NCBI RefSeq assembly: GCF_022869865.1
Contig: NZ_CP094984.1
Span: forward strand, 496,001-560,000
From: Arthrobacter zhangbolii
GTDB taxonomy: Bacteria; Actinomycetota; Actinomycetes; Actinomycetales; Micrococcaceae
Direction: 5' to 3'
DNA: 64,000 nucleotides
Shown: positions 1 to 64,000 of the stretch, piece by piece
How the letters are laid out: every line of letters begins with the position of its first letter
How positions within the stretch are numbered: the first letter of the stretch is position 1
Position numbers and translations under genes: made by a program
Notes under the pieces: model-generated
The model's database searches: none
Told to the model about the DNA's origin: nothing
What the model saw: only the letters and a program-made list of their open reading frames with translations

Positions 1-2
1 GC

Positions 3-896
3 TTCCTGTCCCGGCATCACTATGAAGTGACGGTGGAACTGCCTCCCAGCGGCCGCCGCCGCGCTCCGGTGGAACCGGACCTCCCCAGCCGGGCCTCCGC
101 GGCACGGGCCGGCATTTCGGCACTGCTCGAAGAGGCCGAACGGGCGGAGTCCACGCTGCATCCCGCTGCGCCTGCCGCGCCGGCCGGACCCGCCGCTCCG
201 GCGGTCTCCACCGGTTCCTTCGCGTTCGCTGAGTTGATCGACAACATCTCCGCCAGCACCGGCACACCCGCCGCACAGGCGCCCCCGGCACCGGCTGCGC
301 CGGGAGTCGCGAAGGCGGACGCCGCCCGGCTGTATCCGCCGCCGCTGAACCAGGGCAGGATCAACCAGGGCCTGGAGCCGGAACGCCGCGCCATCCCGCA
401 GGCACCCGCCCCGCTCGGCAATGCCGGTGATCTGGTCATGGTGGTGGGGTTGGGGGATGAGCCGCTGGAAGTCTGCCGGTCCATGGCCGAACTCGCGGGC
501 AGCGGTGCTGCCGCGGTCCGGGTTGCCGGTGCGCTGGAGACCGAGGGTGTGGGCCGGGCGGCAGACCGCCGGGCTGTGGCCACGGCCCGTGCCGCCGGCG
601 TGATGGCCGGGCACAGCATCTATCTTGCCTACGGGCTGGGCCGGTCCGGCACCGAAATGGGCCGGCACGCCACCCTGATCGCAGCACTGGCTGCAGACCA
701 GGTGTGGGTAGCCGTGGACGCCGGCCGCAAGCCCGAGGATACGGCCGCCTGGGTGGGGGCGGTACGCAACGCCGTCCCGGTGGACGCCGCGGCGGTTGAA
801 GGCATCGACACCACCGGAACACCTCAGTCAGTGAACGCGCTGAACCTGCCGATCGGCTGGCTCGACGGCGAGCCTTCACCCTCACCGGTGCTGTAG
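3..896 (+). CDS. FlhF-like SRP-type GTPase relative, degenerate (5' end outside window)
   Basis: The reading frame is open through the left edge, so the start is missing; the GTG at 27 is probably internal, because codons before it read HHYEVTVEL, similar to the end of the FlhF N-domain. After a long Ala/Pro-rich linker (about 70 residues) comes a C-terminal domain with the layout of the FlhF/SRP54 G domain: a beta strand LVMVVGLG where the P-loop should be, WVAVDAGRKPEDT in the DxxG region, and ALNLPIGWL like the FlhF C-terminal strand. The Walker A GxxGxGKT is absent (GLGDEPLEV instead), so GTP hydrolysis is doubtful. It lies 81 bp upstream of csrA, which suggests the end of a flagellar operon. 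The FlhF relation is inferred from fold order and context; no search was run. Confidence 0.6.
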   Translation, partial: FLSRHHYEVTVELPPSGRRRAPVEPDLPSRASAARAGISALLEEAERAESTLHPAAPAAPAGPAAPAVSTGSFAFAELIDNISASTGTPAAQAPPAPAAPGVAKADAARLYPPPLNQGRINQGLEPERRAIPQAPAPLGNAGDLVMVVGLGDEPLEVCRSMAELAGSGAAAVRVAGALETEGVGRAADRRAVATARAAGVMAGHSIYLAYGLGRSGTEMGRHATLIAALAADQVWVAVDAGRKPEDTAAWVGAVRNAVPVDAAAVEGIDTTGTPQSVNALNLPIGWLDGEPSPSPVL

Positions 897-965
897 CTGC
901 CCGCCCGCGCACCCATGGTGCCGCGGCCCCGCCTGCAGCTTCCCGGCAGGGGTCTCCGGTTGCGA

Positions 966-971
966 TAGAGT
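966..971 (+). promoter_or_regulatory. -10 element of csrA, leaderless spacing
   Basis: TAGAGT ends 6 nt before the csrA ATG, so the predicted transcript starts at or next to the A of the start codon. No ribosome binding site of normal strength is needed for this start. Confidence 0.5.
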
Positions 972-977
972 GGGCGG

Positions 978-1229
978 ATGCTGGTGCTAACACGCAGGTC
1001 CGGAGAGCAGATCCTGATTGGGGATGACATTGTCATTACCGTCCTGGATTCACGCGGTGACGGCGTACGCATCGGCATCGACGCGCCGCGCGGGGTTAAG
1101 ATCCAGCGTCACGAGGTAGTCCGTGCCGTGGAAGAAGCCAACGTGGCTGCCGCAGAGGCACTCCCGGACGCCGAAGAGCGCATCAAGGCGCTGCTGGCCG
1201 GCCGTATTGCGCCGCCCGAAAGCCAGTAA
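978..1229 (+). CDS. csrA: Carbon storage regulator CsrA, RNA-binding translational repressor
   Basis: CsrA binds GGA motifs in mRNA leaders and blocks translation; in Gram-positive bacteria its known target is flagellin mRNA (hag), with FliW as antagonist. The 83-residue product starts MLVLTRRSGEQILIGDDI, the typical CsrA N-terminus, continues with GVRIGIDAPRGVKIQRHEV, which carries the RNA-binding loop and Arg of strand 5, and has an acidic Ala-rich C-terminal tail. The length is slightly above the usual 60-75 residues. It lies directly after an FlhF-like gene and is followed by a strong terminator, so it is probably the last gene of a flagellar cluster. No fliW is present in this window. 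Confidence 0.95.
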   Translation: MLVLTRRSGEQILIGDDIVITVLDSRGDGVRIGIDAPRGVKIQRHEVVRAVEEANVAAAEALPDAEERIKALLAGRIAPPESQ

Positions 1230-1251
1230 CCCCCAGAGCAGATCTTCCGAA

Positions 1252-1292
1252 AACGACGCCCCGAGGTATCCCCCGGGGCGTCGTTGTTTTCT
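1252..1292 (+). terminator. Intrinsic terminator of csrA
   Basis: A 12-bp perfect inverted repeat (AACGACGCCCCG at 1252-1263 and CGGGGCGTCGTT at 1274-1285) is followed by GTTTTCTT, 22 nt after the csrA stop codon. Confidence 0.85.
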
Positions 1293-1299
1293 TAGCACC

Positions 1300-1345
1300 A
1301 AAACAGAAACCCCCGTTGTTCCTTGGGGAGAACATCGGGGGTTTC
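1300..1345 (-). terminator. Possible terminator for the small minus-strand ORF
   Basis: The inverted repeat GAAACCCCCG (1306-1315) and CGGGGGTTTC (1336-1345) is extended by internal GTTC/GAAC pairing. Read leftward it is followed by CTGTTTTGG. It lies 45 nt past the stop of the minus-strand ORF at 1391-1726. Confidence 0.5.
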
Positions 1346-1390
1346 CGGTCAACTGCCCGGGGACGGCCGGGCATATCAAGGGACCGGCGG

Positions 1391-1726
1391 CTAGGAGATA
1401 CCTCGCTGTGCGCGTTTGGCACCCAGCCACGGGAACCGGCTGCCGGCGGAACCCCGCCGGGCAGACGTTGCAGAGTCCCGCCGTACACTCAGGCCGGGGG
1501 ACGGGTTGTGAGGGGAGAGCCCGAAATACTCGGGCAGCACGCGGCGTTCATGCGCACTGCAGCGGACGCCGGGGTATTGGAAGCTGCGGATAATCCAGCG
1601 GCCGCGGTCCTCGAGCCAGTTCGGCACCATGCGGCGGTTGCATTCCGCGCAGATGGGAGCCTGGTAGTTGTCCCGCTGGACCTGCGTATAGCGGCGGGCG
1701 GTGTGGCCCAACGGCGCGGTTTCCAT
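1391..1726 (-). CDS. Small hypothetical protein with Cys/His pairs
   Basis: This 111-residue product is not recognised. It contains CAECNRRMVPNW around residues 26-37 and RCSAHERR about 30 residues later; this C-x2-C then C-x2-H pattern could bind one zinc ion. The C-terminal third is Ser/Arg-rich and looks less conserved. Support for a real gene is a clear ribosome binding site (GAGGAGAC, about 4 nt before ATG), a hairpin with a T-run downstream on the same strand, and the absence of a better candidate in this 700-bp stretch between csrA and the tRNA. It has no functional neighbour. It could be a small regulator or a nucleic-acid-binding protein; the sequence does not decide this. Confidence 0.5.
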   Translation of the reverse strand: METAPLGHTARRYTQVQRDNYQAPICAECNRRMVPNWLEDRGRWIIRSFQYPGVRCSAHERRVLPEYFGLSPHNPSPGLSVRRDSATSARRGSAGSRFPWLGAKRAQRGIS

Positions 1727-1900
1727 GCGTGTCTCCTCGATTCTCCGGCGGTTGCTGCCGGTCTGGCTCCACCACTGAGATTAGGTGCGGCGGCACCGGA
1801 AACCATCAACTCGGGCTCAAGGAAATCCGAATTTTTCCGCAGGATTACCGCAAGACCGTATCCGGGCCCGGCAGGGACCCGGCGGACTGCTGCCGGGACG

Positions 1901-1935
1901 CAAAAAGCCCCCGGCGCGAAGGCGCCGGGGGCTTT
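1901..1935 (-). terminator. Terminator of tRNA-Thr(CGU)
   Basis: The inverted repeat 1906-1917 / 1922-1933 (AGCCCCCGGCGC and its complement) is followed, read leftward, by TTTTTG. It lies 12 nt past the tRNA 3' end. Confidence 0.85.
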
Positions 1936-1945
1936 GCTCTTGCTG

Positions 1946-2021
1946 TGGAGCCTCCTGCCAGAATCGAACTGGCGACCTTCTCATTACGAGTGAGACGCTC
2001 TACCAACTGAGCTAAGGAGGC
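1946..2021 (-). tRNA. tRNA-Thr (anticodon CGU), CCA encoded
   Basis: The minus strand folds as a cloverleaf: acceptor GCCTCCT/AGGAGGC, D arm TTAGCTCAGTTGGTAGAGC, anticodon arm TCTCA-CTCGTAA-TGAGA with anticodon CGT, and T arm with GTTCGATTC. TCCA follows the acceptor stem, so the CCA end is genomically encoded. It has its own promoter and terminator. Confidence 0.95.
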
Positions 2022-2063
2022 GGGCTTCATCAGTCCGTTGCCGGCCAGAATCCACAAGGAACT

Positions 2064-2092
2064 ACTTTATACGTACGGGCGGGTGCGGTCAA
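2064..2092 (-). promoter_or_regulatory. Promoter of tRNA-Thr(CGU)
   Basis: On the minus strand TTGACC (2087-2092) and TAAAGT (2064-2069) are separated by 17 bp, a good housekeeping sigma promoter ending about 42 nt upstream of the tRNA 5' end. Confidence 0.7.
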
Positions 2093-2106
2093 AATGAGCC
2101 GGGCGC

Positions 2107-3675
2107 TCAGCAGACGGTGTTCTCCGCCGGCAGGGTCCCGTCCACAAAGTAGTCGTCCACTATGTTGTCAATGCAGTCGCTGCCGCGCCCGTAGGCGGTG
2201 TGGCCTTCGCCTTCAAGGGTCACCAGTACGGCGGACTCCATCTGCGCGGCAAGGGCCTCGGCCCACTCGTACGGGGTGGCGGGATCTCCGGTGGTGCCGA
2301 TGACAAGCACCTCATCCGCCCCGGATGCCTTGATGGGATGCGGCTCATTCACGGGTGCGTAGGGCCAGGCCTCGCAGGTGATGCCGCCGTAGGCCAGGTA
2401 TTTGCCCAGGGTGGGGGACGCGGCTTCCAGTTCCTTCGCGTCCGCGGCCATCTGCGCGTCGTCGGCGACCATCGGATAGTCAAGGCAGTTAATCGCGTTG
2501 AAAACCACAAAGCTGTTGGACGCGTACGTGCCGTCATCGGTGCGGTCGGCGCTGATATCAGCGAGCCGGAGCATATAGGTCGGATCGCCCTCGGTCAGGA
2601 CCTGCTCAAGCGCCTGCGACAGCGCGGGCCAGTTCGCGTCGTCGTACAAGGGAGTGATGAAGCCGGAGACAAAGGTGGAGACGGTCACGGTCCGTCCGTC
2701 CGCCGCGGTCAGCGGGCTTTCCTCCACTGACGCGAACAGGGCCTGGATGGTTTCCACGGCCTCGTCGACGCTGCCTTCAAGCGGGCAATTGCTGCCGGAG
2801 AGGCAGTCCTCAACGTAGGCGCGGATGGCCTTTTCAAAGGCAGCGGCCTGGCCGAGCGTGACGTCCTCGTTGCTGGCCGCGGGGTCCAGTGCGCCGTCGA
2901 GCACCAGGCGGCCCACGTTGTTCGGGAACAGTTCTGCGTAGGTGGCGCCCAGGAAGGTGCCGTAGGAGAAACCGAGGTAGTTCAGCTTCCGGTCCCCGAC
3001 GACGGCGCGGAGGATGTCCATGTCGCGTGCGGCGCTGGTGGTATCCACAAAGCCGAGCAGTTCGCCGGACTCTGCGGCGCAGGCGTCGGCGAACTCCTTG
3101 GCGCTGAGCCGCGCCTCGGCCAGCCCTTCAGGGGTACTCGGGTCCACGTATTCGGCGCGGGCTTCATCCAGTTCTTCATCGCTGAGGCACTCCACGGGGG
3201 TGGATCGGCCGACTCCGCGGGGGTCGAAGCCCAGGATGTTGAAGTTTTCGCGCAGCCGGTCGCTGGTGACGTTCTCCACGTACTCGCTGACCACGGAGTA
3301 CCCGGAGCCGCCGGGGCCGCCGGGATTGAGCAGTACGGTGCCCTGGGCTTCCTTGTCCGCTTCCGCCATTACCACGGCAAGTTCCACGGTTCCGGCGCCG
3401 GGGTCGGCATAATCCAGGGGCGCATCCACGGTGGCGCAGCGGAGGCTTCCCTCGCAGTCCGTCCAGGTGACCTCCTGGCTGTAGAACTCCATCAGGTCCT
3501 CGGGCACGGTGCCGATGACATCCGCAGCCGCGGTGGTGGCCGTGTCGCTGCTGCCGGTTTCCTCCCCATTGGGCTCGGTGCCGGCGGTGCAGGCTGTGGC
3601 TGCGGCCAGAAGTACCACCGAGGCGGCGGCGGCAGCCAGCCGCGGGAAACGGCGGCGTGCGGTGGCGGTGGTCAT
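2107..3675 (-). CDS. Secreted alpha/beta-hydrolase lipoprotein, TAP-like peptidase family
   Basis: This is a serine hydrolase of the tripeptidyl-aminopeptidase-like family (Streptomyces SlpD/TAP type), which removes short peptides from the N-terminus of substrates outside the cell. Starting at 3675 (522 residues), the signal peptide runs RRRFPRLAAAAASVVLLAAATAC, and the Cys is a likely lipidation site. The oxyanion region is LLNPGGPGGSG, the nucleophile elbow is GFSYG, and the acid and base are in VIGTTGDPATP and GEGHTAYG. The chosen start has AGGAG 6 nt upstream. An alternative start 16 codons earlier (3723) overlaps the holB stop as TAATG and would only lengthen the signal n-region. It is the third gene of the tmk-holB group. 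Substrate is unknown. Confidence 0.88.
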   Translation of the reverse strand: MTTATARRRFPRLAAAAASVVLLAAATACTAGTEPNGEETGSSDTATTAAADVIGTVPEDLMEFYSQEVTWTDCEGSLRCATVDAPLDYADPGAGTVELAVVMAEADKEAQGTVLLNPGGPGGSGYSVVSEYVENVTSDRLRENFNILGFDPRGVGRSTPVECLSDEELDEARAEYVDPSTPEGLAEARLSAKEFADACAAESGELLGFVDTTSAARDMDILRAVVGDRKLNYLGFSYGTFLGATYAELFPNNVGRLVLDGALDPAASNEDVTLGQAAAFEKAIRAYVEDCLSGSNCPLEGSVDEAVETIQALFASVEESPLTAADGRTVTVSTFVSGFITPLYDDANWPALSQALEQVLTEGDPTYMLRLADISADRTDDGTYASNSFVVFNAINCLDYPMVADDAQMAADAKELEAASPTLGKYLAYGGITCEAWPYAPVNEPHPIKASGADEVLVIGTTGDPATPYEWAEALAAQMESAVLVTLEGEGHTAYGRGSDCIDNIVDDYFVDGTLPAENTVC

Positions 3676-3722
3676 GTCATGCTCCTGGCGGGGTAGGTCA
3701 GCGCTCATGGCGGGGTTGGTCA

Positions 3723-4865
3723 TTACAGCAGGCTCAGCGTCATGGCTTCGATGGCGAGCAGCGGGGCCACGTTGGTGGTCACCAGCCGGCGGCGCACCGT
3801 GTTGATCTCTTCCATGCGCATCAGCGTTTGTTCCGGTGAACCATAGGCGGCGAACTCGTCCAGTTCGCGGCGCAGGGATTCGTTAACTAGCGGTCCGCCG
3901 CTGCCGAGCTGGATCATCAGCACATCGCGGTAGAAGGACAGCAGATCCGTCAGGGCGCGGTCAAAATAGTCGTTCTTGGACCGCTTGGCCCGGCGCACCT
4001 GGTCCTCCTCCAGCCGCTTGAGCTGGCTGCGCAGCGCCGGCGGCAGCGTGCCCCCGGCAGGCGCCCCGAGGGACGCCAGCAGCGCCTCCTTCTCGGCAGC
4101 GTCCCGCTGTTCAAAGGAGCTGGTTGCCTCCGCTTCTGCCAGCGCCACCAGATCAGCGGCAGCCTTCATGGCCCCGGAGACATTCCGCAGCATCAACGGC
4201 AGCCGGACAATACTGTCCCGCCGGGTGCGGGCCCCTTCGTCGGTAGCCAGCCGCTTGGCCACGCCAATATGGCTCTGGGCAGCGCGGGCAGCACTGAGCG
4301 CCACGTCCGGATCGATGCCGTCACGGCGGATCAGCAGCTCGGCCACATCCTCCACCGGCGGCAGACGCAGGCCCACCGGGCGGCAGCGGGACCGGATGGT
4401 CACCAGGACATCGCCGGGGCTGGGGGCGCAGAGCAGCCAGATGGTCCGCGGCGGGGGTTCTTCGATGGCTTTAAGCAGCACGTTGGTGCTGCGTTCCTGC
4501 ATGCGGTCCGCATCTTCGACAATGATGACCCGCCAGCGCCCGGTGGACGGCTTGTCCTGTGCCTTGCGAACCAGTTCGCGGGCCTCATCGATGCTGATGG
4601 TGACCTTTTCCGTGGTCACGGACGTCACGTCTGCGTGGGAGCCTGCCAGCACGGTCCGGCAGGCCTTGCACTCCCCGCAGCCACGCAGGGCGGGATCTTC
4701 CTGGTCACAGACCAGGGCGGCAGCGAATGCGCGGGCGGCGTTGGAGCGGCCGGAGCCGGGCGGGCCGGTGAACAGCCAGGCGTGGTTGGGGCGGGCTTCC
4801 GCGGCCCCGCGGCGCAGCTGCTCCACCACGGGATCCTGTCCCTGCAGGTCCTCCCAGACACTCAC
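3723..4865 (-). CDS. holB: DNA polymerase III subunit delta'
   Basis: Delta' is the stator subunit of the clamp-loader complex that places the beta sliding clamp on DNA. The product is 380 residues. It starts GTG within GTGA, overlapping the tmk stop codon by 4 bp, so translation is probably coupled. The AAA+ N-domain has a P-loop-like GPPGSGRSN in which the usual Lys is Arg, consistent with delta' not hydrolysing ATP. A four-Cys zinc module (CDQEDPALRGCGECKACR) follows, then VIIVEDADRMQ (Walker B region) and LLKAIEEPPPRTIWLL (typical delta' sensor region). The C-terminal third is helical, as in the oligomerisation collar. Confidence 0.95.
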   Translation of the reverse strand: MSVWEDLQGQDPVVEQLRRGAAEARPNHAWLFTGPPGSGRSNAARAFAAALVCDQEDPALRGCGECKACRTVLAGSHADVTSVTTEKVTISIDEARELVRKAQDKPSTGRWRVIIVEDADRMQERSTNVLLKAIEEPPPRTIWLLCAPSPGDVLVTIRSRCRPVGLRLPPVEDVAELLIRRDGIDPDVALSAARAAQSHIGVAKRLATDEGARTRRDSIVRLPLMLRNVSGAMKAAADLVALAEAEATSSFEQRDAAEKEALLASLGAPAGGTLPPALRSQLKRLEEDQVRRAKRSKNDYFDRALTDLLSFYRDVLMIQLGSGGPLVNESLRRELDEFAAYGSPEQTLMRMEEINTVRRRLVTTNVAPLLAIEAMTLSLL

Positions 4866-5509
4866 GGCAGCAGGGTTTCCACGCGCTGCAGGATGGTCCG
4901 GGCCAGTTCCTCCACGGGACGGCCGGCGTCGAGGACCAGGTACCGGCCGGGGTCCGCCTGCGCGGTTTCCAGGAAGGCACGGCGGATCTGCAGATGGAAG
5001 GTATCCGGTTCCGATTCCAGCCGGTCTTCAGCGGCCTGACCCGCGGTCCTGCGGTCCCGTCCGCGTTCAGGGTCGACGTCGAGCAGCACCGTCAGGTCCG
5101 GTTCCAGGCCTTCGGTGGCCCACTCGTTCAGGCCGCGCACTGTATCGGTACCCAGGCCGCGGCCCGCTCCCTGATAGGCAACGGAGCTGTCTATGTAGCG
5201 GTCGCAGACCACTACGGTTCCGGCAGTGAGCGCCGGCCGGATCACCTGCCGGACATGGGCGGCCCGGGATGCGGCGAAGATCAGGGCTTCGGTGCGCGCA
5301 TCAATTTCGCCGTTGCCGTGTTCCAGCACAAGTGCGCGAAGCGACTCACCCACGGGGGTGCCGCCGGGCTCACGGGTGCGCAGGACCGAATGCCCGCGAT
5401 CCTGCAGGGCGACAGCCAGGCGCTGTGCCTGCGTGGACTTGCCGGCACCGTCTCCGCCCTCCATGGCAATAAACAGGCCGCGGGGTTCGGGGGGAATAGA
5501 AGTGCTCAC
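4862..5509 (-). CDS. tmk: Thymidylate kinase (dTMP kinase)
   Basis: Tmk phosphorylates dTMP to dTDP with ATP in DNA precursor synthesis. The 215-residue product shows the P-loop MEGGDGAGKSTQ at residues 16-27, the REPGGTPVGE substrate motif, the CDRYIDSSVAYQGAGRGLG segment with the DRY/S motif, and a Lid region rich in Arg. The length is normal. The start is GTG, preceded on the minus strand by TAGGCT with 6 nt spacing and no clear ribosome binding site, so the transcript is probably leaderless. It heads a leftward operon with holB and a secreted peptidase; the tmk-holB pairing is common in actinobacteria. Confidence 0.96.
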   Translation of the reverse strand: MSTSIPPEPRGLFIAMEGGDGAGKSTQAQRLAVALQDRGHSVLRTREPGGTPVGESLRALVLEHGNGEIDARTEALIFAASRAAHVRQVIRPALTAGTVVVCDRYIDSSVAYQGAGRGLGTDTVRGLNEWATEGLEPDLTVLLDVDPERGRDRRTAGQAAEDRLESEPDTFHLQIRRAFLETAQADPGRYLVLDAGRPVEELARTILQRVETLLP

Positions 5510-5515
5510 CCGCCT

Positions 5516-5521
5516 AGCCTA
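5516..5521 (-). promoter_or_regulatory. -10 element of tmk, leaderless spacing
   Basis: TAGGCT (minus strand) lies 6 nt before the GTG start of tmk. Confidence 0.5.
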
Positions 5522-5715
5522 CCTAGTGAGTCTGGGAAGGCTGAGCCGGGGCGGCCGCGGGCAGCAGGAGGCCCGGGGTGCGGCAAAGCGTCGAGGCGGA
5601 GCCGTGCGTGTGAAGGGCCACGACACCCGGATAGCGTTTCCCCGGCACGGCTCCCGGCGGCAGCTTCATTGAGCCGGCGCGTAACACGCAGTCCCGGCGG
5701 AGCCGGCGGGCGGTT

Positions 5716-5721
5716 TAGGCT
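5716..5721 (+). promoter_or_regulatory. -10 element of the trans-sulfuration gene, leaderless spacing
   Basis: TAGGCT lies 7 nt before the ATG at 5729. It supports this start over longer versions of the frame that would run back through tmk. Confidence 0.5.
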
Positions 5722-5728
5722 GGCAACC

Positions 5729-6880
5729 ATGAGCCACACTTTTGCCGACGGGCCCGCAGCGGAGCTTTCTCCCGAGACCCTGGTTGTCTCGGCCGGACGT
5801 CCCCCGCGTGAACACGACGCCCCGGTGAATCCGCCGATTGTCCTGACCTCCACCTTCTTCGGCACCGGCGCGCCGGTGCCGGGGGAGCGGGGCTACGGGC
5901 GGTACTCGAACCCCACGTGGGATCCGTTCGAGGAAGCGCTCGCCGGTCTGGAAGGCGCCGACCAGCCTGCCCTGGTCTTCTCCTCCGGCCTGGCCGCCGT
6001 GATGGCCGCCCTGTCCCTGGTGCCTCCGGGCGGGGTAGTGGTGATGCCGCGGCACAGCTATCAGGGCTCGCTGCTGCTAGCGGCGGGCGAGGCGGAGAAC
6101 GGCCGCTTCAGCATACGCACCGTGGATATCGCGGACACCCGTGAGGTGATAGCGCAGCTCGACGGCGCGTCCCTGCTTTGGCTGGAGAGCCCCACCAATC
6201 CGATGCTGGAGGTGGCGGAAATCGCGGTGCTGGCTGATGCCGCCCACGCCGCCGGCGCGCTGGTGGTTGTGGACAACACCTTCGCTACCCCGCTGGTCAC
6301 CCAGCCCCTGGCCCTCGGCGCCGACGTCGTGGTGCATTCGGTGACCAAGTACCTGGCCGGGCACTCCGACGTCGTACTCGGAGCCACAGTGACCTCCGGC
6401 CCGGATCTGCTGGCCCGCCTGTTGCGCTACCGTTCGCTGCACGGCGCCGTCGCCGGACCGTTCGAGGTGTGGCTGGCGCTGCGCGGCCTGCGGACCCTGG
6501 CCCTGCGGATTGAGCGCTCGCAGGCCACGGCCATGGAACTGGCACGGCGGCTGCAGACACTGCCGCAGGTGGACCGGGTGCGCTATCCGGGGCTGCCGGA
6601 TGACCCGGGGCATACCCGCGCTGCCGCCCAGATGAACGGGTTCGGCTCCATTTTGTGTATTGAGGTTGCCGGCGGCGCGGCCGCCGCGGAGAAAGTCACT
6701 GAAGCCGTGAACCTGTGGCTGCCCGCCACCTCGCTGGGCGGCGTGGAGTCCCTGATTGAGCGGCGTCGGCGGCAGCCCGGTGAACCGCATACCGTTCCGG
6801 AGGGGCTGCTGCGGCTGTCCACCGGAATAGAAAACCTCGAAGACCTCTGGAAAGACCTCGAGCAGGCACTTACACGGTAG
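5729..6880 (+). CDS. PLP-dependent trans-sulfuration enzyme (cystathionine gamma-synthase/lyase family)
   Basis: The family interconverts homoserine esters, cysteine, cystathionine and methionine by PLP chemistry. The 383-residue product has the family layout: a YGRYSNPTWDPFEEALAGLEG substrate-entry segment near residue 55, FSSGLAAVMAAL, the aspartate of VVDNTFATPLVTQPL, and the PLP lysine K207 in SVTKYLAGHSD. The C-terminal PATSLGGVESLIERR carries the conserved carboxylate-binding Ser and Arg. Whether it is cystathionine gamma-synthase, gamma-lyase or methionine gamma-lyase cannot be decided from motifs alone. It is divergent from tmk and followed after 9 bp by a DUF2516 gene. Confidence 0.9.
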   Translation: MSHTFADGPAAELSPETLVVSAGRPPREHDAPVNPPIVLTSTFFGTGAPVPGERGYGRYSNPTWDPFEEALAGLEGADQPALVFSSGLAAVMAALSLVPPGGVVVMPRHSYQGSLLLAAGEAENGRFSIRTVDIADTREVIAQLDGASLLWLESPTNPMLEVAEIAVLADAAHAAGALVVVDNTFATPLVTQPLALGADVVVHSVTKYLAGHSDVVLGATVTSGPDLLARLLRYRSLHGAVAGPFEVWLALRGLRTLALRIERSQATAMELARRLQTLPQVDRVRYPGLPDDPGHTRAAAQMNGFGSILCIEVAGGAAAAEKVTEAVNLWLPATSLGGVESLIERRRRQPGEPHTVPEGLLRLSTGIENLEDLWKDLEQALTR

Positions 6881-6883
6881 GCT
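6878..6883 (+). promoter_or_regulatory. -10 element of the DUF2516 gene, leaderless spacing
   Basis: TAGGCT overlaps the stop codon of the preceding gene and ends 6 nt before the GTG at 6890. Confidence 0.45.
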
Positions 6884-6889
6884 AGCGCT

Positions 6890-7225
6890 GTGTTCCTAAT
6901 GTTCCAGATTCAGCACTACCTTTACGTGGCGCTCGGCATCATTGCGCTCGTTATCGAGCTGTGGGCCTTCTTCGACTGTGTGCGGCGCAAACCCGCCGAG
7001 TTCGAGCGCGCCTACAAACGGACCAAGGGATTCTGGCTTGGCCTGACCGGCGGTGCCAGCGCCGTAGGCGTGATTGCCGTACTGCTGCCCTCGCCGCTGA
7101 GCCTGCTGCTGTTCCAGCTGGCCGCTGTGATTGCCGCGTGCGTGTATCTGGCCGATGTAAAGCCGGCCATGGGAAGCTCCCGCGGCCGCGGCGGCAGCAG
7201 CCAGGGACCGTACGGCCCCTGGTAA
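6890..7225 (+). CDS. DUF2516 family small membrane protein
   Basis: This 111-residue membrane protein matches the actinobacterial DUF2516 type: an N-terminal membrane segment YLYVALGIIALVIELWAFF (about residues 9-27), a basic cytoplasmic loop RRKPAEFERAYKRTKGFW with the conserved K-x-F-W, then two more hydrophobic segments (about 50-67 and 71-88), and a Gly/Ser-rich tail ending GPYGPW. The function of the family is unknown. The GTG start is supported by TAGGCT 6 nt upstream. It is convergent with the next gene, with 17 bp between them. Confidence 0.85.
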   Translation: MFLMFQIQHYLYVALGIIALVIELWAFFDCVRRKPAEFERAYKRTKGFWLGLTGGASAVGVIAVLLPSPLSLLLFQLAAVIAACVYLADVKPAMGSSRGRGGSSQGPYGPW

Positions 7226-7242
7226 ACCGGCCCGGTCAGGGC

Positions 7243-8034
7243 CTACCCCGGCCGGACAGCGTCCCACGCCACGGTGATTTCGCCGAGCCGCCAACGCGCC
7301 GGTCCGGTCAGCAGTGGCGCGCCGCCGGCCTTCAGCGCGGCGCACATCGCGATCCAGCGCTGGCGGTTGCCGTAGGAGGCCATCGGGGCTGCCTCCTCCC
7401 ACGCGCGGTCCATGGCCTGCAGGAATGCATGGACCCGTTCGCCCGGCACATTGCGGTGGATCAGCGCCTTGGGCAGCCGCTCGGCCACATCGGATGGCCG
7501 GTCAAAATCTCCGAACCGCAGCGAAATGCTCAGCGACACCGGACCCTTTGCATCCAGTTCCACCCAGGTGGCCCGCCGGCCGATTTCATCGCAGGTCCCG
7601 TCGATGAAAATACCGTCCGGTGCCAGCCGGGAGCAGACCATCTCCCAATGCTGGGCGTAATCCTCCTCCGCATACTGGCGCAGCACGTTGAAGGCCCGGA
7701 CCATGACCGGCCTGCGCCCGTCCACCGGCAGTTCAAAACCACCCTGACGGAAGCTGAGCCCGCTGCGTTCCAACGGTTTTGCGGCGCGCACGCGAGCCGG
7801 ATCAATTTCAATGCCCACCACCTCCACGTCCGAACGCACCCGGCCCAGCCGGCCGTGGAGTTCGACGGCGGTGGTGGGCGCAGCGCCGTAGCCCAGGTCC
7901 ACGATCAGCGGATCCGCTGCCTGCCGCAGCCGCCACCGCGCGGGGCCCGCCAACCAGCGGTCCACCCGTCGGAGTCGGTTCGGGTTTGTAGTGCCCCGGG
8001 TCACATTTCCTACGGGTTTTTGCGGTTTTTGCAC
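7243..8034 (-). CDS. Class I SAM-dependent methyltransferase
   Basis: The 263-residue product has a Rossmann methyltransferase core: motif I VDLGYGAAPTTAVELHGRL (SAM glycine loop), the acidic end of strand 2 in VVGIEIDPARV, and RAFNVLRQYAEEDY near motif III/IV. No target-specific domain is visible, so the substrate is unknown. The start is chosen at GTG 8034 because TACCAT lies 6 nt upstream on the minus strand, the same leaderless layout as several neighbours; the frame is open for 235 codons further upstream, but that part runs antisense through gpmA. It is divergent from gpmA (126 bp). Confidence 0.8.
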   Translation of the reverse strand: MQKPQKPVGNVTRGTTNPNRLRRVDRWLAGPARWRLRQAADPLIVDLGYGAAPTTAVELHGRLGRVRSDVEVVGIEIDPARVRAAKPLERSGLSFRQGGFELPVDGRRPVMVRAFNVLRQYAEEDYAQHWEMVCSRLAPDGIFIDGTCDEIGRRATWVELDAKGPVSLSISLRFGDFDRPSDVAERLPKALIHRNVPGERVHAFLQAMDRAWEEAAPMASYGNRQRWIAMCAALKAGGAPLLTGPARWRLGEITVAWDAVRPG

Positions 8035-8040
8035 CAGACA

Positions 8041-8046
8041 ATGGTA
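8041..8046 (-). promoter_or_regulatory. -10 element of the methyltransferase, leaderless spacing
   Basis: TACCAT (minus strand) lies 6 nt before GTG 8034. This site decides between possible starts. Confidence 0.45.
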
Positions 8047-8148
8047 GTGCCCTCCGGGGGATGCTCCGGTCCGGGGTGAGCTGGGGAACCCCGGGCATCG
8101 CGGCTCCCGCACGCACCCCCGCCCTCCCCGTCCGGGTGTGCTCTCCGA

Positions 8149-8154
8149 TACCAT
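8149..8154 (+). promoter_or_regulatory. -10 element of gpmA, leaderless spacing
   Basis: TACCAT lies 6 nt before the gpmA ATG. Confidence 0.45.
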
Positions 8155-8160
8155 GCAGGT

Positions 8161-8913
8161 ATGACCTACAAACTGATCCTTCTGCGCCACGGGCAGAGTG
8201 AATGGAATGAAAAGAACCTCTTCACGGGCTGGGTGGATGTGGATCTGACGGACCTCGGCCGCGAGGAAGCCCTCCGCGGCGGCGAGCTGCTGGTGGAGAA
8301 CAACGTTCTCCCGGACATCCTCTACACCTCCCGGCTCCAGCGGGCCATCAACACGGCCAATCTGGCTCTTGGTGCCGCTGACCGCATCTGGATCGACGTC
8401 AAGCGCAGCTGGCGCCTGAACGAGCGCCACTACGGTGCGCTGCAGGGCAAGGACAAGGCACAGACGCTGGCCGAATACGGCGAGGAGCAGTTTATGCTCT
8501 GGCGCCGTTCCTATGACACCCCGCCGCCGCCCCTGCCGGATGACAGCGACTTCTCCCAGGCGCACGATCCGCGCTACGCGGACCTGGACCCGAACGAGCT
8601 GCCCCGCACCGAGTGCCTCAAGGACGTCCTGGAGCGTTTCCTGCCGTACTGGGAATCCGATATCTCCAAGGACATCCGCACCGGCAAGACCGTTATGATC
8701 GCGGCACACGGCAACTCGCTGCGTGCACTGGTCAAGCACCTGGACGGCATCAGCGACGCCGACATTGCCGCCGTCAACATCCCCACCGGCATTCCGCTGG
8801 TCTACGAACTGGATGAGGACCTGAAGCCGATCAAGGCCGGTGGCACCTACCTCGATCCCGAGGCCGCCGCAGCATCCATCAAGGCCGTGGCGAACCAGGG
8901 CAAAAAGAAGTAG
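8161..8913 (+). CDS. gpmA: 2,3-bisphosphoglycerate-dependent phosphoglycerate mutase
   Basis: GpmA interconverts 3- and 2-phosphoglycerate in glycolysis and gluconeogenesis through a phosphohistidine. The 250-residue product has the family signature [21 protein letters not shown] with the catalytic His at residue 10, [27 protein letters not shown] and [14 protein letters not shown] with the second His. It has the C-terminal tail typical of dPGM. It lies beside phoU and senX3-regX3; in Mycobacterium gpm1 also precedes senX3-regX3. A strong hairpin follows. Confidence 0.97.
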
Positions 8914-8940
8914 TTTCCGGTTTACCGGTAAAAGAACAGC

Positions 8941-8972
8941 AAAAAGGGCGGTCCCGCGGGACCGCCCTTTTT
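8941..8972. terminator. Bidirectional terminator between gpmA and phoU
   Basis: AAAAAGGGCGGTCCC and its complement (ending GGGACCGCCCTTTTT) form a perfect stem with an A-run on one side and a T-run on the other, between two convergent genes. Confidence 0.9.
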
Positions 8973-8988
8973 GCTGTCTGCCTCCGGG

Positions 8989-9651
8989 CTACATGCCGCT
9001 CTCGGAGAGCGGCTGCCATTCCCCGGTCACCAGGTAGTTGACCTTGCGGGTCACGGAGACGCCGTGGTCTGCGAACCGCTCGAAATAGCGGCTGGCGAGG
9101 GTCAGGTCCACCGTGCTGACTGCCGGCACATTCCAGTCCGGGGAAGCAATGGACTTAAAGACCCCGGCGTGCAGCTCGTTGATGCGGCTGTTGGACGCGT
9201 AGATGTCCTTGCTCAGTTCCAGGTTCCGGGTCTCCAGCAGCTCGGTGAGCTTCTCCGAGATGCTGATGTCCAGACGGGCCATTTCGCGGAAGGTCTCGAC
9301 CATGTTCTCCGGGACCACGTTCGCCGGGTACCGCAGGCGGGCGAGCTGGGCGACGTGCCGGGCAAGGTCGCCCATGCGCTCCAGCGAGGCGCTCATCCGG
9401 AGGGAACCGACAATCATGCGCAGGTCACTGGCCACGGGTCCCTGGAGTGCCAGGACATCGATGGCCCGCTCGTCCAGGTCATTCTGGAGGAAGTCGATGC
9501 GTGCATCGGCGGCAATCACGTCCTGGGCCAGTTCAATGTCGGCGCCTTCGAAGGCAAGCGTTGCCTTCCGCATCGCCTCCGTGACCAACTGGGAAATCTG
9601 GGTCAGCTCCTCACCGATCTGGTGAAGTTCGGCCTGAAAAACCTTGCGCAC
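8989..9651 (-). CDS. phoU: Phosphate signalling complex protein PhoU
   Basis: PhoU links the PstSCAB phosphate importer to the phosphate histidine kinase and keeps the Pho regulon off when phosphate is plentiful. The 220-residue product has two three-helix repeats, each with the metal-site E/DxxxD pattern: VIAADARIDFLQNDLDERAIDVLALQGPVASDLR in the first and YASNSRINELHAGVF in the second, plus RMGDLARHVAQLAR and RYFERFADHGVSV. The GTG start has GAGAGGA 9 nt upstream. It is divergent from senX3-regX3 with 181 bp between, the expected partner arrangement. No pst genes are in the window. Confidence 0.95.
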   Translation of the reverse strand: MRKVFQAELHQIGEELTQISQLVTEAMRKATLAFEGADIELAQDVIAADARIDFLQNDLDERAIDVLALQGPVASDLRMIVGSLRMSASLERMGDLARHVAQLARLRYPANVVPENMVETFREMARLDISISEKLTELLETRNLELSKDIYASNSRINELHAGVFKSIASPDWNVPAVSTVDLTLASRYFERFADHGVSVTRKVNYLVTGEWQPLSESGM

Positions 9652-9733
9652 TGAAGCGTCCTCTCGAAACGGCGGATCCTGAACATCAGCGGGGCAGTAC
9701 GGCCACGCCGCTCCTGCAGGATGTCAGCCGGGG

Positions 9734-9772
9734 GTTAACCGCACGGACCCGTTAGATGAACGTTAGTTTAAC
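9734..9772 (+). promoter_or_regulatory. Candidate RegX3/PhoP-type direct-repeat operator
   Basis: Two adjacent 11-bp direct repeats, GTTAGATGAAC (9751-9761) and GTTAGTTTAAC (9762-9772), differ at two positions. A related GTTAACC occurs at 9734-9740. OmpR-family regulators of the PhoP/RegX3 group bind direct repeats with 11-bp period, and autoregulation of senX3-regX3 is known in mycobacteria. The site lies in the phoU-senX3 gap. The assignment is inference. Confidence 0.4.
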
Positions 9773-9820
9773 GGACGAAGCAAAGCCACCGGCGATCCCG
9801 CCCCGCGGCGAAGACATGCC

Positions 9821-9826
9821 TAAGCT
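9821..9826 (+). promoter_or_regulatory. -10 element of senX3, leaderless spacing
   Basis: TAAGCT lies 6 nt before GTG 9833. The AGGAGG between them touches the start codon, too close to act as a ribosome binding site for it, which fits a leaderless start. Confidence 0.45.
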
Positions 9827-9832
9827 AGGAGG

Positions 9833-10993
9833 GTGAATCCTGTACTGCTGGCATTGCTGGCCGGCATGCTCGGCCTGGCCGCGGGGGCTTTCGGTGTCCT
9901 TGCCTACGGCGCGAGCCAGCGCCAGCGCCGGGACCTCGCCACCATCTCCGAGCCCACCATCCCCGAGGGCGCCGCCGAGGTGCTCAGCGTCATCGGGCGT
10001 GCCTACATCATTGCGGACGCCATTGACGGCGTGGTGCGGGCAAGCCCGGGTGCGTACGCCTTCGGGCTGGTGCGCGGCCACACCATTGTGAATGAGCAGC
10101 TGCTGGGCATCTGCGCCCGGGTCCGCCGCGACGGGGTGATCGAAGAGGCGCGGCTGGAGCTGCCCCGCGGTCCGCTCGGAGACGGCGCGCTCATCCTGCA
10201 GGTCCGGGTGGCCACGGTGGGGGAGGAGTATGTGCTGATCCTGGCCGACGACCGGACGGAGATTACGCGCACCGAGGAAGTCCGCAACGACTTTGTCGCC
10301 AACGTTTCGCATGAACTGAAAACCCCGGTCGGTGCAATTTCGCTGCTCTCCGAAGCGCTGGACGACGCCGCCGGAGACGAGGACGCGGTCCGCAGGTTCG
10401 CCGGCCGCATGCGCCGGGAATCCAGCCGCCTGACCGCGCTGGTGCAGGACATTATTGAGCTTTCCCGGCTGCAGAGCACCGACATCGTGGACCGGGCCAA
10501 GCCCGTCAACGTTGCCCGCGTGCTCGAAGACGCGGTTGAAGCCAACCGGCTGAACGCGGAGAACAAGAACATCGAGGTGCTCCTCGGCGGGACGTCCGAC
10601 GCCGCCGTCTACGGTGATGCGCCCATGCTCACCACTGCGTTCCGCAACCTGATCGATAACGCCATCCGCTATTCGCCCGAGGGCAGCCGGGTGGGGATCG
10701 GGCTGCAGTCCCGGGACGGCATGGCGCAGGTGGCTGTGACGGACCAGGGCCCCGGAATTGCGGCCGAGGAACAGGAACGCATCTTCGAGCGCTTCTACCG
10801 GATCGATTCCGCACGGTCGCGCCACACCGGCGGCACCGGCCTGGGCCTGAGCATCGTCAAACACGTTGTCGCCAACCACGGCGGGGACGTGGACCTTTGG
10901 TCCCGTCCCGGGCAGGGTTCCACTTTCACCGTCCGCCTGCCGGAAATGGACCCGGTGGACACCCGCGAGTCCGAACAGGGAGTAACCGCTTGA
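9833..10993 (+). CDS. senX3: Phosphate-responsive sensor histidine kinase SenX3
   Basis: SenX3 senses phosphate limitation together with PhoU and phosphorylates RegX3. The 386-residue protein has a single N-terminal membrane segment (about residues 3-25, LLALLAGMLGLAAGAFGVLAYG) and a PAS-like cytoplasmic region (about 40-140). The HisKA box FVANVSHELKTPVGAI has the phospho-acceptor His at residue 160. The ATPase domain has the N box AFRNLIDNAIRYSPEG, G1 VTDQGPGI and G2 HTGGTGLGLSIVKHV. The stop codon overlaps the regX3 start (TTGA), so the two are translationally coupled. The gene order gpm-senX3-regX3 matches Mycobacterium. Confidence 0.94.
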   Translation: MNPVLLALLAGMLGLAAGAFGVLAYGASQRQRRDLATISEPTIPEGAAEVLSVIGRAYIIADAIDGVVRASPGAYAFGLVRGHTIVNEQLLGICARVRRDGVIEEARLELPRGPLGDGALILQVRVATVGEEYVLILADDRTEITRTEEVRNDFVANVSHELKTPVGAISLLSEALDDAAGDEDAVRRFAGRMRRESSRLTALVQDIIELSRLQSTDIVDRAKPVNVARVLEDAVEANRLNAENKNIEVLLGGTSDAAVYGDAPMLTTAFRNLIDNAIRYSPEGSRVGIGLQSRDGMAQVAVTDQGPGIAAEEQERIFERFYRIDSARSRHTGGTGLGLSIVKHVVANHGGDVDLWSRPGQGSTFTVRLPEMDPVDTRESEQGVTA

Positions 10994-11670
10994 CCCGGAT
11001 CCTGATTGTTGAAGACGAGGAGTCCTTCAGCGACCCCCTTTCCTACCTGCTGGCACGGGAAGGCTTCGAAGTGGCGGTGGTGGATAACGGCTTGGAGGCT
11101 GTCACCTCCTATGAGCAGAACGGCGCCGATCTGATCCTGCTGGACCTGATGCTGCCCGGGCTTTCCGGTACCGAGGTTTGCCGCCGGATCCGCCAGCGCT
11201 CCGACGTCCCGGTGATTATGCTGACGGCCCGCGACGCGGAGATCGACAAGGTGGTGGGCCTGGAAATCGGGGCCGACGACTACGTCACCAAGCCCTACTC
11301 CTCCCGGGAGCTGCTGGCCCGGGTGCGTGCCGTCCTGCGCCGCCGGGGTGAGGCGGGCGACTTTGCCGATGCTGCCCTGGAGGCCGGCCCGGTGCGCATG
11401 GACGTGGACCGCCACGTGGTCCAGGTCAACGGCACCGGTGTGCAGTTCCCGCTGAAGGAGTTTGAACTGCTGGAGATGCTGCTGCGCAACGCCGGGCGGG
11501 TGCTGACCCGCGGCCAGCTCATCGAACGTGTCTGGGGCGCGGACTACGTGGGGGACACCAAGACCCTGGATGTTCACGTCAAACGGCTGCGCGCGAAGAT
11601 TGAACCCGATTCCTCCGCGCCGCGCCACCTGGTGACGGTCCGCGGCCTCGGGTACAAGTTCGAGTCCTGA
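10990..11670 (+). CDS. regX3: Two-component response regulator RegX3 (OmpR family)
   Basis: RegX3 is the DNA-binding partner of SenX3 and controls phosphate-starvation genes. The 226-residue product has a receiver domain with acidic pocket VEDEES, phospho-acceptor D52 in LLDLMLPG, the switch Thr in MLTARDAE and Lys in YVTKPYSSREL, followed by a winged-helix domain (FPLKEFELLEMLLRNAGRVLTR, then TLDVHVKRLRAKIE, ending TVRGLGYKFES). The start is a TTG that overlaps the senX3 stop; frames extending upstream lie inside senX3 and lack a receiver-domain start. Confidence 0.95.
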   Translation: MTRILIVEDEESFSDPLSYLLAREGFEVAVVDNGLEAVTSYEQNGADLILLDLMLPGLSGTEVCRRIRQRSDVPVIMLTARDAEIDKVVGLEIGADDYVTKPYSSRELLARVRAVLRRRGEAGDFADAALEAGPVRMDVDRHVVQVNGTGVQFPLKEFELLEMLLRNAGRVLTRGQLIERVWGADYVGDTKTLDVHVKRLRAKIEPDSSAPRHLVTVRGLGYKFES

Positions 11671-11691
11671 GACCGGGCTTCCCCAAACAGC

Positions 11692-11726
11692 GAAGGGGGC
11701 CTGCGCCGCGGCGCAGGCCCCCTTCG
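11692..11726. terminator. Terminator between regX3 and the lpqE-like gene
   Basis: GAAGGGGGCCTGCGCC pairs with a complementary GCGCAGGCCCCCTTC, a GC-rich stem of about 15 bp located between two convergent genes. The T-run is weak (CTTCGGG). Confidence 0.6.
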
Positions 11727-11759
11727 GGCCACTCTTCCCCGGTTAGGGGAACAGGGATG

Positions 11760-12338
11760 TTAGCCGTTGCTGGTTTCCGTAGCGGCCGGCTCCGTTGCCA
11801 TGTCCGTGGCGGTCTCGGTGGGCATAACCGTGGACTCGTCGGTTGCCGGTGCGGTGGGTGCGGAGGTGGGCAGGAAGGGTGCGTAGTCCTGGTTGTCACC
11901 GTTGACCACGGGAATGTTCAGGCCGGTGCTCTCACCGTTGACGGTCAGCTGGCCGTCGATGCCGGTGCCGGGCTCGTCCTCAACGGTCTGGACGAGGACC
12001 TTTTCCTGGGGCTCATCTTCAAACACGACCTTTTCGCCGGCCGGCAGGTCCCAGGGGAGGGTGGAGCCGCCCACGGCCAGCGTGAAGGACTGCGTCTCGG
12101 AGGAATCGTTGAGGATGGTGCCGATCAGCCGGCCCGGCTCGCCAAAGCCGTCGCTGACCACCAGGACGTTGCGCAGCTGCAGGTCGCCGACGTTCTCGAC
12201 AATGCCGTCGGAGGGGGCATACTGGGCAGTCGTTGCCTGATCGTTCACTGCGCTGCAGCCTGCCGAGCCCAGCATGGCCAGCGCGATGACACCGGCTGCA
12301 GCGGTGCGCCGGACCCGGTTCTTGGGTGTGAATCTCAC
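11760..12338 (-). CDS. LpqE-like secreted lipoprotein
   Basis: The 192-residue product has a basic N-terminus, a hydrophobic stretch AAAGVIALAMLG and a lipobox GSAGC (Cys at 28), so it is probably lipidated and held on the outer face of the membrane. The following domain (LQLRNVLVVSDGFGEPGRL then GTILNDSSETQSFTLAVGG) has an Ig-like beta pattern seen in actinobacterial LpqE-type proteins. The Ala/Thr-rich C-terminus is low complexity. The GTG start has AGGAG 8 nt upstream. In M. tuberculosis lpqE likewise lies divergently beside carD, which supports the name. The biochemical function is not known. Confidence 0.75.
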   Translation of the reverse strand: MRFTPKNRVRRTAAAGVIALAMLGSAGCSAVNDQATTAQYAPSDGIVENVGDLQLRNVLVVSDGFGEPGRLIGTILNDSSETQSFTLAVGGSTLPWDLPAGEKVVFEDEPQEKVLVQTVEDEPGTGIDGQLTVNGESTGLNIPVVNGDNQDYAPFLPTSAPTAPATDESTVMPTETATDMATEPAATETSNG

Positions 12339-12562
12339 AGCACAAACTCCTGAAGTATTGCGGTCTACCGACCTGAGGCTATCTTTGCTGCCTAGCCTAT
12401 CGGCAAAAGGGTAAAAAACTGGATTTTACGGGCAGCCGGGACAGTGCGGGAGCGGTGAAGGCCGGCGGCCTCCGGGTACCCGCGTGAGGCGGCATAGTAC
12501 CCACATGCAGGCCCAAGATATACCTGACCTGCGAAAACTCTACTCGGCGTGTCGCATCTCTG

Positions 12563-12568
12563 CTAAAC
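12563..12568 (+). promoter_or_regulatory. -10 element of carD
   Basis: TAAACT lies 27 nt before the carD ATG, leaving room for a short leader with the GGGGAAAG ribosome binding site. No good -35 is seen, as is common in actinobacterial promoters. Confidence 0.45.
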
Positions 12569-12595
12569 TGAGGGCCGGGAAAGGGGAAAGACCAC

Positions 12596-13078
12596 ATGGT
12601 TTTTGAGGTTGGCGAAACAGTTGTTTACCCTCACCACGGTGCCGCGAAGATCGAAGAGATCAAGATGCGAACCATCAAGGGCGAAGAGAAAATGTATCTC
12701 AAGCTTAAGGTGGCCCAGGGTGATCTGACCATTGAAGTACCGGCTGAAAACGTCGACCTCGTTGGGGTGCGCGATGTAGTGGGCAAGGAAGGTTTGGAGC
12801 ACGTCTTTGATGTGCTTCGCGCCGAGCTCACTGAAGAGCCCACTAACTGGTCGCGCCGATACAAGGCAAACCTGGAAAAGCTCGCATCAGGTGATGTCGT
12901 CAAGGTGGCTGAGGTCGTCCGCGACCTCTGGCGCCGCGACCATGACCGCGGGCTGTCCGCAGGCGAGAAGCGAATGCTCGCCAAGGCACGCCAGATTCTG
13001 ATTTCAGAGCTGGCGCTTGCTGAGAAAACGGATGAAGACCAGGCAGCAGCCGTGCTTGACGAGGTTCTCGCAAGCTAG
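12596..13078 (+). CDS. carD: CarD-family RNA polymerase-binding transcription regulator
   Basis: CarD binds the RNA polymerase beta subunit and stabilises open complexes, especially at rRNA promoters. The 160-residue product has the N-terminal Tudor-like RNAP-interaction domain starting [22 protein letters not shown], then [17 protein letters not shown], and the helical DNA-binding domain with [17 protein letters not shown] and [18 protein letters not shown] (the conserved Trp that contacts the -10 upstream edge is in LWRRD). The length is normal. The window also contains two rRNA operons, which are major CarD targets in mycobacteria. Confidence 0.96.
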
Positions 13079-13099
13079 GCAGCTGAACATTTTCCTGCG

Positions 13100-13134
13100 A
13101 TTGCCGGTCCCCAGGGGCCGGCAATTGTTGTTTT
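13100..13134 (+). terminator. Intrinsic terminator of carD
   Basis: ATTGCCGGTCCCC and GGGGCCGGCAAT form a stem (13100-13125) followed by TGTTGTTTT. A second small hairpin (GCCCCGTTAGCGGGGC, 13137-13152) sits just before the ispD -10. Confidence 0.85.
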
Positions 13135-13154
13135 AAGCCCCGTTAGCGGGGCAT

Positions 13155-13160
13155 TAGGCT
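13155..13160 (+). promoter_or_regulatory. -10 element of ispD, leaderless spacing
   Basis: TAGGCT ends 6 nt before the GTG start of ispD. Confidence 0.5.
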
Positions 13161-13166
13161 GGAACC

Positions 13167-13928
13167 GTGCCTTCACCTACCAATTCCCGGCCGCGCATCG
13201 GCGTCATTGTGGTGGCCGGCGGCTCCGGCCAGCGCCTTGGCTACGGCGTGCCCAAAGCCCAGGTCCCCCTGGCCGGCGAACCAATGCTCGTTCACGCCCT
13301 GCGCGCGGTGCAGGCCGCAGAGCTGGCAGCGGCCGTCGCCGTCGCCGTACCCGCCGGGGACACCCTGATGCGCAGCATCTGCGCCGCCGATGAGTTTGGC
13401 GGCACCGTCACGGCGGTCGACGGCGGTGCCACCCGGCCCGAATCCGTGCGGGCCGCGCTGGCTGTCCTGCCAACGGACCTGGATGCAGTGCTCGTCCACG
13501 ACGCAGCCCGCGCCCTGACGCCCCCCGAGGTTTTCCACCGGGTGGCCGCAGCACTGGCCGCCGGTGCCCGGGCAGTGATTCCGGCAGTGCCCGTGGTTGA
13601 CACGGTGAAGGAGACCGCACCCGTTCCGGCACCGCAGGACGCGATTGCCGCCCGGCAGGTCACCGGTACACCGGACCGTTCCCGGCTGCGCGCCGTGCAG
13701 ACCCCGCAGGGCTTCGACGCGGACCTGCTGCGCCGCGCACATGATGCCGCATTGTCCTTCGGACCGGAGCAGGCCGCCGCCGTCACGGATGACGCGATGC
13801 TGGCCGAGTCCCTTGGCGTCGGGGTTTATGTGGTTGACGGCTCGCAGCTGTCCCTGAAAATCACCACACCGTTGGACCTGGTGCTCGCGGAAGCGATCCT
13901 TGCCGGCGGCCACCGCGGAAAGGAATGA
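13167..13928 (+). CDS. ispD: 2-C-methyl-D-erythritol 4-phosphate cytidylyltransferase
   Basis: IspD transfers CMP from CTP to methylerythritol phosphate, the third step of the MEP route to isoprenoids. The 253-residue product has the nucleotide-binding motif [18 protein letters not shown] with the conserved Gly-rich loop and Lys, [14 protein letters not shown] for metal and substrate, and [17 protein letters not shown] then VTDDAMLAE near the C-terminus. The start is GTG with TAGGCT upstream. The last bases overlap the ispF start (ATGA), so the MEP genes are coupled. Confidence 0.96.
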
Positions 13929-14428
13929 CCATGGTTCTGCCCCGAACCGGTATCGGCGTTGATGTCCATGCCTTCGCCCCCGAGGACGCCCCGCGACCGT
14001 TGTGGGTTGCCGGCCTGCTTTGGGAGGGTGAACGCGGACTCGCGGGGCACTCCGACGGCGATCCGGTGGCCCATGCGGCAGCCGATGCCCTGTTCTCCGC
14101 CGCAGGGCTGGGCGATCTTGGCACGCACTTCGGCACGGACCGGCCGGAATATGCCGGCGCCCCGGGGACGGTCCTGCTGGCTGAAGCGGCGCGGATTGTC
14201 CGCGACGCCGGGTTTGAGATCGGCAACATCGCCGTCCAGCTGATCGGCAACCGGCCGAAGTTCAGTCCCCGCAGGGCCCAGGCCGAAGCAGTCCTCAGCG
14301 AGGCAGCCGGCGCACCGGTCAGCGTATCCGCCACCACCACCGACGGATTGGGCTTCACCGGCCGGGGCGAGGGAATCGCCGCGGTGGCCACCGCCGTCGT
14401 TGCCCCGCTGGCTGCAGCCGGCAACTGA
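13925..14428 (+). CDS. ispF: 2-C-methyl-D-erythritol 2,4-cyclodiphosphate synthase
   Basis: IspF cyclises CDP-methylerythritol 2-phosphate, releasing CMP; it works as a trimer with zinc. The 167-residue product has metal ligands D13 and H15 in GIGVDVHAF and the third in [18 protein letters not shown], followed by [15 protein letters not shown] and the C-terminal [18 protein letters not shown]. It is slightly longer than the usual 158 residues. A second ATG two codons downstream is also possible. It overlaps ispD by 4 bp. Confidence 0.96.
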
Positions 14429-14449
14429 CTGCACGCGCGGGGTTTCCGC

Positions 14450-14455
14450 TAGCCT
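14450..14455 (+). promoter_or_regulatory. -10 element of cysS, leaderless spacing
   Basis: TAGCCT ends 6 nt before the GTG start of cysS, in a 33-bp gap after ispF. Confidence 0.45.
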
Positions 14456-14461
14456 AGAGCA

Positions 14462-15910
14462 GTGAGCTTGAGATTCTATGACACGGCAACAGCGCAGGTC
14501 CGGGACTTCGTTCCCCTGGTGGAAGGCAAGGCCAGCCTCTACTACTGCGGTGCCACCGTGCAGGGACTGCCGCACGTAGGGCACATCCGTTCGGCGATCG
14601 CCTTCGACCAGCTCACCCGCTGGCTCCGCTACCGCGGCCTGGCTGTGACCGTAGTGCGCAATGTGACGGATATTGACGACAAGATCCTGGCCAAGGCCGC
14701 CGATTCCGTAGGGGCGCAGCCGGGCGACGGCGTTGTCCCGGACGAACCGTGGTGGGCCCTTGCCTACCGCTACGAGCAGGAATTTGCCCGCGCCTACGAC
14801 ACCCTCGGTGTGCAGCGGCCCACCTACGAGCCGCGGGCCACCGGCCACATCCCCGAAATGCACGCACTGATCGCCACCCTGATCGAACGGGGCCACGCCT
14901 ACCCGGCGCTGGATGATTCCGGTGACGTGTACTTTGACGTGCGCTCCTGGGAGAAATACGGTTCCCTCACCCACCAGAGCATTGACGATATGCAGGCAGC
15001 GCCCGACGCCGGTCCGCGCGGCAAGCGCGATCCGCGGGACTTCGCCCTGTGGAAGGGGCACAAGGAAGGCGAGCCGGAAACGGCAGCCTGGGACAGCCCG
15101 TGGGGACGCGGCCGGCCCGGCTGGCACCTGGAGTGCTCCGCGATGGTCACTAAATACCTCGGCACCGAGTTCGATATCCACGGCGGCGGGCTGGACCTGC
15201 GCTTCCCGCACCACGAAAACGAAATGGCACAGTCCCAGGCCGCCGGCCACGGCTTCGCCAACTTCTGGATGCACAACGGGATGGTCACCTTCGAAGGCGA
15301 GAAGATGTCCAAGTCCATCGGCAACACCGTCAGCCCCGAGCAGATGCTGGCCCAGGCCAGCCCCCGGGTGGTCCGGTACTACCTTGGCCAGGCCCACTAC
15401 CGCTCAGTGCTGGACTACCGGCCCACCTCGCTGCAGGAGGCGGCCGCCGCCGTCGAGCGCATTGACGGGTTCATCAGCAAGGCGCAGGCAAAGGTCTACG
15501 GGACCGGGGACTTCGGCTTTGTCCTGGACAGCCGCGCCATGCCCGACGCCTTTGCCGCCGCCATGGATGATGACCTGAACGTGCCGCAGGCGCTGGCGGT
15601 ACTGCACGAGACCGTCCGCGCCGGAAACACCGCTCTTGCCGAGGACAACAAAGATGCCGTGCAGAAGGCGCTCCATGCGGTATTGACCATGACCTCCGTC
15701 CTGGGCCTGGATGACACGGCCGGGGCAGCAGCAGCATCGGGCCCGGCGGACGCCGCCCTGGACGCCCTGGTACAGGAGCGCCTGTCCGAGCGCCGGCAGG
15801 CCCGCGCCGAAAAGGACTGGGCACGGGCCGATGCGATCCGGGATTCCCTGGCAGCAGCCGGGATCACCGTGGAGGACACTGCCGACGGCGCAACCTGGAG
15901 TGTTGCCTAA
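14462..15910 (+). CDS. cysS: Cysteinyl-tRNA synthetase
   Basis: CysS charges tRNA-Cys with cysteine. The 482-residue class I synthetase has the zinc Cys in YYCGATVQG, the HIGH-type motif [16 protein letters not shown] with a further zinc Cys, HHENEMAQ with zinc-binding His/Glu, and the KMSKS motif in [11 protein letters not shown]. The C-terminal part carries the DALR-like helical domain and ends [20 protein letters not shown], the usual end of this family. It follows ispF by 33 bp in the order seen in Mycobacterium. Confidence 0.97.
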
Positions 15911-16013
15911 AGTCCTGCCCGGCTTTGGGGCAGTGTCCGGCCGTTGTCCGCCAACCGGGCTGCAGCCTGCGTAAACTGGAAGCGAATGCTTTCTTCTAGT
16001 AAAGGTGTAACCG

Positions 16014-17003
16014 ATGGCCAACAATGGACGTCCCGGCGCAATGCGCAAAGCCAAGAAGGGTCCCAGCGGCGGTACCGGCGGGCTCGGCCGCAAGGCCCTC
16101 GAGGGTAAGGGCCCCACACCCAAGGCTGAAGACCGCCCGTACCACAAGGCGTTCAAGAACAAGCAGCTTTCCGAGCGCTCCGCCGCCAAGCGCACTGACG
16201 CCCGCGCCGGCGGCCGCAGCGGCACCAACGTCCGCGGCAAGGTTGCCGAAGAGGTTGTCACGGGCCGCAACTCCGTGGTGGAGGCACTGCGGGCAGGCAT
16301 CCCGGCGAAGGCCCTGCACGTTGCCGTGCGCATCGACATGGATGACCGCGTCCGTGAATCCCTGAAGATGGCCGCCGAACGCGGCCTGCCGGTGATGGAG
16401 ACGCACAAGCCCGAACTGGACCGCATGACCAACGAGGCCGTGCACCAGGGCCTGGTCCTGCAGATCCCGCCGTACGAATATGCCGATCCCACCGACCTTG
16501 CCTCCGAGACCCTCGAGGCCTGGAAGAAGGGGCACATCCGCAACGCGCCGCTCTTTGTGGCCCTGGACGGCATCACGGATCCGCGCAACCTCGGTGCGAT
16601 CATCCGCTCGGCCTCCGCTTTCAGCGCGCACGGCGTGATTGTGCCGGAACGCCGCGCCGTGGGCGTGACCGCCTCAGCCTGGAAGACCAGCGCCGGCGCG
16701 GCCGTCCGTGTCCCGGTAGCCCGGGCCGGCAACCTGAACAACACGCTGAAGACGTTCAAGAAGATGGGCATTTTTGTCCTCGGACTGGACGGTGACGGCG
16801 ATGTCTCGCTGCCGTCGATTGTGCTCGCCAAGGAACCGATCTGCATTGTGGTCGGTTCCGAGGGCAAGGGCCTGTCCCGCCTGGTCCGCGAGAACTGCGA
16901 CCAGATTGTCTCCATCCCGATCGACTCTGCCATGGAGTCCCTCAACGCCTCCATGGCTGTCGGTATCACTCTGTACGAGATTTCCCGGCAGCGCTCCGCC
17001 TGA
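16014..17003 (+). CDS. rlmB: 23S rRNA (guanosine-2'-O-)-methyltransferase RlmB-type (SpoU family)
   Basis: The enzyme methylates a 2'-OH in 23S rRNA; in E. coli RlmB the target is G2251 in the P loop. The 329-residue product has a basic, disordered N-terminal extension of about 75 residues rich in Lys/Arg/Gly, a substrate-binding domain starting VVTGRNSVVEALRAG, and the SPOUT trefoil-knot domain with motif 1 LDGITDPRNLGAIIRSA, motif 2 IVVGSEGKGLSRLVRENCD and motif 3 IPIDSAMESLNASMAVGITLYE. The ribosome binding site AAAGGTG is 8 nt upstream, and TAAACT at 15972 is a likely -10. Confidence 0.93.
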   Translation: MANNGRPGAMRKAKKGPSGGTGGLGRKALEGKGPTPKAEDRPYHKAFKNKQLSERSAAKRTDARAGGRSGTNVRGKVAEEVVTGRNSVVEALRAGIPAKALHVAVRIDMDDRVRESLKMAAERGLPVMETHKPELDRMTNEAVHQGLVLQIPPYEYADPTDLASETLEAWKKGHIRNAPLFVALDGITDPRNLGAIIRSASAFSAHGVIVPERRAVGVTASAWKTSAGAAVRVPVARAGNLNNTLKTFKKMGIFVLGLDGDGDVSLPSIVLAKEPICIVVGSEGKGLSRLVRENCDQIVSIPIDSAMESLNASMAVGITLYEISRQRSA

Positions 17004-17034
17004 TCCGGACGGAGCCAGGGCAGCGAAGGGCAGC

Positions 17035-19227
17035 ATGGCGCACGTGATCACCGGAACTGCCGCGGGCACCGCATCACAGCGGGACTCGCGGCCCTTTCCC
17101 CTGGGTGTCAGGCATACCGTTCCCGGTGTGCCTGACGTCCCCGGTGCCGTTAACGTGTCCGTCTACGCCCCCGGCCTGCCGGAGGTGGACGTGTACTTCG
17201 AGACCGCCCCCGGAACCTGGGCTTCGGCGCCGCTGGTGGACACGGTGCCCGGCGTCCACCACGGGCGGGTTCACGGACTCAGGCACGGCCACCGGTACGG
17301 ATTCTGGCCCCGAGGGCAGCAGCTTCCCGGCGAACCCGGCACATTCCAGCTGCTGCTGGACCCCTATGGGCGCGGCATTGAGGAAACCGACTCACCCGGC
17401 GCGGAACCGCTCTATTTTTCCGTCTACACCGGCAGCGGTTTTGACTGGGGTAATTCGCAGCGCCCGCACACCCCATGGCGGGACACGGTGATCTATGAGG
17501 CCAATGTCCGCGGGCAGACCATGCTGCACCCCGGCATCCCGGAAGAACTCCGTGGAACCTACGCCGGCATGGGCCATCCGGCCATGGTGGAATACCTCAG
17601 GGACCTGGGCATCACCGCGGTGGAGCTGCTGCCCGTGCATTTCCACATCGACGAGCAGCATCTGCAGGAACTGGGGCTAAGCAACTACTGGGGCTACAAC
17701 ACCCTGGGCTTCTTCGCGCCCCACACCGGCTACGCCACCGAAGCCGCACGGAAGGCTGGTGCCAAGGCCGTTCAGGATGAAGTGAAGGCCATGGTGAAAT
17801 CCTTGCACGAGGCCGGCATCGAAGTGATCCTGGATGTGGTCTACAACCACACCGCCGAGGGCCGTGCCGAGCAGCCGGCCCTAAGCTGGCGGGGACTAGG
17901 CGACGCCGTCTACTACCGGCACGGAGCCGGCGGCGAGTACGTGGACACCACAGGCTGCGGCAACACCCTGGATTTCAGCGAGCCGCGCGTTGTCCAGCTT
18001 GCCTTGGACTCACTGCGTTACTGGGTGCAGGAATACCAGGTGGACGGCTTCCGCTTCGATCTGGCTCCCACCCTGTGCCGCAACGCCGAAGGCAGGTTCG
18101 ATCCGCGCCATCCCTTCCTGGTGGCAGTGGCGGCGGACTCCGTCCTGCAGGACGTAAAACTCATTTCCGAGCCGTGGGACCTCGGGCCGGACGGCTGGCA
18201 GACCGGCAGGTTCCCGCCGGGCTGGGCTGACTGGAATGACCATTTCCGTGACATCGTCCGGGACTTCTGGCTTTGTGACCAGGCGGCGATGGCCGGTGGG
18301 CGCGAGGGCGGATCCCTGGCCCGCATTGCCGGCGCCCTGGCCGGATCAGCCCATCTGTTTGCCGAATCGGGCCGGACCCCGCTGGCGTCCGTCAACTTCG
18401 TCACCGCCCACGACGGGTTTACCCTTGCGGACCTGACCAGGTTTGAGCGCAAGCACAATGAGGCCAACGGGGAAGAGAACCGGGACGGAACCGGAGAAAA
18501 CCGCAGCTACAACCATGGCGCCGAAGGGCCCGTCGATGATGAACGGATCAACGCCGCCCGCGCACTGACCGCCCGCAACCTCATGGCAACGCTCACCATG
18601 TCCCTTGGTGTGCCCATGATTACCGCGGGGGACGAACGCGGCCGCACCCAGCGGGGAAACAACAACGCCTACTGCCAGGACAATGAAATCTCCTGGCTGC
18701 ACTGGGACCTGGACGACGACGGCCGGCGGATGCTCTCAACCACACGGACACTGCTGCGCCTGCGCCGTGAATACCTGGCCGGCCAGCCCTACCGGTTCCC
18801 GGCGGACCCGCGGCAGTCCTTCCTGCTCTGGTTTGACCGGGACGGCCGGCCGATGACCCCGGAACGCTGGAATGATCCAACCTGCCGGCTGGTGCAGGTG
18901 CTGATCGGCTCGGGCGACGGGAACGTGAACGGAACCATAGTCCTCAACGGCGGCCTTTCCGATGCGGAGATCAGGCTGCCGGATGCTGCCGCCTTGTCCG
19001 CGGCTCGCCGGGACGCCGGCATCGACCCGGAGACAGTGGATCCCGACAGCGCGGATCCCCACACCGAAGATCCCCACAGTCCAGATCCCGACACTACCGA
19101 GCGGGGATATCAGCTCCTGTTCTCCACCGGATATGTCCCGGGGGATGAGAGCCGCCGCGGCGCACTGCTCCGGGCCGGGGATACGGATACCGTTCCGGCG
19201 AACTCGGTGAGTTTCTACCGCGCCTAG
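17035..19227 (+). CDS. glgX: Glycogen debranching enzyme GlgX (GH13)
   Basis: GlgX hydrolyses alpha-1,6 branches of phosphorylase-trimmed glycogen. The 730-residue protein has an N-terminal CBM48 (about 15-130), then the GH13 barrel: YWGYNTLGFFAPH, VILDVVYNHTAEG (region I), VDGFRFDLAPTLCRN with the nucleophile Asp (region II), LISEPWDLGPDGWQ with the acid Glu (region III) and NFVTAHDGFTL (region IV). The insertion RKHNEANGEENRDGTGEN is typical of GlgX. Near the C-terminus, residues 664-688 are five Asp-Pro pentapeptides in a row, which the family does not normally have. The start is ATG 17035 with GAAGGG upstream. Convergent with glgP. Confidence 0.93.
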   Translation: MAHVITGTAAGTASQRDSRPFPLGVRHTVPGVPDVPGAVNVSVYAPGLPEVDVYFETAPGTWASAPLVDTVPGVHHGRVHGLRHGHRYGFWPRGQQLPGEPGTFQLLLDPYGRGIEETDSPGAEPLYFSVYTGSGFDWGNSQRPHTPWRDTVIYEANVRGQTMLHPGIPEELRGTYAGMGHPAMVEYLRDLGITAVELLPVHFHIDEQHLQELGLSNYWGYNTLGFFAPHTGYATEAARKAGAKAVQDEVKAMVKSLHEAGIEVILDVVYNHTAEGRAEQPALSWRGLGDAVYYRHGAGGEYVDTTGCGNTLDFSEPRVVQLALDSLRYWVQEYQVDGFRFDLAPTLCRNAEGRFDPRHPFLVAVAADSVLQDVKLISEPWDLGPDGWQTGRFPPGWADWNDHFRDIVRDFWLCDQAAMAGGREGGSLARIAGALAGSAHLFAESGRTPLASVNFVTAHDGFTLADLTRFERKHNEANGEENRDGTGENRSYNHGAEGPVDDERINAARALTARNLMATLTMSLGVPMITAGDERGRTQRGNNNAYCQDNEISWLHWDLDDDGRRMLSTTRTLLRLRREYLAGQPYRFPADPRQSFLLWFDRDGRPMTPERWNDPTCRLVQVLIGSGDGNVNGTIVLNGGLSDAEIRLPDAAALSAARRDAGIDPETVDPDSADPHTEDPHSPDPDTTERGYQLLFSTGYVPGDESRRGALLRAGDTDTVPANSVSFYRA
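19024..19098 (+). repeat. Five tandem DP pentapeptide codons inside glgX
   Basis: Five 15-bp units encode DPETV, DPDSA, DPHTE, DPHSP and DPDTT. The nucleotide units are diverged except for the GAYCC core. Confidence 0.85.
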
Positions 19228-19295
19228 CCCCGGTTTTCCTTTCGCCGGGTCGGGCCGGGACGTCGGCACATTGCGCCGCGCCCCGGCAGCAGCCG

Positions 19296-21920
19296 TTAGG
19301 CGTTGGCCACGAGTCCCAGTTCAGCCTTGGATGCCAGGCCTGAGTGTGTGGGCAGTACCCGCACGGTGTAGCCGAACGGCCCTGCCTGCTCAATCCGAAT
19401 GGTGCCCTTGAACAGGTGCCGGCCGGAGCCCAGGTCTTCGGCCGGGGACAGTTCCTGCAGGTGGTGCTCGCTGATCCTGTCGTTTTCCAGCACCACGCCG
19501 TAGGCGGCTTCCACGCTCACGTCCTCGGGACGCAGCGACCCCAGGGATACGTAGGCCAGTACGGTCAGGCTGTCACCGATCTGCGGGTTTTCACTGATAC
19601 CCACCGAATCCACATGTTCCACCTGCACCGTTGACCAACCGCCACGGACCCGGGTAATCCACAGGGCCAGATCCTTCGCGGCGGCATATCCGTTCGCGGA
19701 CATGGCCCGGCCACTTGAACTGGCGGGGCGGTAGAGCCGGTTGACGTAGTCCTTGAGCATCCGGGATGCCGACACATTCGGGCCCAGATCCGCCAGCGTG
19801 TGCTTCACCATTTCCAGCCACTCATGAGGCAGGGAATCTGCGGACGGATCGGACGGTCCGGCGGCACCGGCCTCGGCCGGCGGCTCGGTCCCGTAGAACA
19901 GGGGGCCGACGGCGTTTTCCAGCAGGTCGTACAGGGCCGCGGCCTCAATGTCGTCGCGCTGGTCCGCGTTGTACACCTCCCGGGTGCGGGTTCCCTTGCT
20001 GGGGTTGGCGGAGGGGATGGCCCAGCCGTTGTTGCCGTCATACATCTCGTCCCACCACCCGTCGAGGATGGACAGGTTCAGCCCGCCGTTGATGGCGGAT
20101 TTCATCCCGGAGGTCCCCGATGCTTCCAGCGGCCGCAGCGGATTGTTCAGCCAGACGTCACACCCCGGGAACAGGGTGCGTGCCATCGCTATGTCGTAGT
20201 TGGGGAGGAAAACAATCCGGTGGCGGACCTCGGGATCGTCAGTGAAGCGGACCAGGTCCTGGATCATCTTCTTGCCCTGTTCATCGGCCGGGTGCGACTT
20301 TCCTGCCACCACCACCTGGATTGGCCGGGTGGGATGCAGCAGCAGGGCCTTCAGCCGGGCCGGATCCCGCAGCATAAGGGTCAGCCGCTTGTAGGTGGGC
20401 ACCCGGCGGGCAAAACCGATGGTCAGTACGTCCGGGTCCAGCACGTTATCCGTCCACGCCAGCTCCGCGTCGGAGGCGCCGCGCTTGCGCCAGGCGTGCT
20501 TCACCCGCTGCCGGACGTCCTCCACCAGGTTGCTGCGCAGCTTCCGCCGCAGGTCCCAGAGGTCCCCGTCCTCAATCTCATAGGCCCGGCCCCAGTCGCG
20601 GTCATGCACGGTGGCGACGCCGAACTTCTCGCTGGCAAGCTCGGTGACCGCCGGGTCAACCCAGGTGGGAACGTGCACGCCGTTGGTTACCGAGGTGATG
20701 GGCACTTCCGAGACGTCGAAACCCGGCCACAGGCCGGAGAACATCTCCCGGGAAACTTCCCCGTGCAGTTTGGCCACACCGTTGGCCCGCTGCGCCAGCC
20801 GCAGCCCCATCACTGCCATGTTGAACTTGGACGGATCCCCGCCGTCGTAGTTTTCGGCCCCCAGTCCCAGGATCCTGTCGGTAGGAACGGACTGCGCCAG
20901 GCCGGCGTTCAGGAAGTGGCGGATCTGGGCCTGCTCGAAGCGGTCAATGCCGGCAGGCACCGGGGTGTGCGTGGTGAACACCGTGGAAGCGCGGGAAACC
21001 GTCAGGGCTTCCTCCCACGTCATGCCCTGGTCCATGAGTTCGCGGATCCGTTCCACGCCCAGGAATCCGGCGTGGCCCTCGTTGGTGTGGAACACCTCGG
21101 GCGCCGGGGCTCCGGTGAGGCGCTGATAGACGCGCAGGGCCTTGACCCCGCCCATCCCCAGCAGCAGTTCCTGCTGCAGCCGGTGGTCACCGCCTCCGCC
21201 GTACAGGCGGTCGGTGATGCCGCGGGCGGCGTCGTCGTTGCCGATGACATCGGAGTCCAGCAGCAGCAGCGGCACACGCCCGACGTCGGCGCGCCAGATC
21301 TGTGCGGAGAGCTGGCGGTTGTCCGGCAGCGGCAGGGAGATCTTTGCCGGGGTGCCGTCCTCTTCACGGAGCAGGGTCAGCGGCAGCCCGTTGGGATCCA
21401 GCACCGGGTAGGTCTCCAGCTGCCAGCCGTCGCGGGACAGCGCCTGCTTGAAGTACCCCGCCTTGTAAAGCAGCCCCACTGCCACCAGCGGCAGCCCCAG
21501 ATCAGAGGCAGCCTTCAAATGGTCACCGGCCAGGATGCCCAGGCCGCCCGAGTACTGGGGGAGTACCGCGCTGATCCCGTACTCAGGGGAGAAATAGGCG
21601 ATCGACTGGGGAGCATCCTCGCCGAGGCCCTGGTACCAGCGCGGCTCGTTGAGGTAATGGTCCAGGTCCCTGCCGAGGTCGGAGATGACGGAGACCAGGT
21701 GCTCGTCGCGTGCGATGGCTTCCAGCTTGTCCCTGCTGACCGTACCCAGCAGCTTGACCGGGTCACCGCCGCTGGAGCGCCAGGCCTGGGGATCAAGGCT
21801 CTCGAATAGTCGAAGCGTGGGCTGGTGCCAGGACCAGCGCAGGTTCGACGCCAGCCGGCCCAGAGGGGCAATGCTGGCTGGGAGGACAGTTCGGACGGTA
21901 AATCTGCGGATTGCCTTCAC
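19296..21920 (-). CDS. glgP: Alpha-glucan (glycogen/maltodextrin) phosphorylase
   Basis: The enzyme releases glucose-1-phosphate from alpha-1,4-glucan ends with inorganic phosphate. The 874-residue product belongs to the shorter actinobacterial type with an N-terminal DUF3417 region (LASNLRWSWHQPTLRLFESLD), then AYFSPEYGISAVLPQYSGGLGILAGDHLK, the EVFHTNEGHAGFLGVERIR segment, the active-site TSVTNGVHVPTWV, and the PLP-binding Lys, K607, in SGTSGMKSAINGGLN. The start is GTG 21920 because TAGCGT lies 7 nt upstream; an in-frame ATG further out gives an unlikely N-terminus. It is divergent from glgE by 170 bp. Confidence 0.93.
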   Translation of the reverse strand: MKAIRRFTVRTVLPASIAPLGRLASNLRWSWHQPTLRLFESLDPQAWRSSGGDPVKLLGTVSRDKLEAIARDEHLVSVISDLGRDLDHYLNEPRWYQGLGEDAPQSIAYFSPEYGISAVLPQYSGGLGILAGDHLKAASDLGLPLVAVGLLYKAGYFKQALSRDGWQLETYPVLDPNGLPLTLLREEDGTPAKISLPLPDNRQLSAQIWRADVGRVPLLLLDSDVIGNDDAARGITDRLYGGGGDHRLQQELLLGMGGVKALRVYQRLTGAPAPEVFHTNEGHAGFLGVERIRELMDQGMTWEEALTVSRASTVFTTHTPVPAGIDRFEQAQIRHFLNAGLAQSVPTDRILGLGAENYDGGDPSKFNMAVMGLRLAQRANGVAKLHGEVSREMFSGLWPGFDVSEVPITSVTNGVHVPTWVDPAVTELASEKFGVATVHDRDWGRAYEIEDGDLWDLRRKLRSNLVEDVRQRVKHAWRKRGASDAELAWTDNVLDPDVLTIGFARRVPTYKRLTLMLRDPARLKALLLHPTRPIQVVVAGKSHPADEQGKKMIQDLVRFTDDPEVRHRIVFLPNYDIAMARTLFPGCDVWLNNPLRPLEASGTSGMKSAINGGLNLSILDGWWDEMYDGNNGWAIPSANPSKGTRTREVYNADQRDDIEAAALYDLLENAVGPLFYGTEPPAEAGAAGPSDPSADSLPHEWLEMVKHTLADLGPNVSASRMLKDYVNRLYRPASSSGRAMSANGYAAAKDLALWITRVRGGWSTVQVEHVDSVGISENPQIGDSLTVLAYVSLGSLRPEDVSVEAAYGVVLENDRISEHHLQELSPAEDLGSGRHLFKGTIRIEQAGPFGYTVRVLPTHSGLASKAELGLVANA

Positions 21921-21927
21921 CCGGGCT

Positions 21928-21933
21928 ACGCTA
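21928..21933 (-). promoter_or_regulatory. -10 element of glgP, leaderless spacing
   Basis: TAGCGT (minus strand) ends 7 nt before GTG 21920. Confidence 0.4.
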
Positions 21934-22077
21934 GCGCACATACCGGCCGGGCAAACCGAAATGACGGACAAAAAACGGCGAATTGGTCAGGTGTCTTGAA
22001 AACCCCGGCAAACCGATGCCGACCTGCGGCGATACGGGAAAAAGTACGTTGCCTTAGCATTCTGTCCGAAATCTCGC

Positions 22078-22083
22078 TAACGT
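22078..22083 (+). promoter_or_regulatory. -10 element of the glgE operon, leaderless spacing
   Basis: TAACGT ends 7 nt before the GTG start of glgE; no ribosome binding site is seen. It probably drives glgE-treS-mak/glgB. Confidence 0.45.
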
Positions 22084-22090
22084 CTAGTCT

Positions 22091-24142
22091 GTGACCACAT
22101 CCAGCGCATTGACACCAGAAGATCTGCCCTCAAAGGACCTGCGGTTTGGCCGGATTCCGATCACCAATGTGTCCCCGGTTCTCGATTACGGCCGATTCCC
22201 CGCCAAGGCGGTGCCCGGAGAAGACCTGATAATTGGCGCCACCGTGTTCCGCGAGGGGCATGACCTGGTAGGGGCCAGCGCCGTCCTTTATGACCCCGAA
22301 GGAAACGTTGTACAGCGGAACAGAATGCACCCGGTGGGCCTGGGCCTGGACCGGTGGGAAGGCATGCTGCGTCCGGAGGGCACCGGCAACTGGAGTTTCG
22401 CGGTGGAAGGCTGGGCGGATGTCTACGCCACCTGGCACCACAATGCCGAGGTCAAGATTGCCGCCGGCGTGGACGTCGAGGTCATGCTGACGGAAGGCCA
22501 CCTGCTCTTCAGTGCTGCCGCTGACGAACGCACCGGCACCGACGCCGACATTCTGCGGAGCGCTGCCTCCGCGCTCGCGGACACCGGCCTCGAGGTCCAT
22601 GAACGCCTGGCCGCCGCCGGGACGGACGCCGTCAGGACCGTGCTGGAGCGGGATCCCATCCGCGAGCTGGTGACCAGCTCCGACCGCTTCCCGATCCGGG
22701 TGGAACGGGAGCTGGCCGGCCGCGGTGCCTGGTACGAGTTCTTCCCCCGGTCCGAAGGCGCAGAGTTTAACCCCTCCACCCGTGAGTGGACCTCCGGAAA
22801 CTTCCGGACCGCCGCCCGAAGCCTGCAGCGCGTGGCGGATATGGCTTTTGACGTCATCTACCTGCCGCCGATTCACCCGATCGGCACCACACACCGCAAG
22901 GGCCCGAACAACACCCTGGTGGCAGGTCCGCAGGATCCGGGCTCGCCCTGGGCCATCGGCGCGGCAGAGGGCGGCCATGACGCCATCCACCCCGAGTTGG
23001 GGACGTTCGAGGATTTCGACGCCTTCGTGGACACCGCCAGGGAGCTGGGCCTCGAGGTTGCCATTGACCTGGCACTGCAGGCCTCACCCGACCACCCCTG
23101 GGTGGCCAGCCATCCGGAGTGGTTCACCACCCGCGTGGACGGCACCATTGCCTACGCGGAGAACCCGCCAAAGAAGTACCAGGACATCTACCCGCTGAAC
23201 TTCGACAATGACTATGAGGGCCTGTCCCGTGAAATCCTGCGGATTGTGCGGCTGTGGATAAGCCACGGCGTCCGTATTTTCCGGGTCGATAACCCGCATA
23301 CAAAACCGCTGCGGTTCTGGGAATGGCTGATCGCCACGGTTAACGAGGAGTATCCGGACGTGATCTTCCTCGCGGAGGCCTTTACCCGGCCGCCCATGAT
23401 GCATGCGCTGGCAAAGGCCGGGTTCCAGCAGTCCTACAGCTACTTCACGTGGCGGAACACCAGGAAGGAAATCGAGGACTATTTCACCGAAATCTCCCAC
23501 GAATCCTCGGCGTTTTTCCGCCCGAATTTCTTCGTAAATACCCCGGACATCCTCACCGAGTTCCTGCAGTACGGCGGCCCCGGAGCGTTCAAGATCCGTT
23601 CCGTGCTGGCCTCCACCGGGAGCCCGCTCTGGGGCGTCTACGCGGGCTTCGAGCTCTTCGAACACGTGGCCCGTCCAGGTGCCGAGGAGTACATCGACAA
23701 CGAGAAGTTCGAATACAAGCAGCGCGACTTCGCAGCGGCCGAAGCAGAGGGCCGCAGCCTGGCCCCGTACATCACCCGGCTGAACGAAATCAGGCGGGCG
23801 CATCCCGCCCTGGGCGACCTGGAAAACCTCACCGTGCACAGCAGCACCGATGAGGCCACCGTGGTGTATTCCAAGCACAAGGAGACACGTCCGGGGGATC
23901 CGAGCAGCAGGGACACCCTGATTATTGTGGTTAACGTGGACCCCCACAGCGCCCGCGAATCCACTGTCTCGCTCAACCTGGACGCCCTTCAGCTGGACCC
24001 CAGGGACCTGAATGAAGACGGCACCTTCTGGGTAGATGACCTGATCAGCGGACAAAGCTGGCGCTGGGGAGCACACAATTACGTCCGGCTCGACGCCCAC
24101 TTTGAACCCGCGCACATCCTGTCAGTTCGGAGGAACTCCTAG
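22091..24142 (+). CDS. glgE: Alpha-1,4-glucan:maltose-1-phosphate maltosyltransferase GlgE
   Basis: GlgE adds maltosyl units from maltose-1-phosphate to alpha-1,4-glucan, releasing phosphate. The 683-residue protein has an N-terminal Ig-like domain (RIPITNVSPVLDYGRFPAK at about 20-40, the family's usual beginning), a helical insert, and the GH13 barrel: YLPPIHPIGTTHRKGPNN, the nucleophile Asp in VRIFRVDNPHTKPLRFWEW, the acid Glu in VIFLAEAFTRPPMM, and the maltose-1-P contact region KKYQDIYPLNFDND. The stop TAG overlaps the treS GTG by one base, so the genes are coupled. It is essential in M. tuberculosis because maltose-1-P is toxic. Confidence 0.96.
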   Translation: MTTSSALTPEDLPSKDLRFGRIPITNVSPVLDYGRFPAKAVPGEDLIIGATVFREGHDLVGASAVLYDPEGNVVQRNRMHPVGLGLDRWEGMLRPEGTGNWSFAVEGWADVYATWHHNAEVKIAAGVDVEVMLTEGHLLFSAAADERTGTDADILRSAASALADTGLEVHERLAAAGTDAVRTVLERDPIRELVTSSDRFPIRVERELAGRGAWYEFFPRSEGAEFNPSTREWTSGNFRTAARSLQRVADMAFDVIYLPPIHPIGTTHRKGPNNTLVAGPQDPGSPWAIGAAEGGHDAIHPELGTFEDFDAFVDTARELGLEVAIDLALQASPDHPWVASHPEWFTTRVDGTIAYAENPPKKYQDIYPLNFDNDYEGLSREILRIVRLWISHGVRIFRVDNPHTKPLRFWEWLIATVNEEYPDVIFLAEAFTRPPMMHALAKAGFQQSYSYFTWRNTRKEIEDYFTEISHESSAFFRPNFFVNTPDILTEFLQYGGPGAFKIRSVLASTGSPLWGVYAGFELFEHVARPGAEEYIDNEKFEYKQRDFAAAEAEGRSLAPYITRLNEIRRAHPALGDLENLTVHSSTDEATVVYSKHKETRPGDPSSRDTLIIVVNVDPHSARESTVSLNLDALQLDPRDLNEDGTFWVDDLISGQSWRWGAHNYVRLDAHFEPAHILSVRRNS

Positions 24143-25911
24143 TGCCCAACCCGTTTCAACTGCACGCACCCGGCTTGACCAATGATCCGCATTGGTACCG
24201 CAAAGCCGTTTTCTATGAGGTACTCGTCCGCGGCTTCGCGGACGCCAACGGGGACGGGTCAGGTGACTTCAGCGGCCTGATCGAAAAACTGGACTACCTG
24301 CAGTGGCTGGGGATCGACTGCCTGTGGCTGCCGCCGTTCTTCAAGTCGCCCCTGCGTGACGGCGGCTACGACATCTCCGACTACTACGACGTCCTGGACG
24401 AGTTCGGCACCATCAGTGACTTTAAGCGCCTGGTGGCAGAAGCCCACGCCCGGGGCCTGCGCGTCATCATCGACCTGCCGCTGAACCACACCTCGGACAA
24501 GCACCCGTGGTTTGAGGAGTCCCGCAACGATCCGGACGGCCCCTACGGCGACTTCTACGTCTGGTCCGACACGGATGACAAGTATGAGGACGCACGAATC
24601 ATCTTCGTGGACACCGAGGAGTCCAACTGGACCTTCGATCCGGTCCGCCGGCAGTTCTTCTGGCACCGGTTCTTCAGCCACCAGCCGGACCTGAACTTCG
24701 AGAATCCCAAAGTGGTCGAGGCCATCTTCGACGTCGTCAAGTTCTGGCTGGACCAGGGCATCGACGGCTTCCGGGCCGACGCCATCCCGTACCTCTTCGA
24801 AGAAGACGGAACGAACTGCGAAAACCTCCCCGCCACCCACCGGTTCCTCAAGGACCTGCGGACCATGGTGGATGAGAATTACCCGGGCCGCGTGATCATT
24901 GCCGAAGCAAACCAGATGCCGCACGAAGTGGTGGAGTACTTTGGCGACGAAACCGGCGACGAGTGCCACATGTGCTTCCACTTCCCGATCATGCCGCGGC
25001 TGTTCTACGCGCTGCGGGACCAGAAGGCCGCACCGATTGTCCAGACCATGGAGGAGACCCCGGACATTCCCCCGGGCGCACAGTGGGGCACCTTCCTGCG
25101 CAACCATGACGAGCTGACGCTGGAAATGGTCACCAACGAGGAACGCCAGGCCATGCTCGGCTGGTACGCACCGGACTCCCGCATGCGGGCCAACATCGGC
25201 ATCCGCCGCCGGCTGGCACCGCTGCTGGATAACTCCCGCTCGGAAATCGAGCTCATCCACGCCATGCTCCTCGCCCTGCCGGGCAGCCCGTTCCTGTATT
25301 ACGGGGACGAACTGGGGATGGGGGACAACATCTGGCTGGAGGACAGGGACTCCTCGCGGACGCCCATGCAGTGGAACCCCGACCGCAACGCCGGGTTCTC
25401 CACCGCCGATCCGGGCAAGCTCTACCTGCCGGTAGTCCAGTCGCTGGTCTACCACTACAACCACGTCAATGTGGAGGCGCAGCTGGCCAGCTCCAGTTCA
25501 CTGCTGCACTGGATCCGGCAGATGATCATGGTCCGCCGCTCGCATCCGGCCTTCGGGCTTGGTTCCTACCGGAACGTCCAGACGGACGCCGAGGCAGCAC
25601 TGGCCTTCGTGCGCGAGCTTCCGGACAACAACCCGGAAGGAGAGGTGGGGGAGACCATGCTGTGCATCTTCAACCTTTCCCAGCATCCGATCTCCGCGAC
25701 CATGAAGCTGCCGGAGTTCGCCAACCGCGGCCTGCGCGACGCCTTCGGCGGGACGCTCTTCCCCACCATCGGTGAAGACGGATCGCTGACCCTGACCCTG
25801 GGCAGCCACGATTTCTACTGGCTGCGCCTGCGCTCCACGAAATCGGACACCTCCTCGCCCCAGACCGAAGCAATCCCCCTCATACCGATCTCGGAGGCCA
25901 CACGGAAATGA
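24142..25911 (+). CDS. treS: Trehalose synthase / maltose alpha-D-glucosyltransferase TreS
   Basis: TreS interconverts trehalose and maltose, supplying maltose to maltokinase. The 589-residue GH13 protein has [25 protein letters not shown] near the start, [17 protein letters not shown] (region I), [22 protein letters not shown] with the nucleophile (region II), [18 protein letters not shown] with the acid Glu (region III), [12 protein letters not shown] (region IV), and [20 protein letters not shown], typical of TreS. In some actinobacteria TreS is fused to maltokinase; here it is separate and overlaps the next gene by 4 bp (ATGA). Confidence 0.96.
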
Positions 25912-28900
25912 CCCAGCTGACCCCGTCCCTGCCCGAACTGCTCACCTCCTGGCTGCCCGGGCAACGATGGTTCCCGGCCAAGGGGCGGGACGTCCTGCTG
26001 GAGCGGGTGGGCGGGATCCGGCTCGAAGACCCCGCGGGCGAGGTAGGCATGGAAGTCCACCTCATCGCCGTCGTCTCCGGGGACCGCAGGGACGTCATCA
26101 GCGTCCCCGTGAGTTACCGGTCCGCCCCGGCGTCCGAGCTTCAGGCAGCGCTGCTGGGCCGGGCACATCATGAGGAGCTGGGGGAGCGGTGGCTCTACGA
26201 CGCCACCGCCGACCCGGTTTTCGTCACAGCCTGGCTGGAGATGATGCGTTCGCAGGCATCCTCCCTGGACGGACATACCCATGGTGTGGCGCAGGACGGT
26301 TTCCCCGACTGGGAGCCGTTCACGGAACCGCTGCCCACCAAGGTGCTCAAGGGGGAACAGTCCAACACCTCGGTGATCGTGACTGCCCCGGAGGCGCCGC
26401 TGATTGTGAAGTTCTACCGGGTGGTTGCCGCCGGGATCAGTCCCGACGTTGAGGTGAGCGCCCGGCTCACCGAGGTCGGATCCGTGGACGTCCCGGCTAC
26501 CTACGGGTGGGTCACCGGCTCGTGGCAGAATCCGGGCGACGGCGGGACCTGGCTGACCGGGCATCTGTCGGTCCTGCGCGAATTCTTCCCCGGCAGTGAG
26601 GATGCCTGGCGCACCGCGTCCGCAGCAGCAGTGGCGGGCCGTGACTTCACCACCGAGGCGGAGGAACTGGGCGCCGCCACCGGCAGGATCCACCAGCAGC
26701 TTGCGGCTGCCTTTGGCAGCCGTCCGCCCACGCCGGAGGAACGCGCGGACTTCCTTTCCTCCCTGAGCGGCAGGATCCGCTGGGCCTGGGCCGAAGCACG
26801 GGACACCGTGGGCCCCTATGACGGCGCCGTCGAGTACCTGCTGGAACAGGTGGGGAATCTCCAGAGCCTGCCCAACCTGCAGCGCATCCACTCGGACTAC
26901 CATCTGGGCCAGGTGCTGCATTCCCCGGAACGCGGCTGGATCATCCTGGACTTTGAAGGCGAACCGCTGAGGCCCGCCGCCGAGCGGAGCGTCCCGGACG
27001 CGCCCTTGCGCGACGTCGTCGGCATGCTCCGTTCCATTGACTATGCCGCCGGCGTTGCAGTGATCGACGGCGCTCCCGAGGCCGCCGGTGACACGGATTC
27101 CCGGCAGCGCAACGAGGACGCGTACCGTTGGGCCGCTGCCGCGTCGGATGCCTTCCTTCGCGGTTACGAGAAGGAAACCGGCACCACCATCAACCGCAGC
27201 GATCCCTTGTTCCTTGCCCTCTGGCTGGACAAGGCGCTGTACGAAGTTGTCTACGAGATGCGAAACCGTCCCCGTTGGGTCAGCGTGCCGGTGACAGCCG
27301 TCCGCCACATTCTGGCGCAGGCCGAGAACGCAGCCCGAGCAGACGAAAGCCAGGAAGAGAGCACAGTGAATAAGCACCGCAAGTCCCCGGCCGCATCTGC
27401 CACAGCGGAACCCGAGGCGCCCAAGGATTCCGGAGCAACCGGCCTCGCGGCCCCGGCCGAGCCAATCCCCGTTTCCGAGGACGTCCTGCGGGCAGTATCC
27501 GAAGGCCGTTATTACCAGCCGCATGCCGTCCTCGGGGCGCACCTGGATGACCACGGGAACGTCACCATCCGCACCCTGCGTCCGCTGGCCCGGGAAGTTA
27601 CGGCCGTCACCCCCGATCAGCGGGTGCCGTTGAGCCACGAATACAACGGAATCTGGGTGGGAACGCTGCCCGCCGGGACGGCCGGAACCGTCCCTGACTA
27701 CCGGGTGGAGGTCACATACGACGGCGGGGATCCCCAGCTGTTCGATGACCCGTACCGTTTCCTGCCGTCGCTGGGTGACATGGACCTGCACCTGATCGGC
27801 GAGGGAAGGCATGAAAATCTCTGGACGGTGCTGGGCGCCAACCTGCACCACTACAACTCAGTGCTCGGGGATATCACCGGCGTCAGCTTCGCCGTCTGGG
27901 CACCGAACGCACAGGCTGTCAGGGTAAAGGGCGATTTCAACGCCTGGAACGGCACCATCAATGCCATGCGGTCGCTGGGCAGCTCGGGCGTCTGGGAATT
28001 GTTCCTGCCCGGTGTGGAGCCGGGAGCCCGCTACAAGTTCGAAATCCTGGGCAGCGACGGTGTCTGGCGCGAAAAGGCCGATCCCATGGCCAAGGGCACC
28101 GAAATACCTCCGCTGACCGGTTCCCGCGTGGTCGAGTCCAAGTACCAGTTCAACGATGCAGAGTGGATGGAAGCCCGCGCGGCCCGGGATCCGCACAACT
28201 CCCCGATGAGTGTGTACGAAGTGCACCTGGGCTCCTGGCGCCTCGGGCTGAACTACCGGGAAATGGCCGACCAGCTGGCGGAATACGTCAAGTGGCAGGG
28301 CTTCACCCATGTGGAATTCATGCCCGTGGCCGAACACCCCTTCGGCGGTTCCTGGGGTTACCAGGTCACCTCCTACTTCGCCCCCACAGCACGGTTCGGG
28401 CATCCGGATGAGTTCCGCTACCTCGTGGACACCCTGCATCAGGCCGGCATAGGCGTCATCCTCGACTGGGTGCCGGCGCACTTCCCCAAGGACGAGTGGG
28501 CACTGGCGAAGTTCGACGGGCAGACGCTGTACGAACACGGTGACCCCTGGCGCGGCGAACACCCGGACTGGGGAACGCTGATTTTCGACTACGGCCGCCG
28601 CGAGGTGCGTAACTTCCTGGTTGCCAACGCCGTGTACTGGCTCGAGGAGTTCCACATTGACGGCCTGCGCGTCGACGCCGTGGCCTCCATGCTGTACCTG
28701 GACTACTCCCGGCCGGCCGATCAGTGGCGCCCGAACGCCTTTGGCGGGCGGGAAAACCTGGAGGCCATTTCCTTCCTGCAGGAGGTCAACGCGACTGCCT
28801 ACAAGCGGGTCCCGGGCATTGTGATGATCGCCGAAGAGTCCACGGCATTCCCGGGCGTCACCCGCCCCACCAGCACCGGCGGTCTCGGGTTCGGCCTGAA

Positions 28901-29639
28901 GTGGAACATGGGCTGGATGCACGACACCCTGGAGTACATGGCCGAGGATCCCATCAACCGGGTTTACCACCATGCCAAGCTCACGTTCTCACTGGTGTAC
29001 GCCTACACGGAGAACTTCCTGCTGCCCATCAGCCATGACGAAGTGGTGCACGGAAAGGGATCGCTGCTGCGCAAGATGCCGGGTGACCGCTGGCAGCAGC
29101 TCGCCAATCTCCGCGCCTACCTGGCGTTCCAGTGGGCACACCCCGGCAAGCAGCTGATCTTTATGGGTACGGAGTTCGGCCAGGAGGCGGAGTGGTCCGA
29201 GCAGTACGGGCTGGACTGGTACCTGACGGACACCCCGCAGCATAAGGGCGTACAGCTGATGGTGAAGCAGCTCAACGAGATCTACCGTGCCACCCCGGCT
29301 CTTTCCGAACGGGACAATGAGCCGGCGGGCTTCCAGTGGATCAATGAGAACGACGGCGCTCACAACGTCCTGTCCTTCATCCGCTGGGATCATCAGGGCA
29401 ATCCGCTGGTGTGCATAGCGAACTTTGCCGGCGCACCCCACCAGGAGTTCCGTGTGGGAATGCCGTGGGCCGGTGAATGGGTGGAAGCCCTGAACACCGA
29501 CGCCGCGGAGTTCGGCGGTTCCGGGGTAGGAAACCTTGGGGTAGTCCACGCCGTCGAAGGTGCCTGCAACGGTCAGCCGGCCTCCGCCACCCTGACGGTT
29601 CCGCCGCTGGGCGTGCTGTACCTGGTCCCGCAGCAGTAA
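25908..29639 (+). CDS. Maltokinase-GlgB fusion (maltose kinase plus 1,4-alpha-glucan branching enzyme)
   Basis: One uninterrupted frame of 1243 codons encodes two enzymes of the GlgE route. Residues 1-about 470 are maltokinase (ATP + maltose to maltose-1-P): cap domain with [18 protein letters not shown], catalytic loop [14 protein letters not shown] and metal motif [18 protein letters not shown] Lys/Ala/Pro linker follows. Residues about 500-1243 are GlgB: CBM48 ([33 protein letters not shown]), nucleophile [19 protein letters not shown], acid [12 protein letters not shown] and [14 protein letters not shown]. An internal GTG at 27366 (codon 487) has GGAAGAG upstream and would give a 757-residue free GlgB, so both fused and separate products are possible. 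Confidence 0.93.
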
Positions 29640-29660
29640 GGATCTCCCTACCCGTAGGGG

Positions 29661-29702
29661 TCGCCGGGCTGCGCCCCGCTAATGGTGTGCGCAGCCCGGC
29701 GA
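29661..29702. terminator. Hairpin after the mak-glgB gene
   Basis: TCGCCGGGCTGCGC (29661-29674) pairs perfectly with GCGCAGCCCGGCGA (29689-29702) around a 14-nt loop, 21 nt after the stop codon. No T-run follows on the plus strand, so its strength is uncertain. Confidence 0.55.
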
Positions 29703-29806
29703 AAACCGTGCTAGAGTTAGTACCCGCGCTGAACGAGGTAATCGAACAGTCGTGAGTCCGGGAAGCAGGTCTTCCTACCGGTTCGCCGGACGGACAAACG
29801 GCCGGT

Positions 29807-29836
29807 TTGACACCACCGAGTCAGTGTGGCTAAGAT
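29807..29836 (+). promoter_or_regulatory. Promoter of rRNA operon 1
   Basis: TTGACA (29807-29812) and TAAGAT (29831-29836) are separated by 18 bp. This is a near-consensus housekeeping promoter located about 70 bp before the pre-16S processing stem. The sequence differs from the promoter of the second operon. Otherwise the 264 bp after the glgB hairpin hold nothing I can identify. Confidence 0.8.
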
Positions 29837-29906
29837 AGAAAAGTTGCTCCGGAGCGACGCAGAGCTTAGATCTTCGCAGATCAGCCTGCCGGTGCCGGAA
29901 GCAGTC

Positions 29907-29935
29907 TGTTGTTTGAGAACTCAATAGTGTGCCAA
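29907..29935 (+). promoter_or_regulatory. Pre-16S processing stem, 5' strand (operon 1)
   Basis: This segment is largely complementary to 31827-31855 downstream of 16S (TTGGCACACTGTTG side), bringing the two ends of pre-16S together for RNase III. It contains the TTTGAGAACTCAATAGTGTG element common in actinobacterial rRNA leaders. Confidence 0.75.
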
Positions 29936-30083
29936 GTTTATTGATACCAATTTATTTTGATTGGTTGAATCGACCGTGTCCGCCCACCCCGTGGGTATGG
30001 AACGGTTTTTTTAGCCGGTTTCGAATTTAGTGCAGTGCCTGGCGGCCAATTTTCCTTGGCCCCGGCATTGTGTCTGTAAAACA

Positions 30084-35292
<5,209 letters not shown>

Positions 35293-35515
35293 ACCAACAT
35301 CTGGGGAAACACGACTTCAAACGGTTTCCCAACGTACAGGGTGTTGTTGATCATGCTGCTTGCGTCCACTATGTGGTTCCCGGATAACAACCCTGGTTGT
35401 TGACCGTGGAACAAAAATTGAATATCACTTCGTCTAACGACGTTCGTGACCCAATGTTTTCCCCTCTGCACACCCGGTTTTTTGGCCGGTGTTTGTGCGG
35501 GTGCGGGTAGTAGGG

Positions 35516-35632
35516 TTACGGCGGTCATAGCGTGGGGGAAACGCCCGGTCCCATTCCGAACCCGGAAGCTAAGACCCACAGCGCCGATGGTACTGCATCC
35601 GGGAGGATGTGGGAGAGTAGGTCACCGCCGGA
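35516..35632 (+). rRNA. rrf: 5S ribosomal RNA, operon 1
   Basis: TTACGGCGGTCATAGCG pairs at its start with CACCGCCGGA at the end; the central CCCATTCCGAACCCGGAAG and GATGGTACTGC are the standard 5S signatures. Length is about 117 nt. Confidence 0.95.
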
Positions 35633-35644
35633 CAAATTGTGAAG

Positions 35645-35685
35645 GGTGAGGCCCGTACCAGTGTTGGTACGGGCCTCACCTGTTT
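35645..35685 (+). terminator. Terminator of rRNA operon 1
   Basis: A 16-bp perfect stem (GGTGAGGCCCGTACCA and its complement, loop GTGT) is followed by TGTTTAA, 13 nt after 5S. Confidence 0.92.
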
Positions 35686-35697
35686 AACCCCCACCAG

Positions 35698-36061
35698 GGA
35701 TGCCGGTGCTGCCGGCTGCGCCGGCGGTTGGACGGCCTGGCTCCGGGGGGCACGGTCACGCAGGGTGTCCGGCTCTGGTGCGCAAGATCACGACTGCGCA
35801 AAATCACGACCCGCCGGCGCCGCCCCGTTGTCTTCCCCGCCCCTGCGAATTGCCTAGCTGCGGCGGCACACCGTCCTGGATGGGCTGTTGAGCACTCCGT
35901 GCTGTTCAGCACAAGGGGTCAGGGCGAAATGTGTGTCCAGACAGGCACGAGTCGGCTCCTACCCTTACATCTCATCCATCCCGCCTATAGCCTCTCGAAC
36001 CTCAGGGTGATGTGCGTTCCATGCAGCCCTTCCGGTGAGCTTGAGAGAGGATCCAGGACTT
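35698..36061. other. Gap between rRNA operon 1 and the surface-protein gene
   Basis: About 360 bp without a convincing gene. It starts where similarity to the downstream flank of the other rRNA operon is lost. It contains a GTGCTG-TT-CAGCAC palindrome near 35898 and a possible -10 TATAGC at 35986 for the surface-protein gene, with no good -35. Open frames here lack ribosome binding sites and recognisable products. Confidence 0.5.
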
Positions 36062-38128
36062 ATGAGTCGAAGAAGAGCACTTGCGCCTACCGTGGGGGGA
36101 CGGGGGAGGATACGCCGCCGCTTCGGCTATTCGCTCGGCCTTTTGGGCACACTGGTTGTATTTTTACTCTCGACGGTTGCACCGGCTCAGGCAGTGTTTT
36201 CGGGACCACAGCCGGGAGGCGCAGTTCCCAATGCCGAGGTCGAGGTCACGATGACGGGTACCGGGCCGGGGCAAGGCGTGACGGGCGGCCTTCCGCCGGT
36301 AGGCCAGGGGTTTGATCCAACTGCCGGCTACCCGGAGGATGTTCCTCTTGGATATGACCCTGCTAACGAAGGGTTCGCCGGCGTCATCACAACAGTGGAT
36401 GGCGAGGGCAATACCCAGCAGATGTATTGCATCGACATCCGTGTCCTCACCTATGAGGGACTTGGCTATGAAAACGGCAGCTGGGATGAGTCCAACGTCC
36501 CTAACATCGGCTACGTCAACCGTGTGCTGAACAGCTACTATCCGGATCAGCCGGGACTTCCGGAAGCCGCGAACGACAACATCAGGGCAGCGGCCGTGCA
36601 GGCAGCCGTATGGTTCTTCAGCGACGGTTACGTGCTTCAGGACACCGATCCCGTCCGTCCGCTGACCGCGCAGATTGTCGCCGATGTCCTGGCCGCGGGA
36701 CCGCTTACCGAACCTCCCGCTCCGGATGTCGGCATTACGCCCCCCGTAGCTGCAGGTCCCGTGGACGGAGTAGCGGGCCCTTTCACGATCACGTCCGGCG
36801 CGGTCGCGGAGCTCACCGTCGGTGTCACCCCGGGATACACCCTCTACACTGACGCGGCCGGAACTGTTCCGCTGGTGGGGACTACTGTCCCGGCCGGTAC
36901 GCAGCTGTGGGTACGGAACACTGCGCAGACAACCGATCCGGCTGAGCTTACGGCCACGGCAGTAGTCCCCGTGCAGACGGGAAACGTCTACCTCTACGCA
37001 GGTAGCAACCCTCAGGTCACGGAGGCACAGAAACTCATTCTGGCGGCTGATTCCCAAATCGAATCCAACGCGCAGGCCACGGCGGAGTTCTTCATTCCGG
37101 GCGACCTGGTGGTCAATAAGACCTTCGCCGGTGAAGGTGCCGGACTGCAGGGAGCTATTACCTTGAACGTTGCCTGCGGGGCAGCGGGGACTTTCGTCAT
37201 AGACATCCCGGCCGGTACCGCAGCAGGGGTATCCCAGACCATTTCAGACCTGCCCGTAGGCACGGTCTGTGAGGTGAGTGAGCCGGTGACGGGATCAAAC
37301 ACGCAAGTCACTGTCACACCGGTTCTGCCGGGACCGGTCACTGTCACCGCCGACGGGCCGAACGTGCTCGACGTCGCCAACACAGTGGACCTCAATCCGG
37401 GTTCCCTGACCGTGGTGAAGTCCCTGACGGGTGCTGCGGCCGGCCTGCAGGGCGACATCACGGTGATAGTGACCTGTGAGGATGCGGGTATCGAAGAAAC
37501 CCTCACCATTCCGGCAGGCAGTGCCGCAGGCGATTATGCGGGAACCATCACCGATATTCCTGCGGGCACTGCGTGCACGGTCACGGAACCACAAACCGGA
37601 GCTACCGACCTGGTGGCGGTGACTACAGGACTTCCGGAGGTGGTTGAGATTCAGCCGGGCGCCGATTCCCAGGCATTGGTTACCAATGACGTGTCCTACA
37701 TCTACGGTTCACTCGTGCTGACCAAAACCATCACAGGCCCCGGGGCCGGCCTCCAAAGCGACGTGCGAATTGTCCTCACCTGTGGGGACTCATTCACCGA
37801 GGAGATCCTCATTCCGGCGGGAACGGTGGCCGGTGACCAGATCAGGGTGTTCGACCGCGTGCCGGCCGGCAGCTCCTGTACAGTCACCGAACCAGCCACT
37901 GGCGCTAATTCGTCGGTGACGGTGGACGCGGTACTCCCGGAAGCCGTCACGGTCCTCGGCGGAGAATCCGTCAACGCGGAGGTCACAAACACCTACTCCG
38001 TACTGGGCAAGGACAAGCTTGCGGAGACCGGTGCAAACGGCCTCAGCTCGGTGTGGACTGCCAGCCTCTGCATCCTGGCTCTTGGCACCTTCCTCGTTAT
38101 CGTTTCGGTTCGGCGGCGCACTTCATAG
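36062..38128 (+). CDS. Thioester-domain (TQXA) surface adhesin with three DUF5979 repeats and LAETG sortase signal
   Basis: The 688-residue product is predicted to be exported and covalently fixed to the cell wall. Residues 1-44 are a long signal peptide ending APAQA. Residues about 80-200 form a TQXA thioester domain: C123 in MYCIDI and Q180 in AAVQAAVWFFSDG are the expected partners of the internal Cys-Gln thioester that lets such adhesins bind host or surface amines. Three Ig-like DUF5979 repeats begin near residues 347, 447 and 549 (each with LxVxKxxTGxxAGLQ, a Cys pair, IPAGTxAG and CxVxEPxTGA). The C-terminus has LAETG (653-657), a hydrophobic segment and RRR: a class-E-type sortase signal. 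ATG 36062 has CCAGGA 4 nt upstream. It stands alone between two rRNA operons; no sortase gene is adjacent. Confidence 0.88.
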   Translation: MSRRRALAPTVGGRGRIRRRFGYSLGLLGTLVVFLLSTVAPAQAVFSGPQPGGAVPNAEVEVTMTGTGPGQGVTGGLPPVGQGFDPTAGYPEDVPLGYDPANEGFAGVITTVDGEGNTQQMYCIDIRVLTYEGLGYENGSWDESNVPNIGYVNRVLNSYYPDQPGLPEAANDNIRAAAVQAAVWFFSDGYVLQDTDPVRPLTAQIVADVLAAGPLTEPPAPDVGITPPVAAGPVDGVAGPFTITSGAVAELTVGVTPGYTLYTDAAGTVPLVGTTVPAGTQLWVRNTAQTTDPAELTATAVVPVQTGNVYLYAGSNPQVTEAQKLILAADSQIESNAQATAEFFIPGDLVVNKTFAGEGAGLQGAITLNVACGAAGTFVIDIPAGTAAGVSQTISDLPVGTVCEVSEPVTGSNTQVTVTPVLPGPVTVTADGPNVLDVANTVDLNPGSLTVVKSLTGAAAGLQGDITVIVTCEDAGIEETLTIPAGSAAGDYAGTITDIPAGTACTVTEPQTGATDLVAVTTGLPEVVEIQPGADSQALVTNDVSYIYGSLVLTKTITGPGAGLQSDVRIVLTCGDSFTEEILIPAGTVAGDQIRVFDRVPAGSSCTVTEPATGANSSVTVDAVLPEAVTVLGGESVNAEVTNTYSVLGKDKLAETGANGLSSVWTASLCILALGTFLVIVSVRRRTS

Positions 38129-38502
38129 CGCAACCCGCTGATTGAAACACCAGGGCCGCCCGTAGCTCCTAGCCGGAGCTACGGGCGGTTCTGCGTCCGA
38201 AGAGGATGCCGGTCTCCGCACGACGGACAACGCGCAGAAGCGGGGCAACCAAGCCAGCCTCAGCGGTTCAACGGGGTCACCAGTTGCCGAGTTGCACGGG
38301 GGCTCGAACCTGTGTAAAGTCTTCTAAGTCGCCGCGGCAGGGACGCTGAAAAAGCGCCCGAGCATGGCGGCCAAACCCCTTCGAAAATCAGAGTCCAACT
38401 CCCGTGCCCTTCACCGGGCCGGCGGAAAAGACTCCGGTTCACGCTGGGTCCGGAACGGCGGTACAAACGCTTTTCACGGGATTCCGACAGGAAAACCGCG
38501 AA
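38129..38502. other. Gap between the surface-protein gene and rRNA operon 2
   Basis: About 370 bp without a convincing gene, apart from the terminator at 38156-38195. The stretch becomes AT-rich towards the operon 2 promoter. Short frames here (for example 38404-38634) run into the rRNA leader and are rejected. Confidence 0.5.
38156..38195 (+). terminator. Terminator of the surface-protein gene
   Basis: CCGCCCGTAGCTCC (38156-38169) and GGAGCTACGGGCGG (38175-38188) form a 14-bp stem with a 5-nt loop followed by TTCTG. Confidence 0.8.
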
Positions 38503-38531
38503 TTGCAAATGACGCCGGAATGGAATAAGAT
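38503..38531 (+). promoter_or_regulatory. Promoter of rRNA operon 2
   Basis: TTGCAA (38503-38508) and TAAGAT (38526-38531) are 17 bp apart in an AT-rich stretch, about 65 bp before the pre-16S stem. The -10 equals that of operon 1, but the -35, spacer and flanks are different. Confidence 0.7.
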
Positions 38532-38596
38532 AATAAAACATTGCAGCGAAGAAGAAAAGGAAAACATTGTTTTCCCGAGTATTTTCGGATTGCGTC

Positions 38597-38625
38597 TGTT
38601 GTTTGAGAACTCAATAGTGTGCCAA
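38597..38625 (+). promoter_or_regulatory. Pre-16S processing stem, 5' strand (operon 2)
   Basis: Same sequence as 29907-29935; pairs with 40517-40545. Confidence 0.75.
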
Positions 38626-38773
38626 GTTTATTGATACCAATTTATTTTGATTGGTTGAATCGACCGTGTCCGCCCACCCCGTGGGTATGGAACGGTTTTT
38701 TTAGCCGGTTTCGAATTTAGTGCAGTGCCTGGCGGCCAATTTTCCTTGGCCCCGGCATTGTGTCTGTAAAACA

Positions 38774-43981
<5,208 letters not shown>

Positions 43982-44204
43982 ACCAACATCTGGGGAAACA
44001 CGACTTCAAACGGTTTCCCAACGTACAGGGTGTTGTTGATCATGCTGCTTGCGTCCACTATGTGGTTCCCGGATAACAACCCTGGTTGTTGACCGTGGAA
44101 CAAAAATTGAATATCACTTCGTCTAACGACGTTCGTGACCCAATGTTTTCCCCTCTGCACACCCGGTTTTTTGGCCGGTGTTTGTGCGGGTGCGGGTAGT
44201 AGGG

Positions 44205-44321
44205 TTACGGCGGTCATAGCGTGGGGGAAACGCCCGGTCCCATTCCGAACCCGGAAGCTAAGACCCACAGCGCCGATGGTACTGCATCCGGGAGGATGTG
44301 GGAGAGTAGGTCACCGCCGGA
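44205..44321 (+). rRNA. rrf: 5S ribosomal RNA, operon 2
   Basis: Same as the 5S of operon 1, with CCCATTCCGAACCCGGAAG and paired ends. Confidence 0.95.
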
Positions 44322-44333
44322 CAAATTGTGAAG

Positions 44334-44374
44334 GGTGAGGCCCGTACCAGTGTTGGTACGGGCCTCACCTGTTT
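44334..44374 (+). terminator. Terminator of rRNA operon 2
   Basis: The same 16-bp stem as in operon 1, followed by TGTTTAA. Confidence 0.92.
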
Positions 44375-44401
44375 AACCCCCACCAGAGATGCCGGCACCG
44401 G

Positions 44402-44407
44402 TAGGCT
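44402..44407 (+). promoter_or_regulatory. -10 element of the SRPBCC gene, leaderless spacing
   Basis: TAGGCT ends 7 nt before ATG 44415, only 28 nt after the rRNA terminator. Confidence 0.45.
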
Positions 44408-44414
44408 GGAAACC

Positions 44415-44912
44415 ATGAGTTTCTCCCTGTTTTCCCATGCCGAGGATCCGGACGCTGATCCGGTGAACACAGACGGGGCAGCCGCTCCGTCCGAAGTAGT
44501 GCTGGAACGCAGGGTGCCCCGGGATCTGCACGAAGCCTTCAACGGGTTTACCGACTACCTTCACTTATGGTGGCCCCAGGACCTCACCGACTTCGGTGAG
44601 GGCACACACCCGGAGTTTGAATCCGGCGTCCTGACCGAAACTGCTCCGGATGGTGAGACGGCTGTCTGGGCTACCGTCCGGACCAAGGAACCCGATTCCC
44701 TGCTTGAGCTGGACTGGGTGGCGGGGCACAGTCCTCGGATTCCCACCGACGTGCGGGTGGAATTCTCCGCGGTAGCGGAGGACGGTACCTTGGTGACGCT
44801 CCGGCACGGGGGACTGGAACGACTGCCGGAGGCCGCAAAGGAATACGAGCGGATCCGTGCCGAATGGGAAGAGATCCTGGACCGCTACGCCCGCTTTATG
44901 GGGGCCCGGTAG
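44415..44912 (+). CDS. SRPBCC/START-like domain protein (AHSA1 type)
   Basis: The 165-residue product has an acidic N-terminal tail of about 30 residues and then a START-like fold: VVLERRVPRDLHEAFNGFTDYLHLWWP (first strand and helix-grip entry), internal strands, LELDWVAGHSPRIPTDVRVEFSA, GTLVTLRHGGLERLPE, and a C-terminal helix EWEEILDRYARFM. This is the AHSA1/activator-of-Hsp90-like subgroup, whose bacterial members bind small hydrophobic ligands; the ligand is unknown. The start at ATG 44415 is supported by TAGGCT. It is followed by an FAD oxidoreductase after 3 bp, probably in one operon. Confidence 0.8.
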   Translation: MSFSLFSHAEDPDADPVNTDGAAAPSEVVLERRVPRDLHEAFNGFTDYLHLWWPQDLTDFGEGTHPEFESGVLTETAPDGETAVWATVRTKEPDSLLELDWVAGHSPRIPTDVRVEFSAVAEDGTLVTLRHGGLERLPEAAKEYERIRAEWEEILDRYARFMGAR

Positions 44913-44915
44913 CCT

Positions 44916-46295
44916 GTGTCACTTGATGCCCTGCATGCCCTGCATGCCCTGGCGCTGAGCCATCCTGATCTGGAGATGGATACTTCCGTCCCGGTGCGGG
45001 CTGCCTACGCCGCTGATCAGGGTCCGGTGCTGGACTATGCCGAGCCGCTGGCCGTGGTCTGGGCCAAAGGTATTGAGGGTGTGCAGGCTGTGCTTCGCTG
45101 GGCTTCCGAGACCGGCACTGCCGTTGTTGCCAGGGGCGCGGGCACCGGGGTATCCGGCGGGGCGCATGCCACGGCGGGCTGCATTGTCCTCAGCCTGGAG
45201 AGAATGAACCGGATCCTCGAGTTGAATCCGCTGGACGAAGTGGCCGTCGTCGAACCCGGGGTGGTTAACGCCGATCTGAACGCGGCTGCAGCTGAACATG
45301 GGCTGATGTATGCACCGGACCCCGCCAGTTACCGTATCTCGACTATCGGTGGCAATGTTGCCACCAACGCAGGGGGACTGCGGTGTGCGAAGTATGGGGT
45401 GACCCGTGATTCGGTGCTCGCGCTGGACGTTGTGCTGGCGGACGGCACCCTCATTAGGACCGGACAGCGTACCTTCAAGGGCGTAGCGGGGTATGACCTG
45501 ACCGGACTCTTCACCGGCTCCGAAGGGACCTTGGGGATTGTGGTGGGTATTACCGTGCGCCTGCGCTATTTGCCGGTACGGACCTGCACCATTGCCGCCT
45601 TCTTCCCGGATGTCCCGACGGCGGCCTCGGGCGTCCTCGCCGTGGGAACGGCACGCGTCCAGCCGGCAATTATGGAGCTGTTGGACGGGGCGACGCTGGC
45701 GGCGTTGGACGCAGCCCACGGCAGCGCCCTGGCGGCCCGGGGCAACGCGCTGCTGCTGATCCAGACTGACGGGTTTGGAGCCGCAGCCGAGGCTGATGTT
45801 GTGCGGGAGGTTTTAGCCGGGCTGGGCGGGACGGTCAGCACTGAGGGATCCGTGGAAGCAGAACGGCTGGTGGATCTGCGGAGGCACAGCCGAGGAAGCG
45901 GCCTCGCGGAACAGTTGCGGGTGGGGGAAGACGTGGCCGTTCCGCGGTCGGCACTAGTCGGATACGTCGCTGAACTTGAACGCATGGCTGCAGCTCATCG
46001 GGTGGGTTTGCGAGTGGTGGCCCACGCCGGCGACGGTAACCTGCATCCCACCTTCTGGGTTGGCACCGCTGAAGGGGGCGGGCAGCAGCGGCTGGACGCC
46101 GCCCTCGATGAATCCATTGCAGTGGCACTGTCTCTGGGCGGGACCATCACCGGGGAACACGGCGTGGGACAGTACAAGCTCCGCTGGCTCCCGGCCGAAC
46201 AGCAGGAAGAAGTGCTGGTCCTGCAGCGGCGCCTCAAGAGCCTGTTCGATCCCGCCGGCATACTAAACCCCGGGAAGGCCATTCCCGGGGTTTAG
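44916..46295 (+). CDS. FAD-binding oxidoreductase, GlcD/D-lactate dehydrogenase type
   Basis: The 459-residue flavoprotein is of the FAD-linked oxidase (VAO/PCMH) group that oxidises 2-hydroxy acids such as glycolate or D-lactate. FAD-binding residues lie in VVARGAGTGVSGGAHAT, YRISTIGGNVATNAGG and LFTGSEGTLGIV; the C-terminal domain has VVAHAGDGNLHP and TGEHGVGQYKLRWLP with conserved metal- and flavin-near His residues, and ends FDPAGILNPGK. The substrate is not decided by the motifs. The GTG start is 3 bp after the SRPBCC gene. The first codons are a 9-bp tandem repeat (GCCCTGCAT). Confidence 0.9.
   Translation: MSLDALHALHALALSHPDLEMDTSVPVRAAYAADQGPVLDYAEPLAVVWAKGIEGVQAVLRWASETGTAVVARGAGTGVSGGAHATAGCIVLSLERMNRILELNPLDEVAVVEPGVVNADLNAAAAEHGLMYAPDPASYRISTIGGNVATNAGGLRCAKYGVTRDSVLALDVVLADGTLIRTGQRTFKGVAGYDLTGLFTGSEGTLGIVVGITVRLRYLPVRTCTIAAFFPDVPTAASGVLAVGTARVQPAIMELLDGATLAALDAAHGSALAARGNALLLIQTDGFGAAAEADVVREVLAGLGGTVSTEGSVEAERLVDLRRHSRGSGLAEQLRVGEDVAVPRSALVGYVAELERMAAAHRVGLRVVAHAGDGNLHPTFWVGTAEGGGQQRLDAALDESIAVALSLGGTITGEHGVGQYKLRWLPAEQQEEVLVLQRRLKSLFDPAGILNPGKAIPGV
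46265..46293. terminator. Bidirectional terminator overlapping the end of the FAD oxidoreductase gene
   Basis: AAACCCCGGGAA (46265-46276) and TTCCCGGGGTTT (46282-46293) form a 12-bp stem that includes the final codons; the next gene is convergent 11 bp away. Confidence 0.75.
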
Positions 46296-46306
46296 CATCA
46301 GTCCGG

Positions 46307-48025
46307 TTATGAACCCACGCGCATCCATACGGTGCGGTTCGGACGCAGCCGGTCGCCTTCAAGGGCATCAGCGGCGCTGCCCAACAGCAGCGGGAGAGCC
46401 GGCAGCTTCACAGGGTCCTCACCCATGTTCATCGCGACCAGGGTGGACCCGTTGACAAAGCACACCAGCCCTTCGTCGTCGTGCTCCGGCCACCAGGCGA
46501 GCGAGCCGTCACCCAGCCGCAGCGCACGGCGCAGCGACAGGGCGTTGCGGTACAGGTTCAAGGTGGAGTCCGGGTTGCGCTGCTCGATATCACGGGAGTG
46601 CTTCCCCCAGATGGGAGGCTGCGGCAACCAGGACTTCCCGGCGTCACTAAAGCCATAGCTGGGTTGGTTGGCTTTCCACGGCAGCGGCACGCGGTTCCCG
46701 TCACGTCCCACCCGTTCCCCGGCGGTGCGGTGGAAGGTGGGGTCCTGGCGGAACTCGTCCGGAAGCAGGGTGTGGTCCGGCAGTCCCAGTTCCTCACCCT
46801 GGTAGAGGTAAACGCCGCCGGGCAGGCCCAGCATCAGCAGCGTGGCTGCCCTGGCCCTGGCCAGGCCGAGTTCCAAGTTGGGCTGCTCATCCCGGGGGCC
46901 GAGGCCATCGCCCGTTCGCGGGCCCGCGCCGGTCAGCCCGAAGCGGCTTGTATGGCGGACGACGTCGTGGTTGGAGAGCACCCAGGTGGTGGGGGCGCCG
47001 ACCTGGTCGAAGGCGCGCAGGGAGGACTCGATGACGTGGCGCAGTGCCGGGGCGTGCCAGGGGTGGTGCAGGTAGGCGAAGTTGAACGTCTGGTGCATCT
47101 CATCGGCGCGTACCCAGTCGGTGAGGCGTTCGATCGGGTCGATGGTCGCTTCGGCGCAGAGCACCCGGTCCCCGTCGTAGGAGTCCAGGATGTTCCGCCA
47201 GGACCGGTAGATGTCGTGGATGCCGGGCTGGCCGAACATGGGTGCTTCGGAGCCGGGGTAGCCCTCGGAGGAGGATCCGTCGGCGCGTCCGCCCCAGTCC
47301 GGCAGGCCGGTCTTTTTGATCAGGGCGTGGGCGACGTCCACGCGGAACCCGCCGACGCCGCGGTCCAGCCAGAAGCGCAGGATCCGTTCGAATTCGGCGT
47401 GCACTGCGGGGGAGTCCCAGTTGAAGTCGGGCTGGGAGGAGTCAAAGAGGTGCAGGTACCACTGTCCGGGGGTGCCGTCGGGTTCGGTGATGCGGGTCCA
47501 GGCCGGTCCGCCGAAGTGGGACTGCCAGTTGTTCGGCGGGGTGTCCCCGTTTTCGCCGGTGCCGTCGCGGAAGATGAACATGTCGCGTTCGGGGGAGCCG
47601 GGTCCTGCGGCCAGGGCTGCCTGGAAGAGGGGGTGGGCGTCGGAGCAGTGGTTGGGGACCAGGTCCACGATGACGCGGATGTGGTGGCGGGAGGCTTCGG
47701 TGATGAGGGCGTCGAAGTCCTCCAGGGTGCCGAAGATGGGGTCTACGGAGCAGTAGTCGGCGACGTCGTAGCCGGCGTCCTTTTGCGGGGAGCGGTAGAA
47801 GGGGGAGAGCCAGACGGCGTCGATGTCCAGTTCGGCCAGGGTGGCCAGTTCGGCGGTGATGCCTTGCAGGTCACCGATGCCGTCCCCGCGACGGTCCCGG
47901 AAGGATCGCGGGTAGATCTGGTAGATCACTGATGAGCGCCACCATTCACGGCCGGCGGGGGACTCATGGACGGGGACCAGACGCAGGTCCGGGCGGCTGA
48001 AGACCTCAGCCAGTTGGTCAACCAT
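46307..48025 (-). CDS. GH13 alpha-glucosidase / oligo-1,6-glucosidase
   Basis: The 572-residue enzyme hydrolyses alpha-glucosidic bonds of short oligosaccharides such as maltose or isomaltose. It has WWRSSVIYQIYPRSFRDRRGDGIGD at the start, VIVDLVPNHCSDAHPLF (region I), VGGFRVDVAHALIKK with the nucleophile (region II), VLCAEATIDPIERL with the acid Glu (region III) and WVLSNHDVVRHTSRFG (region IV). QIYPRSF and the short linker favour the alpha-glucosidase subfamilies over amylases. No signal peptide, so it acts in the cytoplasm. ATG 48025 has GGAAGGAG 10 nt upstream; earlier in-frame starts lack a site. Confidence 0.9.
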   Translation of the reverse strand: MVDQLAEVFSRPDLRLVPVHESPAGREWWRSSVIYQIYPRSFRDRRGDGIGDLQGITAELATLAELDIDAVWLSPFYRSPQKDAGYDVADYCSVDPIFGTLEDFDALITEASRHHIRVIVDLVPNHCSDAHPLFQAALAAGPGSPERDMFIFRDGTGENGDTPPNNWQSHFGGPAWTRITEPDGTPGQWYLHLFDSSQPDFNWDSPAVHAEFERILRFWLDRGVGGFRVDVAHALIKKTGLPDWGGRADGSSSEGYPGSEAPMFGQPGIHDIYRSWRNILDSYDGDRVLCAEATIDPIERLTDWVRADEMHQTFNFAYLHHPWHAPALRHVIESSLRAFDQVGAPTTWVLSNHDVVRHTSRFGLTGAGPRTGDGLGPRDEQPNLELGLARARAATLLMLGLPGGVYLYQGEELGLPDHTLLPDEFRQDPTFHRTAGERVGRDGNRVPLPWKANQPSYGFSDAGKSWLPQPPIWGKHSRDIEQRNPDSTLNLYRNALSLRRALRLGDGSLAWWPEHDDEGLVCFVNGSTLVAMNMGEDPVKLPALPLLLGSAADALEGDRLRPNRTVWMRVGS

Positions 48026-48253
48026 CTTTGAGGGGCTCCTTCCGGTTCGTACGCTTACATTTCCATTTAACGACTCACGGCTGCAGCCGTTGGCAGAGAG
48101 GGGCACACGTCACAGGAGATTTCGCTCACGCATGCGCTGGTTCCCCTTCCCCATGGGTGTATAGGATTGGAGAAACGTCATATCGACCTAGCGAAGTTGA
48201 CGCCACGGCGATTCACCCACGCTAGCCACTTCTCATTCAGGGGGAAAATCCGC

Positions 48254-48799
48254 GTGTCAGACAACCGACCAGAATGGCAGCATGGCGAGAATCCTGCTGC
48301 GGACGGCAGCCAGGGCTCGGAAGAGAGCCAGTACGGCACGTCCTCCCAGCCGGCGCCGCCGTCCTACCCCGGACAGGACGGACAGGGCAGCAACGCCTCC
48401 TCCGGGTATCCCTCCTACGGGCAGGAAGGATCATCCCCCTACGCCCAGCAGGGCTCCTCCTACGGACAGTCCGATCAGTACGGGCAGTCCCAGTACGGCC
48501 AGCAGCCCGCCGGATACCCCGCGCAGACGGGTTACCCCTCCTACGGGGAGAGCGCGTATCCCGTGCCTCGGGAGAATCCGGGCCAGGCCATGGGTATTGC
48601 CGGCCTGATCACCTCGTTCTTCATTTCCGTGGTCGGCCTGGTACTGAGCATCATTGGCCTGAACCAGTCCCGCAAGGTCGGCATGGGCAACGTTCCCGCC
48701 GTGGTGGGCATCATTGTGGGTGCGCTGGGGACCCTGCTGGGCGCCCTGTTCTTCCTTCTGATCTTCATTGGCATCGCTGCGGAGACCTCAAGCTACTAG
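48254..48799 (+). CDS. DUF4190-type membrane protein with Tyr/Gln/Ser-rich N-terminus
   Basis: The 181-residue protein has a disordered N-terminal half of about 110 residues made of short Y-G/P-Q/S motifs (SYGQSDQYGQSQYGQQ), then NPGQAMGIAGLITSFF, a first membrane segment (about 116-137), the loop GLNQSRKVGMGN and a second membrane segment (VGIIVGALGTLLGALFFLLIF). This two-helix unit matches DUF4190. The function is unknown; Tyr-rich tails of this kind occur in many actinobacterial membrane proteins. The GTG start follows a GGGGGAAAA site about 7 nt away; an ATG at 48167 would add 29 unlikely residues. Confidence 0.78.
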   Translation: MSDNRPEWQHGENPAADGSQGSEESQYGTSSQPAPPSYPGQDGQGSNASSGYPSYGQEGSSPYAQQGSSYGQSDQYGQSQYGQQPAGYPAQTGYPSYGESAYPVPRENPGQAMGIAGLITSFFISVVGLVLSIIGLNQSRKVGMGNVPAVVGIIVGALGTLLGALFFLLIFIGIAAETSSY

Positions 48800-48827
48800 C
48801 TTCGGCCGCGTCCTGCCGTTTTTCCGG

Positions 48828-48853
48828 GGAGCCCCGTCTTAGGACGGGGCTCC
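48828..48853. terminator. Bidirectional terminator between the DUF4190 and DUF4032 genes
   Basis: GGAGCCCCGTC and GACGGGGCTCC form an 11-bp stem; the loop contains the stop codon of the minus-strand gene. TTTTT precedes the stem (48819-48823). Confidence 0.65.
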
Positions 48854-50197
48854 TCCCGCGTCCAGGATCTGCATGGTCCTGGTATCGGCACTGAGGAGGA
48901 TCGCTGCTTCATCACGCCGGTGGCGCAGGATGTTGTCCATATAGGACTGGACGGCTTCGGCCATCGGCACGTTCCGGTTGGAGTTCTCGGACATGTACCA
49001 CCGGTGTTCGAGCACCTCATGGACAACTTCGGCCGCCTCGAGCTTGCTGCCCAGGTCCCGGGGCACGGCCTTCACAATGGGTTCGAAGACCTGGGTCACC
49101 CACAGGTGGGCGCTGAGCTCCTCATCAAGCTCCGGGTGGTTGGTTGCGCGGTAGGAATCCAGGTCATTGAGCAGCCGACGGGCCTGGTTTTCCTGGGCAT
49201 CGATGCCGGTGAGGCGCAGCAGCCGGCGCTGGTGGTGGCCGGCGTCCACAACCTTGGGTTGCAGCTGGACCTGGGATCCGTCCGGGGTAGTGGAGATGGT
49301 CAGTTCGTCGACGTCGAACCCCAGGTCATTCAGCCGGCGGATCCGTGCGTCCACCCGCCACCGGTCGGCGAGCCCGAAGGATTCCTGCTCGGTGAGTTCT
49401 GCCCAGAGCCGGCGGTAGCTGTCCATGATCCGTTCGCTGGTGGCCAGCGGATCCACGGACTCTTCGATCAGGCCGCCTTCGGCCAGGTCCATCAGCTCCC
49501 CGGCAATGTTGACCCGGGCAATTTCCAGATCGTATTCGCGCTGGCCATTGGAAAGTTCCGGATAGAGCTCTCCGGTTTCGGCATCCACGAGGTATGCCGC
49601 GAAGGCTCCAGCGTCGCGGCGGAACAGCGTATTGGACAGGGACACGTCACCCCAGTAGAAACCGGCCAGATGCAGGCGTACCAGCAACAGTGCCTGGGCA
49701 TCGATCAGCCTGGTCAGCGTGACCTGGCGCAGGGTCTGGGAAAACACGGCACGGTAGGGGAGGGAGAAACGCAGGTGCCGAGTCACCAGGACCGGCTGCA
49801 GCTCTTCACCTTCAGGGTTCATGCGTCCGGTAATAACCGCCACCGGAGACACCGCCGGCACATTCAGCCGACGCAGTTTGCGCAGCATGTGGTACTCCTG
49901 CCGGGCAACATGCTCGCTGGTTTCCTTGATGGCAATCAGCGAATCGCCCAGCCGGGCAAAGCGGACCACGTGGCGGGAGATGCCGCGGGGAAGGGCGGCC
50001 AGGTTTTCCTTGGGCCAGTCCTCCAGCGGGATGTGCCATGGCAGGTCCAGCAGGGCGGGGTCCATGGACGCAGCCGTAATGTTCAGCGAGCCAAGGGTGT
50101 TGATCCTGCCGGCTGATTCACGGGCGCGGGGCAGTTTCCCGGCCTGGTCCCAATCCGTCGGTTCGTTCTGCCAGTTGGCTGATGCGGCGTGTGTCAT
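48839..50197 (-). CDS. DUF4032 protein with kinase-like N-terminal fold
   Basis: The 452-residue protein has an N-terminal region resembling lipopolysaccharide/aminoglycoside kinases: SLIAIKETSEHVARQEYHML (Lys and Glu of the ATP site), LLLVRLHLAGFYWGDVSLSNTLFRRDAGAFAAYLVDAETGE with catalytic-loop-like GDVSLSNTL and the DAE metal position. The C-terminal part (about 300-430) is the DUF4032 region with RRLLRLTGIDAQENQARRLLNDL and HEVLEHRWYMSE. The substrate is unknown. ATG 50197 follows AAGGG by 9 nt. It lies downstream of the ABC ATPase gene but behind a strong terminator, so it probably has its own promoter. Confidence 0.82.
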   Translation of the reverse strand: MTHAASANWQNEPTDWDQAGKLPRARESAGRINTLGSLNITAASMDPALLDLPWHIPLEDWPKENLAALPRGISRHVVRFARLGDSLIAIKETSEHVARQEYHMLRKLRRLNVPAVSPVAVITGRMNPEGEELQPVLVTRHLRFSLPYRAVFSQTLRQVTLTRLIDAQALLLVRLHLAGFYWGDVSLSNTLFRRDAGAFAAYLVDAETGELYPELSNGQREYDLEIARVNIAGELMDLAEGGLIEESVDPLATSERIMDSYRRLWAELTEQESFGLADRWRVDARIRRLNDLGFDVDELTISTTPDGSQVQLQPKVVDAGHHQRRLLRLTGIDAQENQARRLLNDLDSYRATNHPELDEELSAHLWVTQVFEPIVKAVPRDLGSKLEAAEVVHEVLEHRWYMSENSNRNVPMAEAVQSYMDNILRHRRDEAAILLSADTRTMQILDAGGAPS

Positions 50198-50233
50198 AGG
50201 CGAAAGCCCTTACGTGTAGAACATACGTGCATT

Positions 50234-50287
50234 AAAAAAGCGGTGGCTCCCCATCTCAAAAGTCTAGTTGAGCAGGGGAGCCACCGC
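50234..50287 (-). terminator. Intrinsic terminator of the ABC ATPase gene
   Basis: GCGGTGGCTCCCC (50240-50252) and GGGGAGCCACCGC (50275-50287) form a 13-bp perfect stem; read leftward it is followed by TTTTTTAATG. Confidence 0.93.
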
Positions 50288-50299
50288 ATGTCACGGGCG

Positions 50300-51388
50300 T
50301 TAGGCCTGTTCGGCCAGCCGGTCGCCGGTGGCGGTGTCGAAGAGGTGCACATGCCCCTTCTGCGGGCGGACGTACAGGACATCGCCCTTCATCGGCGGGC
50401 GGCGGCCGTCCACGCGGACCACCATGTCATGGTGCTTGCCGTCGAGGGTGGTGTGGCCATACACGTACGCGTCGGCGCCGAGCTCCTCCACCACGTCAAC
50501 GTCCACCTGCAGGCCGTCGCCCTCGGAGACGAGCTCCATGTCTTCGGGACGGACACCCAGGGTGACCGTGTTGCCGGCTGCGGCACCAAGCACTGCGCTT
50601 GCCACGGGGTAAACCGAGCCGCCAAATGCGACACCGCCGTCCACTACCGGCAGTTCCAACAGGTTCATGGCGGGGGAACCGATGAAGCCGGCCACGAATA
50701 CGTTCTTCGGGTGGTCGTAGAGGTTCCGCGGGGTGTCCACCTGCTGCAGGATGCCGTCCTTCAGCACTGCCACGCGGTCGCCCATGGTCATGGCCTCGAC
50801 CTGGTCGTGCGTGACGTAAACGGTGGTGACGCCGAGACGGCGGGTGAGGGAGGCGATCTGCGTGCGGGTCTGCACACGGAGCTTGGCATCCAGGTTGGAC
50901 AGCGGCTCATCCATCAGGAACACCTGCGGGTTCCGGACGATGGCGCGGCCCATGGCAACGCGCTGGCGCTGGCCACCGGAGAGGGCCTTGGGCTTGCGAT
51001 CGAGGAAGTCTTCGAGGTCGAGCAGCTTGGCGGCCTCGCGGACGCGTTCCATCCGCTCTTCCTTGCCCACGCCGGCGATCTTCAGGGCGAAGCCCATGTT
51101 GTCCGCCACCGACATGTGCGGGTACAGCGCATAGTTCTGGAAAACCATGGCGATGTCGCGGTCCTTGGGCGGAACGTCGGTGACGTCGCGGTCACCGATC
51201 AGGATCCGGCCGGAGTTGACGTCTTCGAGCCCGGCGAGCATGCGCAGGGAGGTGGATTTTCCGCAGCCGGAGGGGCCAACGAGAACCAGGAACTCGCCGT
51301 CGGCGATTTCGAGGCTGAGGTTATCTACAGCAGGGCGTTCAGTCCCCGGGTAGAGGCGTGTTGCCTGGTCAAACGTTACCGTTGCCAT
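50300..51388 (-). CDS. Sugar ABC transporter ATP-binding protein (UgpC/MsmX/MalK type)
   Basis: The 362-residue ATPase powers uptake of oligosaccharides or related solutes. It has Walker A VGPSGCGKSTSLRML, Q-loop MVFQNYALYPHMSV, signature LSGGQRQRVAMGRAIV, Walker B VFLMDEPLSNLDAKL and H-loop YVTHDQVEAM, followed by a C-terminal TOBE/regulatory domain of about 120 residues (TLGVRPEDMEL), as in MalK and MsmX. No permease or binding protein lies nearby, so it is probably a shared ATPase serving several sugar transporters, as known for MsmX and MsiK. ATG 51388 has AAGGG 8 nt upstream. Confidence 0.93.
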   Translation of the reverse strand: MATVTFDQATRLYPGTERPAVDNLSLEIADGEFLVLVGPSGCGKSTSLRMLAGLEDVNSGRILIGDRDVTDVPPKDRDIAMVFQNYALYPHMSVADNMGFALKIAGVGKEERMERVREAAKLLDLEDFLDRKPKALSGGQRQRVAMGRAIVRNPQVFLMDEPLSNLDAKLRVQTRTQIASLTRRLGVTTVYVTHDQVEAMTMGDRVAVLKDGILQQVDTPRNLYDHPKNVFVAGFIGSPAMNLLELPVVDGGVAFGGSVYPVASAVLGAAAGNTVTLGVRPEDMELVSEGDGLQVDVDVVEELGADAYVYGHTTLDGKHHDMVVRVDGRRPPMKGDVLYVRPQKGHVHLFDTATGDRLAEQA

Positions 51389-51549
51389 GGTATTTCCCTT
51401 CACGGGCAGGTACGTGCCCGACGATCCGTTGTGAATGGAGGTGCTATGTAGTTGTGGGAACCCGCCGCGGCTCAACAGTGAGCTGTGACACGGTTCACGG
51501 AGTCAGTATGGCATACGTTGGCTCCGGCGCCGCGTCCGCATCGGCTGTG

Positions 51550-52332
51550 TTACCGGCCGACGGCGGCTGAGCGCAGCCGTGCCAGCTCGGCAAGCACCTC
51601 GGTGAAGGCTTCGGGAGAGGCAACCCGGAACGCCGCGGCCGTGTCTCCGGGACCGACCTTGATGCCCACGTCGCCGGCCTCCAGGGCAGCGAAGCCGTGC
51701 TCATCGGTGACGTCGTCACCGGCGAAAAGCACCGCCGTCGCACCGGTCAGCGCGCGCAGGGCACGGATACCCTCACCCTTATTCGTGTGTACAACGGAGG
51801 CTTCCAGGACGGACTTGCCATCGGTGACCTGCACGCCGTCCAGCATTTGCAGGTGGCGGCGCGCCTCGTCGGTGGCAGCGGCAGCCACCGGACCCTCGGC
51901 GCTGCGGGTGTGGAGGACGACGCCGGCCGGCTTGTCCTCCAGCCGGCACCCCGGGTGCCGCGTGGCCACGGATTCCACTGCTGACCGGGCGCGGGCCAGC
52001 AGCTCGGCCTGCTCCGCCGTCAGCTGCAGGGGCTCGGCATTGGGTCCCGTCCAGGTTTCGGCTCCGTGGCTGCCGATCAGCAGCGTCTCCGGGTCAGGGG
52101 TGGCGACGCTGCGCAGGCTGTCCAGGGCGCGTCCGGATATAAAGGCGGTGACGGTGCCCGGCAGGGCTGCCAGTGCGCGCACGGCGGCAGCGGAGCCGTT
52201 CAGTGGGCGGGCGTCCTCGGCCCGCTCCACCAGCGGGGACAGCGTCCCGTCAAAATCCAGGGCAACCAGCAGGGTGTCCGCGTCCGCGAGCCCTTCCAGT
52301 GCCTGCTGCAGTCCGGTCTCCGGCGTCTCCAC
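51550..52332 (-). CDS. otsB: Trehalose-6-phosphate phosphatase
   Basis: OtsB dephosphorylates trehalose-6-phosphate to trehalose. The 260-residue HAD-family product has motif I VALDFDGTLSPLV with the nucleophile Asp, motif II AFISGRALDSL, GSHGAETW typical of OtsB, the C2B cap with EDKPAGVVLHTR, motif III GKSVLEASVVHTNKGEGI with Lys, and motif IV LFAGDDVTDEHGFAAL. The GTG start overlaps the otsA stop as TAGTG, so the pair is coupled. Confidence 0.95.
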   Translation of the reverse strand: METPETGLQQALEGLADADTLLVALDFDGTLSPLVERAEDARPLNGSAAAVRALAALPGTVTAFISGRALDSLRSVATPDPETLLIGSHGAETWTGPNAEPLQLTAEQAELLARARSAVESVATRHPGCRLEDKPAGVVLHTRSAEGPVAAAATDEARRHLQMLDGVQVTDGKSVLEASVVHTNKGEGIRALRALTGATAVLFAGDDVTDEHGFAALEAGDVGIKVGPGDTAAAFRVASPEAFTEVLAELARLRSAAVGR

Positions 52333-53798
52333 TACTGGTCCCGGTCCTGGTCCTGCTCAAGGGCGTCAAGGAAGTTCCGTGACCAGCGCTCGACGTCGTT
52401 CTGCAGTACCTGCCGCCGCATCAGCCGCATCCGGCGGCTGGCCTCGCGGGCAGGCATGTTCATGGCCGTGAGGATGGAGGCCTTCAGGCCGTCGATATCG
52501 TGCGGGTTCACCAGCACTGCCTGACGGAGCTGGTCTGCGGCGCCGGTGAATTCGGAGAGCACCAGGGCACCGGTGTTCCCGGTGCGGGCCGCCACGTACT
52601 CCTTGGCGACAAGGTTCATGCCGTCGCGCAGGGCGGTGACCAGCATGACGTCGGCGGCGAGGTAGAGCGCCACCATTTCCTCTACCGGATAGCTGTGGTG
52701 CAGGTAGCGCAGCGCGGTGTTGGAAATGGTGTCGTAGGTGCCGCTGATCCGTCCCACGGTTCCTTCCACCTCTTCGCGCAGCAGCCGGTACTGTTCCACC
52801 CGCTCACGCGAAGGGCTGGCCACCTGAATCATGGAGGCATTGTCGACGGTGATTTCACCGTCCTCCAGGAGTTCGCCGTAGGCCTTGAGCCGGTGGCTGA
52901 TGCCCTTGGTGTAATCCAGCCGGTCCACGCCGAGCATCACGGTATCCGGGTTGCCCAGCTCGCGGCGGATCTGCTTGGAGCGTTCGATGATGTCCTCGCG
53001 CTGGGCGAGTTCGGCGATCTTCGCCGCGTCAATGGAAATGGGGAATGCCTCGGCACGGGAGACGTAGGACAGGCCGTCCTCGGTGGTCACGTTCACCTGC
53101 TGCTGGCGGATGGTGTAACCGGCGAAGCGGCGCACGCAGCGCAGGAAGTTGCTCGCATCCGAGGGCCGCTGGAAACCGATCAGGTCCGCGCCCAGCAGGC
53201 CCTCAATGATGTTCCGGCGCCAGGGAAGCTGGGCGAAGATTTCCAGCGGCGGGAAGGGGATGTGGTTGAAGAATCCGATTTTCAGGTCCGGACGGGCCTT
53301 GCGGAGCAGCTGCGGGACCAGCTGCAGCTGGTAGTCCTGCACCCAGACCGTGGCGCCCTCGGCCGCCACGGAGGCCGCGGCGTCGGCGAAGCGGCGGTTA
53401 ACTGTCCGGTAGGCGTCCCACCAGGTGCGGTGGAACTCCGGGGTGGCAATAACGTCATGGTAGAGCGGCCACAGCGTCGCGTTGGAGAAGCCCTCATAGT
53501 AGAGCTCCACCTCATCGGTACTCAGCGGCACCGGCTTCAGGTGCATGTCATCGTGGTCGAAGGGCTCCACCTCTTCGTCCGGGGATCCCGGCCAGCCCAC
53601 CCACGCGCCGTCGGCCTTCGCCATGACCGGCGCCAGCGCCGTCACCAGGCCGCCGGGGGAGCGGCGCCAGGTCTCGCCGTCGGGCGTGCTCACCCGGTCC
53701 ACGGGAAGCCGGTTGGAAACTACGATGAAATCGAAGTCGCCATACCCGTCCGTTGCGTCCTTCTGGCTCGGATCGGCCTCAGCGTTCACGAATGGCAC
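52332..53798 (-). CDS. otsA: Alpha,alpha-trehalose-phosphate synthase (GT20)
   Basis: OtsA makes trehalose-6-phosphate from nucleotide-glucose and glucose-6-phosphate. The 488-residue product has VVSNRLPVDRVST (donor loop), WVGWPG, the WVQDYQLQLVPQLLR and GFFNHIPFPP acceptor-side motifs, MLGVDRLDYTKGISHRLKA and the C-terminal ALRDGMNLVAKEYVAAR. It overlaps otsB by one base. The GTG start has AAGGG directly adjacent, which is close; no better start is visible. It is divergent from a DsbA-like gene by 162 bp. Confidence 0.96.
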   Translation of the reverse strand: MPFVNAEADPSQKDATDGYGDFDFIVVSNRLPVDRVSTPDGETWRRSPGGLVTALAPVMAKADGAWVGWPGSPDEEVEPFDHDDMHLKPVPLSTDEVELYYEGFSNATLWPLYHDVIATPEFHRTWWDAYRTVNRRFADAAASVAAEGATVWVQDYQLQLVPQLLRKARPDLKIGFFNHIPFPPLEIFAQLPWRRNIIEGLLGADLIGFQRPSDASNFLRCVRRFAGYTIRQQQVNVTTEDGLSYVSRAEAFPISIDAAKIAELAQREDIIERSKQIRRELGNPDTVMLGVDRLDYTKGISHRLKAYGELLEDGEITVDNASMIQVASPSRERVEQYRLLREEVEGTVGRISGTYDTISNTALRYLHHSYPVEEMVALYLAADVMLVTALRDGMNLVAKEYVAARTGNTGALVLSEFTGAADQLRQAVLVNPHDIDGLKASILTAMNMPAREASRRMRLMRRQVLQNDVERWSRNFLDALEQDQDRDQ

Positions 53799-53960
53799 CC
53801 CTTAGTTTGAATAGACGTATTTAGCCACTCTATCTAAGCCCGGAAACTTTGTACCGCGTGCGGGCGTTGGCTGAAGGGCGGGGCAATACGTTCCCCCTAC
53901 ACTGGTGATGTGCCCACAGGCCCCGGAAACGGGTGCCGGCGTTGAGAGACATGAGGAATA

Positions 53961-54830
53961 ATGACTGACCGGAATCCCAAGCTGACCAAGGCCGAGCGGA
54001 CTGCTGCCGCCCGTGACCAGGCCCGTGCCATGCGTGAAGCGCAGCAGAAGAAGGACCGGCGCAACCGCCTCCTTGTGATCTGGGGCGTAGTGGTGGCGAT
54101 TGTGGCGGTAATCGCAATTGTCGGCGTCATTGTGTTCAACAGCATGAGCCGCAGCGTGGCGAACAATGGCACATCTCCGGCCAACGCCAACCAGTACGGT
54201 GGTTTCACGCTGACCTCCACCAGCGCATTGGAGCCCGCAGAACCGTTTGACTTCGATACCGAGACCCTGGAGCCCGCGCCGGAGGAAGCCGCGGAAGATG
54301 CTCCCGTGCCGCCGGGCATCGAAGCCTCCGAACCGGGTGAGCCGATTCAGATCGTGGAATACGTGGACATTAACTGCGTGCACTGCGCTGACTTTGCCGC
54401 CACCTACGATGAGCAGATCGCCCAGTGGCTGGACGCCGGGGAAATCACCTACGAATACCGCACCGTCGCGTTCCTGGACCGCAGTTCCGCCACCAACTAC
54501 TCATCGCGCGGCGCCAACGCCGCTGCCTGCGTTGCTGCTGAGAGTCCCGAATCCTATTGGGACTTCATGAAGGCGATCTTCGCCCAGCACGCTGCGGGTG
54601 AAGTGAACAACGCCGGCCTGGTGGACATGGCCGAGGCTGCCGGCGCGAACACGGAGAACCTGGAATCCTGCATTGACGACGGCACGTACCGTCCGTTCGT
54701 GAAGTACGCGGATCAGCTCGCCCGCGTGGACGGCATCGCCGGCACCCCCACCGCCTACGTCAACGGCGCAGAAGCAGACCTGAACACCTTCACTGAGACC
54801 GTCCAGGCAGCGATCGACGCCAACAAGTAG
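53961..54830 (+). CDS. Membrane-anchored DsbA-family thiol oxidoreductase
   Basis: The 289-residue protein has a basic N-terminal region with an Arg/Lys-rich helix (TKAERTAAARDQARAMRE), one membrane segment (about 37-58, VIWGVVVAIVAVIAIVGVIVF), an acidic Pro-rich spacer and an extracytoplasmic thioredoxin fold. The redox motif is CVHC (C139-C142) in YVDINCVHCADF, and the cis-Pro loop is GIAGTPTAYVNG. Such proteins form or reshuffle disulfides in exported proteins. Two extra Cys (in AACVAAES and LESCIDDG) could form a structural disulfide. Start ATG with ATGAGGAAT upstream; -10 TACACT lies near 53899. Confidence 0.92.
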   Translation: MTDRNPKLTKAERTAAARDQARAMREAQQKKDRRNRLLVIWGVVVAIVAVIAIVGVIVFNSMSRSVANNGTSPANANQYGGFTLTSTSALEPAEPFDFDTETLEPAPEEAAEDAPVPPGIEASEPGEPIQIVEYVDINCVHCADFAATYDEQIAQWLDAGEITYEYRTVAFLDRSSATNYSSRGANAAACVAAESPESYWDFMKAIFAQHAAGEVNNAGLVDMAEAAGANTENLESCIDDGTYRPFVKYADQLARVDGIAGTPTAYVNGAEADLNTFTETVQAAIDANK

Positions 54831-54854
54831 CCTGTTCGGCCCGGAGGCCCGGTT

Positions 54855-54884
54855 CCCCGTGAAACCATTCCCGGTTTCACGGGG
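54855..54884 (+). terminator. Hairpin after the DsbA-like gene
   Basis: CCCCGTGAAACC and GGTTTCACGGGG form a 12-bp stem with a 6-nt loop; no T-run follows. Confidence 0.6.
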
Positions 54885-54963
54885 GCGGGCGCTCTGGGCT
54901 AACCTTGTCTAGCGTTGTTTGTTCGGTTCCGCTTTTCTTCTTTGCCGGCGGAGACGAGAACAC

Positions 54964-55040
54964 GCCCCCTTAGCTCAGTTGGCCAGAGCACCTGTCTTGT
55001 AAACAGGGGGTCGCCGGTTCGAATCCGGCAGGGGGCTCCA
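54964..55040 (+). tRNA. tRNA-Thr (anticodon UGU), CCA encoded
   Basis: Acceptor GCCCCCT/AGGGGGC, D arm TTAGCTCAGTTGGCCAGAGC, anticodon arm CCTGT-CTTGTAA-ACAGG with anticodon TGT, T arm GTTCGAATC, then TCCA. Together with the CGU tRNA near 2 kb it reads part of the Thr box. Confidence 0.95.
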
Positions 55041-55047
55041 AAGGGGA

Positions 55048-55092
55048 AACCCCTCCTGATCAGACCAAAGTCCGATCAGGAGGGGTTTTTCC
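55048..55092. terminator. Terminator of tRNA-Thr(UGU), also facing the DUF5692 gene
   Basis: AACCCCTCCTGATC and GATCAGGAGGGGTT form a 14-bp stem followed by TTTCC on the plus strand and preceded by an A-containing stretch. Confidence 0.9.
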
Positions 55093-55104
55093 ATGCCCTG
55101 AAGG

Positions 55105-56076
55105 TCAGACGGTGACCGGCCGGTCTTTGGGCTCCGGCAGGACAACCGGGGCCTCGGCGGGCAGGTTCGCGTCACGCACCTCCCGGTACGGGCGCAGATG
55201 GGTGTACAGCTCGTCGCGCAGCGGGTTGCGGTGCCGCTTGACGATGGTGAACACCTGGTAGACCGCGACGGCGATGTTGGCCGCCAGCGAGATGGCCGAC
55301 ACGACGAACAGTGCGGTCGGGTTGTGCGAGGACTCCACAGCGAACGGCGACGTGCTCACGAACGTGGGGACCGCCATCGTGAACATCATCCACAGTGCGA
55401 GGGTGTGGGCGCGGTGCTGCAGCCACGCACCCTTCTTGAGGAAGAACGCGGGGATGGTGCAGGAGATGAGCAGCGCCGCACCGGCGTAGAACGCGTGGTC
55501 ACCGACGCAGTTGTAGACGTAGGCGAAGTTCCACAGGTCATATGCGATGATCCAGAACCACATCATGTCGGGCCAGATCATGTCCTTCGACTTGTCGCGG
55601 GAGATGATGATGCCGGTCCAGCCACAGATGGTGAGCAGGTTCAGGATGCCGGCGATGGCGTTCATGTAGTTCCACGGACCGCCGACCATAAAGACGCCGT
55701 CGTGCATGCCCTGCAGCCCGGCCACCTCGAAGTCCCGGATGACAGCCTCGCCGATGTTGATCGCCAGGATCAGTGGCGGGAACATCAACATCCAGCGGTT
55801 CTGTGCCAAACGGGGAACATACCGGATGAGCATAAAGCCCAGGCACCCGAGGAGTGCCGAGTACACCTTCACCCAGTGGAACCAGGTGCCCGTGGACGAG
55901 CCGTCACCGGCAGTCACCGGCCACACGAACACGGTCAGCAGAATGGGCAGCGCCACGAAGAAGGCCAGGCCGGCCCACTTCCAACGTCGTGTCACCTCGT
56001 TGAGCGCGATGAGGGCAACCAGGACGACGCCGAACATCGCCCAGGAATACCAGGGAATTGATTCGAACAAGAACAT
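55105..56076 (-). CDS. DUF5692 family multi-pass membrane protein
   Basis: The 323-residue protein has about eight hydrophobic segments starting with WYSWAMFGVVLVALIALN, and conserved-looking polar motifs between them (NIGEAVIRDFE, GGPWNYMNAIAGILN, MMWFWIIAYDLWNFAYVYNCVGDHAFYAG). This is the DUF5692 family; the function is not established. ATG 56076 has GGAGAGG 6 nt upstream; longer starts lack a site. A TetR regulator is transcribed divergently 126 bp away and probably controls it. The minus-strand context near the 3' end is a shared terminator with tRNA-Thr. Confidence 0.8.
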   Translation of the reverse strand: MFLFESIPWYSWAMFGVVLVALIALNEVTRRWKWAGLAFFVALPILLTVFVWPVTAGDGSSTGTWFHWVKVYSALLGCLGFMLIRYVPRLAQNRWMLMFPPLILAINIGEAVIRDFEVAGLQGMHDGVFMVGGPWNYMNAIAGILNLLTICGWTGIIISRDKSKDMIWPDMMWFWIIAYDLWNFAYVYNCVGDHAFYAGAALLISCTIPAFFLKKGAWLQHRAHTLALWMMFTMAVPTFVSTSPFAVESSHNPTALFVVSAISLAANIAVAVYQVFTIVKRHRNPLRDELYTHLRPYREVRDANLPAEAPVVLPEPKDRPVTV

Positions 56077-56191
56077 CTTGGACCTCTCCGTTTCGGGCCC
56101 GCGGCATGCGTGCCTTCTTCTTCGAAGGTAAAAAAACCGCCCCGAGCAGTCATTAGACAGCTGACGCGATGTGTCCAAAAACGCCCGGTGC

Positions 56192-56197
56192 TACCGT
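56192..56197 (+). promoter_or_regulatory. -10 element of the TetR gene, near-leaderless spacing
   Basis: TACCGT ends 5 nt before ATG 56203; no ribosome binding site is seen between them. Confidence 0.35.
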
Positions 56198-56202
56198 CAG
56201 GC

Positions 56203-56814
56203 ATGACCGACGAGGGCATCGACGCGCAGAGGGGAGCGAGGGCGCGAGCGGCTCTGGCGGCCGCGCTCAAGGCCCGGCTGCGCACCGAGCCGCTCGACAA
56301 AGTGACGGTCACGGAACTCACGCGGGACTGCGGACTGACGCGACAGGCCTTCTACTACCATTTCTCGGACGTGCGCCAGCTGGCGGTCTGGGTGTTCGAG
56401 ACCGAGGTTGCCCGCCAGGTCAGGGCTTTCGCCATTGAGACGGGATGGGCGGACGGGTTAGTCCGGCTGATGCTGTACCTGCGCAACAACCGCGCGTCGA
56501 CGCTCGGGGTGCTCGACGGCGTGGGGCAGCCCGGGCTCGAGGGCTTCCTGTTCCGCCAGATGCGCCCCATCACCGAGGCAGTCATGGAGCAGGACGGCGG
56601 CGGGCCGGTGCGCCCGGAAGACCGCGTGCTGGTGGTCGATTTCTACACCTCGGCCGTGCTCGCCATCGTACTCCGGTGGGTAGCGGACGGCATGGTCGAG
56701 CACCCCTACCGTGTGGTCGGCGATTTGGAGATTATGCTGCACGGCGCCGTCCGGGAGTCAGTCCGCCGGCTGGACGCACGGGCGGCTCCGCCGCGTGGAC
56801 GCCGTCCGCGGTGA
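56203..56814 (+). CDS. TetR/AcrR-family transcriptional regulator
   Basis: The 203-residue protein has the N-terminal three-helix DNA-binding domain with VTVTELTRDCGLTRQAFYYHFSDVRQLAVWVFE (helix-turn-helix around residues 38-70). The C-terminal ligand domain includes LMLYLRNNRASTLGVLDGVGQPGLEGFLFRQM and VVDFYTSAVLAIVLRWVADGM, which resembles the DhaS-like TetR C-terminal type. It is divergent from the DUF5692 membrane protein, so that gene is the most likely target. The inducer is unknown. A C-terminal Arg/Pro-rich tail follows. Confidence 0.88.
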   Translation: MTDEGIDAQRGARARAALAAALKARLRTEPLDKVTVTELTRDCGLTRQAFYYHFSDVRQLAVWVFETEVARQVRAFAIETGWADGLVRLMLYLRNNRASTLGVLDGVGQPGLEGFLFRQMRPITEAVMEQDGGGPVRPEDRVLVVDFYTSAVLAIVLRWVADGMVEHPYRVVGDLEIMLHGAVRESVRRLDARAAPPRGRRPR

Positions 56815-56842
56815 GCGTTCCCGCTACTGGGCGGACAGCAGA

Positions 56843-56870
56843 GTGCCCCGGCCGAAAGCAGCCGGGGCAC
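56843..56870. terminator. Hairpin between the TetR and lipoprotein genes
   Basis: GTGCCCCGGC and GCCGGGGCAC form a 10-bp stem between convergent genes; there is no clear T-run. Confidence 0.55.
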
Positions 56871-56889
56871 CCGATAATGTGTGTGGTGA

Positions 56890-57531
56890 CTACTTCAGGG
56901 CCACCAGGAAATCGTTGGCTCCGCCGTGGTTGAAATTCACCTTGACCATGCTCGAGGTGTTCGCGTGTTCGATCGGCATCTGCAGCACCGCATCGGCCGT
57001 CACCGTGAATCCCTTTTCCACCGGTTGGGCCTTGGTCTCGCCCTCCTTCAAGGCTGACACCGAATTAAACGTGGTGCCATACTCGTCGTCGGTCATAAAA
57101 CCGCCGTCCCAGTTCTCGTTAACAATAGAGAAATCGGTCCCGACGTTATCAGCCGGCTCATCACCGGTGTATCCCCAGGTCGCATTGATGAACACCCAGG
57201 TGTTGCCGGGATCCGGCTCCACCTTTCCAAGGAAGCTGTCCATGGCTTTGAACTGCTCATTGCCGTCAAGGTTGACGCTGTTGACCGTGAGCGTAAAGTC
57301 ACCGTCGACCATTTCCTCACCCAAGGCATAAGGGTTCGCGAGCGTTCCCTTCTCATCACCGGCGGGCCATTCGGCCGCGGGCGTAGTGGCGGTTTCCGCG
57401 GCTACGGGCGCCGGCTCGGCGGGTGCTTCGGCCTCATCGCCGCCGCAGGCGGTGACCGCAAGCAGTGCTGACAGGGCAATTGCCGCCCCCGCGCTTCGGC
57501 GGCGGACGGGGTGCTGTGATGTGAGTTTCAT
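56890..57531 (-). CDS. Secreted lipoprotein, DUF4352-like
   Basis: The 213-residue product starts MKLTSQHPVRRRSAGAAIA with a hydrophobic run and lipobox LLAVTAC (Cys at about 29), followed by an Ala/Pro/Glu-rich linker. The globular part begins GTLANPYALGEEMVDGDFTLTVNSV and includes NTWVFINATWGYTG and an Ig-like beta pattern, as in DUF4352/telomeric-repeat-like bacterial lipoproteins. Function unknown. ATG 57531 is chosen because it begins a normal signal peptide; an upstream in-frame Met would put 19 residues before it. Confidence 0.78.
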   Translation of the reverse strand: MKLTSQHPVRRRSAGAAIALSALLAVTACGGDEAEAPAEPAPVAAETATTPAAEWPAGDEKGTLANPYALGEEMVDGDFTLTVNSVNLDGNEQFKAMDSFLGKVEPDPGNTWVFINATWGYTGDEPADNVGTDFSIVNENWDGGFMTDDEYGTTFNSVSALKEGETKAQPVEKGFTVTADAVLQMPIEHANTSSMVKVNFNHGGANDFLVALK

Positions 57532-57645
57532 TCGTGCGAGTTTACCCAACAGATGAGGCTGACCGAATTCGACGGTGAGAATGGCCAATCCATGGTGCGC
57601 ATAGGATAAAAACAGAATCTATTTCGCGTATTCCAGGAGGCCCCG

Positions 57646-58470
57646 ATGGTTATGCCCCGCAACCTGTTCCTCGTCCGCCACGGACAAAGCGAAGCGAACG
57701 TGATGCAGCGGGCAGCCAAGGCCGGGGACCCGAGCCTCTATACAGAAGAGACAATGACCGTTCCGGACCGCTCCTGGCGGCTTACGGACCTCGGCGTGCA
57801 GCAGGCAAAGGTAGCCGGAGCCTGGATCGCGGCACAGAATATCCAGTTCGACCGTGCCATGGTCTCGGTTTATACCCGGACCCGCGAGACCGCCGCCCAT
57901 CTGGGGCTGGATGTGCGCTGGGAAGAGAACCGGGTGATCCGCGAGCGTTCCTGGGGCGAGATCGGGTCCATGTCGAAGCAGGATTTCGCCCGGAAGTATT
58001 CGCAGAACGCCGCGTACCGTGACAGCGACCCGCTGTATTGGGCGCCGCCTGCGGGGGAGTCCATTGCCAACGTTGCCGAGAACCGTGTACGGAATATCCT
58101 CAGCACCCTGCACCGCGAGAACGCCCGGGACAATGTGCTCCTGGTAACCCACGGTGAGTTCATGTGGGCCACCCGCCTGGTGCTGGAGCGCTGGAGCGAC
58201 GAAGAGTTCCTGTTGCGGGACGCCGACAAGGAGCAGGTGATCCACAACTGCACCGTCCTGCAGTACACCAGCACCGATCCGCAGGACCGCAACAACACCC
58301 GCGAAAAGCTCAACTGGGTCCGCCGCTGCTGGCCGGTGTGTGTGGACGGCGAGTGGACCATGTTCGTCGGCGAGTGGGAGGAATTCGACCGGAAGTACTA
58401 CACCGGCGGGGAGCTGCTGGAGCGGGCGGAGGCAAACCGGCACTTCCTTCTCGGCTCCTTCGGGAGCTAA
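57646..58470 (+). CDS. Histidine phosphatase superfamily protein
   Basis: The 274-residue protein has the phosphohistidine motif LFLVRHGQSEANVMQRAAK (His at 12 in RHG), the Arg in VYTRTRETAAHLG, the acid residue region WEENRVIRERSWGEIGS and the second His in VLLVTHGEFMWATRL. It lacks the dPGM-specific segment of gpmA, so it is a separate phosphatase of unknown substrate. The start has AGGAGG 6 nt upstream. Convergent with rbsK. Confidence 0.88.
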   Translation: MVMPRNLFLVRHGQSEANVMQRAAKAGDPSLYTEETMTVPDRSWRLTDLGVQQAKVAGAWIAAQNIQFDRAMVSVYTRTRETAAHLGLDVRWEENRVIRERSWGEIGSMSKQDFARKYSQNAAYRDSDPLYWAPPAGESIANVAENRVRNILSTLHRENARDNVLLVTHGEFMWATRLVLERWSDEEFLLRDADKEQVIHNCTVLQYTSTDPQDRNNTREKLNWVRRCWPVCVDGEWTMFVGEWEEFDRKYYTGGELLERAEANRHFLLGSFGS

Positions 58471-58475
58471 CCGCA

Positions 58476-58518
58476 AAGGGCCCGGCATCCGCACGTTATG
58501 CGCGGATGCCGGGCCCTT
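58476..58518. terminator. Bidirectional terminator between the phosphatase and rbsK genes
   Basis: AAGGGCCCGGCATCCGC and its complement form a 17-bp stem around a 9-nt loop, between convergent genes. Confidence 0.85.
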
Positions 58519-58533
58519 CTTGGTGCCGTAAAA

Positions 58534-59454
58534 CTAGGCCGGTGTGACCAGCTCCAGCAGGGCAGAGTAGGAAGACTGTGCGCCCTCCCGGGTGGCAGCC
58601 AGCGCACCGGCCCGCGCAGCAAACGCGGCGGCGTCGGCCAGGGAATCCCCGGCGGCCAGCCGGGCGGCGGTTGCCGCCGTGAAGGCATCCCCGCAGCCGG
58701 TGGTGTCCACCGCGGTGACCCGGGTGGGGGCAATGGCCACTACCCGGCCGGTGCCGGAGGCGGTGCCGTCAAGGACAACGGCGCCGTCTCCGCCGAGGGT
58801 GATGATGGTGCGCCGCACGCCCAGCGCGTCCAGGGCGGCGATGACCGCTTCCCAGTCCGATGCGGGGTCCGCCAGGCCGGTCACAAGCGCTGCCTCATGG
58901 GTGTTCAGCAGCAGCACATCGGTCAGGGCCAGCAGTTCCGCCGGAACCTCCCGGTACGGGGAGAGATTCAGCAGCACCTGTGCACCGGCGTCGTGCCCCG
59001 CCCGTGCCGCGGCGGTGACCGCCTCGAGCGGGACCTCCAGGCTCAGTGTCAGCACGGCGGCGCCGTCGAACAGGTCCGCCGGCAGCTCAGCCCCGGTGAC
59101 CGTGCCGTTGGCGCCGGGGGAAACAATGATCGTGTTCTCCCCGGACGCGTCCACCACGATCATGGCCGTGCCCGTGGCGGTGCCACTGCGGCGCAGGACG
59201 CGGGAGGCGTCCACTCCGGCACCGGCGGCCGCCTTCAGCAGGAGGTCCCCGTGCCCGTCGGCGCCCACGGCACCGAAGAGCCGGACATCGGCGCCGAGGA
59301 TCGCGGCGGCCGCTGCCTGGTTGGCGCTTTTACCACCGGGCACAATCACCAGTTCCGAACCGTTGAGCGTCTCCCCGGGGGAGGGGAAACGTTCGGTACG
59401 GACGGTGAGGTCAGCGTTCAGCGACCCTACAACTACAACTTTTCCGGCAGGCAT
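58534..59454 (-). CDS. rbsK: Ribokinase
   Basis: RbsK phosphorylates ribose to ribose-5-phosphate. The 306-residue PfkB-family protein has VVVVGSLNADLTVRTERFP at the start, the ribose-binding GGKSANQAAAAAILGAD, and the C-terminal signature VDTTGCGDAFTAATAARLA with the catalytic Asp. ATG 59454 has AAGGAG 9 nt upstream. It is the third gene of the leftward nucleoside-salvage operon and would use the ribose released by nucleoside hydrolase. Confidence 0.93.
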   Translation of the reverse strand: MPAGKVVVVGSLNADLTVRTERFPSPGETLNGSELVIVPGGKSANQAAAAAILGADVRLFGAVGADGHGDLLLKAAAGAGVDASRVLRRSGTATGTAMIVVDASGENTIIVSPGANGTVTGAELPADLFDGAAVLTLSLEVPLEAVTAAARAGHDAGAQVLLNLSPYREVPAELLALTDVLLLNTHEAALVTGLADPASDWEAVIAALDALGVRRTIITLGGDGAVVLDGTASGTGRVVAIAPTRVTAVDTTGCGDAFTAATAARLAAGDSLADAAAFAARAGALAATREGAQSSYSALLELVTPA

Positions 59455-59478
59455 ACGGGGATTCTCCTTGACGTGAGG

Positions 59479-60909
59479 TCAGCGGTCGGCCGGCACGGCC
59501 TTGGCGGTGACCTCGGCGTTGACGGGCTTGGGGATGAGGAAGGACGTGGCCAGGGCCAGCACCAGGATCACCAAACCGGCAATAATACCGGCGTAGTAAC
59601 CTGAGGTGCCCCCGCCGTCGGCCGGCGTGGCTGCAGTCTTCACAGCGTAGATGACCGCAAAGCTCAGACCCGCACCCAGGTTGAACGCGCCGGCGTTGAG
59701 CCCGGGCAGGAAGCCGGGGTTTTCCTTCGGGGAGAGCACAATGCCCAGGCCGTTGAGCATGATGTTGCCGATGCCGGCGTAGGTGACACCGATCAGCACT
59801 GAGACGCCCAGGACTCCGAGCCTGGAGTCGCTGCCAACTACCAGCAGCATCAGCGTCAGGGCAATAACGGAGCCGATCATGCCGATCCGCAGCACCTTGC
59901 CGTAGCCCCAGGTGGCTGCCAGGCGTCCGGCGATCGGACCCAGCACCAGACCCGCGATGGCGTACGGAGTCAGCGTCCACCACGCGGATTCCTCGGCGCC
60001 CATGCCAAAGCCGACGGCGCCGTCCTGCGCCAGGGCCGGGATGATGCCGTTCATCACGGCAAAGACACCGGTCATGGTCAGCAGGGTGGTGAGCAGCAGC
60101 GCCCAGGTGGAACGTTCCTTGAGCAAGTGCGTTGCCACCAGGGGCTGTTCGGTCCGGTTCTCCACCTTCCAGAAGATCACGAAGGCAATGACGGCAATCA
60201 CGATCAGGCCGATCACCAGCGGCCAGTTTGCGGCCCCCAGCTTGCCGGCCTCGTTGAAGGCGGTCAGCAGGGTGCCCACGGAAATAACCAGGGGCACCAC
60301 ACCCAGCCAGTCCATCTTCTCCTTCTTCTCGGCCGTGGATTCAGGGGCCAGGAAGAACAGCAGGGCAGCAGCGACGGCGCCTACGGCGGCCATGACCCAG
60401 AAGACCGAGGCAAAGCCGTGGTTCTGTGCCAGGTAGCCGCCGGCAATGGCGTCCACGCCGGCAATGCCGCCGTTCACGGCCGTAATAACACCCATCAGCG
60501 TGCCGTACAGCTTCGCGTCGGGGATTTCCACACGCAGCATGATCAGGGTCAGCGGGACCACGGGGCCGGAAACGCCCTGGATCAGGCGGGCAATAAAGAG
60601 GACTTCGATGCTCGGAGCCAGGGCGGCAACCACCGAGCCGATGGTCAGGACCACCAGCATGCCGGCAAGGACCTTCTTGCGGCCGATGATGTCGCCCAGC
60701 CGCGGCAGGAACAGGGAGAAGAGCGCTGCGGCGGTGAAGAAGGCCGTCTGGCTCAGGCCCACGGCCGCCGAAGTGGTGTTCAGTTCCTCTTCGATGGTGA
60801 CGAGGGCGGGGGAGAGCATGGAGGCATTGAGCTGGAAGGCCACGCAGGCTGCCAGCAGTGCCGTCATCAGTGCGCCGACGTTGACCCGGCGCCGGGTGGT
60901 TTCACTCAC
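59479..60909 (-). CDS. MFS transporter, probably for nucleosides or ribose
   Basis: The 476-residue protein has about 14 hydrophobic segments and the MFS loop 2-3 motif LGDIIGRKKVLAG, with RLIQGVSGPVVPLTLIMLR in helix 4 and a charged central loop (PESTAEKKEKMDW). The topology is like the DHA2 (14-helix) group. The substrate is inferred from the operon: it overlaps the nucleoside hydrolase gene by 4 bp (GTGA) and is followed by ribokinase after 24 bp. Confidence 0.85.
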   Translation of the reverse strand: MSETTRRRVNVGALMTALLAACVAFQLNASMLSPALVTIEEELNTTSAAVGLSQTAFFTAAALFSLFLPRLGDIIGRKKVLAGMLVVLTIGSVVAALAPSIEVLFIARLIQGVSGPVVPLTLIMLRVEIPDAKLYGTLMGVITAVNGGIAGVDAIAGGYLAQNHGFASVFWVMAAVGAVAAALLFFLAPESTAEKKEKMDWLGVVPLVISVGTLLTAFNEAGKLGAANWPLVIGLIVIAVIAFVIFWKVENRTEQPLVATHLLKERSTWALLLTTLLTMTGVFAVMNGIIPALAQDGAVGFGMGAEESAWWTLTPYAIAGLVLGPIAGRLAATWGYGKVLRIGMIGSVIALTLMLLVVGSDSRLGVLGVSVLIGVTYAGIGNIMLNGLGIVLSPKENPGFLPGLNAGAFNLGAGLSFAVIYAVKTAATPADGGGTSGYYAGIIAGLVILVLALATSFLIPKPVNAEVTAKAVPADR

Positions 60910-61853
60910 AGGTCTACCTCACCGATTCGTTCGAGTGCGTCAACAACAAGGCCCCAGAACTTTTCATGATCCAGGTCCACAGCCACCGAGGTGGTGCAGT
61001 CGGCAGGTGCCGGGGCGCGGAAATCCGCCACGGTCATACCGAGGGTCAGGGTGCCGGTGAGCTCGACGTCGAGCGGCACGCGGCGGGTGGTCATCACGGA
61101 GGGGTCAATCACGTAGGCCACTGCACAGGGATCGTGCACGGGCGGGAAGTCAAAGCCCTGGGCATCCTTGTAGGTCTGGCCGAAGAATTCCAGGAGTTCA
61201 CCGACGAACTTTGCCGGCTTGGTGCCTACGGCGGCGATGCGGGCCGCTACCTCGTCGGTGGCAAGTGCCTGATGGGTGAGGTCCAGGCCGACCATCACCA
61301 GCGGCCACTTCTCGTTGAAGACGATGTGGGCTGCTTCCGGGTCAATCTTGATGTTGAATTCAGCGACAGCGGACCAGTTGCCCACGTGGTAGCCGCCGCC
61401 CATCAGGACAACTTCCTTCACGCGTTCGGCGATGCGCGGTTCCTTGCGCACGGCGAGGGCAATGTTGGTGAGTCCTGCCGTGGGCACGAGGGTCACGGTT
61501 CCGGGCTCATGGGACATCACGGTGTCGATGATCAGGTCCACCGCGTGGCGGGGGTCCAGTTCCAGCGTGGGCTCGGGCAGGACGGGGCCGTCCATGCCGG
61601 ACTCGCCGTGGATATCCGGTGCGTTTTCAATGGTCCGGACCAGGGGGCGGTCGCAGCCTGCCGCGAAGGGGACGCCTGTGATATTTGCGACACGCGCAAT
61701 CGCCAGCGCGTTGCGTGTCACCTTCTCCAGAGTCTGGTTTCCGACGACGGTTGTCACCGCGAGGAGGTCGATCTCCGGGCTGCCGTGGGCCAGCAGCAGG
61801 GCGACCGCATCATCATGGCCGGGATCGCAGTCCAGGATGATTTTGTGGGGCAT
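60906..61853 (-). CDS. Nucleoside hydrolase (IunH/Rih type)
   Basis: The enzyme cleaves nucleosides to free base and ribose. The 315-residue product starts MPHKIILDCDPGHDDAVALLLA with the Asp cluster that holds Ca2+, continues with GCDRPLVRTIENAPDIHGESGMDG, VTLVPTAGLTNIALAV and EFNIKIDPEAAHIVF, and has the C-terminal HDPCAVAYVIDP with a conserved His-Asp. ATG 61853 has GGAG 5 nt upstream; longer in-frame versions lack a site and have low-complexity Pro/Arg sequence. Pyrimidine versus purine preference is not clear. Confidence 0.93.
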   Translation of the reverse strand: MPHKIILDCDPGHDDAVALLLAHGSPEIDLLAVTTVVGNQTLEKVTRNALAIARVANITGVPFAAGCDRPLVRTIENAPDIHGESGMDGPVLPEPTLELDPRHAVDLIIDTVMSHEPGTVTLVPTAGLTNIALAVRKEPRIAERVKEVVLMGGGYHVGNWSAVAEFNIKIDPEAAHIVFNEKWPLVMVGLDLTHQALATDEVAARIAAVGTKPAKFVGELLEFFGQTYKDAQGFDFPPVHDPCAVAYVIDPSVMTTRRVPLDVELTGTLTLGMTVADFRAPAPADCTTSVAVDLDHEKFWGLVVDALERIGEVDL

Positions 61854-62264
61854 TGCATCTCCGCTTCGTTGAGGGTTCCCGCGCCGGAACCGAAATTCCG
61901 GCGGTGCAGCGCCCCGCTCCGGCAGGACCGCCGGGCGCGCAGCATTGCGGACCGATGGTTTTTGCGGAGTGTCTAGGGCTGGCCGGCCGACCGGAATGCC
62001 GGGCGGCGGGTGCCGGTAAGCCCCGGTGGGGGCGGGCACTGCGTTTTAACGATATCGGCGTTGGAGGGGTTCGGCATCCGCCGCCTGCACCAACCCTGTG
62101 CGCTTCCGCCGGAGGATTTGCCTAGCCGGAAACCGGTCCTTATCCTTTGCGCGGCAGGCAGCGCAAATCCCGCCGTCTATGTTTCCCGGCACTACGGACC
62201 GGATGTGATCCGCACCTCATTTCCCCTGTAGCGTGGAAGGCCCGTTACACCTCAAAGGAGAGAC
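61854..62264. other. Divergent gap between nucleoside hydrolase and acyl-CoA synthetase genes
   Basis: About 410 bp without a convincing gene. It contains the inverted repeat GCCGGAA-CCGAAA-TTCCGGC (61883-61902), 30 nt before the nucleoside hydrolase start, which could be an operator or leader hairpin. A -10-like TAGCGT at 62229 lies upstream of the acyl-CoA synthetase gene. The long in-frame extensions on either strand look like non-coding GC-rich sequence. Confidence 0.5.
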
Positions 62265-63887
62265 ATGACCGGTCTGGATACCGCTTTGACCCCGCTTCGC
62301 TTTCTGGAACGTGCTGCCTCGGTACATCCGGACAAGCCGGCCGTGATCGACGGCGAGCGGCGGCTGACGTACCGGGAATTCGCTGCGGCGGTCACCCGGG
62401 CTGCCCATGCACTGCGTGCCTCCGGCCTGACCGAGGGGGCCCGCGCCGCGTTCCTCGGAACCAACTCGGCGGAGCTGCTTATTGCCCACTACGCGGTGCC
62501 GCTGGCCGGCGGCGTCCTGGTGCCCCTGAACACCCGGCTGTCCCCGCCGGAAGTGGCGTATATCTGCAACCACTCCGGGGCCACCCTGCTCTTCGGCGAT
62601 CCCGATCTGCTCCGCGGACTGGGTTCCCTGGCCGCTCCGGAACTGGAAACCGTCACCGAAGTCATCGCGGTGCCCCTGCAGGACGGCAGCGAGGAGACAG
62701 TGGAGGGCACGACGTCGTACGCCACATTTGCGGCACGCGGCACCGACACGCCGCTGCCGTGGGAGGTCGAGGACGAAAACACGGTGATCAGCCTGAACTA
62801 CACCTCCGGCACCACCGGCCGGCCCAAGGGCGTGATGTACACGCACCGCGGCGCCTACCTGAACTCACTCGGCGAGGTGCACCACCAGGGCTTCGACGCG
62901 GACACCACCTACCTGTGGACGCTGCCGATGTTCCACTGCAACGGCTGGTGCACCACGTGGGCGCTGACCGCCGCCTCCGGCACACACGTCTGCCTGCGCG
63001 CCGTCCGGGGCCCGGAAATCTGGCGGCTGATCGACACCCACGGCATCGACCACCTGGCCGGAGCCCCCACCGTGCTGTCCGCCATCGCCACCGCGGAGGA
63101 AGCACACGTGCTGGAGCATCCCCTGACCATCGTCACGGCCGGCGCCCCGCCCAGCCCCACCGTCATCAACAAGATCCACCAGCTGCAGGCAACCGTGGTG
63201 CATGTGTACGGGCTCACCGAATCCTACGGACCATATGCTGTCTGCGAGCCGCAGGCGGCGTGGGCGGACCTGGACGCCGACGCACTGGCGAAGAAGATGG
63301 CACGGCAGGGCGTGGGAATGCTGACCTCCGAGCGGCTGCGCGTGGTCAAGGACGCAACCGGTGCCGACGGCGAGCTGGCGGACGTGGCGGGCGACGGCGT
63401 CGAAATGGGCGAGATAGTTATGCGCGGCAACTGCGTGATGGCCGGGTACTACCGGGACGAGGCGGGAACAGCTGATGCATTCCGCGGCGGCTGGTTCCAC
63501 ACCGGCGACCTGGGCGTGATGCACCCGGACGGCTACGTGCAGCTGCTGGACCGTTCCAAGGACGTGGTGGTCTCCGGCGGCGAGAACATTTCCACCATCG
63601 AGGTGGAGCAGGCACTGGCCAGCCACCCCGCCGTCGCCGACGTTGCCGTGATCGGCGTGCCGGACGAGCGCTGGGGTGAGCGGCCCAAGGCGTTTGTGGT
63701 GCTCACCCCCGGGACCGAGGTCACCGGCGAGGACCTGCTGGCCCACGTGAAATCCCAGATTGCCAGTTATAAGGCACCGCGGTCGGTGGAGTTCATTCTG
63801 GAGCTGCCCAAAACCTCGACCGGGAAGATCCGCAAGAACGAGCTGCGCTCGCAGGAATGGGAGGGCCTGGAAGCCCGGATCAACTGA
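62265..63887 (+). CDS. Acyl-CoA synthetase, AMP-binding family
   Basis: The 540-residue enzyme activates a carboxylic acid with ATP to an acyl-AMP and then the CoA thioester. It has the P-loop-like LNYTSGTTGRPKGVMYTHRG, MFHCNGWCTTWALTA, the A5 motif VYGLTESYGPYAV, the A7/A8 segment GWFHTGDLGVMHPDGYVQLLDRSKDVVVSGGENIS, and the catalytic Lys in LPKTSTGKIRKNELR. HCNGWC is typical of the medium/long-chain fatty acyl-CoA ligases (AlkK type), so fatty acids are the likely substrate. AAAGGAGAGAC gives a strong ribosome binding site before ATG. Confidence 0.92.
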   Translation: MTGLDTALTPLRFLERAASVHPDKPAVIDGERRLTYREFAAAVTRAAHALRASGLTEGARAAFLGTNSAELLIAHYAVPLAGGVLVPLNTRLSPPEVAYICNHSGATLLFGDPDLLRGLGSLAAPELETVTEVIAVPLQDGSEETVEGTTSYATFAARGTDTPLPWEVEDENTVISLNYTSGTTGRPKGVMYTHRGAYLNSLGEVHHQGFDADTTYLWTLPMFHCNGWCTTWALTAASGTHVCLRAVRGPEIWRLIDTHGIDHLAGAPTVLSAIATAEEAHVLEHPLTIVTAGAPPSPTVINKIHQLQATVVHVYGLTESYGPYAVCEPQAAWADLDADALAKKMARQGVGMLTSERLRVVKDATGADGELADVAGDGVEMGEIVMRGNCVMAGYYRDEAGTADAFRGGWFHTGDLGVMHPDGYVQLLDRSKDVVVSGGENISTIEVEQALASHPAVADVAVIGVPDERWGERPKAFVVLTPGTEVTGEDLLAHVKSQIASYKAPRSVEFILELPKTSTGKIRKNELRSQEWEGLEARIN

Positions 63888-63920
63888 TACCCCGGCCTTG
63901 CCGGAGGCGACCGTGCGTTC

Positions 63921-63926
63921 TAGCTT
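63921..63926 (+). promoter_or_regulatory. -10 element of the last, truncated gene
   Basis: TAGCTT ends 6 nt before ATG 63933, the leaderless layout seen at other genes here. Confidence 0.35.
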
Positions 63927-63932
63927 GTAGCC

Positions 63933-64000
63933 ATGCAGCCTCCTTCCGAACGCGCGGTCGCCGCCCCGGGGAACACCCCGTTGGCACAGGCCCGTACCGG
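63933..64000 (+). CDS. N-terminus of an unidentified protein (runs off the right edge)
   Basis: The frame from ATG 63933 is open to the window end (22 full codons, MQPPSERAVAAPGNTPLAQA...). The TAGCTT element 6 nt upstream supports this start. The segment is too short to name a product. Confidence 0.4.
   Translation, partial: MQPPSERAVAAPGNTPLAQART

Follow-up and report, generated by a model that had tools for sequence, protein, structure and literature searches.

Short wall-anchored proteins carrying a Class II thioester domain (TED) in Arthrobacter are probably covalent adhesins encoded on passive cassettes, which homologous recombination at the rRNA (rrn) operons relocates, duplicates, deletes and exchanges. 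This reading was drawn from the architecture and fold class of the protein encoded in the analysed window, the exclusive rrn neighbourhood of the short TED genes, the existence of filled and empty sites, the duplication of whole rrn operons and the conflict between the TED tree and the loci occupied.

The interval between the rRNA operons

The window is a stretch of 64,000 nucleotides corresponding to positions 496001-560000 of a single-contig genome of 3.46 Mb with five rrn operons. Two complete operons (16S-23S-5S), both on the + strand, are found in it: operon 1 at 29904-35706, forming the left repeat arm and including the terminator hairpin, and operon 2 at 38594-44395, forming the right repeat arm. 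The arms are in direct orientation and display 99.97% identity over 5,803 bp, differing by a single mismatch and a single gap. The adhesin gene (36062-38128, + strand) is the sole convincing gene between the two complete operons, and the description given in the first-pass annotation, that of a sole cargo without partner genes between rRNA direct repeats, was borne out.

The same annotation had credited the gene with its own terminator. A strong hairpin does lie 3' of the gene at 38149-38194 (+ strand; -41 kcal/mol, z of -8), but the U-tract is missing and the hairpin is treated here as a possible terminator. Strong terminator hairpins were also identified 3' of each 5S gene, the one following the upstream 5S gene (-36 kcal/mol) being situated within the repeat arm. 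Read-through transcription from the upstream rrn operon was considered and found unlikely, since this strong hairpin intervenes. A scan for sigma-70 consensus promoters returned no match; alignment of the upstream regions of ten relatives delineated a conserved block (TCCTACCCTTACA...TATAGCC) at 35957-35999 (+ strand), which may represent the gene's own promoter. Further along the window, on the - strand at 51388-51446, an msiK RNA cis-regulatory element was detected (Rfam RF01747, 65.3 bits), for which an ABC ATPase gene would be expected downstream.

Domain organisation and sorting signal

The adhesin ORF encodes 688 residues and was assigned, from the open reading frame, its translation and Pfam matches, as a Class II thioester-domain (TIE-type) wall-anchored protein; its ATG is kept in relatives in the sequence alignment. 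The chain begins with a predicted signal peptide at approximately residues 1-44 (RRR...LLSTVAPAQA; 36062-36193), followed by the Class II TED at approximately residues 62-343 (36245-37090), which in the AlphaFold2 model includes an Ig-like beta-sandwich insert, by a CnaB-like stalk of three DUF5979 repeats (37094-37999) and by the sorting signal LAETG (residues 653-657; 38018-38032), all on the + strand. Pfam locates the TED (PF08341) at residues 121-208 with a score of 37.5 bits against a cut-off of 22, and DUF5979 (PF19407) in three stretches with a score of 126.8 bits against a cut-off of 25. The three DUF5979 repeats originally described are therefore above the Pfam cut-off and were retained. 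The TQXA domain named alongside them was not, as TIGR03934 (NCBIfam) scored 17.5 bits, under the cut-off of 30.4.

The literature lists DUF5979 among the CnaB-like domains, with an isopeptide triad of Lys, Glu and Asn (PMC12617251). These triads are intact in all three repeats (K353/E407/N440, K453/E509/N542 and K555/E610/N643), each of which also contains one pair of cysteines, and the stalk is described here as three repeats of isopeptide type with predicted bonds. When either the whole protein or the stalk was searched against PDB sequences with phmmer, no significant match was obtained.

The LAETG anchor was upheld, the motif being followed by a hydrophobic segment/TM and an RRR tail (RRRTS). 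A profile search identified sortases elsewhere in the genome, namely one of class E (246.8 bits) and two class F-like, such that LAETG, hydrophobic segment, basic tail and a genomic sortase are all present. LAxTG is the motif favoured by class E sortases, and the LAETG signal would be anchored by the housekeeping class E sortase. The sorting signals of the short TED proteins differ among orthologues, with LAETG or LAKTG in the genome of the window (G000), G003, G007 and G025, and LPKTG or LPRTG in most others.

Predicted thioester residues and fold class

In solved TEDs the cysteine is found in a [YFL]CΦζ motif and the partner glutamine in a late-strand ΦQζΦΦ motif, the glutamine of the TQxxΦW helix being dispensable for the thioester bond (PMC4450167, PMC6194298). 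The first-pass annotation had paired C123 with Q180, and the cysteine alone was kept. C123 (codon 36428-36430, + strand) lies in YCID, which fits the published cysteine motif (PMC4450167), and is invariant in relatives, being present in 31 of the 31 aligned sequences that cover the position. Q180 (codon 36599-36601, + strand) and Q323 (codon 37028-37030, + strand) are both conserved in 32 of 32 aligned sequences. However, Q180 is part of VQAAVW, a helix motif of the TQxxΦW type (PMC4450167, PMC6194298), whereas Q323 is part of AQKLI, which fits ΦQζΦΦ; Q180 was ruled out as the thioester glutamine by the published motif definitions together with the conservation of Q323. Judged from the sequence, the most likely partner of C123 is Q323, a pairing that gives a Class II TED with a predicted thioester bond. 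The spacing of 200 residues between the two is as in the three solved Class II TEDs, BaTIE of Bacillus anthracis, SaTIE of Staphylococcus aureus and EfmTIE86 of Enterococcus faecium (195, 171 and 204, respectively; PMC6194298), and the 30 residues separating Q323 from K353, the first lysine of the stalk, match the 31 of BaTIE (Q266-K297).

An AlphaFold2 model of residues 45-345 (pLDDT 85.5) places Q323 just ahead of the last strand, and the strands that follow the helices and precede the last hairpin correspond to the beta-sandwich insert of Class II TEDs. Foldseek at E<1e-3 retrieved Class II TEDs only (6fwy, 6fwv and 6fx6), with a best value of 6.8e-10. With VIA, 6fwv matched at Z 14.3, and Class I TEDs matched at about 10-13 over the lobe common to both; the global rmsd of the model match is high (~7 Å), so the relative placement of the lobes is uncertain. 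Sequence and fold thus lend good support to the sortase-anchored thioester adhesin first proposed, with the amendment that the pair is C123/Q323 and the domain belongs to Class II.

With BaTIE, SaTIE and EfmTIE86 the window protein has in common an N-terminal Class II TED with its beta-sandwich insert, CnaB-type stalk repeats and a sortase signal, but identity is only ~11-17% and the window protein differs in its DUF5979 stalk with cysteine pairs and its actinobacterial LAETG. With SfbI and FbaB of Streptococcus pyogenes (PMC4450167) it shares the predicted thioester chemistry and the wall-anchored TIE layout, whereas these proteins display the Class I fold, which lacks the beta-sandwich insert. 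The Class I adhesins SfbI and FbaB have been shown to attach covalently to a lysine of fibrinogen (PMC4450167). For the window protein, the thioester itself and covalent binding are predictions: the tip thioester C123-Q323 would react with a surface amine (Lys) to form a covalent bond.

Distribution of the TED genes

The genus sample consisted of 29 genomes, one per species, of which 14 were closed or nearly closed (one or two contigs; referred to as complete) and 15 were drafts or not closed. The clade concerned is that of A. citreus/luteolus/gandavensis/koreensis, and named relatives of the TED protein come from Arthrobacter citreus, luteolus, gandavensis, koreensis, gallicola, pullicola, yangruifuii and zhaoxinii, among others. 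The isolation sources recorded for the clade are mixed (animals, humans, air, water and solar panels/dry surfaces), so no environmental label was applied to the strain.

Homologues were found in all 29 genomes and take two forms, a long paralogue of about 1,000-1,800 aa, frequently located around 1.2 Mb, and a short form of ~520-730 aa. In the 14 complete genomes all 22 short TED genes adjoin an rrn operon, beside the 16S start, and in 17 of the 18 tandem rrn pairs one or two TED genes lie between the operons, the cargo being almost always downstream of 5S and upstream of 16S. The long paralogue, near-core in the genus, is at least 26 kb away from any rrn operon in 14 of 14. The position called isolated and unusual at first is therefore so within this window, but adjoining rrn is a genus-wide property of the short TED genes. 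The long paralogue and the relatives in Cellulomonas, Microbacterium and Herbiconiux have the same TED, 45-57% identical, with DUF5979 in the genus.

The single tandem rrn pair of the 18 without a TED gene is at locus A of G016 (L066 12500-14850); its interval contains an apparent glyoxalase/VOC-type gene on the minus strand. Two other exceptions were noted, G014, with TED genes lacking a second rrn operon, and the draft G005, without rRNA in 20 kb. The short form is often missing in drafts, as expected because the 5.8-kb repeats break assembly, and two drafts keep rrn-TED joins on 8-kb rrn contigs. The closest homologue of the window gene, at locus B of G016 (L040 9567-11722), is 90% identical and frameshifted; the adhesin may have been lost or switched there, or the frameshift may be an assembly error. 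A second TED-DUF5979 protein is encoded in the genome of the window (L036; G000:C1:1213812-1217650) by a 1,278-aa frame with an LPSTG signal, and this protein occurs in nearly the whole genus, away from rrn, with relatives in Cellulomonas and Microbacterium.

Matches to P0001 were obtained in 17 of 17 genus members, and among 228 other family members one weak DUF5979 match only was recorded. No rRNA was detected by the TED loci of other genera of the order (0 of ~25 loci with about 1.5 kb flanks), and no plasmid-borne relative was present among 72,556 plasmids. Of the Cellulomonas, Microbacterium and Herbiconiux loci, that of Microbacterium fluvii is the only one with an rrn operon near the TED gene (L124 419-5682), ~4 kb upstream and on the opposite strand, probably by chance.

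Filled and empty rrn loci

The rrn loci were matched across species by their syntenic outer flanks as loci A, B and D, locus A representing the recR-dnaX side and locus B the glgB side, with SRPBCC and FAD oxidase genes opposite. At locus B, a TED gene is located between tandem rRNA operons beside glgB in 14 of 14 complete genomes. A fixed core gene with ordinary neighbours, the outcome that the first-pass annotation had set against its own reading, was thus found in part: the gene is close to fixed at locus B, but its neighbours are rrn operons and never ordinary. Locus D is occupied in G010 and G019, with the arrangement rrn-TED-rrn; G000, G001, G022, G025 and G028 have a lone rrn operon there. 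Locus A carries rrn-TED-TED-rrn in G028 and TED-rrn in G001, and consists of a lone rrn operon in G000, G010, G019, G021 and G025.

Alignment of the filled locus D of G010 to the empty locus D of G022 produced two overlapping matches, in which the left flank with the first rrn operon and the second rrn operon with the right flank both map to the same 6.1-kb rrn block of G022. The same pattern of a duplicated rrn operon was observed for locus A of G028 against those of G010 and G021, and for locus D of G019 against that of G025. By these alignments at loci A and D, a filled site is an empty site plus one rrn-TED unit, the structure that would be expected if an rrn-TED unit, circular or duplicated, had undergone one crossover with the resident rrn operon. 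In the clade of G010, G017, G021, G022 and G028, the number of rrn operons is six in the two members where a further locus is filled, and five in the remaining members. Between species, the occupied and vacant sites at loci A and D thereby support gain or loss of cargo by rrn recombination; in this sample of one genome per species, neither an excision circle nor a change in copy number nor polymorphism within a species was observed. Ancestral tandem cassettes at several loci, followed by many collapses, would also fit these observations, but this scenario too requires rrn recombination.

At locus C of G019, a 5S remnant and downstream sequence (91.7% over 169 bp) precede the TED gene, and the remnant is taken to be the trace of a lost upstream rrn operon. 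No upstream rrn remnant was detected at locus A of G001 or in G015, where the TED gene adjoins rrn, and single-rrn sites contained no TED traces except shared sequence after 5S. In many species an extra 5S gene was found 0.3-1.1 kb downstream of the locus-A operon (L065 14218-14334; L044, L067, L069, L047 and L080).

Phylogeny of the TEDs

In the TED tree the short forms fall mainly into two deep groups, both of them represented at locus B and at other loci, and a single clade for the locus-B TEDs was rejected by the AU test (log-likelihood difference of 754, p = 8.9e-35). The two-gene cassette at locus B of G022 is colinear with the one at a different locus, locus A, of G028 (82% DNA identity), and locus B of G028 itself resembles locus B of the distant G019. 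The TED usually diverges faster than glgB, as in G021-G022 (83.5 vs 96.5%). However, it is closer than glgB in two pairs, locus A of G001 with locus B of G007 (85.0 vs 81.6) and locus B of G019 with locus B of G028 (86.5 vs 84.8), which suggests that adhesins have been exchanged between species. Distinct TED subtypes lie side by side in G017, G022 and G028, and differential loss from such arrangements could explain part of the tree conflict.

These results bear on one alternative, an ordinary inherited gene whose location at a single rrn locus in the genus ancestor was a matter of chance and whose position is without meaning. Most cases do share ancestry, locus B being filled in every complete genome, but this explanation is unlikely given that TED genes are also beside rrn at A, C and D in some species, that sister species have empty single-rrn sites at A and D, and that the locus-B TEDs are not one clade. 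Selection for the rrn neighbourhood itself, through expression or replication-linked dosage and with movement secondary, is rated equally improbable. The link to rrn persists genus-wide while the long paralogue does not need rrn elsewhere, and loci A and B are within the first 0.6 Mb of most assemblies; however, locus D lies elsewhere, the terminator hairpin of -36 kcal/mol after the upstream 5S gene makes read-through unlikely, and the adhesin gene is preceded by a conserved block of its own.

A site-specific mobile element targeting the region 3' of 5S genes, with the TED gene as its cargo, would account for the nearly constant placement between an upstream 5S and a downstream 16S, but is very improbable, as the intervals inspected contain no integrase or transposase ORF, filled sites also gain a whole rrn operon, unlike site-specific insertion, and the plasmid search gave no match. 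Least credible of all is an assembly artefact in which rrn copies were misjoined around the gene: short reads cope poorly with repeats of 5.8 kb, and the sample of 29 includes 15 draft or unclosed genomes, but the 14 genomes of one or two contigs share the locus-B arrangement around cargo that has diverged, the filled loci differ between species and draft contigs of 8 kb retain the rrn-TED joins.

Discussion

The preferred reading remains that of adhesin cassettes moved by rrn recombination. The rrn copies are near-identical direct repeats, and thus ordinary homologous recombination can act on the rrn-TED unit. Recombination between rrn copies would excise, delete or duplicate the unit, and one crossover would insert it into any other rrn operon, leaving rrn-TED-rrn at the new place. 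One cassette would have been kept beside glgB at locus B and others placed at further rrn loci, with adhesin subtypes mixed between loci and probably between species. Both the circle and crossover route and present-day variation in copy number or on/off state are what we infer from these structures. The short TED genes are almost only at rrn, but at different rrn sites per species, which suggests that it is the rrn repeats that relocate, duplicate and exchange adhesin genes. A more far-reaching form of this reading can be put forward tentatively, as a possibility on the doubtful side: the rrn operons would constitute a living exchange platform for covalent adhesins, in which circles excise and re-insert into any rrn copy, adhesin number and type change reversibly and DNA of related species enters via rrn homology, all without a dedicated recombinase.

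The closest precedent for the setting is the bacitracin resistance cluster flanked by rrn operons (rrnG-rrnH) in the Bacillus cereus group, where crossing-over between rrn operons deletes the cluster and could amplify it (PMC6208641). Both cases represent cargo between direct rrn repeats that is conserved across a species group. However, the cluster is a multi-gene resistance cargo at one locus, for which deletion has been seen, whereas the adhesin cargo is a single gene that occupies several rrn loci, its subtypes being shuffled and some of the sites empty. A search of the open literature found no adhesins between rrn operons or in Arthrobacter, and no cassette of one adhesin gene that occurs at several rrn loci and whose subtypes are shuffled, which is not proof of absence.

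Bacteria with multiple rrn operons carry long identical repeats that are usually viewed as a source of damage and large rearrangements. If the cassette reading is true, the rrn operons would also be a homology-driven cassette site for surface variation, with adhesin genes at changing rrn loci. This cassette habit would explain why adhesin genes vanish from draft assemblies, the rrn repeats breaking assembly, and Class II thioester adhesins, structurally known from Firmicutes pathogens, would be extended to a little-studied actinobacterial clade.
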